46,729 nucleotides of DNA from Muribaculaceae bacterium (lineage in GTDB: Bacteria; Bacteroidota; Bacteroidia; Bacteroidales; Muribaculaceae). Of this stretch, positions 1 to 46,729 are shown one piece after another (position 1 is the stretch's first letter; each line of letters begins with the position of its first letter). The stretch covers positions 1 through 46,729 of the forward strand of contig JAGBIJ010000030.1 of the NCBI GenBank assembly GCA_017935045.1. The letters are read 5' to 3'. The notes under the pieces are model-generated. The model searched no databases. It saw only the letters and a list, made by a program, of their open reading frames with translations, and was not told the origin of the DNA. A program made the translations under genes and the position numbers.

Positions 1-111
1 CTAAAAACTGAATTTTTAAATAATCACACAAACTCCTGATAATCAGTTAGTTAGAAGCTACGTAAAATCTTCCGAAATTTTTTACTCTGTTTTTAGGGGT
101 GCTTCAGGTTG

Positions 112-119
112 TAAATTTG
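112..119 (+). promoter_or_regulatory. Putative -7 box for the first gene
   Basis: TAAATTTG matches the Bacteroidetes -7 consensus TAnnTTTG and lies about 40 bases before the ATG at 161. No clear -33 TTTG is seen at the expected distance, so the call is tentative. The 111 bases before it hold no gene that I can support. Confidence 0.4.
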
Positions 120-160
120 GGTCATCAAAATCAATCATCAACTCTAAAAACAGAAAAATT

Positions 161-580
161 ATGTCAGACTTCATCAACAACTTCCGCGCGATCCACCACT
201 TCGTAAAAGGCATTCTCTCCAACGGCCGTGGGGAGTACACCCTCACCTTCGTCCAGGATCCGGACGACCGCTGGTACATCGACATGCCGTGGGACGGCAA
301 CCGCGGCAACCTCGAGATGGTGGCGGGGTCGGACGACCTCCTCACCTTCCTCGACACGGAGGGGACCCACAAGGTCACCATCCACGTCATCCCCTCGGAG
401 ACCCCTCTCGAGGTCGAGGGACACGTCGAGCTCCGTCAGCTCGACAAGTCGCTCACGGGCGGCTCGCACTACGACGCCACCGGCTTCGCCGGCTTCAGCC
501 TGAAGAAGATCTGGGTCTGCCCCGTGACCCTCTGCGTCCTGGGCCGCTACCCCAAGTACCTCTACGTCAAAAAAGTGTAA
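161..580 (+). CDS. Hypothetical protein, 139 aa, extremely GC3-rich
   Basis: I do not recognise this protein with certainty. It has no signal peptide or membrane segment. The middle (residues 36-64) has the pattern RWYIDMP...LEMVAGSDDLL, which loosely recalls small uncharacterised proteins (DUF6717-like) common near Bacteroidetes mobile elements; this is a pattern resemblance only. Third codon positions are almost all C or G, far more than in the AT-richer toxin/antitoxin and integrase genes that follow, and this opens long false frames on both strands. The ATG follows an AT-rich leader with a -7 box. A perfect 13-bp hairpin lies 35 bases after the stop. The odd base composition next to an integrase suggests a different recent history from its neighbours. 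Confidence 0.6.
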   Translation: MSDFINNFRAIHHFVKGILSNGRGEYTLTFVQDPDDRWYIDMPWDGNRGNLEMVAGSDDLLTFLDTEGTHKVTIHVIPSETPLEVEGHVELRQLDKSLTGGSHYDATGFAGFSLKKIWVCPVTLCVLGRYPKYLYVKKV

Positions 581-614
581 GAACCAGGGCCTCAGGCCCT
601 CAAACACGACGCTT

Positions 615-643
615 CGAGGGCCGGGGGAATCCCCCGGCCCTCG
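615..643. terminator. Perfect 13-bp hairpin between convergent genes
   Basis: A 13-bp GC-rich stem (arms 615-627 and 631-643) with a 3-base AAT loop sits between the stop at 580 and the convergent stop at 672. It can fold on either strand. No long T-run follows, so termination is inferred from position and stability. Confidence 0.6.
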
Positions 644-671
644 ACATATAATTCCTCACTTATACAAGGTA

Positions 672-938
672 CTATTCCACAGTAATAATCGGCTGTCCGA
701 AGAAGGAGGAAAGCATGGCGAGAGTAGAGATCGTAAAGTTATGCTCTCCACTCAGCCAACGTGTTATCTCGTTAGGCCGTTTACCGAGAGCTTCGGCAAA
801 CTGTTTTTTATTCAAACCCTTTTCATGCATAAGGGCGTCCAGTCTGTTAGAGATGGCAAAAGAGAGTCTGGTTTCCTCACGCTTCTCCTGAGGTATCTCA
901 TTGAAGATTTCCTGTAAAGAAATGTTGGCGGTCCTCAT
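672..938 (-). CDS. XRE-family HTH protein, likely antitoxin
   Basis: An 88-residue protein with a helix-turn-helix of the Cro/CI (XRE) class in the C-terminal half: KKQFAEALGKRPNEITRWLSGEHNFTI is the core, written here in two parts as KKQFAEALGKRP and NEITRWLSGEHNFTI. The gene follows the toxin-like gene with an ATGA overlap (935-938), so the two are translationally coupled. Toxin-first order with a downstream XRE antitoxin is typical of HigBA-like modules. It probably represses its own operon by binding the palindrome at 1448-1465. The function is inferred from fold and context; no antitoxin assay can be read from sequence. Confidence 0.7.
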   Translation of the reverse strand: MRTANISLQEIFNEIPQEKREETRLSFAISNRLDALMHEKGLNKKQFAEALGKRPNEITRWLSGEHNFTISTLAMLSSFFGQPIITVE

Positions 939-1405
939 AAATCAAAGGTTTTATCGGTTACAATTTCTTTTTCCGTAATTTCCACATTGCCTGAACGCAC
1001 TTCTTGTCGGAGCAAACGCTCGAATTTCTGCAAGTCCATGACGAAACCCTGCAACGTGTTGTCTTCCTCATATGTCCGGCTGTTCTTCACATCGCCATTG
1101 CCGAGGACGAGAATTTTGTCGGTAAGCCGCAGACAATATAAGCGGAGTTTTGATTTCAAAACCGGCAGTGCGACAACTGAGTCGTTCATCTTGCCCTCTC
1201 TGCGGAAGTACCGCTCCAGTGCGCCGTTGGATAGAATCTGTTCAACGAATCTCATTATCGCCTGAAAGTCAGGATTCAGTTCTGCATCCTGTCTGAACTT
1301 GGTAACGAATTTTTCAAATTCGCTCATATCATCAGACAGGAACTGAATAGTGTACATAGTGCAGCTGTCGCTGCTGTTGACTAAGAGGAGTTCTACTTCG
1401 CTCAT
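935..1405 (-). CDS. Toxin-like protein (RelE/HigB-like) of a TA pair
   Basis: A 156-residue protein without a signal peptide or membrane helix. Its middle contains LRLYCLRLTDKILVLGNGDVK, followed by an acidic turn and a C-terminal helix-rich part. This layout recalls Bacteroidetes proteins that sit just upstream of an XRE gene and are often listed as RelE-like or uncharacterised. The overlap with the XRE gene and the shared palindromic promoter support a toxin/antitoxin-like operon. Residues 1-80 have no motif I can name. It could also be an anti-phage or stability cassette carried with the nearby recombinase. The ATG at 1403-1405 follows the promoter at 1431-1438 by a short leader. Confidence 0.5.
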   Translation of the reverse strand: MSEVELLLVNSSDSCTMYTIQFLSDDMSEFEKFVTKFRQDAELNPDFQAIMRFVEQILSNGALERYFRREGKMNDSVVALPVLKSKLRLYCLRLTDKILVLGNGDVKNSRTYEEDNTLQGFVMDLQKFERLLRQEVRSGNVEITEKEIVTDKTFDL

Positions 1406-1430
1406 AATTCTTTCGTTTGAAATTACAACG

Positions 1431-1465
1431 CAAAGTTACAAAAAATGTTTTACACAAATGTAAAA
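1431..1465 (-). promoter_or_regulatory. Promoter and palindromic operator of the TA-like operon
   Basis: On the minus strand TAACTTTG (1438 down to 1431) is a perfect -7 box. Just upstream, 1448-1465 is a perfect palindrome TTTTACA-CAAA-TGTAAAA covering the spacer and -33 region. This is where an XRE repressor would block RNA polymerase, so autoregulation by the downstream XRE protein is inferred. Confidence 0.6.
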
Positions 1466-1477
1466 GCCAGAGATTTT

Positions 1478-2893
1478 TTACGATACACCCGACACGGCAT
1501 CCGTCAAAACATTCAGTTGCTTATCAACCCGGTATCGGGGCTGATTGAACGCAGCGCAGAGGAGCAGGAATAAGTCGCGGATTTCGAGCATTGAATAGTG
1601 CTCAACTGCGCTGCTGCCTACTTCATGAAGTCCGGTGGCATACATATTTACCTGCGCTTTGTTGGCGATGTCAATATGTGTCTTACGGCAGAGCTTGCTA
1701 CTGCCGACTGAATGTAGCGGCACTCGGTTCATCGTGCCTGTTGCCTCATCATACTGGTTAACCAGTCGGTCAATCTTACAATGTTCAAGCAGCTTCTTAA
1801 TCTTTGCATTGTATCCGCTTTTGCCAGAGGTGTATTTGAGGACGCCAAATTTGAAACCGGAGCGTTTGACGATTTCCAACGCAAACAGCATCAATGGCGT
1901 TTTCTTTTCCCGGCGGTCATTCTGCGTCTTCATGGTTTTCTTGGGCAGATATTGAACGTAAGGAATGCCGTCATCTGTAACTGCAACATTCGACATCGAC
2001 AACTTCATAAAGTCTCCGATACGACAGCCGAGAGCGCACTGAAGAAGAAAGGCATCTTTGGTTTCCTTCAGGCTGTCGGGCACATCTGCAGCCATTATCA
2101 GTTGAACTTCCTCATAACGGAGAAAGAATGGGTCGTCATACTGTTCCCTTAGTGCCTCGTTCCTCCTTTTCTTGGTGAGGCGTCTGAAAGGAGATTTCAA
2201 AATCTCGTCATTATCCTCCAGCTCATTGAAGAAAGCCTGTAATGCCCGGAGTTTCGCCGATGCCGTGTTGATACTCGCCTGCTTGGTCGGTATGGAGATC
2301 TTTTGCAGGCTGCCATATATCGCCTTGTGCTTATCGACATATTTGTATTCATTGATGACGAACTCCCGGAATGCCAATATATCTTCCGGAGTGAACTGTT
2401 CCGGTGTATAGCGCGATTTCTTGAAAATGATAAGATAACGTGATAGTTTATCCCATACAATCTTGTAGATCTTGGCTCTCCCCTCACTGACTGTGCCGTA
2501 TGTTTTCAGCCCGTCAATGTAGCGGTCGAAACGTGCCAGCAGTGTTTCTGTTTCCTCCGTCTTGACTATATTGTATTTCTCCGGATTGAGAACCATATCA
2601 ATTCTTGCCTCAAAGTCGGTGGCGTCAAATTCAGGACATTCCTCTTTCAGTTGCTTATAGGCTTCGTGCATCGCATCAATCTCGCGTGTAATCCCAATAC
2701 GCAAGTCCTCGTTGTAGAGGCTGACGCGCGGTTTCAGCGAGCCATCCATGTCAAACTTTTTCAAGTCCGCCAAATCAGCTTCGATATTGCTCTTATGAAA
2801 GAGCTGGACTTCCCGTCCCTCTGTAAGCCGGAAGCGAAGTCTTATTTTACCGCTCGTTTTGGTCGTGCGGAGATAGATCGTTATTCTTTCCAT
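1478..2893 (-). CDS. Tyrosine recombinase / site-specific integrase
   Basis: A 471-residue protein with the layout of Bacteroidetes phage/ICE integrases: an N-terminal arm-binding region (residues 1-100), a SAM-like core-binding domain (about 120-230) and a C-terminal catalytic domain. The first catalytic Arg lies in LQCALGCRIGDFMKLSM, a Lys-rich hairpin follows (YLPKKTMKT), then SSKLCRKTHIDIA gives the second Arg. GLHEVGSSAVEHYSMLE carries the later His and, in EHYSM, the Tyr nucleophile. The box around the second Arg is degenerate compared with the usual HxxR. The enzyme would cut and rejoin DNA at att sites of a mobile element. No matching att repeats were found, so the element boundaries are unknown; only the toxin/antitoxin pair and the GC-rich gene are near it. 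Confidence 0.85.
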   Translation of the reverse strand: MERITIYLRTTKTSGKIRLRFRLTEGREVQLFHKSNIEADLADLKKFDMDGSLKPRVSLYNEDLRIGITREIDAMHEAYKQLKEECPEFDATDFEARIDMVLNPEKYNIVKTEETETLLARFDRYIDGLKTYGTVSEGRAKIYKIVWDKLSRYLIIFKKSRYTPEQFTPEDILAFREFVINEYKYVDKHKAIYGSLQKISIPTKQASINTASAKLRALQAFFNELEDNDEILKSPFRRLTKKRRNEALREQYDDPFFLRYEEVQLIMAADVPDSLKETKDAFLLQCALGCRIGDFMKLSMSNVAVTDDGIPYVQYLPKKTMKTQNDRREKKTPLMLFALEIVKRSGFKFGVLKYTSGKSGYNAKIKKLLEHCKIDRLVNQYDEATGTMNRVPLHSVGSSKLCRKTHIDIANKAQVNMYATGLHEVGSSAVEHYSMLEIRDLFLLLCAAFNQPRYRVDKQLNVLTDAVSGVS

Positions 2894-2898
2894 AGGTG

Positions 2899-2947
2899 GT
2901 TGTGCATTTCAAAATACCGTTGTGCAAGTATAACGTTTTTGCACAAC
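2899..2947. promoter_or_regulatory. Three GTTGTGC repeats upstream of the integrase
   Basis: GTTGTGC occurs at 2899-2905 and 2919-2925 as direct repeats exactly 20 bases apart, and as its complement GCACAAC at 2941-2947. They cover the integrase promoter region, where TATACTTG on the minus strand is a weak -7 candidate. This looks like an operator for the integrase; the binding protein is unknown. Confidence 0.4.
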
Positions 2948-3548
2948 TAAAAGTGCGTTGAGATAAATACCTATGAATTTATTAACATTCAAAATCGCTC
3001 TAATTAGCTGATACACACTACCAATAAATTTTACCTTCATTCGCCGTCATTCATAATTCTGAGTCCTTCTAAGACAACACTTAAGCAAAATCCTATTTAT
3101 CCTTTGGATGAATAGGATTTTTTATTTGCACGAAATACAGCTATGCACAGAAATCCCGAAAAAAGCTATATTCGCCGGAGCATAGCCAAAGTTATTCAAC
3201 CGAGCTTCCGAGGCCAAACTTTAACGAAATCCCAAGGAAAAACACCGCTTCATTCTTAAGATAGATAGAGTGCGTTAAAAACATGTGGCGTAAGCATCTG
3301 TCTCAGTCATCGACATGTCACGCAGAGACAGATACCACCGTCCGCAGCTATGTATGGAAAATGGGGAATTTCGTCAAGTTCTTTCCCGATGCGGTTGCAA
3401 CTCCGCCCAGGGATAAGACGGGTTAGTCAACCCTACACATACATAGAGTAAACCTAAGTCAGTAAACATACCAAACTGAGTCAACCTTTTTCAGGAATAC
3501 ACAAAATTTTTCTTTTTATTTTCGTTTGGGCATTACGGGCATTACGGT
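2948..3548. other. 600-bp stretch without a recognisable gene
   Basis: The stretch contains a clear terminator hairpin (3087-3123), a 9-bp inverted repeat (3296-3304 with 3325-3333), and a 47-codon plus-strand open frame from 3283 to 3426 that starts MWRKHLSQSS and has no ribosome-binding site I can see. The frame may be a decayed gene fragment. I see no RNA gene and no att duplication. Confidence 0.5.
3087..3123. terminator. Rho-independent terminator hairpin
   Basis: AAAATCCTATT (3087-3097) pairs with AATAGGATTTT (3111-3121) and is followed by a T-run on the plus strand; the mirror A-run gives a T-run on the minus strand. No adjacent gene clearly uses it, which suggests that a gene has been lost here. 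Confidence 0.7.
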
Positions 3549-4718
3549 TTAATAAGTTTCGTAATATTTCACAGTCTTTTTGGGGTTATCAATACTGAGA
3601 TTACCGGGCACGGTGTTTTTAGGGAACGGCTGTTGCTCCCATGTGCCTTGCGTAAATTTATATTCAGCGGGCAGTCTAAGATTGAGGTCAATCGTGTAGG
3701 TGGAATCATTAATCTGATTCATCTTTACACCCATCGGATTCCAGTTTGCAAGCGCATCCTGATTTCCTGTTATATATACATCACCGCTTAATGATTTACC
3801 TTTGAGTTCGATATGAACCGGATATACCTCTTTGCTTACAGGTTCGTGACCGTGCGTAAGCCGATAGATGCAATAGTCTTTGAGGGCATCAATAATCACA
3901 GGCTGATAACTTTGATCATGGTCGTATTGTGGCGATTCGTTGAATTTCATCACAATATTGTCAGGTAAAGCAGTTGATTCAAAATGATTCTTTACCTTGT
4001 CGTAAGCCGGACGCCAATCAGGCCCCCATCCGGTGTCCTCACGTTCGTTAGCCATATTAAAGAAGAAGTATCGTGGCTTGCCGTCATTGAAATTGAAATT
4101 TATAAGACGGTCCGCCCAAAGATTATTGTCCCAACAAAGATTTGGCGACAAGGCAATGTAATCATCAAACATATCCTCTGTTTCCAATGCGTCAAGAATG
4201 AAAGAGGCACTCAAAGAATGACCCACTGCGAGAGTATGACCCGTTGTGCGGTAATGTGAATCAATATAAGGCATCAGTTCATCTTTAAGGAATTTCTTGA
4301 ATTGAGGGGCGCATCCATATCCCTCAGGCATTCCCTCAGGCAGAGGGATGTTAACCGGTGCGGAATAGAAATCTCGGTTTCTGTCGTATTCATATTCCGG
4401 AATATATTGGGATGGAATACCTACAACAATATATTGATGTGCATTTTCATTTGGGGACACTAACTCCTGACAACCATAATGCATCAGATTGTGTACAAGT
4501 CCGAATCTTGAACGCCATTGCGAGTCAAACACATAGATGACATCATAATCGGAATTGACGTTAGTGTCATAATCCTCCGGGGTAATAATAAGATAAGGAC
4601 GCTTGAAAGGGAAATTCTTTGAATCAAACTCCTTATATTCGACTCTTGCAATATCCTGTGCAGATACTCCTGATATTGAAATCAGCACTATAAAAAAGAC
4701 CGTGATTATTCGTATCAT
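3549..4718 (-). CDS. Secreted esterase-fold hydrolase with C-terminal CBM20-like domain
   Basis: A 389-residue protein with a signal peptide ending at VSAQ (residues 1-21), so it is exported. Residues 35-290 match the esterase D/enterochelin-esterase alpha/beta-hydrolase family: strand KRPYLIITPEDY, nucleophile elbow GHSLS with Ser168, and a late DHDQS with His267 as the likely catalytic His. Residues 298-389 look like a CBM20/glycogen-binding-like beta sandwich (VYITGNQDALANWNP, then AEYKFTQGTWEQQP). The substrate is unknown; a polysaccharide- or carbohydrate-bound ester is plausible from the binding domain. Transcription starts from a -7 box 25 bases upstream under a palindromic operator, divergent from a small gene and next to a LuxR-type regulator that may control it. 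Confidence 0.8.
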   Translation of the reverse strand: MIRIITVFFIVLISISGVSAQDIARVEYKEFDSKNFPFKRPYLIITPEDYDTNVNSDYDVIYVFDSQWRSRFGLVHNLMHYGCQELVSPNENAHQYIVVGIPSQYIPEYEYDRNRDFYSAPVNIPLPEGMPEGYGCAPQFKKFLKDELMPYIDSHYRTTGHTLAVGHSLSASFILDALETEDMFDDYIALSPNLCWDNNLWADRLINFNFNDGKPRYFFFNMANEREDTGWGPDWRPAYDKVKNHFESTALPDNIVMKFNESPQYDHDQSYQPVIIDALKDYCIYRLTHGHEPVSKEVYPVHIELKGKSLSGDVYITGNQDALANWNPMGVKMNQINDSTYTIDLNLRLPAEYKFTQGTWEQQPFPKNTVPGNLSIDNPKKTVKYYETY

Positions 4719-4742
4719 ATCATTGTTGTTTTGATTTCTGAT

Positions 4743-4790
4743 GCAAAATTACATCCGCTGAAAATTCCTCGCCATACCCAAATGGGTACG
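4743..4790 (-). promoter_or_regulatory. Esterase promoter with palindromic operator
   Basis: Minus-strand TAATTTTG (4751 down to 4744) is the -7 box. Exactly 19 bases upstream lies GCCATACCCAAATGGGTACG (4771-4790), whose core TACCC-AAAT-GGGTA is a perfect inverted repeat. It occupies the -33 position, which implies activator-dependent transcription. Confidence 0.6.
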
Positions 4791-4810
4791 ATTGCATCTC
4801 GGATAGAAAA

Positions 4811-4858
4811 CGTGCCCTTTTGAGTATGGCACAACAATCATTATACTCCTAATTTTGC
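4811..4858 (+). promoter_or_regulatory. Mirror-image promoter with second operator copy
   Basis: CGTGCCCTTTTGAGTATGGC (4811-4830) is a second, imperfect copy of the operator in mirrored orientation, followed after exactly 19 bases by TAATTTTGC (4850-4858), a perfect -7 box on the plus strand. It points into the small gene at 4884. Confidence 0.55.
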
Positions 4859-4883
4859 AGAGTAATAATTATCAAGGGTGTGA

Positions 4884-5045
4884 GTGGTTACACAGTTCGC
4901 TCTACCTGCGATAAGAAAGACTAAGACGAGCGATGCAGCACAGCGGACAGCGGCGCACATCTACGCAAGGATAGCGACCAACATCGCCGTCAGACGCGAT
5001 GTGAAGCATTTTCCGAGATTATATCTCTGCAAGAATTTAGATTAG
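4884..5045 (+). CDS. Possible small basic protein, 53 aa, GTG start
   Basis: A 53-codon frame starting GTG at 4884 has AAGGG (4874-4878) about six bases upstream as a ribosome-binding site and a -7 box at 4850-4857 that would start transcription near 4864. The product begins MVTQFALPAIRKTKTS and continues with a helical, Lys/Arg-rich segment (RTAAHIYARIATNIAVRRDV). It has no signal peptide and no family I recognise. It ends tail-to-tail with the LuxR gene, overlapping it by nine bases. The dedicated promoter and regular composition favour a real gene; small size and lack of a known homolog keep confidence low. Confidence 0.4.
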   Translation: MVTQFALPAIRKTKTSDAAQRTAAHIYARIATNIAVRRDVKHFPRLYLCKNLD

Positions 5046-5792
5046 CTTGTTATTGGTCGCCGCCACTATCGCCTCCGAAATATTGCGGACTTCCAATTTC
5101 TCGAATATCTGCTTGCGATATTTCTTGATGGTGTCGGGTGAAAGACAAATCTTGTCGGCAATCTCAGACATCGTATAACCCTGAATGGATAGCGTCAGCA
5201 CCGATTTCTCACCGTCAGTGAGTGAGGGCATCTGCTTTTTAATCCATCTGCGTGAAACGGTACTGTATTCAAAGTATTCGGAAGCGCCTACACGATGCAT
5301 TTCGATATGTCCCGGGTCGGTGTGGGTAGCAGTCGATACAACACACAGGGCAAGCCATATCCTGCCGTCGGATGTAAGAGCAAGCGGGGTCAGCTTGTGG
5401 TTAATGATAATCTTTCGACCACAGTTGAGAATATGAAAGTCGTAGGAAATATACCAATCCTTGCGCTCATGGACAGGAATATCGTTATAAAAGGCGAACC
5501 CGGCTTTGTTGAGGGTAAGCAGCAGCGGATGTTCATTCTCCGGAACAAAGTCAAGGTAGAAACGGTATCCCAATTCCTTTACCCGTTCTGGCGACAGTCC
5601 GCACAGGAACATCGGATTTGGTGATACATATAGAAAGTTCTGCCTGAAATAGTCGATGATATAGACGCTCTGATAAGATGAGCGCGAAAACGCCTCTGCC
5701 GAGTGGATATATTCATCTACACGGCTGTAATCAAGCTCTTCCGAGAGTCGGATCTCGTTATCGGGTATGAAGAATTCACTTGGCGTTTCCAC
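5037..5792 (-). CDS. LuxR-type transcription regulator with PAS-like sensor region
   Basis: A 251-residue protein. Residues 190-248 form a LuxR/GerE helix-turn-helix (LTDGEKSVLTLSIQGYTMSE, then IADKICLSPDTIKKYRKQIF), ending with a helix typical of the family. Residues 40-160 look like a PAS-type sensor (QSVYIIDYFRQNFLYVSPNP and later strands). There is no receiver domain with a phospho-acceptor Asp. Such proteins regulate neighbouring genes in response to an unknown signal. The nearest plausible targets are the two palindromes at 4771-4790 and 4811-4830. A -7 box TAATTTTG lies at 5814-5821 on the minus strand. The ATG at 5790-5792 is the only sensible start. Confidence 0.8.
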   Translation of the reverse strand: METPSEFFIPDNEIRLSEELDYSRVDEYIHSAEAFSRSSYQSVYIIDYFRQNFLYVSPNPMFLCGLSPERVKELGYRFYLDFVPENEHPLLLTLNKAGFAFYNDIPVHERKDWYISYDFHILNCGRKIIINHKLTPLALTSDGRIWLALCVVSTATHTDPGHIEMHRVGASEYFEYSTVSRRWIKKQMPSLTDGEKSVLTLSIQGYTMSEIADKICLSPDTIKKYRKQIFEKLEVRNISEAIVAATNNKLI

Positions 5793-6136
5793 TTGTTATC
5801 GTTGTTGTAGGTACAAAATTAGCGATTTTTTCTCAATAACCCGCTGTTTAGAGCCTTAAATCAACTGCGACTAAGAGAAAAAGAATCGAATTAAATATAA
5901 CTAACGCCCCTTAATAATGCAGTGCCACGGTGTGCTACACAACCACATCCGGGAGGCTGTTGATAACTGTGGATATTTCGGGCATAAACGTAAAAAAATA
6001 AAGTATTGGCCTTGAAATTTAGATTATTATTATTATCTTTGTGGCGTATTATACTTTAAACTAACAATCAGGATACATACTAATATTGATACATACTTAC
6101 TATTACAGTATCCGAAATATATAATTTTAAACACCT
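5793..6136. other. 344-bp divergent intergenic region
   Basis: It contains the LuxR gene's minus-strand -7 box (TAATTTTG, 5821 down to 5814), the promoter of the S24 gene (6012-6041), and two abutting DnaA-box-like 9-mers at 5958-5966 (TGTTGATAA) and 5968-5976 (TGTGGATAT). No gene or structured RNA is recognised. Confidence 0.5.
6012..6041 (+). promoter_or_regulatory. Promoter of the HTH/S24 gene
   Basis: TTG (6012-6014), 19-base spacer, TATCTTTG (6034-6041): a full match to the Bacteroidetes housekeeping promoter, with a leader of about 90 bases. Confidence 0.65.
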
Positions 6137-6820
6137 ATGACCGCACGCATTTTTGATTCAGAGGCTGTGTCCGGAGCCAGGCAGATAGAAGCTCTTTGCC
6201 GCCACACCGGATTCAACATCAAACGCCTTTCCGAAGAATCGGGTCTGTCGACACCTCAGACCTTGTATGATATAAAAAACGGTAAGCATGGCTTTTCTCG
6301 TGAGGTGGCCAATAAACTGCGCAATCGTTTTCCGGAAATCAATATGACCTGGCTGCTGCTGGGTTCCGGACCGATGCTGGAAGCCTCTCTGCAATCGGAG
6401 GAGTCTTCGGCAAGCGCTGAAAGCAGGGTGCCGCTGCTGCCGGTATCCGCATTCGCAGGCCCCATACGCGCTTTCAGCGAGGGACAGCTGCGTGAGCAAT
6501 GTGAGACCATCTACTCCCCCACCCGTGGCGCTGATCTGGCTCTGACCATTTCGGGAGACAGCATGGAACCCATGCTTCACGATGGCACCATAATATTTAT
6601 AAAGCGAATCAACGAATCCGCTTTTCTGCCGTGGGGGCATACCGTAGTAATTGATACGGAGAATGGCGCGTTTGTCAAAGATGTCTTTCCGAGTCAGAAT
6701 GAGGACCAGATCATAGCCAGAAGCAAAAACCCGAAATATCCGGAAATGGTAATTCCGAAATCGAGTATTTACGGCGTGTACAGGGTTCTGAACGCGGTAA
6801 AATCATTCGGATTGATGTGA
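6137..6820 (+). CDS. HTH/S24 LexA-CI-like transcriptional regulator
   Basis: A 227-residue protein. Residues 12-75 form an XRE-type DNA-binding domain (FNIKRLSEESGLSTPQTLYD, then KNGKHGFS). Residues 120-225 form an S24 peptidase-like domain: SGDSMEPMLHDG carries the Ser nucleophile and NGAFVKDVF the general-base Lys. Proteins of this type act as repressors of phage or stress genes and may cleave themselves in an Ala-Gly linker; the FAG in VSAFAG (about residues 110-115) is a candidate cleavage site. No prophage lies nearby, so a chromosomal stress role is equally likely. It is followed by a tRNA cluster with its own promoter. Confidence 0.8.
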   Translation: MTARIFDSEAVSGARQIEALCRHTGFNIKRLSEESGLSTPQTLYDIKNGKHGFSREVANKLRNRFPEINMTWLLLGSGPMLEASLQSEESSASAESRVPLLPVSAFAGPIRAFSEGQLREQCETIYSPTRGADLALTISGDSMEPMLHDGTIIFIKRINESAFLPWGHTVVIDTENGAFVKDVFPSQNEDQIIARSKNPKYPEMVIPKSSIYGVYRVLNAVKSFGLM

Positions 6821-6921
6821 TTATCCTGCCGGAACATCAATTTTTTGAGTGTTGTTAATAATTGAAAGATAATCACTTACCCGTGGTGGCTCAAAAAAAG
6901 CAAAAATTTATCGTCTGAAAA

Positions 6922-6953
6922 TTTGGCCAGTTCGGAAAAAGTGTCTAACTTTG
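6922..6953 (+). promoter_or_regulatory. Promoter of the Gly-Gly-Leu tRNA cluster
   Basis: TTTG (6922-6925), 20-base spacer, TAACTTTG (6946-6953): a perfect consensus promoter about 55 bases upstream of the first tRNA. Confidence 0.75.
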
Positions 6954-7009
6954 CAACGCAAAAGAGGAAAACGCCACGGTAAAAACAGAGGCGAAACACT
7001 CAGAAAAAC

Positions 7010-7082
7010 GCGAAAATAGCTCAGTTGGTAGAGCACAACCTTGCCAAGGTTGGGGTCGCGGGTTCGAGTCCCGTTTTTCGCT
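7010..7082 (+). tRNA. tRNA-Gly(GCC), copy 1
   Basis: A 73-base cloverleaf: acceptor GCGAAAA/TTTTCGC, D arm with AGCTCAGTTGGTAGAGC, anticodon loop TTGCCAA with anticodon GCC, and T loop TTCGAGT. CCA is not encoded. It is identical to the copy at 7182. Confidence 0.95.
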
Positions 7083-7181
7083 CAAACAAAGCACATTGAC
7101 ATAGATGACTTACGGTTGTGAGCGGATGCGTCAGCTTCCGAAATCCAGAGCCCTCCCCTCATGGGTTCACAATCAATAAAT

Positions 7182-7254
7182 GCGAAAATAGCTCAGTTGG
7201 TAGAGCACAACCTTGCCAAGGTTGGGGTCGCGGGTTCGAGTCCCGTTTTTCGCT
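7182..7254 (+). tRNA. tRNA-Gly(GCC), copy 2
   Basis: An exact copy of the tRNA-Gly at 7010-7082, separated by a 99-base unrelated spacer. The same transcript probably carries both and the following tRNA-Leu, because no terminator is seen before 7368. Confidence 0.95.
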
Positions 7255-7275
7255 CACGGTACAACCGTCAGTCAT

Positions 7276-7359
7276 GTCCGGGTGGTGGAATTGGTAGACA
7301 CGCTACTTTGAGGGGGTAGTGCCCGTTGGGGCGTGTGAGTTCGAATCTCATCTCGGACA
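7276..7359 (+). tRNA. tRNA-Leu(GAG)
   Basis: An 84-base class II tRNA: acceptor GTCCGGG/CTCGGAC, anticodon loop TTGAGGG with anticodon GAG, long variable arm (TGCCCGTTGGGGC), T loop TTCGAAT and discriminator A. Confidence 0.93.
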
Positions 7360-7367
7360 CTCTTTGG

Positions 7368-7407
7368 AAGCTAATCACTTACACTGCGTAGGTGGTTAGC
7401 TTTTTTT
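7368..7407 (+). terminator. Terminator of the tRNA cluster
   Basis: AAGCTAA (7368-7374) pairs with TTAGC (7396-7400) and the first following T's; partial pairing extends inward through ATCAC/GGTGG. Seven T's follow at 7401-7407. Confidence 0.85.
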
Positions 7408-7570
7408 ATGCCGGTATGCCTGTGAGGCCCGGATGCCGTCATGTCGGTCTGCTGAGGCTGCGCCACAGTAATCCCTACTGTCCTGCAAGCCTGCGGCCGG
7501 CCCGCAGTTATGCCGGCCACCAATCTTTTGAGTGGTGGAGATTGTTATAATTAGAAAGTCAATCATTATT

Positions 7571-8773
7571 ATGCCTCAAGTATCTAACCGCGGCACCCGT
7601 ATGCCAGCGTCGCCTATACGCAAGCTCGTGCCTCTGGCCAATGCGGCCAAGGCCCGTGGAACCACCGTATACCATCTCAATATAGGCCAGCCTGACTTGC
7701 CCACTCCCCCCGAAGGACTGGAAGCATTACGCCACATCGACCGAAAAGTACTGGAGTACAGTCCGTCGGAAGGACTGCTCTCCCTCCGCACACGACTGGC
7801 GGAATATTATCACTCGTATGATATCAACGTCACTGCGGACGACATCATAGTGACCACCGGCGGCTCGGAGGCCGTACTGTTCGCTTTTATGGCCTGTCTT
7901 GATCCCGGCGATGAAATCATCATACCGGAACCGGCATACGCCAACTATATGGCGTTCGCCATCTCCGCGGGCGCCGTAATACGCACAGTGCAGTCTTCTA
8001 TCGACGATGGATTCGCGCTGCCCTCTGTAGAGGAATTTGAGAAGCTGATTACCCCCAGGACCAAGGGGCTGCTTATATGCAATCCCAACAATCCGACCGG
8101 ATACCTCTACACGCGCGACGAGATGAACCGCATACGTGATCTTGTCAAGAAGCACGATTTGTTTCTCTTCTCTGATGAGGTCTACCGCGAGTTTACGTAT
8201 ACCGGCGCTCCGTATATCTCGGCATTCCATCTGGAAGGCATAGAGAATCAGGTAGTACTCATCGACTCCGTCTCCAAGCGCTACAGCGAGTGCGGCATCC
8301 GTATAGGCGCCATCATCACGCGTCACGCCGAGCTGAAGAAAAACGTCATGAAGTTTTGCCAGGCACGTCTGTCGCCGCCGTTGCTCGGACAGATCGTAGC
8401 CGAAGCCTCGATAGGAGCGTCACGCGAGTATCTGCGGGCTACGTACGATGAATATGTGGCACGCCGCAATTTTCTGGTCGACGGACTCAATAAGATTCCC
8501 GGGGTCTACTCCCCTATCCCTATGGGAGCGTTCTACACTGTAGCGCGTCTGCCGGTGCCCGATGCCGAGGAGTTCTGCAAATGGTGTCTCAGCGATTTCG
8601 AATATGAGGGAGCGACTGTATTCATGGCTCCTGCCGCCGGATTCTATACTACGCCCGGAGCGGGCAAGGACGAAGTCCGGGTGGCATACGTACTGTGCCG
8701 CGAGGATCTGGCCAAAGCGCTGACCGTACTCCAGAAGGCTCTGGAGGCATACCCCGACCGTATCAGAGAATAA
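7571..8773 (+). CDS. Pyridoxal-phosphate-dependent aminotransferase, class I
   Basis: A 400-residue fold-type I aminotransferase like aspartate aminotransferase. NIGQPDLPTPP near the N-terminus, YSPSEGLLSLR, TTGGSEAV, NPNNPTG (substrate/PLP contacts) and SDEVYREF are typical. The PLP-binding Lys is in DSVSKRYSECGIRIG (about residue 236), with the phosphate-binding Arg just after. It would exchange amino groups between an amino acid and a 2-oxo acid in the cytoplasm; the exact substrate cannot be told. I chose the ATG at 7571, because an upstream in-frame ATG at 7532 lies inside a hairpin (7517-7538) and adds residues unlike the family. Four bases separate it from the next gene, so they form an operon. 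Confidence 0.88.
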   Translation: MPQVSNRGTRMPASPIRKLVPLANAAKARGTTVYHLNIGQPDLPTPPEGLEALRHIDRKVLEYSPSEGLLSLRTRLAEYYHSYDINVTADDIIVTTGGSEAVLFAFMACLDPGDEIIIPEPAYANYMAFAISAGAVIRTVQSSIDDGFALPSVEEFEKLITPRTKGLLICNPNNPTGYLYTRDEMNRIRDLVKKHDLFLFSDEVYREFTYTGAPYISAFHLEGIENQVVLIDSVSKRYSECGIRIGAIITRHAELKKNVMKFCQARLSPPLLGQIVAEASIGASREYLRATYDEYVARRNFLVDGLNKIPGVYSPIPMGAFYTVARLPVPDAEEFCKWCLSDFEYEGATVFMAPAAGFYTTPGAGKDEVRVAYVLCREDLAKALTVLQKALEAYPDRIRE

Positions 8774-8777
8774 GAGG

Positions 8778-10019
8778 GTGAACACTCCGCTGTATATAGC
8801 TTCGAGAATCTCCATGTCCGAGTCAGGGGGCAAAAGCTCCCCGGCGGTAAAGGTAGCCATCATTTCCGTAGCGCTGTCTATATGCATCATGCTTCTGGCG
8901 GTCAGCGTCGTACAGGGCTTCCGGCGTGAGATACGCGACAAAATCACAGGTTTTGACGCTCATGTTACGCTGTACGCCAATATGGAGGATTCTCCGAAAG
9001 GAAGCATCGTGCGGGACGCGGCTCTGGACTCGGCGCTCCGCAGATTGCCGTTTGTGACGCGCATAGACTATATTGCCTCCGCGCCTGTGCTGCTCAAGAC
9101 TAAACAGGCGTTCAAAGGAGTATATATGCGTGGTGTGGACACCGGCTTCGACTACTCTTTCCTCAGCAGCCATCTTGTGGCCGGGCGGAAGCCGGACAGA
9201 AAGAAGCCGGCCGGCAGCATGCGCGAGATACTGGTCTCGCGCTCCACAGCCCGCAAACTGACGCTTCATCCCGGAGATACTGTAAACACATATCTTGTTT
9301 CAGACGAGCTGCGTGCCCGTCCGATGATAGTCAGCGGTATTTTCGACACGCATTTCGATGCGTACGACGATTATTATATCTACGGAGACATCGATGTGGT
9401 CCAGCAGATGTCAGGAGTAAGTCCCGAAGATATTTCGGCTGTCGAGATTACGACAGCCGATTTCTCCCGGCTGGACGAATACCTTCCGCAACTCACTTAC
9501 GCATTGAATAATGCGATAGATCAAGGCGAGATAAACCAAAGCTTCCGGCTGTCTACTGTCCTGGAGCAGGGCGCCAATTATTTCGCATGGCTCGATCTGC
9601 TGGATACGAATGTGGCCATCATACTCGTGTTGATGACTCTGGTCGCCATGTTCACTCTCATATCGGGCATGCTGATCATAATATTGGAGAAAGTGCGCTT
9701 CATAGGCGTAATGCGTGCATTAGGACTGTCAAGGCATAAACTGAGACGCATATTTGTCCTACTGGCAGTACGCATCGGCCTGACGGGGCTGCTCATAGGC
9801 AACGGCGTGGCTCTCCTGATAATATCGCTTCAGTATTTCTTCCACTTTATTCCGCTCGACGCCTCGGCTTATTTCATTGATTTTGTGCCGGTAAGTCTGG
9901 CTCCGATGCCGCTGGTCTACATCAATCTGGCTTTTGTCTGCGCCATCTATCTGGTGCTGATTCTTCCCTCGCAGATGGCCGGACGCATCCGTCCGTCAGA
10001 ATCAATGAGATTCGACTAA
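8778..10019 (+). CDS. FtsX/LolE-like ABC transporter permease
   Basis: A 413-residue inner-membrane protein starting with GTG at 8778. A first membrane helix (residues 26-46, VAIISVALSICIMLLAVSVV) precedes a large extracytoplasmic MacB-core-like domain (about 50-265) and three C-terminal helices (about 270-300, 320-350, 375-400). This is the topology of LolC/LolE/MacB permeases, which use an ATPase to release lipoproteins or move substrates across the envelope. No ATPase gene is adjacent in this window, so the partner is encoded elsewhere. It is translationally close to the aminotransferase. Its last 18 bases overlap the convergent cutC 3' end. Confidence 0.85.
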   Translation: MNTPLYIASRISMSESGGKSSPAVKVAIISVALSICIMLLAVSVVQGFRREIRDKITGFDAHVTLYANMEDSPKGSIVRDAALDSALRRLPFVTRIDYIASAPVLLKTKQAFKGVYMRGVDTGFDYSFLSSHLVAGRKPDRKKPAGSMREILVSRSTARKLTLHPGDTVNTYLVSDELRARPMIVSGIFDTHFDAYDDYYIYGDIDVVQQMSGVSPEDISAVEITTADFSRLDEYLPQLTYALNNAIDQGEINQSFRLSTVLEQGANYFAWLDLLDTNVAIILVLMTLVAMFTLISGMLIIILEKVRFIGVMRALGLSRHKLRRIFVLLAVRIGLTGLLIGNGVALLIISLQYFFHFIPLDASAYFIDFVPVSLAPMPLVYINLAFVCAIYLVLILPSQMAGRIRPSESMRFD

Positions 10020-10706
10020 CTGTCTCACAATGGCTGCCGAAGTATGGCGCGGCGTCAGTCCGAACAGACGGCTGGCGCGTTGCGGCTCGTTTTTGTCTGA
10101 CGCAGTGCCGTGAAACTCCGGGGCTCCTGTCATTTGTTCTATCCGGGCTATGTTCGCGGGAGAAATACCGGCTCCGGGCATGATGATAATGCGTCCGGCC
10201 GCAGCATCGACAAGGCGACGTATAAGCTCAGCTCCTTCGGCCGCAGACTCCCGGCAACCGGAAGTAAGCACTCTGTCCACCCCATAACCGATAAGAGTCT
10301 CAAGTGTAGCCAACGGGTCTGCGCACTCGTCGAAAGCCCGGTGGAATGTGACCGACATGCCGGCGCAATGTCCCAACAGGCGGCGCATGGCTTCCTCGTC
10401 CACTGTCCCGTCGGCCTTAAGCGCGCCTATCGCCACACCGTCAGCGCCGGCGGCCTTTGCCGCTTCGATATCCGCCTCCATGACGGCTACCTCGCGTGAC
10501 GTGTACACAAAGTCGCCCTCGCGTGGCCGTATCAATACATGTATCTTCATGTCGCCCCGCTCTCTTACGGCGCCTACTATCAGTCCGGCGGACGGGGTTA
10601 CTCCACCCACACCGAGCGCCGAGCATAGCTCTACGCGTACGGCTCCGCCGTCTCTTGCCGCGATGACATCCTCCATGCAACCGCAGCACACTTCTATTCT
10701 TCTCAT
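10002..10706 (-). CDS. cutC: CutC family protein
   Basis: A 235-residue TIM-barrel protein of the CutC family: MRRIEVCCGCMEDVIAARDG at the start, VELCSALGVGGVTPS, HVLIRPREGDFVY, GVAIGALKADG, VTFHRAFDECADP, and DRVLTSGCRESA. CutC was linked to copper homeostasis, but its biochemical role is still debated. The ATG at 10704-10706 fits the family; a longer frame from 10781 adds residues that overlap the promoter of the divergent tRNA-Arg. It shares 18 bases tail-to-tail with the FtsX-like permease. Confidence 0.9.
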   Translation of the reverse strand: MRRIEVCCGCMEDVIAARDGGAVRVELCSALGVGGVTPSAGLIVGAVRERGDMKIHVLIRPREGDFVYTSREVAVMEADIEAAKAAGADGVAIGALKADGTVDEEAMRRLLGHCAGMSVTFHRAFDECADPLATLETLIGYGVDRVLTSGCRESAAEGAELIRRLVDAAAGRIIIMPGAGISPANIARIEQMTGAPEFHGTASDKNEPQRASRLFGLTPRHTSAAIVRQLVESH

Positions 10707-10798
10707 AATTAACAATTTGTTTGCAATTAATAATTTTTGCCGGAGCCGCTCCATCTCACAAAATCCGAAAGAAATTTTCATAATTCGGATAAATTTCG

Positions 10799-10806
10799 TA
10801 ACTTTG
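10799..10806 (+). promoter_or_regulatory. -7 box of tRNA-Arg(CCG)
   Basis: TAACTTTG, 33 bases upstream of the tRNA, with a T-run (10775-10778) at the -33 distance. Confidence 0.6.
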
Positions 10807-10839
10807 CATTGTGAAACGCACCCGATGGTGCAGCAGCAC

Positions 10840-10911
10840 GCCCCTGTAGTTCAACGAATAGAATAGATGATTCCGGTTCATCAGATTAGGGTTTGATTCC
10901 CTACGGGGGTA
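10840..10911 (+). tRNA. tRNA-Arg(CCG)
   Basis: A 72-base tRNA: acceptor GCCCCTG/CGGGGGT with two wobble pairs, anticodon stem GATGA/TCATC around loop TTCCGGT (anticodon CCG), T stem TAGGG/CCCTA, and discriminator A. The D arm (GTTCAACGAATAGAAT) is slightly irregular but foldable. Confidence 0.88.
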
Positions 10912-10912
10912 C

Positions 10913-10941
10913 AAAAAAGCTCTCCAGTGGAGAGCTTTTTT
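10913..10941 (+). terminator. Terminator after tRNA-Arg(CCG)
   Basis: AAAAAAGCTCTCCA and TGGAGAGCTTTTTT pair perfectly right after the tRNA; it can also serve the convergent gene ending at 10972. Confidence 0.9.
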
Positions 10942-10971
10942 ATTTTTGTATTCTGAGCGGCTCAGCCTATT

Positions 10972-11385
10972 TCAGAGCAAATCCTCGGGTTCGAGATTGA
11001 AAGTAAAAACCTTCTCGCCCGTATCCAGTCTGAGCTCAAAACCAGTGTTTGCGGACTGGAGAACCTGGAAAAAGAGCTTGGCGTCATCATCTCCTCCCAG
11101 CATCTGCTTTATCTGAGGCACAATCATGGCTTTTCCTTCGGGTGTGCCGAGTACCAGACTCATGAGATTTAACTCTTCCGCACTGAGCTGCCCTTTCACG
11201 TTTAGGGTTAAAATCATGTTTGTACCGTCGTACTTCACGCTTTGCGCAGAATTGTCCTGTGACAACTCCTTGTTTAGCATTTCTGCAAATTGAGCCATTT
11301 CTTCGGAATAGGCGCTCGCTTGAACCGGCAGGCAAAGGGCTACCAGAGCCATTGTAAGACCTAAAAGAATCTTCTTCATATCCAT
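10972..11385 (-). CDS. Exported hypothetical protein, 137 aa
   Basis: A small protein with a clear signal peptide (MKKILLGLTMALVALCLPVQ, cleavage near ASA-YSE), so it is periplasmic or outer-membrane associated. The mature part is about 110 residues, mostly alpha/beta without Cys, and rich in Leu and acidic residues; I do not recognise the family. Two starts are possible: ATG at 11385, or the ATG two codons later, which gives the cleaner signal peptide. The start codon sits six to twelve bases from the end of an inverted-repeat element (11391-11706). The native promoter has therefore probably been displaced, and the element itself may supply the start signals. Convergent with tRNA-Arg(CCG). 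Confidence 0.65.
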   Translation of the reverse strand: MDMKKILLGLTMALVALCLPVQASAYSEEMAQFAEMLNKELSQDNSAQSVKYDGTNMILTLNVKGQLSAEELNLMSLVLGTPEGKAMIVPQIKQMLGGDDDAKLFFQVLQSANTGFELRLDTGEKVFTFNLEPEDLL

Positions 11386-11390
11386 CAGTT

Positions 11391-11706
11391 TTAGAGGGTG
11401 TTTAATAATAAACGTTAATTATGGGCGACGGATTTTCAGACAGAATACGGTTAAGTAGAAAGAGCATAGCGGGCTATGCGACTGAGACGTGGCCGGATTA
11501 TGGCGAAAATCCGGCGGACATTAACTATTGTTTTTATATTCAACCCTCATTTATTAATATTTTTAACTTTATCCAAGTTACTGAATCGCAAATGTATTTT
11601 ACCCTTTGTCTCAGTCGCATAGCCCGCTATGCTCCCTCGCCTGCATGGCAAAATCCAAGTTGCGATTCCGACCCATAATTAACGTTTATTATTAAACACC
11701 CTCTTA
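11391..11706. mobile_element. MITE-like inverted-repeat element
   Basis: The ends are a perfect 32-bp inverted repeat (11394-11425 and 11672-11703), starting GAGGGTGTTTAATAATAAAC. Both ends are flanked by TTA (11391-11393 and 11704-11706), a candidate 3-bp target duplication. Inside, a second perfect 27-bp inverted repeat (11462-11488 and 11608-11634) carries in each arm the palindrome GCATAGC-GG-GCTATGC. The spacers between outer and inner repeats are unrelated, and the 119-base centre is AT-rich. No transposase is encoded, so it would move in trans. An alternative is two oppositely oriented copies of a short dispersed repeat. Confidence 0.7.
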
Positions 11707-11831
11707 ATTTATTGATAATTCTATAACAAGGCAATCCCATTCTGATTAGAACTTACCATGCATCCTCAGAGCGGCGATTTAAGACAGAGGACATATATAA
11801 AGGAAAGTGTCCGTCGTTCCCTCAGAAGCGC

Positions 11832-11851
11832 CAATCGGCCTGAGCCGACTG
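11832..11851. terminator. Hairpin after the omega-subunit gene
   Basis: CAATCGGC and GCCGACTG pair with one wobble around TGAG, about 40 bases after the stop at 11894 on the minus strand. There is no T-run, so termination is uncertain. The rest of 11707-11893 has no recognisable gene. Confidence 0.35.
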
Positions 11852-11893
11852 CGAGAAAGTTGTTGCGATACGCACACTAAGGTTTCCGCAGTC

Positions 11894-12229
11894 TCAGTCG
11901 TCCAGATGGTTTTTCTCTTTGGCCGGATTGGAGAAGTACAGGCCGCCCTCCAGATATTCCTGCGTGGCTATCAGCGTAGGTTTAGGCAGCTTCTCGTAAA
12001 AACGGGAAATCTCGATTTGTTCGCGGTTTTCAGAAACTTCTTCCATATTATCGGTAGAAGCAAATTCCTGAAGCTTCTTTTCGAGATCTTTCTTCATCTC
12101 GACGGCTATCTGGTTAGCGCGTTTTCCGATAATGCATACAGTCTCATAGACATTTCCAGTGGGCTCGGACAGTGCTATCATGTCGCGGGTCACAGTGTTT
12201 ACAGGAGCTTTTGTCTTTTTGTAGTCCAT
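11894..12229 (-). CDS. rpoZ: Rpb6-type RNA polymerase omega subunit
   Basis: A 111-residue protein of the Bacteroidetes omega/Rpb6 type. The core NVYETVCIIGKRANQIAVEM is the conserved omega helix motif that clamps the beta-prime C-terminus in the polymerase. It is slightly longer than E. coli omega, with an acidic C-terminal tail (YLEGGLYFSNPAKEKN). It lies directly downstream of bamD in the same direction, a gene order that I recall from Bacteroides and that supports the identification. It is likely transcribed from the bamD promoter at 13173-13203. Confidence 0.8.
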   Translation of the reverse strand: MDYKKTKAPVNTVTRDMIALSEPTGNVYETVCIIGKRANQIAVEMKKDLEKKLQEFASTDNMEEVSENREQIEISRFYEKLPKPTLIATQEYLEGGLYFSNPAKEKNHLDD

Positions 12230-12341
12230 TGTATATAATCTTCTGATTCCTATCGAAGCCGCTCGTCCTCAGAGGATGATTAGTACGACTTCTCCATTAT
12301 ATAGTTTCTTTGTAAAAAAAGCGTGGAGCCGACACACTATG

Positions 12342-13148
12342 TCATTCTTTCACGTAACGCCGTGCAATCTTCATAATATTGTCAGCCTCCTTGCGGTTCT
12401 CGGTATCGGGAAAGTTATTTGTAAACGAATAATATTCGTCTATAACCTCGCGGTAACGCTCTATTTTCTTTTCCTCCACACTCTGGCGCGCCTGCTGATA
12501 TTTGGCTTTGAGTTTCAGCATCTCCAGTTCCTCTTTGTACTTGGTGTAAGGATAAGTCTTCAGAGCATTGTCAGCCACTATCACGGCGCTCTCGTAATTG
12601 TTGCCCATATAGGTGCCGAGGTTGTAATACAGCTGTGCGTTCTGCAGCTCTTTGAGAGTCAATTTGTCCTGCAACTCAAAAATGGCATTCTGCACTGAAG
12701 CCACCTTCTCGCTGCGGGGGAAATAATCCATGAATCCCTGAAGCTCCTCGATACCTTTCAGCGTCTCGGTCTGATCAAGCTGAGGATCGGGAGAATCAAG
12801 ATAATAGCCATAGCCGCAATAATAACGCGCATCTTCGGCATATCGGCCCTTGGGGTAACGGTTGTAATAACTTTTGAGATACACGCCGGAATTGAGATAA
12901 TCCTTGTTGCCATAGTAACTCATGCCGAGCAGGTAGAGAGCCTCCTCGCCATTCGGACCGCCTTTCAGGGGGGTAATCAGGCCCTCGAGTATGGTGGATG
13001 CCTGCACATACTTGCCTTCGGCATACGCCTTTTTGGCGTACTCGAACTTATAGTTCAGATCCTTGCTTTTCATGACACGCGAATACTCGCCACAGCCGGT
13101 CAGGAACAGCAGGCAGACACTGATGATAAGGATATGTTTTTTACTCAT
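12342..13148 (-). CDS. bamD: BamD outer-membrane assembly lipoprotein
   Basis: A 268-residue lipoprotein: signal peptide and lipobox LTGC with lipidated Cys19. The rest is TPR-like: KFEYAKKAYAEGKYVQASTI, EEALYLLGMSYYGNKDYLNS, and FMDYFPRSEKVASVQNAIFE. BamD sits on the periplasmic face of the outer membrane and helps BamA insert beta-barrel proteins. The length fits the family. The gene has a consensus promoter and is followed by the omega gene after 112 bases. Confidence 0.9.
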   Translation of the reverse strand: MSKKHILIISVCLLFLTGCGEYSRVMKSKDLNYKFEYAKKAYAEGKYVQASTILEGLITPLKGGPNGEEALYLLGMSYYGNKDYLNSGVYLKSYYNRYPKGRYAEDARYYCGYGYYLDSPDPQLDQTETLKGIEELQGFMDYFPRSEKVASVQNAIFELQDKLTLKELQNAQLYYNLGTYMGNNYESAVIVADNALKTYPYTKYKEELEMLKLKAKYQQARQSVEEKKIERYREVIDEYYSFTNNFPDTENRKEADNIMKIARRYVKE

Positions 13149-13172
13149 TGTTCAATGATGCGCTTTGAAGTG

Positions 13173-13203
13173 CAAAGTTACTAAAAATTCACGACATGGC
13201 AAA
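13173..13203 (-). promoter_or_regulatory. bamD promoter
   Basis: On the minus strand TTTG (13203-13200), 19-base spacer, TAACTTTG (13180-13173): a full consensus match, 25 bases upstream of the ATG. Confidence 0.75.
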
Positions 13204-13216
13204 ATATCGGTAAAAA

Positions 13217-13248
13217 TTTGGTGCTACGCGATTTTTTCACTAATTTTA
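13217..13248 (+). promoter_or_regulatory. Promoter of the PASTA gene
   Basis: TTTG (13217-13220), 20-base spacer, TAATTTTA (13241-13248). It diverges from the bamD promoter in a 157-base region. Confidence 0.6.
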
Positions 13249-13305
13249 CCCTTTGAAAACGGACTCCCCTCCGGGGTCTGCACGCTTAAATTACAGTGTT
13301 AATTT

Positions 13306-14094
13306 GTGAAAGCTTACGACAATAACGATTCCGGCAAACGCAGAGGAGGCTTCATAGGCCGTCATCCCATACTTGCCAACATAGTGATTATCATCATTGT
13401 AGCCCTTTTAGGGCTGGTTATCGCCTATCTGAGCCTCGCTCTCTTTACCAAGCATGGCCAGACGGATGTGGTGCCGCGTGTGGTCAATTCATCATACGCT
13501 TCAGCCGTAGAAAAGCTGCATGCCGCCGGCTTCAAGGTCGAAATCAAGGATTCACTATATCTGGACAACGTGAAGCCGGGATTGGTAATCGAGCAATTTC
13601 CTGCCGGGGGCGCCGTAGTGAAGCCTGACAGAAAAATATATCTCTACATCAACGCCGTCCATCCTAAGGAAGTGGTCATCGACCCGATGGGAGACTCGCG
13701 TCAGCCCGCTCTCAGGGGCATATCCATGCGCCAGGCCAAGGTCCAGCTCGAGGAGCTCGGCTTCAAGAAAATAAAGATTGTATATGTACTTGGCGATTCG
13801 GACCGCGTCCTGAAAATTTCAGTGAACGGCCGCCCGGTCTACAAGCATCAGAAAATACCGGTAAACGCCACTATTGTGATGGAGGTGTATGACGGTCGCA
13901 AGACGGCGCTGACCGACTCTCTGCAGAATGCCGAATACGCCAATCAGCTGAACGAGCCGTACGCCCCTGACGAGGAGTATATTACCGAGCCGTACAACAG
14001 TTATTCCGAATTTGAGGAAATTCCTCTTGAGGAAGAATATGAGAACGAGGAGGAACAGTCGCAGCCAGTCTCTACCGGCGCAGGCCTTGAATGA
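13306..14094 (+). CDS. Membrane-anchored PASTA-domain protein
   Basis: A 262-residue protein, GTG start. A short basic N-terminus precedes one membrane helix (residues 21-47), so the C-terminal part lies in the periplasm. PASTA repeats follow: about 55-118 (VVPRVVNSSYASAVEKLHAA, then a VIEQFPAGGAVV turn) and about 125-195 (RQAKVQLEELGFKKIKIVYV). Residues 215-262 are acidic and disordered. PASTA domains bind peptidoglycan or muropeptides. Unlike Firmicutes proteins there is no kinase or penicillin-binding domain here. The next gene begins seven bases after the stop, so the two are co-transcribed. Confidence 0.85.
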   Translation: MKAYDNNDSGKRRGGFIGRHPILANIVIIIIVALLGLVIAYLSLALFTKHGQTDVVPRVVNSSYASAVEKLHAAGFKVEIKDSLYLDNVKPGLVIEQFPAGGAVVKPDRKIYLYINAVHPKEVVIDPMGDSRQPALRGISMRQAKVQLEELGFKKIKIVYVLGDSDRVLKISVNGRPVYKHQKIPVNATIVMEVYDGRKTALTDSLQNAEYANQLNEPYAPDEEYITEPYNSYSEFEEIPLEEEYENEEEQSQPVSTGAGLE

Positions 14095-14101
14095 TAGCGA
14101 C

Positions 14102-15175
14102 ATGACGGAAGACTTTAATCTCAATCCCGCAGACGAGGCTCTCCCTGAAGAGGAGGGCAAGCTGATAACTCTGCCTGACGGCAGGGAGCTGTATGAACAT
14201 TTCCGCTTCACGGCCGACAAGGGGCAGGCGCTGCTGCGCGTAGACAAGTTTCTGGTGGCGCGCATGGAGAAGACGTCGCGCAACCGCATACAGCAGGCGG
14301 CCGATGCCGGCTGTCTGCTCGTCAACGGCAAGCCGGTAAAATCCAGTTATAAGGTAAAGCCTGACGACGTGATAAGCATCGTCATGGACCGTCCGCGCTA
14401 TGAGCTGGAAATAATACCCGAAGACATTCCGCTGGAGATAGTATATGAAGACGCTGACCTGCTGGTGGTCAACAAGCCGGCGGGATTAGTGGTACACCCC
14501 GGCCACGGCAACTATACCGGCACTTTGGTCAATGCCTTGGCATGGCACTTCAAGGATAATCCCGATTATGATGTCGATGACCCGCGCATGGGTCTGGTAC
14601 ACCGTATAGACAAGGACACTTCCGGACTGCTTGTAGTGGCTAAGACACCGGATGCCAAAACCAATCTCGGCCTCCAGTTTTTCAACAAGACCACAAGGCG
14701 CCGGTATGTAGCTATGGTATGGGGAGAAATGCCCGAGAAACACGGTACGATTACAGGCAATATCGCCCGCAATCCCAAGGACAAGCTGCAGATGGCCGTC
14801 TTCGATGATCCGGCCATAGGGAAGCATGCGGTAACTCATTACAATGTACTTCAGAGTTTCGGGTATGTATCTTTGGTACAATGTATTCTGGAGACGGGGC
14901 GAACCCATCAGATACGCGTACACATGAAGCACACCGGGCACCCGCTATTCAACGATGCGCGCTACGGCGGCGACGTGATACTGAAGGGGACGACCTCGGC
15001 CAAATACCGTCAGTTCATAGCCAACTGCTTCGACACCTGCCCACGCCAGGCATTGCACGCCAAGACACTCGGCTTCAAGCATCCGCGTACCGGCGAGGAA
15101 ATGGATTTCGATTCAGAAATACCGGCAGACATGGCCGCGCTCATAGACAGATGGCGCAACTATGTCAAAGACTGA
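14102..15175 (+). CDS. rluD: RluA/RluD-family 23S rRNA pseudouridine synthase
   Basis: A 358-residue enzyme. Residues 44-100 form an S4 RNA-binding domain (LLRVDKFLVARMEKTSRNRI, then LVNGKPVKSSYKV). The catalytic domain has VVNKPAGLVVHPG, the signature HRIDKDTSGLLVV with catalytic Asp170, and GRTHQIRVHM near the end. It isomerises uridine in 23S rRNA; the exact site assignment (RluD) is by family resemblance. I chose the ATG at 14102, seven bases after the PASTA stop, because the upstream in-frame start at 14012 lies inside the PASTA gene. The N-terminal 40 residues are acidic and variable. Confidence 0.88.
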   Translation: MTEDFNLNPADEALPEEEGKLITLPDGRELYEHFRFTADKGQALLRVDKFLVARMEKTSRNRIQQAADAGCLLVNGKPVKSSYKVKPDDVISIVMDRPRYELEIIPEDIPLEIVYEDADLLVVNKPAGLVVHPGHGNYTGTLVNALAWHFKDNPDYDVDDPRMGLVHRIDKDTSGLLVVAKTPDAKTNLGLQFFNKTTRRRYVAMVWGEMPEKHGTITGNIARNPKDKLQMAVFDDPAIGKHAVTHYNVLQSFGYVSLVQCILETGRTHQIRVHMKHTGHPLFNDARYGGDVILKGTTSAKYRQFIANCFDTCPRQALHAKTLGFKHPRTGEEMDFDSEIPADMAALIDRWRNYVKD

Positions 15176-15232
15176 AAGATTTCAACAAAAATTGGGGGGA
15201 TAACAGGCTGGCGCTTTTAAACGGCCTCCAAA

Positions 15233-16147
15233 TCAGGGGCGTGTCCAAATCCATCCCTGAGAGAAACGTGCCTTGAAGCGGGGATCGCGGAGCATCGCGC
15301 GTAAATCATCGTAAGAGTCGGACGAGGCACAGGCCACGCGACACAGGCTACCGTGGCATATTACCCGCAATCCGTCAGTGTCAGGCTGCTGAGCTATGAA
15401 ATCATCACACTCGGCATCGGTAGCGAATGTGGCCACAATCAGGTAATAGCGGTCTGAATCCTCTCCGAGAGAGGGCTGCGGCGATGCTTCGGCAGCGACA
15501 GCGGTAGGCGCAGGAGCCTGTGCGACTGCAGGAGCAGGCATCATGGCAGCCTGAAATTCAGCCGATACAGACCGGTCGGCAGCGGGAGGCATCGAGACAA
15601 AAAGGCCGCACATAATCAATACCGCGAACATGGCTGCATATTTCATAACGACTTTCGGTATCCGCAGATTGATATAGCCGCTGTCGCTTATTCCGGTCTT
15701 GCAATCTTTACCGGAGACATCAGCCGTCATGGCAGTCTTGCCCTTATAATCAGACGGAGATAGCGCAGCAGTCATAGCCGGGGCTTTGCGGCGGGAGGGG
15801 GTAAACAGAAGTCTCGATTCTTCATCTACGGTAAGTGTGCCTATATGGCCTATGGTAAGTTCGCCCTCCTCGTCGAGCGCGCGGCGATATAGCTCTACGG
15901 CATCGGACACCATGACAGATGCCTGCTCAAAACTCATGGAATATCTGCGGGCCGCAGAGTGGGCTATCAATCCGTCGGAAGCCGTAATCGAGGAATTGAA
16001 ACTGATCTGTGTCTGCGGCGCATGCAGTATGCCTGTCTCAGCTTCATAATATGCCGGCCGCTCCGTCCGCAGGAAAGCGCCGATGCCCGGCACTATCACA
16101 CACGAATGGTGGCGCAGCAGATATTCGATATGTAAGCTGAGTTCCAT
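15233..16147 (-). CDS. HU-CCDC81 and SPOR domain protein
   Basis: A 304-residue protein. Residues 1-118 match the paired HU-like domains known from Bacteroidetes SPOR proteins (IEYLLRHHSCVIVPGIGAFL near the start, then EGELTIGHIGTLTVDEESRL). One membrane helix follows (167-187, VMKYAAMFAVLIMCGLFV). An Ala/Pro-rich linker leads to a C-terminal SPOR domain (about 231-304, RYYLIVATFATDAECDDFIA). SPOR domains bind denuded glycan strands at the division septum, so the protein probably links the cell interior to septal peptidoglycan. A minus-strand -7 box TAACTTTG lies at 16220-16227. Confidence 0.85.
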   Translation of the reverse strand: MELSLHIEYLLRHHSCVIVPGIGAFLRTERPAYYEAETGILHAPQTQISFNSSITASDGLIAHSAARRYSMSFEQASVMVSDAVELYRRALDEEGELTIGHIGTLTVDEESRLLFTPSRRKAPAMTAALSPSDYKGKTAMTADVSGKDCKTGISDSGYINLRIPKVVMKYAAMFAVLIMCGLFVSMPPAADRSVSAEFQAAMMPAPAVAQAPAPTAVAAEASPQPSLGEDSDRYYLIVATFATDAECDDFIAQQPDTDGLRVICHGSLCRVACASSDSYDDLRAMLRDPRFKARFSQGWIWTRP

Positions 16148-16443
16148 TAAATTGGTTATAAGATACTTAGTATCTGAGAGTTATTTTAACAGCCGCGCAT
16201 AAAACCGGCCAAATTCTATGCAAAGTTAGTCAGATTTTTTTTGATACGCAATAGCCCTGGAGACGCGTCAGCAAGTTACAGCGCCGTCCGGGGCGTGAAC
16301 CTGTTGTAGTTCAAGAGTTAACCCGACAGCTATTTTTTGTTGACAACTTATCTACAAGCGTAGACACAAAAGACAGGAAAGCCGTCCCTGCGGAAACGGC
16401 TTTCCTGCCATGCGAGATGTATCAATCTCATTATTTATTCACT
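16148..16443. other. 296-bp intergenic region before clpC's 3' end
   Basis: It holds the SPOR gene promoter (-7 box TAACTTTG, minus strand, 16227 down to 16220) and, at 16375-16408, the clpC terminator. Near 16340-16359 two DnaA-box-like words occur (TGTTGACAA, TTATCTACA), each one base off consensus. No gene is seen. Confidence 0.5.
16375..16408 (-). terminator. clpC terminator
   Basis: CAGGAAAGCCG (16375-16385) and CGGCTTTCCTG (16398-16408) form an 11-bp stem, followed on the minus strand by CTTTTGTG. Confidence 0.75.
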
Positions 16444-19032
16444 TTAATTCTCTTTAAACTCAAGAGTCAGCTTATCCTGGCCGTCGGTATAGTCGGCGGC
16501 TATCTCTCCGGAGGTCTTGCCTTCGGCCTGCAGCTTGAGCAGCAACTCGGCCAGATCGTCCTCCAGATATTTCTGTATGGCACGCTTGAGCGGTCGCGCG
16601 CCGAACTGACGGTCATAACCCTTGTCGGCGATGAAGTCTTTTGCCTTCTGCGAGAGAGTGAGCCGGTAACCCAGACCCTCCATACGCTTGTAGAAGTCGG
16701 CAAGCTCTATGTCGATGATGCTGAATATGGCATCGCGCGAAAGCTGGTCGAACATGATGATATCATCCACACGGTTCAGGAACTCGGGCGAGAAAGCTCG
16801 GTTCAGCGCCTTGGAAATCACGGCCTGGCTCTGCTCTTTCGTCGGTTCTGCATTCTTGAATCCGACACCGCCGCCGAAGTCCTTCAGCTGACGTGACCCG
16901 ACATTGGAGGTCATGATGATAATAGTGTTCTTGAAGTCTATCTTGCGGCCCAGCGAGTCAGTCAACCGTCCTTCGTCCATTACCTGCAGAAGCAGATTGA
17001 ATACATCGGGATGGGCTTTCTCAATTTCGTCAAGAAGCACCACCGAATACGGACGGCGTCTCACTTTCTCGGTAAGCTGTCCGCCCTCCTCGTAACCGAC
17101 GTAGCCCGGAGGAGCGCCTACGAGACGGGAAACGGTAAATTTCTCCATATATTCACTCATATCCATACGTATCAGCGAATCTGGCGATACGAACAGGTAT
17201 TCGGATATCTTCTTGGCCAAATGCGTCTTGCCCACGCCGGTTGGACCAAGGAACATAAAGACGCCTATAGGCTTATTGGGATCCTTCAGTCCGATACGGT
17301 TGCGCTGTATGGCTTTGACAGTCTTGGCGATGGCGTCGTCCTGCCCTATCACGGCTCCCTTCAGCGCGTCTCCCATTTTGAGCAGACGGCTGCCCTCGGC
17401 CTGAGCTATACGCTGGGTGGGGACACCCGTCATCATGGCCACGACTTCGGCCACCTTATCATCGTCTACAGTCTGGCGGTCCTGATCCAGATCATGCTCC
17501 CAGGCGAGTTTGGCCTGTTCAAGCTCCTGCCGCTGTTGCGTCTCTTTGTCACGCAGTGCGGCCGCGAGCTCGAAATCCTGCGAGCGTGCCGCAGCAAGTT
17601 TCTGCTGCGATGTCTCGTCAAGCTCACGTTCCAGTTTCTCGATGGTCTCCGGCACCACTATATGGGTAATATGCACGCGCGAACCGGACTCATCGAGAGC
17701 ATCGAGAGCTTTGTCGGGGAAATTGCGGTCACTGACATAGCGCTCAGTCAGTGTCACGCATGCCTTCAGAGCTTCGTCGGTATAGCTGACATTATGATGA
17801 GCTTCATATTTATCTTTCACGCGGCGCAGTATCTCCAAGGTCTCTTCCGGCGAGGTGGGTTCTACCATCACTTTCTGGAAACGCCGCTCCAGTGCGCCGT
17901 CCTTCTCTATATTCTGACGGTATTCGTCAAGCGTGGTGGCGCCGATGCACTGCACCTCACCGCGCGACAGCGCCGGCTTGAGCATATTGGCGGCATCCAT
18001 CGAGCCGGGAGCGCTGCCCGCGCCGACTATAGTGTGCAACTCGTCGATAAAGAGTATCACATCAGGATTCTTAGACAATTCGTCGACCACCGCTTTGATG
18101 CGCTCCTCAAACTGACCTCTGTATTTCGTACCGGCCACCATACCGGGCAAATCGAGCGATATCACTCTTTTGTTGAAAAGGATACGGCTTACCTCACGGC
18201 GTACTATGCGCAAGGCGAGTCCCTCGACGATAGCGCTCTTGCCGACACCTGGTTCGCCTATCAGGACGGGATTGTTCTTCTTGCGGCGTGAGAGAATCTG
18301 AGCCAGGCGTTCAATCTCGGTGTCGCGGCCTACAACCGGGTCGAGTCTGCCCTCGCGTGCCGCTTTGGTCATATCAAATCCGAATTTGTCGAGCGCGGGA
18401 GTATCCGATGTCTTTCCGCCTTTGCCGCCTTTACCGCCATTGCCCTTGTCAGAAGCAGGATTGCGGAACGGATTGAAGGGGGCACCGCCTTTGGATGCGG
18501 GAGCATCGTCGTCGGTATCGTCTTCGTCGTCGTCATTGAGGAAGTCTCCGCCGGCACGCGGCTCGTCGGAGGCCGGCTGATCATCCGGGCGGACGTTGGA
18601 AATGGCTATATCGAAATTGAGATAAGTTTCCTTTATATGACGGAGCAAATCGCTGAAGAGCGCCTTGTCGTCGTGCATAAGGGCAAGCAGCAGATGCTCG
18701 CCGGCTATAGTCGGAGTCTGCAGCTGGCTCGCCTCGCGCATGGCCAGACGCAGATAGCGCACGGCAGAGCGCGACAGAGGATAATCTTTGTCGGCCTTGA
18801 ATACGGTAGCCACCTCTTGCTCGGAAGCGGACGTAAGGCGCAGATGCTCCTCAATCTCGGAAGTGATATTCTCAATCGGAACATTGAGATGGCGCAAGAT
18901 GCGCACGGCACAACCGTCGTTACCCCGAAGGAACGCAAGTACAAGGTGCTCACTTGTTATGACGGAACCGCCGTAAGCCTCGGCCTCGCGGCCGGCAAGA
19001 CTAAGCACTTTGTTAAGATTATTTTCAGACAT
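16444..19032 (-). CDS. clpC: ClpC-type AAA+ unfoldase subunit
   Basis: An 862-residue Hsp100 protein from the ATG at 19030-19032; a longer frame from 19107 would add 25 residues unlike the family. The N-domain (1-150) has two Clp repeats ([14 protein letters not shown], then [12 protein letters not shown]). An acidic and Gly/Lys-rich linker spans about 150-215. AAA1 has Walker A GEPGVGKS and Walker [11 protein letters not shown] short middle region with a UVR-like segment ([15 protein letters not shown]) marks ClpC rather than ClpB. AAA2 has [12 protein letters not shown] and VVLLDEIEK. It unfolds proteins for ClpP in the cytoplasm. clpP is not in this window. The inverted repeat at 19112-19139 may regulate it. 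Confidence 0.9.
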
Positions 19033-19111
19033 ATTTTTATACTGTTTCAATACTGATTCATCAGGTGCCTGCACACGATACAGTGACACCCGTAACGTAA
19101 AATACAATTAT

Positions 19112-19139
19112 CGTGCCAAAAAATAAACGGAATGGCACG
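19112..19139. promoter_or_regulatory. Inverted repeat upstream of clpC
   Basis: CGTGCCA (19112-19118) and TGGCACG (19133-19139) flank 14 bases, about 80 bases before the clpC start. On the minus strand the near copy reads TGGCACGATAATTGTA, close to a sigma-54 -24/-12 element except for GT instead of GC at -12. A heat-shock operator is the other possibility. Confidence 0.3.
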
Positions 19140-19176
19140 CGGCTATATTATTTGCAATACGTTAACAAATATATAA

Positions 19177-19207
19177 GCGCAGGGACGTCAGACAGACACC
19201 CCTGCGC
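19177..19207 (-). terminator. rprY terminator
   Basis: GCGCAGGG (19177-19184) pairs with CCCTGCGC (19200-19207), just after the response regulator stop on the minus strand, and is followed there by TTATATA. Confidence 0.7.
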
Positions 19208-19242
19208 TGTGTATGTTCCGGCTGACAGACAGCGAAGCTATG

Positions 19243-19944
19243 TCAGTCGCCGGAGGCGGGAGCTATAAGCTTGTAACCCTTGCCGTGGATATTGATGATT
19301 TCGATGGAAGGGTCATCTCGGAGCAGCTTGCGCAGCTTGGTAATATAGACATCCATGCTGCGGGCGTTGAAGTAATTGTCATCCACCCAGATGCTCTTGA
19401 GCGCATAGTTTCGCTCGAGTATCTCGTTCATGTGGGCACACAGAAGAGCGAGCAGCTCAGACTCCTTGGTGGTAAGCTTCTTGGATATGTCGCCCATGAC
19501 CAAAGTCTGCTTCTGGGTATCGAATGTGAAATGACCTATCTTATACATGGTAATTTCTTTTTCCTTTTTACCCCTGACGCGGCGCAGAATCGCGCTGATG
19601 CGCGATACCATCTCCTCCATCGAGAATGGTTTGGTAATATAGTCGTCGGCGCCAATCTTGAAGCCTTCGAGTATATCTTCCTTCATATTTTTGGCGGTAA
19701 GGAATATGATAGGCACCTCACTGTTGACGTTGCGAATCTCCATAGCCAGCGTGAAGCCGTCTTTTTTAGGCATCATCACGTCGAGCACACACAGGTCATA
19801 TTTCCCTTTCAGGAAAGCCTTGTAGCCTTTCTCGCCATCGGGGAAAAGGTCTACATTGAATCCCTTCGCCATGAGAAACTCCCTGAGAAGCATACCCAGG
19901 TTCTCGTCGTCTTCGCAAAGAAGAATCTTCAATTTGTCATCCAT
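19243..19944 (-). CDS. rprY: OmpR-family response regulator, RprY-like
   Basis: A 233-residue two-domain regulator. The receiver (1-120) has the acidic pocket EDDE, phospho-acceptor Asp55 in LCVLDVMMPK, Thr in FLTAKN and Lys in TKPF. The C-terminal winged helix (about 132-230) is OmpR/PhoB-like (KLTTKESELLALLCAHMNEI). Its order and sequence resemble RprY of Bacteroides fragilis. It lies 33 bases downstream of the kinase gene and would be phosphorylated by it. RprXY has been linked to tetracycline-resistance regulation and stress responses in Bacteroidales. Confidence 0.85.
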   Translation of the reverse strand: MDDKLKILLCEDDENLGMLLREFLMAKGFNVDLFPDGEKGYKAFLKGKYDLCVLDVMMPKKDGFTLAMEIRNVNSEVPIIFLTAKNMKEDILEGFKIGADDYITKPFSMEEMVSRISAILRRVRGKKEKEITMYKIGHFTFDTQKQTLVMGDISKKLTTKESELLALLCAHMNEILERNYALKSIWVDDNYFNARSMDVYITKLRKLLRDDPSIEIINIHGKGYKLIAPASGD

Positions 19945-19977
19945 AATCGTATCTGTTTAAATTATTATTTCTTTTTG

Positions 19978-21447
19978 TCATGTACCCGGCTCCAGCGGCA
20001 GGGTTATGATGAACTCCGTGCCTTTGCCGTATTCGCTCTCCACCTTGATTGTGCCGTCGAAAGCGGTTATCATCTTGTGGACGTATGCCAGTCCCAGGCC
20101 GAAACCCTTCACGTTATGCTGATTGCCTGTCGGCACACGGTAGAATTTCTCAAATATAAGCTTCAGATGTTCCTTGCGTATGCCTATGCCGTTGTCCTTT
20201 ACCCTGATTTCAAGCTTGCGGTCAGGCAGGTCGCAAGTTGAAATCTCAAGCTGCGGCTCCGAGTCGGGGCGCACATACTTGACAGCGTTGTCCAGCAGAT
20301 TGAATATCACGTTGGTAAAGTGCATCTCGTCGACAAGCACCACATCGTGGGCGGCATCAAGGCGCATATTGATGGAACCGCCATACTTCTCCACTTTTAT
20401 CTTAAACGTGCTTACGACCTGCTCCACCAGTTTGTTGACCGCCACTTCATTGAATTTAAGGTTGGGCTGCTGGCGGTCGAACATAGACATCTGCAGCACT
20501 TTCTCCACCTGGAAACGCAGACGCTTGGATTCATCGGTAATCACGGTGGAGATATGCTGGAGCATTGCCGGAGACTTGCGCACCGAGTCGTCGGCAAGCA
20601 TCTGTGCAGCCAGCGAGATGGTGGATATAGGCGTCTTGAATTCATGCGTCATATTGTTGATGAAATCCGTCTTCATCTCCGTTATCCGCTTCTGCCTGAA
20701 GGCGAGGATTATGGTGTATAGAAAGACTATCAGCAATATAAGCGTGAACGAAAGCGTAGGTATGAGGAAGCGCACCGAGTTATAGATATAATCTCCTTTC
20801 GTGGGGAAATATACATTCAGATAGTAGTGCGTGGGCGAGCCTTGGAAAAGGGTCTGCGTGTAGTATTCCGCGTCATCGCCGGCAGGGAAACCTGGCGTCT
20901 TGTATAAAATCTGCCGCGACGGGCCGGTAAAAGAGAACTCAAATGGCTGCACTATGCCACACGCGCTGAGCTCCTGAGTCAGCTGACGCCTTACCAGCGC
21001 CGTATCGCTGCGTTCAAGCAGAGGACGATGGGAAGCCTCCCTCATAATATTGAGTATCACTTCATTAAGCAATCCTTTCTGATAGAGATACTGGTTGCGT
21101 ATTATCTCCTGATACTGCTTGTAGCGCCCGTCGATTCCGACTGCCGAAGGGACAAAAATAGGTATCGGTTCGGACTTAGGCGCAAGCGAGTCGGCAGAAG
21201 CCACGGCAAAAGAGTAATCGCCATAAAAGGCCGCCTCTATATCCTCTATATCCTCCTCAAGATAGTGAAGCGTCTCCTGGCGCTCAAGATAACCGGCGAC
21301 GTCGTCGAGCGAACGCTTGACATTCTCGTTAAACTGCTCGTTGCGCATACGCGTCATCTTCTCCATGTACAGAATCTGTACATAGATCAGTCCGCCGAAT
21401 GTGAACGCCATCACTATGGTAAGGAGCCATATAGTCGATTTCTTCAT
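19978..21447 (-). CDS. rprX: Sensor histidine kinase, RprX-like
   Basis: A 489-residue membrane kinase with helix 1 at 5-27, a periplasmic sensor region of about 200 residues, and helix 2 at 226-250. The dimerisation domain carries the phospho-acceptor His268 in NNMTHEFKTPISTISL. The ATPase domain shows N box (FNLLDNAVKYV), G1 (VKDNGIGI), F box (FEKFYRV) and G2 (GFGLGLAYV). It would sense an envelope signal and phosphorylate RprY. The operon promoter lies at 21580-21611. All catalytic boxes are intact. Confidence 0.87.
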   Translation of the reverse strand: MKKSTIWLLTIVMAFTFGGLIYVQILYMEKMTRMRNEQFNENVKRSLDDVAGYLERQETLHYLEEDIEDIEAAFYGDYSFAVASADSLAPKSEPIPIFVPSAVGIDGRYKQYQEIIRNQYLYQKGLLNEVILNIMREASHRPLLERSDTALVRRQLTQELSACGIVQPFEFSFTGPSRQILYKTPGFPAGDDAEYYTQTLFQGSPTHYYLNVYFPTKGDYIYNSVRFLIPTLSFTLILLIVFLYTIILAFRQKRITEMKTDFINNMTHEFKTPISTISLAAQMLADDSVRKSPAMLQHISTVITDESKRLRFQVEKVLQMSMFDRQQPNLKFNEVAVNKLVEQVVSTFKIKVEKYGGSINMRLDAAHDVVLVDEMHFTNVIFNLLDNAVKYVRPDSEPQLEISTCDLPDRKLEIRVKDNGIGIRKEHLKLIFEKFYRVPTGNQHNVKGFGLGLAYVHKMITAFDGTIKVESEYGKGTEFIITLPLEPGT

Positions 21448-21579
21448 CTCTTTCTACTTAACAAAGGAAAGCAAACCGAAGTCGCTTTTCTGATTTATTA
21501 ACAATTTATAACCTGATAAGGTTTATCTGCCTGAGCCGGCGCACGACTGCGGATCAGGATATCTGTTAACAATGAAATG

Positions 21580-21611
21580 CAAAATTAACATTTAATTGTG
21601 AAAATTCCAAA
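21580..21611 (-). promoter_or_regulatory. rprXY promoter
   Basis: Minus-strand TTTG (21611-21608), 20-base spacer, TAATTTTG (21587-21580). It lies in the 308-base divergent region 21448-21755, which holds no gene. Confidence 0.75.
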
Positions 21612-21650
21612 TCTTTCAGCGAGATATTTTCGGGTTAGCTGAATATTACT

Positions 21651-21658
21651 TAATTTTG
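21651..21658 (+). promoter_or_regulatory. -7 box of the PurF-like gene
   Basis: TAATTTTG at 21651-21658, about 98 bases before the ATG, with a T-run (21627-21630) at the -33 distance. Confidence 0.6.
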
Positions 21659-21755
21659 CAGTCTCAAATCCCGGTATTAATACAGTCGGAATCATCAGCT
21701 CCATTGATGTGTCCTGACTCAATTTTTTAGATTTCACGAACACTTTCAAACATTT

Positions 21756-23162
21756 ATGGGTGGTTTTTTTGGTTGCATTCTGCGCAAAGATTGCGTGACA
21801 GACCTGTTTTACGGCACTGATTATAATTCACACTTAGGCACAAAGCGCGGCGGCATGGCCACGTATGACGCGGAAAAGGGCTTCGTAAGAAGCATCCACA
21901 GTCTGGAGAATTCATATTTCCGTACAAAATTCGAGAGTGCATTGTCACGATTCGCCGGCAACAGCGGCATAGGCGTGATTTCCGACAATGATTCACAACC
22001 GATAGTGGTCAACTCCCATCTGGGCAAATTTGCCATAGTTACAGTGGCCAAGATAGCCAACATAGAGGAGCTGGAACAAGAACTGCTGGAAGACGGCGCC
22101 CACTTTGCGGAACTCAGCTCCGGCAAGACCAATCCTACCGAGCTGGTTGCGACAATAATCACGCGGGGAAAGACTCTGACCGAAGGCATACGGCTGGCTC
22201 AAAAAAAAATCAAGGGTTCATGCTCGATGCTGCTGCTGACTCCCGACGGCATCGTGGCCGCACGCGACAGACTCGGCCGCACGCCCATAATAATAGGAAA
22301 AAAAGAAGATGGATATGCCCTTACCAGCGAGACATCGTCGCTGCCCAATCTGGGATACAGCGAAGTACGCGACCTGGGTCCTGGCGAGATTGTACGTGTG
22401 ACGGCTGAAGAGATCGAGCAGCTCGGCTGTCCGGGAGACGAGATGCAGATATGCTCATTCCTGTGGGTTTACTACGGCTTCCCTGTGTCTTCTTACGAGC
22501 AGCGCAACGTAGAGGAGGTACGCTTCAACAGCGGTATGCTTATGGGCGAAAAGGACGATACCGAGGTGGACTGCGTATGCGGTATCCCGGATTCGGGCGT
22601 GGGTATGGCGCTGGGATATGCCGAAGGCAAAGGTGTGCCCTACCACCGTGCCATAGCAAAGTACACACCCACTTGGCCGCGCAGCTTTACTCCGGGTAAA
22701 CAGGAGCTGCGAAATCTGGTGGCTAAGATGAAACTGATACCTAACCGCGCGATGCTCGAGGGCCATAAGGTGGCTTTCTGCGACGACTCGATAGTGCGCG
22801 GAACACAGCTCAAGGACAATGTCAGGATGCTGTATGACTACGGCGCCAAGGAAGTACACATCCGTATCGCCTGTCCGCCGCTGATATACGGGTGTCCCTT
22901 TATCGGATTCACTTCATCAAAAAGTGACATGGAGCTTATCACACGTCGCGTAATAAAGGAGCTGGAAGGCGATTCCGACAAGAATCTCGACAAATACGCT
23001 ACAACAGGCACTCCGGAGTACAACGCCATGGTAAAGCGCATAGCCGAGAAGTTCGGGCTGGACAGTCTGAAATTCAGTACGCTTGAAGACCTGGTGGAAG
23101 CCATCGGGCTGCCTAAATGCAAAGTATGCACCCATTGTTTCGACGGCAGCAGCCATTTCTGA
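21756..23162 (+). CDS. PurF-like amidophosphoribosyltransferase homolog without the N-terminal Cys
   Basis: A 468-residue protein with the full PurF layout: an N-terminal class II glutaminase-like domain (1-230) and a C-terminal phosphoribosyltransferase domain with the PRPP loop VAFCDDSIVRGTQL. Late Cys motifs (CPPLIYGCPF and CKVCTHC) could hold an iron-sulfur cluster as in Bacillus PurF. Active glutaminases start M-C-G-I-x-G and use the Cys as nucleophile; here the start is MGGFFGC, so that Cys is Gly. It may use free ammonia, work with another subunit, or have a changed role. Similar GGFFG proteins occur, as I recall, in other Bacteroidales. It stands alone with its own promoter. Confidence 0.85.
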   Translation: MGGFFGCILRKDCVTDLFYGTDYNSHLGTKRGGMATYDAEKGFVRSIHSLENSYFRTKFESALSRFAGNSGIGVISDNDSQPIVVNSHLGKFAIVTVAKIANIEELEQELLEDGAHFAELSSGKTNPTELVATIITRGKTLTEGIRLAQKKIKGSCSMLLLTPDGIVAARDRLGRTPIIIGKKEDGYALTSETSSLPNLGYSEVRDLGPGEIVRVTAEEIEQLGCPGDEMQICSFLWVYYGFPVSSYEQRNVEEVRFNSGMLMGEKDDTEVDCVCGIPDSGVGMALGYAEGKGVPYHRAIAKYTPTWPRSFTPGKQELRNLVAKMKLIPNRAMLEGHKVAFCDDSIVRGTQLKDNVRMLYDYGAKEVHIRIACPPLIYGCPFIGFTSSKSDMELITRRVIKELEGDSDKNLDKYATTGTPEYNAMVKRIAEKFGLDSLKFSTLEDLVEAIGLPKCKVCTHCFDGSSHF

Positions 23163-23227
23163 CACCCGTGCGAAGCCTGAATGTCAACTTTATTGCAAAA
23201 AAATTAGGTTAGTACTAAGAAAATATG

Positions 23228-23270
23228 TAATTTTGTAGCCGGCGGCGCTTTGAGACGCCGTCGGCTATAT
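23228..23270 (+). promoter_or_regulatory. -7 box and 5'-end hairpin of the ROK kinase mRNA
   Basis: TAATTTTG (23228-23235) is followed at once by a hairpin: AGCCGGCGGCG and CGCCGTCGGCT pair with one wobble around an 8-base loop (23237-23269). The hairpin would form at the very 5' end of the transcript and may protect it from decay; it could also be read as a PurF-gene terminator without a T-run. Confidence 0.5.
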
Positions 23271-23337
23271 TTTCAGATATAGAGGAAAGAAATAACAGAC
23301 GCAAAATCAATTATTAATCATAAAATCTTATACTGCA

Positions 23338-24387
23338 ATGAGCAAACCATACGTTTTGGGTATTGACATAGGCGGCACCAATACCGTCTTCGGTATTGTC
23401 GACGCCCGTGGCCAGGTAGTGGCCAGCGATTCTATCAAGACACGCAAACACAGCAACTTCGATGACTACGTAGACGAGCTTCACACTGAAGTAATGCGTC
23501 TGCTCAAGGCTACCGACGCCGAGGACAAAATACAGGGTATCGGTATCGGCGCCCCCAATGCCAACTACTATACCGGCATGATTGAAAACGGCGTCAATCT
23601 TCCCTGGGGCGACAATATCGCTCTGGCCGAAAAGGTAAGCCGCGCTTTCGGAGGCATACCCGTATCGATTACCAACGATGCCAACGCCGCAGCCATCGGC
23701 GAGATGACTTATGGAGCAGCACGCGGTATGAAGGACTTCATAATGATTACGCTGGGTACCGGCGTAGGCTCAGGCATAGTAATCAACGGCCAGGTAGTCT
23801 ATGGCCATGACGGCTACGCAGGCGAACTCGGCCACGTCATAGTGAAGCGCAACAACGGCCGCACATGCGGCTGCGGCCGTACCGGATGTCTGGAGACTTA
23901 CGCTTCGGCTACGGGTGTGGCCCGTACGGCCCGCGAATTCCTGGAACTGCGTTCCGACCCCTCCACGCTGCGCAATCTGGACATTGACACCATTACTTCC
24001 AAGGATGTCTACGACGCAGCCATGGCCGGCGACAAGCTTTCCAAAGAGATATTCGACTATACCGGCAAGATTCTGGGCGAAGCCTTCGCAGACTTCATCG
24101 CTTTCTCGAGTCCGCAGGCTATCATCCTGTTCGGCGGCCTGTCGAAGAGCGGCGACCTGCTGCTCAAGCCTCTGCGCGAGACGCTGGACAAGACCGTGAT
24201 GTCCATCTTCCGTGGCAAGACGCAGATTATCCTCTCCGAGCTGAAGGAGAGCGACGCCGCGGTACTCGGCGCCTCGGCTTTGGGCTGGGAGGCCAAATAT
24301 CGCGCCGACGTGCCGGCGGCCGCAGTGCCGGCGGCTGCAGCCACGCCCGCCACACAGATAGCTCCCGCTGCCGCCGCCACAGAGTGA
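23338..24387 (+). CDS. ROK-family sugar kinase, likely glucokinase
   Basis: A 349-residue ROK protein. The ATP-binding DIGGTN motif is at the start (YVLGIDIGGTNTVFGIVD). PNANYYTGMIENGVNLPWG and ITNDANAAAIGE give sugar-binding residues and the catalytic Asp. GTGVGSGIV follows. The ROK zinc site is complete: His in GELGHVIV plus CGCGRTGCLETYAS. Glucose is the likely substrate by resemblance to Bacteroides glucokinases. The last 25 residues are an Ala/Pro-rich tail (VPAAAVPAAAATPA) absent from most ROK kinases. A strong terminator follows. Confidence 0.88.
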   Translation: MSKPYVLGIDIGGTNTVFGIVDARGQVVASDSIKTRKHSNFDDYVDELHTEVMRLLKATDAEDKIQGIGIGAPNANYYTGMIENGVNLPWGDNIALAEKVSRAFGGIPVSITNDANAAAIGEMTYGAARGMKDFIMITLGTGVGSGIVINGQVVYGHDGYAGELGHVIVKRNNGRTCGCGRTGCLETYASATGVARTAREFLELRSDPSTLRNLDIDTITSKDVYDAAMAGDKLSKEIFDYTGKILGEAFADFIAFSSPQAIILFGGLSKSGDLLLKPLRETLDKTVMSIFRGKTQIILSELKESDAAVLGASALGWEAKYRADVPAAAVPAAAATPATQIAPAAAATE

Positions 24388-24417
24388 CCGGCAGCAGTGT
24401 GATGAAATGAAACAAAA

Positions 24418-24457
24418 CAGAAGCGTCCCGGAATCTGATGACTCCGGGACGCTTCTG
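24418..24457. terminator. Bidirectional terminator
   Basis: A 15-bp stem, CAGAAGCGTCCCGGA (24418-24432) with TCCGGGACGCTTCTG (24443-24457), between the convergent ROK and Spi-domain genes. Confidence 0.85.
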
Positions 24458-24478
24458 CGTCTTCTTCAATAATTGATG

Positions 24479-25597
24479 TCAGCGGAACAGCTTGACTGAC
24501 CAGTGTCGGCCGTCATCGCCGAAAAAGACGGCGAAATAGAATCCTACGGGATTGTTGCTGAGATTTATGACGGCAGTGTCGGTATCGCGGAATTTATCTC
24601 GCTGCACCATCGAGCCATCAAGAGCGTACAGGCGCATCTCCCGCACCGGAGCCGGCAGACTTATAGTAAAATGACCGCCGCCATGTCCTCTGACAACCGG
24701 TTCTGTGGGAATCAGTGTCTCCTCCAGGGCTCGATCGGCTGCCGCACGTTCGGCCTCTGACTCACGAACGAAATCTGTATAGAACGTATGGGGTTCCTCA
24801 TCAACGGGCAAAGGGGCTACGTATGACGGAGCGCCGAGCATAGCCACCTCTCCCTTAGAAAGAATCTCGGTAGGGAGCAGCCTCCATAACGAGGTATTGG
24901 GACCGTCAAGTCTCATGCGGTAATAGTCGCCTTTGCGACCGTGGACTATGACCGGAACAAGTCCCTTTTCTCCTACGAGTCCCAGCACGACATCAGGATG
25001 GGTAAGCAGCTCGCTGTCTATGGCGTCCTGCCACTGTTGGGGACTGTAGACAGCCGACGTGAAGGCGGACGCGTCGTTCATCTCCAGCAGCCGGTCAAGT
25101 TCCTGCTGCGCCTCCTCGACCGTGGTCACAGGGTCAGTGGCGCGGTAAGGCGCGTCAAGTATGTCAGCTATGTAGTGCTGCAGGTCGCCCCAAGCCTCCA
25201 CAGCCTCGTGAGGCACGGTCGAATCGTATCTGATATTCTCGATATGCAGAGCATACAGACGAAGCAATGCCTTGGTAACGGGCTGCAGCGCGTCAGGGTC
25301 AAACGCACCGGTCAGGCTGTAACCGAGAATCGGGAAAGCCTTGTTCTCGGCCGATATGACCACAAATCCGCCGGCAGGATGATTGTAGACATAAAATGGA
25401 GGGAAAAGCGAGTTGGTCGTGAGACGGCGCCCGTTGTAGACGAACTTAGGCTCGGCCATGACTTGTCCGTGCGCGGCGTTGAAGAACTGGGTGGCCAGAC
25501 GCTTGGCCTCCTTCTGGCTTACCGTCTCGCCCTGCGCGGCCAACGTGGCGCACAGAATCAGGCAGGTGTATAATATGACTCTGAAGACTTTTCTCAC
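24479..25597 (-). CDS. Secreted Spi-domain protein with sorting-domain-like tail
   Basis: From a GTG at 25595-25597 this is a 372-residue protein: signal peptide VRKVFRVILYTCLILCATLA, then a Spi/streptopain-propeptide-like domain (SQKEAKRLATQFFNAAHGQV and GGFVVISAENKAFPILGYSL). This domain normally precedes or inhibits a C10 cysteine peptidase. No C10 catalytic domain (Cys/His) follows. The last 75 residues look like a Por/T9SS C-terminal sorting domain (MRLYALDGSMVQRDKF, then NPVGFYFAVFF). I reject the longer frame starting at 25666 because its first codons lie inside the terminator hairpin 25632-25664. The role may be inhibition of a partner peptidase. Confidence 0.7.
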   Translation of the reverse strand: MRKVFRVILYTCLILCATLAAQGETVSQKEAKRLATQFFNAAHGQVMAEPKFVYNGRRLTTNSLFPPFYVYNHPAGGFVVISAENKAFPILGYSLTGAFDPDALQPVTKALLRLYALHIENIRYDSTVPHEAVEAWGDLQHYIADILDAPYRATDPVTTVEEAQQELDRLLEMNDASAFTSAVYSPQQWQDAIDSELLTHPDVVLGLVGEKGLVPVIVHGRKGDYYRMRLDGPNTSLWRLLPTEILSKGEVAMLGAPSYVAPLPVDEEPHTFYTDFVRESEAERAAADRALEETLIPTEPVVRGHGGGHFTISLPAPVREMRLYALDGSMVQRDKFRDTDTAVINLSNNPVGFYFAVFFGDDGRHWSVKLFR

Positions 25598-25631
25598 AAT
25601 GTTATAACGCTTGAAAATGTCAAAAAGTATG

Positions 25632-25664
25632 GAGGGTGTCTGCAATTCGTACACAGACACCCTC
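25632..25664 (-). terminator. Terminator of the MFS gene
   Basis: GAGGGTGTCTG (25632-25642) and CAGACACCCTC (25654-25664) form an 11-bp stem just after the MFS stop, followed on the minus strand by CATACTTTTTG. Confidence 0.8.
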
Positions 25665-25693
25665 ATAATTATGATTTGTACTTATACAACCGA

Positions 25694-27529
25694 TTATTCT
25701 TCTGCCGCCAGCATTTCGGCTTCGGCAGATTCTTCGGCCGCTTTGCCCTTGACATTCGGCAGCTCAAGGCCGTAATGCTTCTTGGCGTCCAGACGCTTGA
25801 GCGTGAGGCCGAAAATGAGGGCAAGCACGCCGAGCGACGCGAACAGCACCATGGGTACCGTGTAGTTGTAGTTAAGCGGATTGAAGATACCGGGGTTGGA
25901 GGAGGCAAGCACGCCGCCGATGACCATCGGGAAGGCATACAGGCCTATGTTCTGAATCCAGAAGATGACAGCATAGGCGGAGCCAAGCAGCTTGCCGTCC
26001 ACGAGCTTAGGCACGGAGGGCCACAGTGAGGCGGGCACAAGCGAGAAAGATATGCCGAGCAATATGATGCTCAGGTAGGCCACGATGATACCGACCGCGC
26101 CGCTGGGCGCCACGAGTTTGGTAATCTTTACCTCGTAGGGCTGCGCCTTGATTTCGCCGGACTGTATCTGCTGCAGATCGCATGTAAGCAGCTCGGTCAT
26201 GCGGCTCTCCACTTTCTGTTTGTCCTCGCTGACTGCCAGATTCTCGCCGGGAGCAACACATACGGTCTGCGGATTGAGTACCACAGTCTCCCCTACTTTC
26301 TTGCCGAGGAAATCTTTGGCAGCCTCGCCGTTGGCAAGGTTTTTGATTGAGAATACTATCTCGGCAGGATGCGAGCCGCTGTCTCCCTCGACAGGTATGC
26401 CGGGGACTTCACATGTAATCATCGTATTGTCTGCCACAGTCTCGGGCGTATCGCCCTTGAGCGCGGGCAGGCCGAAAGCAAAAGTCAGATGGCACACTAT
26501 CATAAGCAACGCGCCGAATATAAGCATCGACGCTCCTTTGCCCTTGCGGTCAAGGAAGTTGCCCAGGAACGGAGTGATGACAGCCGCGCCGAGCGGGAAT
26601 ACGAAGAATATCAGCGACGCCTGCTCGGAAGATATGCCGAGGTTGCACTGGAGCATATTGTTGGCGTACTTCTGGAAGGGGAAGATAGCAGAATAATATA
26701 GTACGCAGAGGAGAGCGACAATCCAGAACACCTTGGAGGAGAAGATGTATTTGAGATCGGAAATCTTGAAGGGGTCGTCGGCTACCTCGCCGTTGCCGCC
26801 CATCTGCTTTTCAAGTTTCTTGTCCATGAAAGCGTAGGTAATAAAGCAGATAAGGCCGATAAGCAGCAGTAACACGGTAAAGCCTACGGGGCGGCTCACG
26901 CTCAGCACGCCGCCGAACTTGGCCAGCGCGGGGGAGGCGAGGAAGACCACGGCCACGCCGACGCGGGCTATAGCCATCTCGACACCCATCGCCAATGCCA
27001 TCTCCTTGCCTTCAAACCATTTGACGATGCCGCGGGAGACAGTGATACCGGCCATCTCCGTACCGCAGCCGAAAATCATGAAGCCGATAGCCGACAGTTT
27101 GGCCGTGGCGGGCATACCGTCGTACCAGGGGGTAATGTTCCACCAGGCAGAAGGGATGTTCAGATTATTGTTGAACCATGCTTCCAGAGCGCTGCCGGCG
27201 AAAGCATCAGTAAGGGCGTAATAGTTGATAAACGCGCCGCACACCATCACACATCCGGAGAGGATAGCCGTGAAGCGCACACCCATCTTGTCAAGGATGA
27301 TTCCGGCGAAAATCAGGAAGAACACGAATACGTTAAGAAATGTCTCGGAGCCTGTATAGTGTCCGTAAGCCGAGGGATCCCATCCCTTCAGAGACTGTAG
27401 GCTCGCCTGCAGCGGCGACAGGATGTCTACGAAGATGTAGGCGAAAAACATGGCTGCGGCAAGCAGCACAAGGGCTGTCCAGCGTGCCCATGCCTTGTCG
27501 CGCAGCAGAGTGTTGAGTTGTTGTGTCAT
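25694..27529 (-). CDS. MFS transporter with trigger-factor/FKBP-like insertion
   Basis: A 611-residue transporter from the ATG at 27527-27529 (the -7 box at 27566-27573 rules out the earlier start). Twelve membrane helices can be drawn; the first nine lie before residue 355 and three after 475. Between helices 9 and 10, about residues 358-474, is an inserted soluble domain. Its end, FLGKKVGETVVLNP then ELLTCDLQQIQ and PYEVKITKL, resembles the PPIase (FKBP-fold) domain of Bacteroidetes trigger factor. By topology this loop faces the periplasm. The tail is acidic and Ala-rich. Substrate unknown. It has its own promoter and terminator. Confidence 0.8.
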   Translation of the reverse strand: MTQQLNTLLRDKAWARWTALVLLAAAMFFAYIFVDILSPLQASLQSLKGWDPSAYGHYTGSETFLNVFVFFLIFAGIILDKMGVRFTAILSGCVMVCGAFINYYALTDAFAGSALEAWFNNNLNIPSAWWNITPWYDGMPATAKLSAIGFMIFGCGTEMAGITVSRGIVKWFEGKEMALAMGVEMAIARVGVAVVFLASPALAKFGGVLSVSRPVGFTVLLLLIGLICFITYAFMDKKLEKQMGGNGEVADDPFKISDLKYIFSSKVFWIVALLCVLYYSAIFPFQKYANNMLQCNLGISSEQASLIFFVFPLGAAVITPFLGNFLDRKGKGASMLIFGALLMIVCHLTFAFGLPALKGDTPETVADNTMITCEVPGIPVEGDSGSHPAEIVFSIKNLANGEAAKDFLGKKVGETVVLNPQTVCVAPGENLAVSEDKQKVESRMTELLTCDLQQIQSGEIKAQPYEVKITKLVAPSGAVGIIVAYLSIILLGISFSLVPASLWPSVPKLVDGKLLGSAYAVIFWIQNIGLYAFPMVIGGVLASSNPGIFNPLNYNYTVPMVLFASLGVLALIFGLTLKRLDAKKHYGLELPNVKGKAAEESAEAEMLAAEE

Positions 27530-27565
27530 ATTATAGGTCGTTAGATTATTTTCGCTTATGCCTTG

Positions 27566-27573
27566 CAAAATTA
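27566..27573 (-). promoter_or_regulatory. -7 box of the MFS gene
   Basis: Minus-strand TAATTTTG (27573 down to 27566), placing the transcript start downstream of an upstream in-frame ATG and so fixing the MFS start at 27529. Confidence 0.65.
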
Positions 27574-27633
27574 ATCAATCTTTTTTAACAAGCATTAATA
27601 TTCTGCTTAAAAAAGAGCTGTCCGGGGAAATAA

Positions 27634-29778
27634 TCACGCCTGCGGACTATGGTTGTCCTCCGTTTCGCGGATGATGTCAAGAATACGGTCGCCATAGGCG
27701 TGTACAGTGGCCGGACCTACGTATTTTATGTCCAGCATATCGGAGACCGTCCGGGGACGCTCGTTGGCTATATTGAGCAATGCCTTGGTAGAAAGTATGC
27801 GGAAAGCCGGGACACCGAGCCGGCGCGATTCTTCAAGGCGCCAGGCTTTAAGGGCGGCAAAGAGCGTGCTGTCCTGAATCTCTGACACGACCGAGGCGTC
27901 TTTCAGCCGTGCGCCGCGAAGCGCGGTATCCTTTGTTTTGCGCTCCTTTTTGGCAGAGTCGGCATCAGCAAAGCTTCGGGAGCGGCTGCGCAGGTAGTCT
28001 GCCACCGTAAAGCAGTTGTCTTTTGCCGCCCCGAGGAGCAGCAATTTGCGGCGCAACGCTTCGCCGAAAGCGGCGCTGTGATTCTTCAGCCGCTTGCGTA
28101 TTTCTTTATTGTCATGCTCTGCCGGAGTATCCCGGTAGACGGCGTGCAGTTCGTCGAGACAGTCGAGGAAGTAAGCCGCCGCGGCCTTGACACGCGTCTG
28201 AAGCCGGGAACCGGGGTCGGAGGCATCGGGGTCGGAGGCCAGAGCGACATACTGGTTACGGAAAACGCGGGCCACTTTCGTGATTTTCTCGTCTACGACT
28301 ACATCGGTCTCGTCATACTTCCTGACGACCGAGGGATAAAGGGTATGAAACGCCATGTCCACGGTTCGGCGGTAGTCCTCGTAAGCGGCAGCGAGAGGTG
28401 CGAAATCAAACAGATCGTCAAGCAATGAAATAAAATATCTGTCCTCCATAACTTTAATCCGGCTGTCTTCGGGCCGGCGCGCGGCAGTGGTGGCGATAAA
28501 CCGGTTCACACGCGGGTCAGTAATCACAGACTCCGGACGCAAAGGCGCGCTGAGTACAAGCCCCTCGAGAGTACGGCAGCGGGACAGAGCCACGTAAGTC
28601 TGACCCGAAGCGAAAGCGCCGGCCACGTCAATGATGGCGCGGTCGAATGTCAGCCCCTGGCTCTTGTGTATGGTTATGGCCCAGGCCGCGCGCAGCGGCA
28701 GCTGGATAAACACGCCGTCGACATATTCCTTGACATTCTGTGTCTGCTCATCTATCTCATAGCGGCGGTTCTCCCATGACCCGGCGACAACTTCTATGGG
28801 GGATTCCTCTCCTTCGGGCAACACAAGCACGGACTTTTCCCTAAGCGCTGTGACAGTGCCGAGCATACCGTTGTAATAGCGCTTCTCGCCGGAGGCGTCA
28901 TTGCGTATAAAGATAACTTGCGCTCCCGGCTTCAGTATCAGTTCGCGGTCTGCCGGCAATACGTTTTCCGGGAATTTACCCTCTACTGTAGCTTTATAAA
29001 TCCGGCTCTCTCCTTCCAGTCGTGCCATCTCCGAAGCATTGATGCTGTCGGCTATGGCATTGTGGGTGGTCAGACGCACCCGATGCAGTCCGTCGGCAGG
29101 CGCGAATCGGGGGATATAGCGGGCATTGAGAGCTTCGATTATCTCTTGGGAGACATGGCCGGAGCGGATGCGATGCAGCAGATGTAGGAATCGCGGGTCT
29201 GACTGACGGTAGACTTTAGTAAGCTCTATGGTGCAGTACTCTGTGCGATTCAAGGCATGGGATGAGAAAAAGTATGGAGTGTCGTAATGATTCTGAAGCA
29301 ATACCCACTCGTCATCCTTGACAACAGGAGGAAGCTGCTGCAGGTCGCCGATAAGAAGCAGCTGCACGCCTCCGAATGGCCGGCGCGCATCGCGCAAGCG
29401 CCGCAGGACATCGTCGACGGCATCAAGCAAGTCGGCGCGTACCATACTGATTTCATCTATTACCAGAATGTCGATGCTGCGAATCAGCCTCAGCTTCTCT
29501 TTGCTGTAGCGATGGCCCGATGATGCCCGACGCAGACCTGGCATGAATGGCCCGAACTCCAGTTGAAACAGCGAGTGGAGGGTCACGCCGCCGGCGTTGA
29601 CAGCCGCTATGCCGGTAGGAGCCGCTACGACTATGCGCTTGTCGGAACCGGCACGCAGCCGATGCAGAAATGTAGTCTTGCCTGTCCCGGCCGCGCCGGT
29701 CAGAAACAGGTTGCAGGACGTGTACTCCATCAGCCGCGCGGCTACGCGGAAATCGTCATTGTCAAACTCACTGGACAT
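27634..29778 (-). CDS. Pif1-like SF1 helicase with C-terminal HRDC domain
   Basis: A 714-residue helicase. Walker A GAAGTGKTTF (about residues 28-37), VAAPTGIAAVNAGG (motif Ia), Walker B ILVIDEISMV, motif III LLLIGDLQQLPPV, and the late motifs ITIHKSQGLTFDRAIID and TYVALSRCRTLEGL follow the Pif1/RecD-like order. The C-terminal part (about 640-714, LFAALKAWRLEESRRLGVPA) is an HRDC domain for nucleic-acid binding. It probably unwinds forked or G-quadruplex DNA in repair. Long for a minimal Pif1, but this helicase-HRDC form is common in Bacteroidetes. It is followed on the same strand by the MFS gene after 65 bases. Confidence 0.85.
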   Translation of the reverse strand: MSSEFDNDDFRVAARLMEYTSCNLFLTGAAGTGKTTFLHRLRAGSDKRIVVAAPTGIAAVNAGGVTLHSLFQLEFGPFMPGLRRASSGHRYSKEKLRLIRSIDILVIDEISMVRADLLDAVDDVLRRLRDARRPFGGVQLLLIGDLQQLPPVVKDDEWVLLQNHYDTPYFFSSHALNRTEYCTIELTKVYRQSDPRFLHLLHRIRSGHVSQEIIEALNARYIPRFAPADGLHRVRLTTHNAIADSINASEMARLEGESRIYKATVEGKFPENVLPADRELILKPGAQVIFIRNDASGEKRYYNGMLGTVTALREKSVLVLPEGEESPIEVVAGSWENRRYEIDEQTQNVKEYVDGVFIQLPLRAAWAITIHKSQGLTFDRAIIDVAGAFASGQTYVALSRCRTLEGLVLSAPLRPESVITDPRVNRFIATTAARRPEDSRIKVMEDRYFISLLDDLFDFAPLAAAYEDYRRTVDMAFHTLYPSVVRKYDETDVVVDEKITKVARVFRNQYVALASDPDASDPGSRLQTRVKAAAAYFLDCLDELHAVYRDTPAEHDNKEIRKRLKNHSAAFGEALRRKLLLLGAAKDNCFTVADYLRSRSRSFADADSAKKERKTKDTALRGARLKDASVVSEIQDSTLFAALKAWRLEESRRLGVPAFRILSTKALLNIANERPRTVSDMLDIKYVGPATVHAYGDRILDIIRETEDNHSPQA

Positions 29779-29806
29779 AGCGATAAATCATGCATTAAGA
29801 AGCGAT

Positions 29807-29841
29807 AAAAAAAGACAGCCAGTCTGTAAGCGACCGGCTGT
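29807..29841 (-). terminator. Terminator of the SRP RNA / tRNA-Thr transcript
   Basis: On the minus strand GACAGCC pairs with GGCTGTC (29814-29820 with 29835-29841), followed by seven T's (29813-29807). It ends the transcript started near 30029. Confidence 0.85.
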
Positions 29842-29856
29842 CGTGTAGGAAAGGGG

Positions 29857-29930
29857 AGCCTCTTGTCGGATTCGAACCAACGACCCCGAGATTACAAATC
29901 ACGTGCTCTGGCCAACTGAGCTAAAGAGGC
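29857..29930 (-). tRNA. tRNA-Thr(TGT)
   Basis: A 74-base tRNA: acceptor GCCTCTT/AAGAGGC, D arm AGCTCAGTTGGCCAGAGC, anticodon loop TTTGTAA with TGT, T arm around GGTTCGAAT. One T-T mismatch sits in the anticodon stem. Only four bases separate its 5' end from the SRP RNA. Confidence 0.93.
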
Positions 29931-29934
29931 AGGT

Positions 29935-30030
29935 GGGTAAGCTTGCTTCATCGCACCGCTCAACCCCCTACCCTTGCTTCGGTCAAGACCTGGGGGATTC
30001 AGGGGGAGCTGGTCGTGAAGGACTTACCCG
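29935..30030 (-). ncRNA. ffs: Signal recognition particle RNA (4.5S-like)
   Basis: A roughly 96-base RNA on the minus strand. Its ends pair (GGGTAAG with CTTACCC), inner arms pair (GCTC/GAGC, CCCCT/AGGGG), and the tip carries CCCAGGTCTTGACCGAAGCA, the domain IV core (AGG..GAAGCA) bound by Ffh, with a variant tetraloop. The 3' part GCGATGAAGCAAGC parallels the E. coli GGGATGTAGCTGGC. A perfect promoter (TTTG 30066-30063, 20 bases, TAATTTTG 30042-30035) starts exactly at its 5' end. It has no terminator of its own and runs into tRNA-Thr. Recognised from motif and fold, not from an alignment. Confidence 0.8.
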
Positions 30031-30034
30031 ACTG

Positions 30035-30066
30035 CAAAATTACATCTTTTTTGCAAACTGACCAAA
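30035..30066 (-). promoter_or_regulatory. Promoter of SRP RNA and tRNA-Thr
   Basis: Minus-strand TTTG (30066-30063), 20-base spacer, TAATTTTG (30042-30035), a perfect match placing +1 at about 30029. Confidence 0.85.
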
Positions 30067-30119
30067 TTTTTAAAGGCAGTTTTTTTGTTCACGCTACTAT
30101 AACACTAATTCAGTGGAGG

Positions 30120-30911
30120 TTAGCAATCAACTTTAAGTGTGGAATACGGTTCCGTAAGTGCGCAATAATGGCCATATTCGGGGTTTGCATACAGTGGAAA
30201 GCGTATTGCCGCATCGACAAACCGCAGGTTTTCTTCCAGGTCAGTACCCAGACAGAAGTGCATCGGCACAAAGTTGGCGACCTTGAAGCGGCGCACGAAA
30301 CGCGCGGCGCCTTCCCAATAATCTCTACCGATACGTGCGTCCACGGGAAACATGACAAGGTCAAAGCGGTCAGTGGCCGTCCGGATGTCATCAAGTATCT
30401 TGTCATAGGCACGCAGTGCAGCCGATACCTCTGCATTGGTGGACTCATCTTTCCATATCCAGGCATTCAGGTCGCCGGCATGAAAGAAACGCTGACCGCA
30501 GGCCTGCACCATATAACTGTTGCCTATATCGGTGGAACCGAAGGCTGTGATACGGATATTAGGGTCTTCATAAATATCGCCGGGCTTCATGACCGTAACC
30601 AGCGAAGGAGACACTCGATACTCTCCCCTATAAGCGCTCTCCTGCTTCAGAAGATAGCTGACGGAGCGTGCGGTATCCTTGCTTATTATATAATGTATAT
30701 TGGGGAAGCGCTCGGCCCAACGGAAAATCTTGCGCGTGAAATGGTCCTTATGATGATGGCTCACTATCACATAAAAAGGTTTGGAAACGTCCACACTGTC
30801 AAGAAAAGCGCAATGACCGTCCGGATCGGTCCAAAAATCGAAAACACACGTGCAGACGGGAGTGCGCATCAGAAAGCAGTCGTGGCGGATATATTGAAGG
30901 AAAATGCTCAT
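30120..30911 (-). CDS. MBL-fold metallo-hydrolase
   Basis: From an ATG at 30909-30911 (MSIFLQYIRHDCF) this is a 263-residue metallo-beta-lactamase-fold protein. The metal motif SHHHKDHF (HxHxDH type) is intact, with HAGDLNAW as the later Asp-bearing motif and FVPMHFCL as the last His. Such enzymes hydrolyse phosphate or ester bonds; the substrate cannot be told. A longer frame from 30974 adds 21 residues that fit poorly. It diverges from purL. It is unrelated by sequence layout to the MBL half of the MurB fusion (36718-37473), which has a different Cys-rich start. Confidence 0.78.
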   Translation of the reverse strand: MSIFLQYIRHDCFLMRTPVCTCVFDFWTDPDGHCAFLDSVDVSKPFYVIVSHHHKDHFTRKIFRWAERFPNIHYIISKDTARSVSYLLKQESAYRGEYRVSPSLVTVMKPGDIYEDPNIRITAFGSTDIGNSYMVQACGQRFFHAGDLNAWIWKDESTNAEVSAALRAYDKILDDIRTATDRFDLVMFPVDARIGRDYWEGAARFVRRFKVANFVPMHFCLGTDLEENLRFVDAAIRFPLYANPEYGHYCALTEPYSTLKVDC

Positions 30912-30982
30912 GTCTGTATAACGCAGGCGGAGTGAAAAATATTTTTTAGTCATCGGGTGGGTGCCGTCACACAAAAAATGAC

Positions 30983-30990
30983 TAACTTTG
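30983..30990 (+). promoter_or_regulatory. -7 box of the purL operon
   Basis: TAACTTTG at 30983-30990, 28 bases before the purL ATG; no clear -33 element. Confidence 0.55.
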
Positions 30991-31018
30991 CACTCTATAA
31001 CGAAACCTGCAATTAGGG

Positions 31019-34000
31019 ATGATTACATTTTTCAAGAAAGGGTCGCAGCGGGTAATAGCCGTAGAGAGCGACAAAGAGTTGAGTGAAGATATGCTCGCAC
31101 GCCTGTCGTGGCTTTTCGACGGTGCGACACCCCTGAAGTCCAAGCGGCTTACAGGCAAATGGATAGGTCCTCGCAAAGAGATGATTACTCCCTGGAGTAC
31201 CAATGCCGTGGAGATTACCCAGAATATGGGAGTGGACGGCATAAGCCGCATAGAGGAGTACTTCAAGACTACAGCCGACGAGCCGCAGTACGACCGTATG
31301 CTCCAGCGCCTCTATCCCGACGGACTCGGCAAGGACATTTTTGAGATTACACGTAAACCTGAGGACATCATATATATTACCGACCTCGACGCCTACAACG
31401 CGCAAGAGGGTCTGGCTCTGTCTGCCGACGAAATATCTTATCTCCACTCCCTTGAGGAGAAACTGGGCCGCAAGCTGACCGATTCTGAGGTATTCGGCTT
31501 CTCGCAGGTCAATTCGGAACACTGCCGCCACAAGATTTTCAACGGTACTTTCATTATCGACGGCCAGGAGATGCCTTCCTCCCTTTTCAAGCTGATAAAG
31601 AAGACTTCTCAGGTCAATCCCAACGCTCTGGTGTCGGCCTACAAAGACAATGTGGCTTTCGTCAAAGGTCCTAAAGTACAGCAGTTTGCCCCCGTCAATC
31701 CCGACAAGCCTGATTTCTTTGAGGAGAAAGAAATCAAGACCGTAATCTCCCTTAAGGCGGAGACTCACAATTTCCCCACTACAGTAGAGCCCTTCAACGG
31801 CGCGGCCACCGGCACCGGCGGCGAGATACGCGACCGCCTGGGCGGCGGCAAGGCATCGCTGCCAATAGCCGGCACAGCTGTATATATGACTTCCTATCCC
31901 CGTCCCGACGAGCTTCGCGGCTGGGAGATGGATGCCCCCGCCGGTCGTCCCTGGCTCTACCAGACTCCCGAGGAGATACTCATCAAGGCTTCCAATGGCG
32001 CCTCGGACTTCGGCAACAAGTTCGGCCAGCCGCTGATCTGCGGTTCGGTGCTGACTTTCGAACACCAGGAGCATACACGCACTCTGGCTTATGACAAAGT
32101 AATAATGCTGGCAGGCGGCGTGGGCTTCGGAACCATGAAGGATGCCATCAAAGGGGAGCCGGAACCGGGCATGAAAGTCGTGGTAATGGGCGGCGACAAC
32201 TACCGCATCGGCATGGGCGGCGGAGCCGTCTCGTCGGTAGAGACCGGCCAGTATGACAACTCCATCGAGCTTAACGCCGTGCAGCGCGCCAACCCTGAGA
32301 TGCAGAAGCGCGTCAGCAATGTAGTGCGCGCTTTGGCCGAAATGGAAGACAATCCCTGTGTCAGCATCCACGACCACGGCGCCGGCGGACACCTCAATGC
32401 GCTTTCGGAACTCGTGGAGGCCACAGGCGGCAACATAAACATCGATGCGCTGCCCGTAGGCGACCCCACTCTCTCGGCAAAAGAAATAATCGGAAACGAG
32501 AGTCAGGAACGCATGGGACTGGTAATGGAGTCGCAACACACCGATATGGTGCGCCGCATAGCCGAAAGGGAGCGCGCTCCGTTCTACGTGGTCGGCGAGA
32601 CTACGGACGACGACCGGTTTGTCTTCACTCAGGCCGACGGCGTGAAGCCGATTGACCTGGCCATGGCCGATATGTTCGGCAACAGCCCCAAGACAGTGAT
32701 GACTGACTCCACTGTAAGACGCGAGTATGCCGATGTGACATATACTGCAGATGAAATAGACAAGTATCTGGAACTCGTACTCCAGCTTGAGGCCGTAGCC
32801 TGCAAGGACTGGCTGACCAACAAAGTAGACCGCTCCGTGACTGGCAAGATAGCTCGCCAGCAGTGCCAGGGCGAACTGCAGCTGCCGCTGTCAGACTGCG
32901 GTGTCGTAGCCCTCGACTATCACGGCAAGGCGGGTATCGCCACCTCAATAGGCCATGCGCCTCAGGCCGCCCTCATAGATCCGGGCAAAGGCTCCGTTCT
33001 GGCCATAGCCGAGGCGCTGACCAACATCTCGGGCGCGCTGCTCAAGCAGGGTCTGCGCTCTGTCTCGCTGTCGGCCAACTGGATGTGGCCATGCAAGAAT
33101 CAAGGAGAGGACGCACGCCTGTATGAAGCCGTGCAGGCTTGCTCTGATTTCGCCTGCGCCTTAGGCATCAACATCCCGACCGGCAAGGACTCTCTCTCGA
33201 TGACTCAGAAATACGGCGATGACAAGGTGTACGCGCCCGGTACGGTAATAATTTCCGCTGCCGGCGAGGTGCGCAACATACGCCGCGTGACCTCTCCTGT
33301 GGCCAAACAAAAGAAATCGACACTCCTATACATAGATATGAGCGCCGATGCCCTGAAACTGGGCGGCAGCGCTTTCGCCCAGGCTCTGGGCAAAGTAGGC
33401 AGCGAAGCTCCCACCGTGACTGACCCGGCCTATTTCGCCCGTACGTTCGACGCGCTGCAGAAGCTCGTAGAGCGCAACCTCGTACTGGCGCAGCACGACG
33501 TGAGCGCCGGCGGTCTAATCACGACTCTGCTGGAGATGAATTTCGCCAACGTCAAAGGCGGCATGGACGTATGCCTCGATGCTTTCGGCGAGCAGGACAT
33601 AATCAAGATTCTTTTCGCCGAGAACCCCGCCATCGTGCTTCAGGTGGCCGATGCAAAAATGGATTTGGCGAAAGATGTACTGGACAGCGCCCAGGTCAAG
33701 TATCACGCAATAGGCTCCTGGTGCGGCGACCGCATGCTTCACATACGCAAAGGCGATTTTGTCCGCGATTTTGATATCGACGCCCTTCGTGACGTATGGT
33801 ACCGCTCATCCTGGCTGCTCGACTGCGACCAGAGCGGCGAGAAATGCGCATCCGAGAGATTCAGCAATTACCGCAAGCAGCCCGTACGCTTCCGTCTGCC
33901 CAAAGACTGGAAAGGCCGTCTGGCCGACCTCGGCCTGAACGCCTATCGTCCTGGGCGCAGCGGTGTGAAAGCGGCTATAATACGCGAAAAGGGTGTGAAC

Positions 34001-34717
34001 GGTGACCGCGAGATGGCCTACAGTCTGTACCTGGCCGGTTTCGATGTGAAAGACGTACACATGACCGACCTCACGACAGGCCGCGAGACTCTGGAAGATG
34101 TCAATATGATAGTATTCTGCGGCGGTTTCTCCAATTCCGACGTACTCGGTTCCGCCAAGGGATGGGCAGGCGGTTTCCTCTATAATGAAAAAGCCAATAC
34201 GGCTCTCAAGAATTTCTATGCACGCGAGGATACCCTCTCGCTCGGCATCTGCAACGGCTGCCAGCTGATGGCCGAACTGGGGCTGCTTTATCCCGAACAC
34301 AAAGAGCATCACAAATTACTGCACAACAACTCACATAAGTTTGAATCCTCCTTCCTCAGCGTGGAGATTCCGCAGAACGACAGCGTGATGTTCGGCTCAC
34401 TGAGCGGCACTAAGCTCGGTATCTGGGTGGCTCACGGCGAAGGCAAATTCTCGTTCCCGGAAAAACTGTCGGAGTACAACGTGATAGCCAAATATGCCTA
34501 CAGCCAGTATCCCGGCAACCCCAACGGTTCGTATGCCTCAATAGCGGGCGTGGCCAGCAAGGACGGTCGGCATCTGGCTATGATGCCCCACCTTGAACGC
34601 GCCATATTCCCCTGGCAGTGCGGAGTCTATCCTGACAGCCACAGGAACGACGAAGTTACCCCCTGGCTTGAGGCCTTCGTCAACGCCCGCCGCTGGATTG
34701 AACGTAAGTCAAAATAA
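31019..34717 (+). CDS. purL: Phosphoribosylformylglycinamidine synthase (FGAM synthase), one-chain PurL
   Basis: A 1232-residue enzyme of step four of purine synthesis, turning FGAR, glutamine and ATP into FGAM. The N-terminal linker domain (1-200) has SQVNSEHCRHKIFNG. The synthase core has AETHNFPTTVEPFNGAATG, GGEIRDRLGGGKAS and a second AIRS-like half (NIPTGKDSLSM). The C-terminal glutaminase (about 960-1232) has its nucleophile Cys1078 in LGICNGCQLM. The large one-chain form matches E. coli and Bacteroidetes rather than the three-subunit Bacillus type. It leads an operon: the lipoprotein gene starts ten bases after the stop, then murB overlaps. Confidence 0.93.
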   Translation: MITFFKKGSQRVIAVESDKELSEDMLARLSWLFDGATPLKSKRLTGKWIGPRKEMITPWSTNAVEITQNMGVDGISRIEEYFKTTADEPQYDRMLQRLYPDGLGKDIFEITRKPEDIIYITDLDAYNAQEGLALSADEISYLHSLEEKLGRKLTDSEVFGFSQVNSEHCRHKIFNGTFIIDGQEMPSSLFKLIKKTSQVNPNALVSAYKDNVAFVKGPKVQQFAPVNPDKPDFFEEKEIKTVISLKAETHNFPTTVEPFNGAATGTGGEIRDRLGGGKASLPIAGTAVYMTSYPRPDELRGWEMDAPAGRPWLYQTPEEILIKASNGASDFGNKFGQPLICGSVLTFEHQEHTRTLAYDKVIMLAGGVGFGTMKDAIKGEPEPGMKVVVMGGDNYRIGMGGGAVSSVETGQYDNSIELNAVQRANPEMQKRVSNVVRALAEMEDNPCVSIHDHGAGGHLNALSELVEATGGNINIDALPVGDPTLSAKEIIGNESQERMGLVMESQHTDMVRRIAERERAPFYVVGETTDDDRFVFTQADGVKPIDLAMADMFGNSPKTVMTDSTVRREYADVTYTADEIDKYLELVLQLEAVACKDWLTNKVDRSVTGKIARQQCQGELQLPLSDCGVVALDYHGKAGIATSIGHAPQAALIDPGKGSVLAIAEALTNISGALLKQGLRSVSLSANWMWPCKNQGEDARLYEAVQACSDFACALGINIPTGKDSLSMTQKYGDDKVYAPGTVIISAAGEVRNIRRVTSPVAKQKKSTLLYIDMSADALKLGGSAFAQALGKVGSEAPTVTDPAYFARTFDALQKLVERNLVLAQHDVSAGGLITTLLEMNFANVKGGMDVCLDAFGEQDIIKILFAENPAIVLQVADAKMDLAKDVLDSAQVKYHAIGSWCGDRMLHIRKGDFVRDFDIDALRDVWYRSSWLLDCDQSGEKCASERFSNYRKQPVRFRLPKDWKGRLADLGLNAYRPGRSGVKAAIIREKGVNGDREMAYSLYLAGFDVKDVHMTDLTTGRETLEDVNMIVFCGGFSNSDVLGSAKGWAGGFLYNEKANTALKNFYAREDTLSLGICNGCQLMAELGLLYPEHKEHHKLLHNNSHKFESSFLSVEIPQNDSVMFGSLSGTKLGIWVAHGEGKFSFPEKLSEYNVIAKYAYSQYPGNPNGSYASIAGVASKDGRHLAMMPHLERAIFPWQCGVYPDSHRNDEVTPWLEAFVNARRWIERKSK

Positions 34718-34726
34718 CGGCGCCGA

Positions 34727-35677
34727 ATGTACATTCCGGTCCGCATAGCCAGACTTAGAAATCTGTATCACATTGTTACCGTCGGCCTCGGCGCGACGGT
34801 AGCAATGTTGCTGTTTACATCGTGCTTTACCGGAATAGAGAGTACTCCGAAAATCAAGCTGTCACGTCAGGATATGGAGGAGACCGTCAGAGAAACCGAG
34901 GAACAGAAGCTTCTGGCTTCGGTCAGGCCCTCTTCCGCCTCCGAGTGGCAACCAGGCCATAAATTCGTCATTCTTGATGCCAAGGCAACCCGCATCTTCG
35001 ACATCCAATCCGCGCCCTCTCCCGGCAATATCCTGCATTTCAAGGGTATATCCCGGCGTATGAGCCCCGACGGACGGCAAAACGTGATACTTCAGTTTAC
35101 CGATGACGATGGTACGGTGTACAGCCACCTTACTGGGCGCGAATCGCCTGACGAGATTATGAGCGACCGGCTGCCTATGCTCGCCGACAAGGAGATGATC
35201 GATTCGCTTGACGCTCTGCTGCGCCAACGCAATGTCTGGATAATTACTGATCTGTGGCTGACAGAAGGAGACAAACCGCTGAAAGGGAGAAAATATATCC
35301 CGGTAACTGTCACGGCCGTACGCGCCGGCAGCGAATCCCTCCCCTATCGCGTATGCTTCAAGGCGGAAGGTCTGCCTGCGGCCTCGGTACTGATGACCGG
35401 AAGCGGCGCCACGGCATCAAGCAGGCCTTTCCAATCTCTGTTTTCGTTGTCCGACCCCCATATAAGACACAAAAACATCTCTGACGAAAACTGGGAATAC
35501 ATACAGCGGGGACAAGTAAAAGCCGGTATGACCAAGAAAGAATGTCGGCTTGCGCTCGGCTCCCCTGCAGACACTGATTCGGGCCACGATTACTCCAGCA
35601 CCAAGGATCTGTGGCTTTACCCCGACGGACGCTGGCTGCGCTTTGAAGACGGTCTGCTTATTGATTTTAGAAAATGA
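34727..35677 (+). CDS. Lipoprotein with BamE/SmpA-like C-terminal domain
   Basis: A 316-residue protein with a membrane-spanning signal segment (LGATVAMLLFTSC, lipobox FTSC, lipidated Cys about residue 33). Residues 40-215 form an envelope domain that I do not recognise. The last 60 residues (GQVKAGMTKKECRLALGSPA, then DLWLYPDGRWLRFEDGLLID) match the BamE/SmpA pattern of a helix then strands, used in outer-membrane assembly and anchoring. Its ATG follows purL by ten bases and its stop overlaps the murB fusion start (ATGA), so it is translationally coupled. The link with purine synthesis is probably just operon sharing. Confidence 0.75.
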   Translation: MYIPVRIARLRNLYHIVTVGLGATVAMLLFTSCFTGIESTPKIKLSRQDMEETVRETEEQKLLASVRPSSASEWQPGHKFVILDAKATRIFDIQSAPSPGNILHFKGISRRMSPDGRQNVILQFTDDDGTVYSHLTGRESPDEIMSDRLPMLADKEMIDSLDALLRQRNVWIITDLWLTEGDKPLKGRKYIPVTVTAVRAGSESLPYRVCFKAEGLPAASVLMTGSGATASSRPFQSLFSLSDPHIRHKNISDENWEYIQRGQVKAGMTKKECRLALGSPADTDSGHDYSSTKDLWLYPDGRWLRFEDGLLIDFRK

Positions 35678-37473
35678 CTATGAAAGAACTGATACGCAAA
35701 GATGTCGACATTACGGCCATGACCACATTCGGCATCCCGGTAAAAGCACGCTATTTTGCCGAATATTCGTCTCTCGCGGAACTGCAGGCCATAATGCGCA
35801 CTCCGGAATACCAGCAGAACGAGGCGCTGCATATAGGCGGCGGCTCTAATCTGCTGTTCGTCAATAATTTTGATGGAATTGTACTGCACTCCCGTATTAA
35901 AGGAATCAAAGAATACCGCAAGAACGACGACACAATCTACATCATAGCCGGAGCAGGCGAAAAGTGGTCTGACCTGGTAGATTATTGCGTCGGCCGGGGG
36001 TATGCCGGTATGGAGAATATGGCAGGCATACCTGGCGAGGCCGGCGCCTCGGCCATACAGAATGTAGGGGCTTACGGCGTGGAGGCTAAAGACGTGATAT
36101 TCAGCGTAGAATGTTACGACAGGCTCAGTCATCGCGTTGTGAGGTTTACAAATGATGAATGTAAATTCGCCTACCGAGACTCCATATTCAAGCATGAGGC
36201 CCGAGGACGATATTTCGTACTCAGAGTCAGCTACAGACTGACACCTTCGCCCATAGCGTCGACCCTGGAATACGGGCCGCTGCGCAGTCTGGGCGACACA
36301 CTGGGCCACCGGCCGACCCTGCGCGAAGTGAGGGACGAAGTCATACGTCTGCGCGACTCCAAACTACCAGACCCGAGCGTTATCGGAAGCGCAGGAAGTT
36401 TCTTCAAGAATCCCGTGATGCCGCGCAGGTACTTTGAGAAGACCGTCGCTCCGCTATGGCCAGAAGAAATACCCCACTACGATCTGCCCGGAGATATGGT
36501 CAAAGTGCCGGCCGGATGGCTGATCGAGCACGCCGGACTGAAAGGCAAACGCATAGGAGGCGCCGAGGTGTATCCGAAGCAGTGTCTGGTAATAGCCAAC
36601 ACCGGCAATGCCTCGGCAGCTTCCGTAACCGGTCTGTGTGACCTGATCCGCAAGACGGTACACAGCCGTTTCCGGATTCTGCTGCATCCGGAGGTAAACT
36701 TCATCGATACCTCGGTCCATATCGAGGTGCTGGGAAGCGGAACCTCGCGCGGCGTGCCTGAACCGGCTTGTCCGTGTGATGTATGCACGTCGTCCGATCC
36801 TAAGGATAAGCGTCTGCGCGCCTCCGTGCTGGTACGCACCCACGGTCTGAACATACTGATAGATGCTTCGCCCGACCTGCGCACTCAGCTGATACGCAGC
36901 CAAATCACTGACATCGACGCCACCCTCATCACGCATCAGCACTACGATCACGTCGGCGGCCTCGACGACCTGCGTGCCTTCTGTCTTGACAAGGATATGC
37001 CTCTGTATGCCAGCGCTGCAGTGGCGGCCGACCTGCGCAAACGTCTGGACTATGCTTTCCGGCCTCATCCGTACCCCGGCGTGCCGGTATTTGATGTCCA
37101 CGAAATCGGCGACCACACCTTCTACATCGACGGACTCGCCGTCACGCCCATTGCGGTAAAACATGCGAGTCTTCCCATACTCGGTTTCAGGATTGGACGT
37201 TTCGCATACATTACCGATGCAAAGACGATAGAAGAAAGCGAACTGGAAAAGCTGACAGGCCTGGATGTATTGATTGTCAACGCATTGCGTTTTGAACCAC
37301 ATTTCTCCCACTTTGACGTGCAGGAGGCGCTCGCCCTGATTGAACGCGTGAAGCCGCGGCAGGCATGGCTTACACATATCTGCCACGATATGGGCCGTCA
37401 CGAGGATGTCGCCCCCCGACTGCCTGAGAACGTGCATCTCGCATACGACGGGCTCAAAATATTGATACCTTAG
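35674..37473 (+). CDS. murB: MurB (UDP-MurNAc reductase) fused to PhnP-like MBL-fold hydrolase
   Basis: A 599-residue single chain. Residues 1-344 are MurB, which uses FAD and NADPH to reduce UDP-GlcNAc-enolpyruvate to UDP-MurNAc: GGGSNLL, MAGIPGEAGASAIQNVGAYG, catalytic Arg168 in YRDS, Ser242 in GSFFKNP and Glu340 in HPEVNFI. After a three-residue link the sequence becomes a PhnP-like MBL enzyme (345-599): EVLGSGTSRGVP, a CPCDVC zinc-knot, HQHYDHVGG (His421, His423, Asp425, His426), His497, YITDAK Asp515 and THICHD. In other Bacteroidetes these are, as I recall, adjacent separate genes. No stop or frame break lies at the join (36703-36717). The start overlaps the lipoprotein stop; an ATG at 35680 is possible. 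Confidence 0.9.
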   Translation: MTMKELIRKDVDITAMTTFGIPVKARYFAEYSSLAELQAIMRTPEYQQNEALHIGGGSNLLFVNNFDGIVLHSRIKGIKEYRKNDDTIYIIAGAGEKWSDLVDYCVGRGYAGMENMAGIPGEAGASAIQNVGAYGVEAKDVIFSVECYDRLSHRVVRFTNDECKFAYRDSIFKHEARGRYFVLRVSYRLTPSPIASTLEYGPLRSLGDTLGHRPTLREVRDEVIRLRDSKLPDPSVIGSAGSFFKNPVMPRRYFEKTVAPLWPEEIPHYDLPGDMVKVPAGWLIEHAGLKGKRIGGAEVYPKQCLVIANTGNASAASVTGLCDLIRKTVHSRFRILLHPEVNFIDTSVHIEVLGSGTSRGVPEPACPCDVCTSSDPKDKRLRASVLVRTHGLNILIDASPDLRTQLIRSQITDIDATLITHQHYDHVGGLDDLRAFCLDKDMPLYASAAVAADLRKRLDYAFRPHPYPGVPVFDVHEIGDHTFYIDGLAVTPIAVKHASLPILGFRIGRFAYITDAKTIEESELEKLTGLDVLIVNALRFEPHFSHFDVQEALALIERVKPRQAWLTHICHDMGRHEDVAPRLPENVHLAYDGLKILIP

Positions 37474-37497
37474 ACAGCATAATATTCCATTTTTTTC

Positions 37498-37563
37498 TTG
37501 CATATCACAGAACTTATTCATACCTTTACGTGAAATTTCAAGCCGACAGGCATCTTGAAATTT
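37498..37563 (+). promoter_or_regulatory. gcv operon promoter and 5'-end hairpin
   Basis: TTG (37498-37500), 20-base spacer, TACCTTTA (37521-37528) is a near-consensus promoter. The transcript would start about 37534, in a hairpin AAATTTCAAG (37533-37542) with CTTGAAATTT (37554-37563). The hairpin could instead end the murB fusion transcript. No glycine riboswitch motif is seen in the 5' leader. Confidence 0.5.
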
Positions 37564-37630
37564 TACAAATAGGCTATATTAACCCGGATAAACAACGAAC
37601 TAAACCGTAATATATCTTAAATCTATTATA

Positions 37631-38728
37631 ATGGAAGAAAATCTGATTAAAACGTGTCTTCACGACCGTCACGTAAAGCAAGGCGCGCTCATGTCTCCTT
37701 TCGGTGGATTTGACATGCCTATACAGTATACCACCATCATCGAAGAGCACAATGCCGTACGCCACAACGTAGGCGTATTCGATGTCAGCCACATGGGCGA
37801 GGTCAGAGTAAAAGGCAAGGATGCCTACAAATTCGTAAGCTACATCTTCGTAAACGACGTTACCGGCGCTCCCGACGGACAGATTTTCTACGGTATGATG
37901 TGCCATGAGAATGGCGGTACTGTGGATGACCTTCTGGTCTACAAAGTAAACGACGAGGAATACTTCCTGGTAATCAACGCAGCCAATATAGCCAAGGATT
38001 ACGCCTGGATCGAGCAGAACGCCAAGGGCTTCGACGTAGAAGTCAAGAACGAGAGCGACTACTATGGCGAAGTGGCCGTACAGGGACCTGAGGCAGAGGA
38101 AGTGCTGATGCGCATACTCGGTCTTCCCCTCGATGAGATAGCTTTCTATAACTTCAAGACTTTCCATATCGAGGGCGAGGACGTCATAATCTCGCGTACC
38201 GGCTATACCGGCGAAGATGGCTTTGAGGTCTACGGCTCACATGATTTTACCCGCCGCCTGTGGGACAAACTGATGGAAGCCGGCGTCACTCCCTGCGGTC
38301 TGGGCTGCCGCGACACCCTGCGCTTCGAGGTAGGTCTGCCCCTCTATGGCGACGAACTGGCCGACGACATCACTCCGCTTGAGGCAAGCCTGAGCATGTT
38401 CGTGAAGCTCGACAAACCTACCGACTTCATCGGCCGCGAAGCTCTGGCCAAACAGAAAGCCGAAGGCGTGACTCGCCGCATCATCGGAATCGAGCTTGAA
38501 GGCAAAGCCATACCGCGCCACGGCTATCCTGTAGAGGCCGACGGCAAGGAGATAGGTTATGTGACTACCGGCTACAACTCCATCTCCACGGGCAAGAGCG
38601 TAGCCATGGCCATGGTCGAGAAGCCCTACGCCAAGCTGGGCACTCCCGTAGCCGTGCGTATCCGCAAGAAGACCTTCCCGGGCACTGTGGTCAAAAAACG
38701 CTTCTACGACAAAAACTACAAGAAATAA
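37631..38728 (+). CDS. gcvT: Glycine cleavage T protein (aminomethyltransferase)
   Basis: A 365-residue protein that takes the methylamine group from lipoyl H protein and passes the one-carbon unit to tetrahydrofolate, releasing ammonia. MSPFGGFDMPIQYTTIIEEH opens the family pattern; FDVSHMGEV and EVYGSHDFTRRLW follow. The C-terminal beta-barrel carries GFEVYG and GLGCRDTLRFEVGLPLYG. Length is usual. It leads the five-gene operon gcvT-H-PA-PB-lpd with 24 bases to gcvH. Confidence 0.93.
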   Translation: MEENLIKTCLHDRHVKQGALMSPFGGFDMPIQYTTIIEEHNAVRHNVGVFDVSHMGEVRVKGKDAYKFVSYIFVNDVTGAPDGQIFYGMMCHENGGTVDDLLVYKVNDEEYFLVINAANIAKDYAWIEQNAKGFDVEVKNESDYYGEVAVQGPEAEEVLMRILGLPLDEIAFYNFKTFHIEGEDVIISRTGYTGEDGFEVYGSHDFTRRLWDKLMEAGVTPCGLGCRDTLRFEVGLPLYGDELADDITPLEASLSMFVKLDKPTDFIGREALAKQKAEGVTRRIIGIELEGKAIPRHGYPVEADGKEIGYVTTGYNSISTGKSVAMAMVEKPYAKLGTPVAVRIRKKTFPGTVVKKRFYDKNYKK

Positions 38729-38752
38729 TTCTAATAAAACCATAAAATCATC

Positions 38753-39133
38753 ATGAGCAAAGTATTAGACAATCTCCGTTATGCCGACTCCCACGAGTGG
38801 GTACTGGTAGAAGGCGACATCGCCACTGTAGGCATCACTGATTACGCACAGCACGCTCTCGGCAATATCGTATACGTCGACATGCCCGAGATTGGTGACG
38901 AAGTAGTCGCCGGCGAAGAGTTCGGCGCCGTTGAATCCGTAAAGGCAGCAAGCGACCTCATCTCCCCCGTCAGCGGCGAGGTTGTGGAAATCAACGAGGC
39001 TCTCGAGGACGCACCCGAACTCATCAACGAAGACGCCTTCGCCAACTGGATTATGAAGGTAAAACTCTCTGACGCAGCCGAGGCCGATGCTCTGCTTGAC
39101 GCAGCCGCCTACGCCAAATTATGCGAAGAGTAA
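38753..39133 (+). CDS. gcvH: Glycine cleavage H protein
   Basis: A 126-residue lipoyl carrier. The lipoylated Lys64 lies in GAVESVKAASDLISPVSGEV, the canonical hairpin. It shuttles the reaction intermediate between P, T and L proteins. It is the second gene of the operon. An 88-base gap with a hairpin (39176-39204) separates it from gcvPA. Confidence 0.95.
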   Translation: MSKVLDNLRYADSHEWVLVEGDIATVGITDYAQHALGNIVYVDMPEIGDEVVAGEEFGAVESVKAASDLISPVSGEVVEINEALEDAPELINEDAFANWIMKVKLSDAAEADALLDAAAYAKLCEE

Positions 39134-39175
39134 TATCTGACCCAGTGACTTCACTTCAGACAACCCATTAAGACA

Positions 39176-39204
39176 TAGAGGCTATGCTTCAGGCTTGGCC
39201 TCTA
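39176..39204 (+). other. Intercistronic hairpin between gcvH and gcvPA
   Basis: TAGAGGC (39176-39182) pairs with GCCTCTA (39198-39204). It lies in the only large gap of the operon. It could set a higher H-protein level by slowing decay or partly ending transcription. Confidence 0.4.
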
Positions 39205-39222
39205 TACTTATAATTATAGATT

Positions 39223-40548
39223 ATGAGCAACAAATTCATCCCTCATACTCCGGATGACATCGCCCGCATGCTGGAGCGCATCGGCGTAAAGAGCATCGAC
39301 GACCTCTATGCCGAGGTGCCCGCCGAAGTCATCTTCAAGGAGGATTACAATATACCCTCCGCAATGTCCGAGCTGGAGATACGCGATTTCTTCAGCAAAC
39401 TCGGCGACAAAAACAAGCAGCTGACCATCTTCGCCGGCGGCGGAGTGTATGACCATTACTCGCCTTCTGTCATCAGCCATCTGCTGGCACGCAGCGAGTT
39501 TTACACAGCCTATACTCCATATCAGCCCGAAATCTCGCAAGGCACGCTTCAATACATATTTGAATATCAGAGCATGATTGCCGAGCTTACCGGCATGGAG
39601 TGCTCCAACGCCTCGATGTACGACGGAGCGACAGCCACTGCCGAGACTGCCTTCATGATGGTAGCCTCGGCTCGCAAGAAAAACCGCGTGCTTATCTCCT
39701 CTACCCTCTCCGACCGCGTAGTCGCCGTGGTAAAGACTTACACTCGCTTCCACGGCGTAGATCTGGACATCATACCCGAGAAAGACGGTGTGACCGATCT
39801 CGACGCACTCAGGAAATTGCTGGAGAAAGGCGACGTGGCAGGCGTGATTCTGCCCACTCCCAATAAATACGGTATCATAGAAGACTTTTCCGGCATAGCC
39901 GACGAGGTACACGCCGCCAAGGCTCTGCTTGCCATCAACGCCGATCCCTCGGCGCTGGCCGTATTGCGCACTCCGGCTGAATGGGGCGCCGACATCGCCT
40001 GCGGCGACGGTCAGACCTTAGGCATGCCCCTGAGTTTCGGCGGCCCGTATCTGGGCTACATCGCCTGCTCCAAAGCGCAGCTCCGCAAGATGCCCGGCCG
40101 CGTCGTAGGCGTCACTACCGATGCCGACGGCAAGCGCGCGTACGTGCTTACGCTCCAGGCCCGCGAGCAGCATATCCGCCGCGAGAAAGCGACCTCCAAC
40201 ATCTGCTCCAATCAGAGCCTTATGGCGCTGTATGCCACAGTCTACGTAGCCCTCATGGGACGCAAGGGTCTGGTCGAGGTCAACGAAATGTCGGCCGATG
40301 GCGCCCACTACCTGTTTGACAAACTCACAGCAAGCGGCAAATACACCCCGGCCTTCCCCGGCAAGCCTTTCCTCAAGGAGTTTGTCGTCCATACGGAGCT
40401 CGACATCAAGGCCCTCAACAAGCGACTTGCCGACAACGGCATCATGGGCGGCATAGACCTGGGCGACGGCAACCTGATGCTCGCCGTTACAGAGAAGCGT
40501 TCGCTGGAAGAAATCGACCGTTTAATCAAATTAATGACTGAGGCTTAA
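39223..40548 (+). CDS. gcvPA: Glycine dehydrogenase (P protein) subunit 1
   Basis: A 441-residue subunit of the split P protein. GGGVYDHYSPSVISHLLARS, YTPYQPEISQGTLQ, MYDGATATAETAFMM and FGGPYLGY are typical of the N-terminal half. It lacks the PLP Lys, which sits in subunit 2, and forms with it an alpha2-beta2 decarboxylase. Three bases separate it from gcvPB. The two-subunit form is the Gram-positive/archaeal layout. Confidence 0.93.
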   Translation: MSNKFIPHTPDDIARMLERIGVKSIDDLYAEVPAEVIFKEDYNIPSAMSELEIRDFFSKLGDKNKQLTIFAGGGVYDHYSPSVISHLLARSEFYTAYTPYQPEISQGTLQYIFEYQSMIAELTGMECSNASMYDGATATAETAFMMVASARKKNRVLISSTLSDRVVAVVKTYTRFHGVDLDIIPEKDGVTDLDALRKLLEKGDVAGVILPTPNKYGIIEDFSGIADEVHAAKALLAINADPSALAVLRTPAEWGADIACGDGQTLGMPLSFGGPYLGYIACSKAQLRKMPGRVVGVTTDADGKRAYVLTLQAREQHIRREKATSNICSNQSLMALYATVYVALMGRKGLVEVNEMSADGAHYLFDKLTASGKYTPAFPGKPFLKEFVVHTELDIKALNKRLADNGIMGGIDLGDGNLMLAVTEKRSLEEIDRLIKLMTEA

Positions 40549-40551
40549 GCG

Positions 40552-42018
40552 ATGAAATACTACGATAAACTGATATTTGAACTTTCTCACTCCGGCCGTA
40601 AGGGCTATGAGCTTCCTGCCAACAAAATAGCAGGTCACGCACTCGAGTCTATCCCGGAATCGCTGCGCCGCTCCGTGCCTGCCGAGCTGCCCGAAGTCAG
40701 CGAGCCGGACGTCGTACGCCACTATACTAATCTGTCGTCCAAGAACTTCGGCGTGGACACAGGCTTCTATCCCCTGGGCTCTTGTACGATGAAGTACAAC
40801 CCGAAAATCAACGAGGAGATAGCCCAGCTGCCCGCATTCGCGTCGCTCCATCCTCTTCAGGACTCCGATACTGTGCAGGGCGCGCTTGAAGTCTACTACA
40901 ATCTCCAGCAGGCCCTCGCCTCCATCGCCGGTCTGTCTGAATTCACTCTCAACCCGTACGCCGGCGCCCACGGCGAGCTGACCGGTCTGCTCGTGATGCG
41001 CACTTACCACGAAAAGCGCGGCGACACCAAGCGCAGAAAGGTAATCGTGCCCGACTCAGCCCACGGCACCAATCCCGCTTCCGCCATGGTCGCCGGACTT
41101 GATGTGGTAGAGGTAAAATCCAAACCCAACGGATCTATCGACGTCGAGGATCTCAAGCCCCTGCTCAACGACGAGATAGCCGGTATCATGATGACCAATC
41201 CCAACACGCTGGGCATGTTTGAGACCGAAATCATGGAGATAGCCGACCTGGTGCATAAGGCTGGCGGTCTGCTCTATTATGACGGCGCCAACCTCAATCC
41301 CCTGCTGGGTCGCGTGCGCCCGGGCGACATGGGCTTTGACATCATGCACATCAACCTCCACAAGACATTCTCCACGCCTCACGGCGGCGGCGGCCCCGGC
41401 TCAGGTCCCGTAGGCGTACGCAAAGGTCTGGAGGAATACCTGCCCAATCCCCATGTCCGCAAGGATGCCGACGGACGCTTCTACGTCGATTTCGGCAAGG
41501 ACAGCCTCGGCTCTGTGTCCACATTCCTGGGCAACTTCGGAGTGATGCTTAAGGCTTACGCGTATATTCTGACGCTCGGCAAGGAAAATATACGTAACGT
41601 CGGTCCCATGGCCACACTCAACGCCAACTATATCAAGGAGTCGCTCAAAGATGACTACCTGCTCCCCATCGAAGGCGTATGCAAACATGAATTCGTATTC
41701 GACGGACTGAAGGACAAAAGCACCGGCGTGACTACGCTCAATGTTGCCAAACGTCTGCTGGACTACGGTTTCCACGCTCCCACAATCTATTTCCCGCTGC
41801 TCTTCCATGAGTCCATGATGATAGAGCCGACCGAGACTGAGAGCCTGGAAACGCTCGACGAGTTCATCGACGTAATGCACAAAGTAGCCCGCGAAGCCGC
41901 AGAGAACCCCGATCTCGTTAAGGAGGCGCCCGTCACTACCCTTGTGCGCAAACTCGATGAAACAACAGCAGCCAAGCATCCGGTACTGACTTATAAAGCC
42001 ATGCTCGCCAATGACTGA
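40552..42018 (+). CDS. gcvPB: Glycine dehydrogenase (P protein) subunit 2
   Basis: A 488-residue PLP subunit. [20 protein letters not shown] near the start, NPNTLGMFE and [10 protein letters not shown] mark the fold. The PLP-binding Lys271 is in [18 protein letters not shown]. It decarboxylates glycine and loads aminomethyl on the H protein. Its stop overlaps the lpd start by eight bases, so the operon is tightly coupled. Confidence 0.93.
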
Positions 42019-43369
42019 AGCTGATATTCTGATAATAGGCGCCGGTCCCGGCGGTTATGAGACCGCCCTGACCGCCGCCAAGCGCGGCAAGAAGGTAGTG
42101 CTGTTTGAGGGCGCTCACCTCGGCGGCACATGCCTTAACGCCGGCTGCATCCCTACCAAGTGTCTGTGCAAGAACGCCGAGATACTGTCCCAGTTCAAGG
42201 AAGCAGACAAATTCGGCATCGACGAATTCACATTCCAGTTTGACTTCAACAAAGTCATGGAGCGCAAGAACGAGGTCATCTCTACCCTGCGCGGCGGTAT
42301 CGAGGCTATGATGAAGCAGGCCAAGGTAACTGTAGTACCGGCGTTCGCCTCCTTCAAGGACAGCCATACTGTAGTGGCCGACGGCGAGGAATACACAGCT
42401 CCCTACATCATCATAGCCACCGGCTCCGTATCCAAGTCGCTGCCGATACCCGGCGCAGACCTGGAGTGCGTGCGCACCTCGACCGAGCTGCTTGACATCG
42501 AATACGTGCCCGAAAGTCTCACTATCGTGGGCGGCGGTGTCATCGGCATGGAGTTCGCCTCTATCTTCAACGCCATGGGCTCGAAAGTAACCGTCATCGA
42601 GTTCATGAAGCAGATTCTGCCGCCATTTGACTCCGACATAGCCAAGCGCCTGAAGCAGTCGCTGGCAAAGAAAGGCATAGAAATACTGACCTCCGCGGCT
42701 GTCAAGAGAATTGAGCAGAACGAGAGCTACGAGATAGTGACCACATACGAGTGCAAGGGCAAAGAGGCCTCTGTGACCAGCACCGACCTGCTTATGGCCG
42801 TAGGCCGCGCGCCGCGCCTCGATGGTCTGAATCTGGAGAGCGCCGGCGTAGAGTTCACTCCGCGCGGCATAACCGTCGACGACAACATGCGCACCAATGT
42901 GCCGCATATCTTCGCAATCGGCGATGTCAATGCCCGCATGATGCTGGCCCATGTGGCTACATTCCAGGGCTTGCGTGCCCTCAACGCCATAGACTCGCGC
43001 GCAGACAGCATCTACTTCTCCATCGTACCATCAGCCGTATTTACCGTACCCGAGTGCGGCATGGCCGGCAAGACCACAGAGCAATGCAAGGCCGAAGGCA
43101 TAGCCGTAAAGACCGGCACATCCTTCTTCCGCGCCAATGGCAAGGCTCTGGCCTTAGGCGAACCGGAAGGCATCTGCAAACTGATATTCCGCGCCGAAGA
43201 CATGCGCCTGATAGGCGCCCACATAATGGGCGTGCAGGCAGCAGACCTGGCACAGCAGGCAGCAGACCTTATGGCACGCGGCACAACCCACGACCAGATG
43301 ACCGACATCATCTTCGGACATCCTACCGTATCGGAAGTGCTGCTCAACGCCTGCCACAACCTGAAATAA
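42011..43369 (+). CDS. lpdA: Dihydrolipoyl dehydrogenase (L protein)
   Basis: A 452-residue flavoprotein: N-terminal FAD motif [10 protein letters not shown], redox-active Cys41 and Cys46 in [15 protein letters not shown]-binding [12 protein letters not shown], and the C-terminal His437/Glu442 pair in [10 protein letters not shown] that completes the neighbouring active site. It reoxidises the dihydrolipoyl H protein with NAD. Its place at the end of the gcv operon suggests a dedicated L protein rather than the pyruvate-dehydrogenase one. A strong terminator follows. Confidence 0.93.
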
Positions 43370-43390
43370 CAGTACTTTTCACTGACAAAG

Positions 43391-43419
43391 ATGTCCGGCC
43401 GGCATGGCCGGACATTTTT
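43391..43419 (+). terminator. gcv operon terminator
   Basis: ATGTCCGGCC (43391-43400) pairs with GGCCGGACAT (43406-43415), then TTTTG. It overlaps the -33 element of the next promoter closely (43421). Confidence 0.85.
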
Positions 43420-43420
43420 G

Positions 43421-43452
43421 TTTGCCGCTAACCACTTTTTTTACTAATTTTG
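43421..43452 (+). promoter_or_regulatory. Promoter of the hydrolase-MurF-like operon
   Basis: TTTG (43421-43424), 20-base spacer, TAATTTTG (43445-43452): a perfect consensus, 47 bases before the ATG. Confidence 0.8.
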
Positions 43453-43498
43453 TAGTCATATTCAGACCGCGGCACAATTCAGCGGGTCTGCAGCTACG

Positions 43499-44278
43499 AT
43501 GGAAAAAGATCTGATAATTGACGGCATAACGCTCCACTACTCCGAATCGGGCAACCCTCAGGGCGCCCCGATTCTGCTTCTGCACGGCTGGGGATGCAAC
43601 CATACCACCCTGGCAAGCATACAGAAAATTGTCGAACCCGGCATGCACGTATTCAGCGTAGACTTCCCCGGCTTCGGACAAAGCGCCGAGCCTAAGGAGG
43701 TATGGGGAATAGAAGAATACACACGACTGATAGAGAAGATGATAGAAAAGCTGGGCATAGACAATCCCGTGTTGCTCGGCCATTCGTTCGGAGGCCGCGT
43801 AAGTATTCTGCTGTCATCGCGTCGTCCGGTAAACAAAGTCATACTGGTGGATGCAGCCGGAGTCAAACCTCGCCACTCGCTGCGCTGGTACTTCAAAGTC
43901 TACAGCTACAAGCTCGCCAAAAAGCTCTATCCGCTGGTTTTCGGTAAAAAGAAAGCCCAGGAGAAAATAGACAGAGCGCGGGCAAAGCGCGGCTCATCGG
44001 ACTACAACAACGCCACTCCCATGATGCGCGCCATACTCAGCAAATGCGTCAACGAAGACCTCTGCTCCGTCATGCCCGCAATCAAAGCCCCCGTACTGCT
44101 CGTATGGGGCGAAAATGACACCGCCACTCCCCTATCTGACGCAAAAAAAATGGAAAAACTAATCCCTGACGCCGGCCTGGTAAGCTTCCCCGGCTGCGGT
44201 CACTATAGTTTCCTTGAGAACCCCATGGGATTCAAAGCCGTAATCCGCTCATTCCTCAAAAAAGAACTCCAATCATGA
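43499..44278 (+). CDS. Alpha/beta hydrolase
   Basis: A 259-residue hydrolase with an intact triad: nucleophile Ser96 in LGHSFGGR, Asp207 in WGENDTATPL and His235 in GCGHYSFLENP. LLLHGWGCNH is the oxyanion region. It has no signal peptide and is probably cytoplasmic. The substrate cannot be told. Its stop overlaps the start of the membrane Mur-ligase gene (ATGA at 44275-44278), so a cell-envelope role is likely. Confidence 0.85.
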   Translation: MEKDLIIDGITLHYSESGNPQGAPILLLHGWGCNHTTLASIQKIVEPGMHVFSVDFPGFGQSAEPKEVWGIEEYTRLIEKMIEKLGIDNPVLLGHSFGGRVSILLSSRRPVNKVILVDAAGVKPRHSLRWYFKVYSYKLAKKLYPLVFGKKKAQEKIDRARAKRGSSDYNNATPMMRAILSKCVNEDLCSVMPAIKAPVLLVWGENDTATPLSDAKKMEKLIPDAGLVSFPGCGHYSFLENPMGFKAVIRSFLKKELQS

Positions 44279-45897
44279 ACAACCTCGTTATCATAGCCGC
44301 CATAATCTACACTATATGCGGCGTTTATATGCTGCTCAACTTCAAGCGCGACATCCACGCTTTCCAGCTCAACTCATACAGAGTGGAACGCTACTGGCGC
44401 TGGCTGAAAGGCAACATGTTTGACGCATGGCGTCTGACTGACCTCGCCCTGCTCTTTCTGGTTGCCTCCACACTGCTCAATCCGCTGCTCTCGACTTCAG
44501 TGGTCGCGCTGACAGCCATAGTGAAAATAATACTTACACTACGCGCCAAGTACAAGAAACCGTTGGTGTTTACCAAGCGCGTATGGCGTCTGTACACCTG
44601 CATCGGCGTGCTTGCCCTGGCCGCATGGCTCCCCCTGTGTCTCCAGTCTCCGGGCATTGCCGACGGCCCCAGACTGATGGACGCCGACATGCACCCGCTC
44701 CGGATGGCCGTCATGACGCTTGCCTGCATCACTACGCTATCATGGATTTTCCTCATACTGGGAGCCTGGATTATGACCCCGGTGGAAAAGCATATCGCCG
44801 GAAAATACCGTAAAGACGCGCAGCGTATACTCGCATCCATGCCAGACCTGAAAATCATAGGCATCACAGGCAGCTTCGGCAAGACAAGCACCAAGCATTA
44901 TCTGCAACGCATACTTTCAGAAAAATATGACGTGCTGATGACCCCCGGCTCATTCAACACGCCCATGGGCGTAATCCGCACAGTAAGAGAGCATCTCAAA
45001 CCCTATAACGAGATTTTCATCTGCGAGATGGGCGCCAAGCAGAAAGGCGACATCAAGGAAATATGTGACCTGGTCCACCCATCGATGGGCATAATTACAG
45101 CTGTCGGCCCCATGCACCTTGAGACCTTCAAAAGCATTGACAACGTCCAGTCCACCAAGTTTGAGCTGGCCGACGCCCTGCCGTCCGACGGCCTTGTAGT
45201 GGTCAACGACGACTTCGAGTACTGCGCCAACCGACCGGTCGGCAATGTCGAGGCGCTGCGTTACGCCGTAGTCAACACAGGAGCCGCCGACTATTGTGTC
45301 GAAAACGTAGAATACTCAGCCTCCGGCACTCAATTCACAATAGCCGGACCCGACGAATTCCGACTCACGCTTCAGACACGCCTGATAGGCGAATGTAACA
45401 TATCCAACCTTATGGCCGCCGCCATCATAGCGCTGCGCCTCGGAGTGGAGCCCGAACGTATAAAGTACGCCGTCAGCCAGATTGAGCAGGTGGAACACCG
45501 CCTCAACGTGAAGCGCACACCCGGAGGCGTGACCATAATAGACGATGCCTTCAACTCCAACCCCGAAGGCTCACGGATGGCTGTCGACGCTCTGAGCCGC
45601 TTCAAAGGCGGCAGACGCATCATCGTCACGCCCGGCATGATCGAACTGGGCGACAAGCAATACGAACTCAACAAGCAGCTCGGAGCCCACATAGCCCACG
45701 GAGCGGACGTAGCCGTAATCGTAGGCCAATACAACCGCCAGGCCCTGCTCGACGGCATAGAGGCCGAGAACACTCTCAGCAAAGACTACATCCTGCCCGT
45801 AGACAGCTTCAACGAAGCCCAGAAATTCCTGTCCGGATTCCTGCGGGCCGGCGACACAGTCCTCTACGAAAACGACCTCCCCGATACATTCCGATAA
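44275..45897 (+). CDS. Membrane-embedded MurF-like Mur ligase
   Basis: A 540-residue protein. The first 170 residues hold four or five membrane helices (3-22, 54-72, perhaps 73-88, 104-124, 143-167). The rest is a Mur ligase: P-loop GITGSFGKTSTKHYL (197-211), EMGAKQKGDIKEICDLVHPS, an HRLNV central Arg motif, and DDAFNSNPEG near the C-terminal domain, closest to MurF. MurF adds D-Ala-D-Ala to the UDP-MurNAc-tripeptide. Ordinary MurF is soluble and about 430 residues, so this may be a membrane-bound paralog with another amino-acid or lipid-linked substrate. It is coupled to the alpha/beta hydrolase. Confidence 0.8.
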   Translation: MNNLVIIAAIIYTICGVYMLLNFKRDIHAFQLNSYRVERYWRWLKGNMFDAWRLTDLALLFLVASTLLNPLLSTSVVALTAIVKIILTLRAKYKKPLVFTKRVWRLYTCIGVLALAAWLPLCLQSPGIADGPRLMDADMHPLRMAVMTLACITTLSWIFLILGAWIMTPVEKHIAGKYRKDAQRILASMPDLKIIGITGSFGKTSTKHYLQRILSEKYDVLMTPGSFNTPMGVIRTVREHLKPYNEIFICEMGAKQKGDIKEICDLVHPSMGIITAVGPMHLETFKSIDNVQSTKFELADALPSDGLVVVNDDFEYCANRPVGNVEALRYAVVNTGAADYCVENVEYSASGTQFTIAGPDEFRLTLQTRLIGECNISNLMAAAIIALRLGVEPERIKYAVSQIEQVEHRLNVKRTPGGVTIIDDAFNSNPEGSRMAVDALSRFKGGRRIIVTPGMIELGDKQYELNKQLGAHIAHGADVAVIVGQYNRQALLDGIEAENTLSKDYILPVDSFNEAQKFLSGFLRAGDTVLYENDLPDTFR

Positions 45898-45973
45898 CGG
45901 TCATCAACCCTGTCAGAGGGAATCCAATCACTCTGAACAACCTGGTTCTCCGTGGTTCTCCGCGTAAAAATAT

Positions 45974-46004
45974 TTGTATGATTCGCAAAAAATGAGTAAC
46001 TTTG
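45974..46004 (+). promoter_or_regulatory. Promoter of tRNA-Arg(TCT)
   Basis: TTG (45974-45976), 20-base spacer, TAACTTTG (45997-46004), ten bases before the tRNA. Confidence 0.75.
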
Positions 46005-46014
46005 CACTCCCGAT

Positions 46015-46088
46015 GGTCTGGTAGCTCAGCTGGATAGAGCAACAGCCTTCTAAGCTGTGGGTCCTGGGTTCGAATCCCAGCCGGATCA
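46015..46088 (+). tRNA. tRNA-Arg(TCT)
   Basis: A 74-base tRNA: acceptor GGTCTGG/CCGGATC, anticodon loop CTTCTAA with TCT, T loop TTCGAAT, discriminator A. tRNA-Arg genes are frequent integration sites, but no repeat of its 3' end was found here. Confidence 0.94.
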
Positions 46089-46350
46089 CTAAATAGATTT
46101 GAAAATTGTGGGATAACAGTTTGGGGAACAAGCAGTTAATTCTTTTATAATCCCTGCGGGGATTGCGTTTTGTATCGGTTTTGTTGTATCTTATGCTGAA
46201 AAAAGCACCATTAAAAGGGGGTATTTTTGAGTACTTTTTTGCAAAGATTCTTCACAAAATTCTTCACACTTTTGTTGTGGTATCAATGTGCCATCTGATT
46301 ACGGCAACTGTTTCCTGTGCATAATATCAGAACTTTCTTGTTATTCTATT
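46089..46350. other. 262-bp region after tRNA-Arg(TCT)
   Basis: It contains a probable tRNA terminator (46149-46172) and a 43-codon frame at 46193-46324 (MLKKAPLKGG...) without a ribosome-binding site. I see no integrase remnant. Confidence 0.5.
46149..46172 (+). terminator. Probable terminator after tRNA-Arg(TCT)
   Basis: AATCCC and GGGATT pair around a short loop, followed by GCGTTTTG, 61 bases after the tRNA. Confidence 0.55.
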
Positions 46351-46729
46351 TTAGAATAAATAACCATATACCCAGCCTGAGATTGTTGCCATTATTATTA
46401 CAAGGGTTACATATATCACTGTTTTCTTCGTTCCCATCACTCTGCGTATGACAAGCATACTGGGAAGCGACAGTGAGGGTCCGGCAAGCAGCAGGGCAAG
46501 AGCCGGGCCTTTACCCATGCCGGATGCGAGCAATCCCTGGATAATCGGCACTTCGGTAAGAGTGGCGAAATACATAAACGCACCAGTGAAACTTGCGAAG
46601 AAGTTGGACAATAACGAATTGCCACCGACTGCCCATTCAACCCAACTATTGGGAATAATACCGGGCAGCTCTATACCGTCATGCGTTGAACCGAGCAGGA
46701 ATCCCGCTGTCAATACTCCGACGGCAAGC
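46351..46729 (-). CDS. Permease (ArsP/YraQ-like), 5' part beyond the window
   Basis: The C-terminal 125 residues of a membrane protein are seen; the frame stays open to the window edge, so the start lies outside. Helices are visible around NSLLSNFFASFTGAFMYFAT, LALLLAGPSLSLPSMLVIRR and KTVIYVTLVIIMATISGWVY. The pattern EVPIIQGLLASGMGKGPAL resembles the DUF318/ArsP_1 permease family, some of which export methylated arsenicals or other metalloids. A role here is inference. Confidence 0.7.
   Translation of the reverse strand, partial: LAVGVLTAGFLLGSTHDGIELPGIIPNSWVEWAVGGNSLLSNFFASFTGAFMYFATLTEVPIIQGLLASGMGKGPALALLLAGPSLSLPSMLVIRRVMGTKKTVIYVTLVIIMATISGWVYGYLF

Follow-up and report, generated by a model that had tools for sequence, protein, structure and literature searches.

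Two questions are raised by an open reading frame that begins as MurB and ends as an MBL-fold hydrolase: whether it encodes one genuine protein, and, if so, whether the join means that the two enzymes act together. The frame lies on contig JAGBIJ010000030.1, within the window, by which we mean the whole stretch of 46,729 nucleotides that was analysed. It is a single ORF of 599 codons on the plus strand, in which a type I MurB is followed by an MBL hydrolase of the PhnP superfamily. It is divided as follows:

35674..37473, plus strand: murB::MBL fused reading frame, 599 aa plus stop (ORF and its translation).
35692..36708, plus strand: MurB part, residues 7-345, UDP-N-acetylmuramate dehydrogenase type I (NF000755 and TIGR00179 above cut-off; aligned to 3i99 and 1mbb).
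36709..36717, plus strand: link T346-S347-V348 (codon comparison with free-standing MBL genes).
36715..37470, plus strand: MBL-fold hydrolase part, residues 348-599, PhnP superfamily (PF12706 and PRK02113; 6b9v, 3py5 and 3g1p by sequence).

A preliminary description of this DNA had proposed that the frame runs without a stop from MurB into the MBL domain over a link of three residues. The frame is open throughout, and the link reads T346-S347, then V348.

The N-terminal part was said to be an intact MurB, and the profile searches and alignments agree. NF000755 (MurB) covers residues 7-350 with 374.3 bits against a cut-off of 277, TIGR00179 reaches 223 against 144.5, and the score of Pfam MurB_C on the fusion lies above gathering. 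The MurB structures 1mbb, from E. coli, and 3i99 were matched over their full length, and the active-site Arg, Ser and Glu, which we take to be the catalytic residues of the E. coli enzyme, are kept in the fusion:

36175..36177, plus strand: Arg168, equivalent to E. coli MurB Arg159 (alignment to 1mbb).
36397..36399, plus strand: Ser242, equivalent to E. coli MurB Ser229 (alignment to 1mbb).
36691..36693, plus strand: Glu340, equivalent to E. coli MurB Glu325 (alignment to 1mbb).

We aligned 96 fusions, namely P0001 (the fusion protein of the window), 94 other loci of its genus, g1, and one protein from genus g35. S242 and E340 are present in all 96 rows and R168 in 95, the remaining codon being unreadable. 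Y200 of the fusion aligns with Y190 of E. coli MurB, presumably the type I tyrosine. The MurB part stops straight after the PEVNFID strand, nearly as in unfused relatives, and the MBL hydrolase then continues the chain. Four members of the genus carry an extra 27-45 residues within MurB, inserted at about window residues 256-274 in L029, L030 and L134 and at about 160-164 in L028.

For the C-terminal part, PF12706 matches residues 393-569 with 148.3 bits (gathering 27). The MBL domain had likewise been described as intact, with HxHxDH, CxCxxC and a late Asp and His. We compared it with the C-P lyase cyclic phosphodiesterase PhnP (3g1p), whose metal ligands, CxCxxC motif and His200 are all matched in the fusion. 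In this alignment, H421, H423, D425, H426 and H497 correspond to H76, H78, D80, H81 and H143 of E. coli PhnP, and D515, H568, H571 and H546 to D164, H222, H225 and H200. Two of the motifs are contiguous:

36769..36786, plus strand: CxCxxC (C366, C368, C371; alignment to PhnP 3g1p).
36934..36951, plus strand: HQHYDH (H421, H423, D425, H426; alignment to PhnP 3g1p).

Going by the roles of these residues in PhnP, we assume that HQHYDH forms the catalytic metal site and that CxCxxC together with H571 forms a probable structural metal site. The cysteines of CxCxxC are kept in 96 of 96 fusions, and the checked residues after C371 are invariant in 95; the remaining row, L030, breaks off because the contig ends within the frame. 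As judged from the alignments, the metal site of the PhnP superfamily (HxHxDH, the later His, Asp and His, and CxCxxC plus His) is complete in the MBL part.

The name 'PhnP-like', which had been given to this domain, is valid at the superfamily level only, as far as profile scores and gene content indicate: superfamily membership and the full metal site stood, and a closer kinship did not. TIGR03307, the PhnP equivalog model, gives 99.1 bits against a cut-off of 272.25, and PhnJ (PF06007) was not found in the fusion's own genome, which is 89.9% complete; in a control of the PF06007 search, E. coli was the only one of 14 control genomes to match. The identification of the MBL part as a true PhnP was rejected for these two reasons. 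PRK02113 (NF002553) is the top-scoring NCBIfam MBL model. It is matched over its full length (residues 349-598, model positions 2-252 of 252), but with 323.4 bits against a cut-off of 386. Two of seven unfused relatives tested (L062 and L064) passed this cut-off and five fell below it, so the low score of the fusion is not due to fusion alone. NF038231, the MBL of the GPMC system, scores 269.4 bits against 360. The class II cyclic-nucleotide phosphodiesterases Apyc1 and YhfI share the MBL fold with HxHxDH, but the match to PF23023 (Apyc1) is weak, at 25.5 bits against a gathering score of 50, and the MBL part was accordingly rejected as the anti-phage protein Apyc1.

Within its own genome (2.22 Mb in 62 contigs), P0001 was matched once. 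A profile search with TIGR00179 also gave one match, and PRK02113 gave one strong match of 326.3 bits; two other MBL matches were weak (28.8 and 26.6 bits). The fused chain is the only MurB found in this genome, at 89.9% completeness, and should therefore supply MurB; because no second MurB copy was found, the fusion is hardly a dead remnant. A genome in that number of contigs and of that completeness leaves room for the suspicion that the join is an assembly or sequencing artefact, against which the relatives of the same genus provide a direct check. The fusion was matched in 97 of 111 genomes of g1, a genus of uncultured Bacteroidales, and in 91 of these a single stop-free match spans both parts. 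Three more (G033, G572 and G021) have one open frame in which the match is split in two by an insert, and in G027 the open frame passes the join before it runs off the contig. Of the 97 matching genomes, 95 hence have an uninterrupted frame over the join, the other two (G597 and G020) being fragments at contig ends. The 14 genomes of g1 with no match are all less than 90% complete, and among the high-quality genomes of the genus the fusion was matched in 46 of 46. We fetched the locus from every g1 genome whose match reaches the join, and both parts lie in one frame in 95 of 95; those labelled, for example, Muribaculaceae bacterium, Porphyromonadaceae bacterium UBA7180 or uncultured Bacteroidales (L031-L039) belong to this set and are not additional cases. 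Since the same open join recurs in 95 genomes, an error of assembly or of sequencing, the latter considered in the preliminary description, is excluded. On the evidence of these reading frames, the fusion is real and genus-wide.

The join itself varies little. Genus members are 51-69% identical to the window protein over the spanning matches, and the length of the link is identical in all 95 g1 loci. The stretch Glu340-Gly354 is 15 residues long in 95 of 96 fusions and 17 in one, the g35 protein, by sequence. The MBL part begins 8 residues after Glu340.

An open frame might still yield a separate MBL protein, through internal initiation or through proteolysis at the link, and the codons around the join bear on this. 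In free-standing MBL frames, the last Met before the GTGTS motif stands at position -6 in 52 of 74, and there is none within the 20 residues before the motif in 9 of 74; frames in which no GTGTS motif was recognised were left out of the 74. This usual last-Met position is occupied by V348 (GTC, 36715-36717) in the window. Across g1 the codon is ATG in 5 of 95 loci and an Ile codon in 71, which makes one chain the likeliest product. The 12 codons that precede the motif contain an ATG in 10 of 95 loci, GTG occurs at Val positions near the join (at -4 in 38 and at -2 in 25 of 94 loci), and some ATG, GTG or TTG lies between -9 and -3 in 44 of 95. These codons, together with an ATG retained at the join of the g35 fusion, speak for a separate product. 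However, none of the join positions has a conserved start codon in 94 g1 loci (a set without L103, whose motif is GTGGS), the Ile codon prevails where the old start would be expected, and the link has merely 2-3 residues. Internal initiation at the join appears unlikely from this codon pattern, and we give a separate MBL protein by either route a low probability.

Outside g1, the two genes occur in relatives as separate neighbours that sometimes overlap. In L040, L052, L061, L062 and L063, murB and the MBL gene even share a frame, and just one stop separates them. By hand count, murB and the MBL gene lie side by side in at least 35 of 393 genomes of the order, from at least 15 families; 28 of these were among the matches listed, and G038, G059, G343, G383, G564, G449 and G266 were added. 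The preliminary description had mentioned such neighbouring genes elsewhere in the Bacteroidetes, and they do exist within the order; in a phylum sample of 296 genomes, only G238 and G343, both of the same order, had the two as neighbours among the matches listed. Among the matches listed for the 393 genomes of the order, which were sorted by E-value so that spanning matches come first, the only stop-free spanning match was that of the window's own genome, and the phylum sample likewise contained no fusion except this one. A screen of 397 genomes of the family at an E-value of 1e-100 gave, outside g1, one genome (G070, genus g35) that matches both parts in one open frame, and two g48 genomes that match both parts through stops. 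Because unusually long open frames among the matches raised the question of further fusions, 16 extra loci were checked (14 with long or similar frames, and G038 and G059), and a MurB-MBL fusion was found in 0 of 16. Long frames of other kinds do occur: in G266 (L238 650-2188, minus strand) the open frame of a free-standing MBL extends about 240 residues beyond the MBL part, and in G467 (L239 2166-4313, minus strand) about 375 residues of open frame precede MurB.

The g35 fusion has a longer link in addition to the ATG at its join, and its MurB groups with those of unfused g38 genomes in the trees (support 0.94; 91/86 in the other tree). A single common fusion for g1 and g35 was mildly rejected (p-AU 0.038), and the two differ in link length and in the kept ATG. 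The trees and the form of the join suggest that the g35 fusion is probably a second, independent event; it is known from one genome, so an error there is possible. The MurB trees and the larger MBL tree place g1 with other members of its family. A smaller first MBL tree had put g1 outside the family, beside L043 and L144, which would have suggested a foreign origin of the MBL part; with 40 more loci, g1 stood beside its own family (support 0.92), and we regard the earlier placement as a long-branch error. Overall, the MurB-MBL protein appears to be a new architecture of known families that probably arose twice.

Whether the two parts also cooperate is a separate matter, on which the gene neighbourhood is informative. 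Directly upstream of the fusion lies a further gene:

34727..35677, plus strand: lipoprotein gene, 316 aa, upstream of the fusion and overlapping its start by 4 bases.

No Pfam family matches this protein above gathering; the C-terminal end is weakly alike to BamE (E 0.0077), and a weak BamE match was found in 5 of 27 of its relatives. A profile of the lipoprotein searched against solved structures gave no credible relative, the one match having an E-value of 0.43. The relatives share a motif, seen in their sequences, that we take to be lipobox-like. The lipoprotein gene precedes the fusion in 86 of 95 g1 loci, and the order lipoprotein gene, murB, MBL gene recurs in 9 of 9 loci of g48 and g38 and, among sampled loci of other families in which the genes adjoin, in 13 of 21; for several of these 21, the flank retrieved was only about 300 bases. 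The loci for the neighbourhood comparison were hand-picked from the matches listed and are not a random sample. In other genera of the family, murB stands beside murA in 18 of 22 sampled loci, with one more in reversed order and three with neither arrangement. In family MBL loci that lack the murB-MBL pair, the lipoprotein gene adjoins the MBL gene in 20 of the 22 loci sampled. The two exceptions are L192, in which a contig starts with the end of murB, and L204, which has neither neighbour. The MBL gene is thus tied at least as firmly to the lipoprotein gene as to murB. Outside the family, we chose MBL loci with no adjacent murB, 14 from the order and 6 from the wider phylum; none of them has the lipoprotein gene, and the link of lipoprotein and MBL genes is therefore limited to part of the order. 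In most of the loci L066, L067 and L151-L170, murB lies directly by murA, and most of their MurBs group in the MurB tree; those of L067, L161 and L162 fall elsewhere in it.

These neighbourhoods are the main evidence that the fusion should not be taken to prove a partnership of MurB and MBL, which the preliminary description had suggested. Such a partnership would have the MBL enzyme act on a product of MurB or its cofactor, or on a damage product (e.g. a cyclic phosphate formed when FAD or a UDP-sugar breaks down), while being held near the MurB site. The persistence of the fusion throughout a genus at 51-69% identity and with an unvarying link, the second and probably separate fusion in g35, the murB-MBL neighbours in the order and the short distance from Glu340 to the MBL start all argue for it; the g35 event, these neighbours and the constant link would also be expected if the parts cooperate. 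Against it stand the companions that murB and the MBL gene keep when apart, the two genomes, both of one order, to which the neighbours were confined among the phylum matches listed, and the consideration that genes one stop apart may fuse with no functional reason. The claim that the MBL enzyme acts with MurB is hence not supported by our data: the functional link stays unproven and, from the arrangement of the genes, seems weakened, and we regard a partnership as doubtful, albeit worth keeping in view. More specifically, the MBL part might be a built-in repair or clearance module for a cyclic phosphodiester arising beside the MurB site, such as cyclic FMN formed when FAD breaks down or a cyclic UDP-sugar product, with the fusion selected for this cooperation. 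We consider this version improbable; if true, it would add a new step, MurB-linked metabolite repair, beside peptidoglycan synthesis.

Our preferred reading, which we hold to be probable though by no means certain, is that two independent enzymes share one chain that formed through loss of the stop codon between neighbouring operon genes. In the ancestral operon, murB would have stood between the lipoprotein gene, upstream, and the MBL hydrolase gene, downstream. Once murB, in the same frame as the MBL gene, had lost its stop codon, the two would have been translated as a single chain of about 66 kDa; the former MBL start codon would have decayed afterwards, mostly to an Ile codon. Comparison of the DNA sequences shows that the genes adjoin in relatives, that the join is open and that the start codon has changed, and the order of events is our inference. 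By analogy with type I MurB enzymes, the N-terminal part would convert UDP-GlcNAc-enolpyruvate to UDP-MurNAc with FAD and NADPH. The C-terminal part would be a two-metal phosphodiesterase with a PhnP-type site, and its substrate, to go by its family, is probably a small cyclic phosphate or nucleotide in a housekeeping role outside the C-P lyase pathway. We favour such a role because of the low PhnP score, because no PhnJ was found, and because related enzymes hydrolyse cyclic mononucleotides: YhfI has a preference for cAMP/cGMP, and the class II enzymes, Apyc1 among them, form homodimers (PMC9117128). Since dimers are the state of Apyc1 and its class II relatives with this fold, the fused chain may dimerise via its MBL part. 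Each of the two sites most likely acts on its own, and fusion would mainly fix a 1:1 output.

The nearest precedent that we found is the MurB/MurC fusion gene of Verrucomicrobium spinosum, which complements E. coli murB and murC mutants (PMC4803751). Both cases place MurB within a lineage-restricted fusion; the partner in V. spinosum is the next enzyme of the pathway, whereas here it is a hydrolase without a known place in it (PMC4803751). A literature search, with most subscription papers outside its reach, returned no report of a MurB-MBL fusion and nothing that links PRPP, cyclic phosphate and MBL; a search for MurB with Muribaculaceae gave, among the papers listed, no title or abstract containing MurB. 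The fusion ties a hydrolase that is widespread in the searched Bacteroidota genomes to the cell-wall enzyme MurB throughout a genus. It provides a natural construct for seeking the substrate of the hydrolase, as well as a natural test of whether the fusing of neighbouring genes reflects function or chance. In addition, the neighbour data suggest that the lipoprotein, too, regularly accompanies the hydrolase.

Further genes around the locus differ between lineages. The gene upstream of the lipoprotein gene in the window (31019-34717), which we take to be purL, has a homologue in this position in ten of the compared g1 loci, where many genomes of the family instead have an S9 prolyl oligopeptidase gene (L050, L056-L059, L068 and others). 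Downstream of the fusion, the region 37631-42018 contains gcvT (by Pfam) and otherwise presumably a glycine cleavage cluster; among the loci compared, this cluster also lies downstream in L003/L031, L039 and L065 and not in L032-L036. The hydrolase gene is followed by another MBL-fold gene, of a different kind, in g35 and in two further genera (L050 4827-5582, L068 3843-4613 and L205 3358-4083); this second gene belongs to Lactamase_B_3 (Pfam) in L050 and L068 and, by similarity, in L205.
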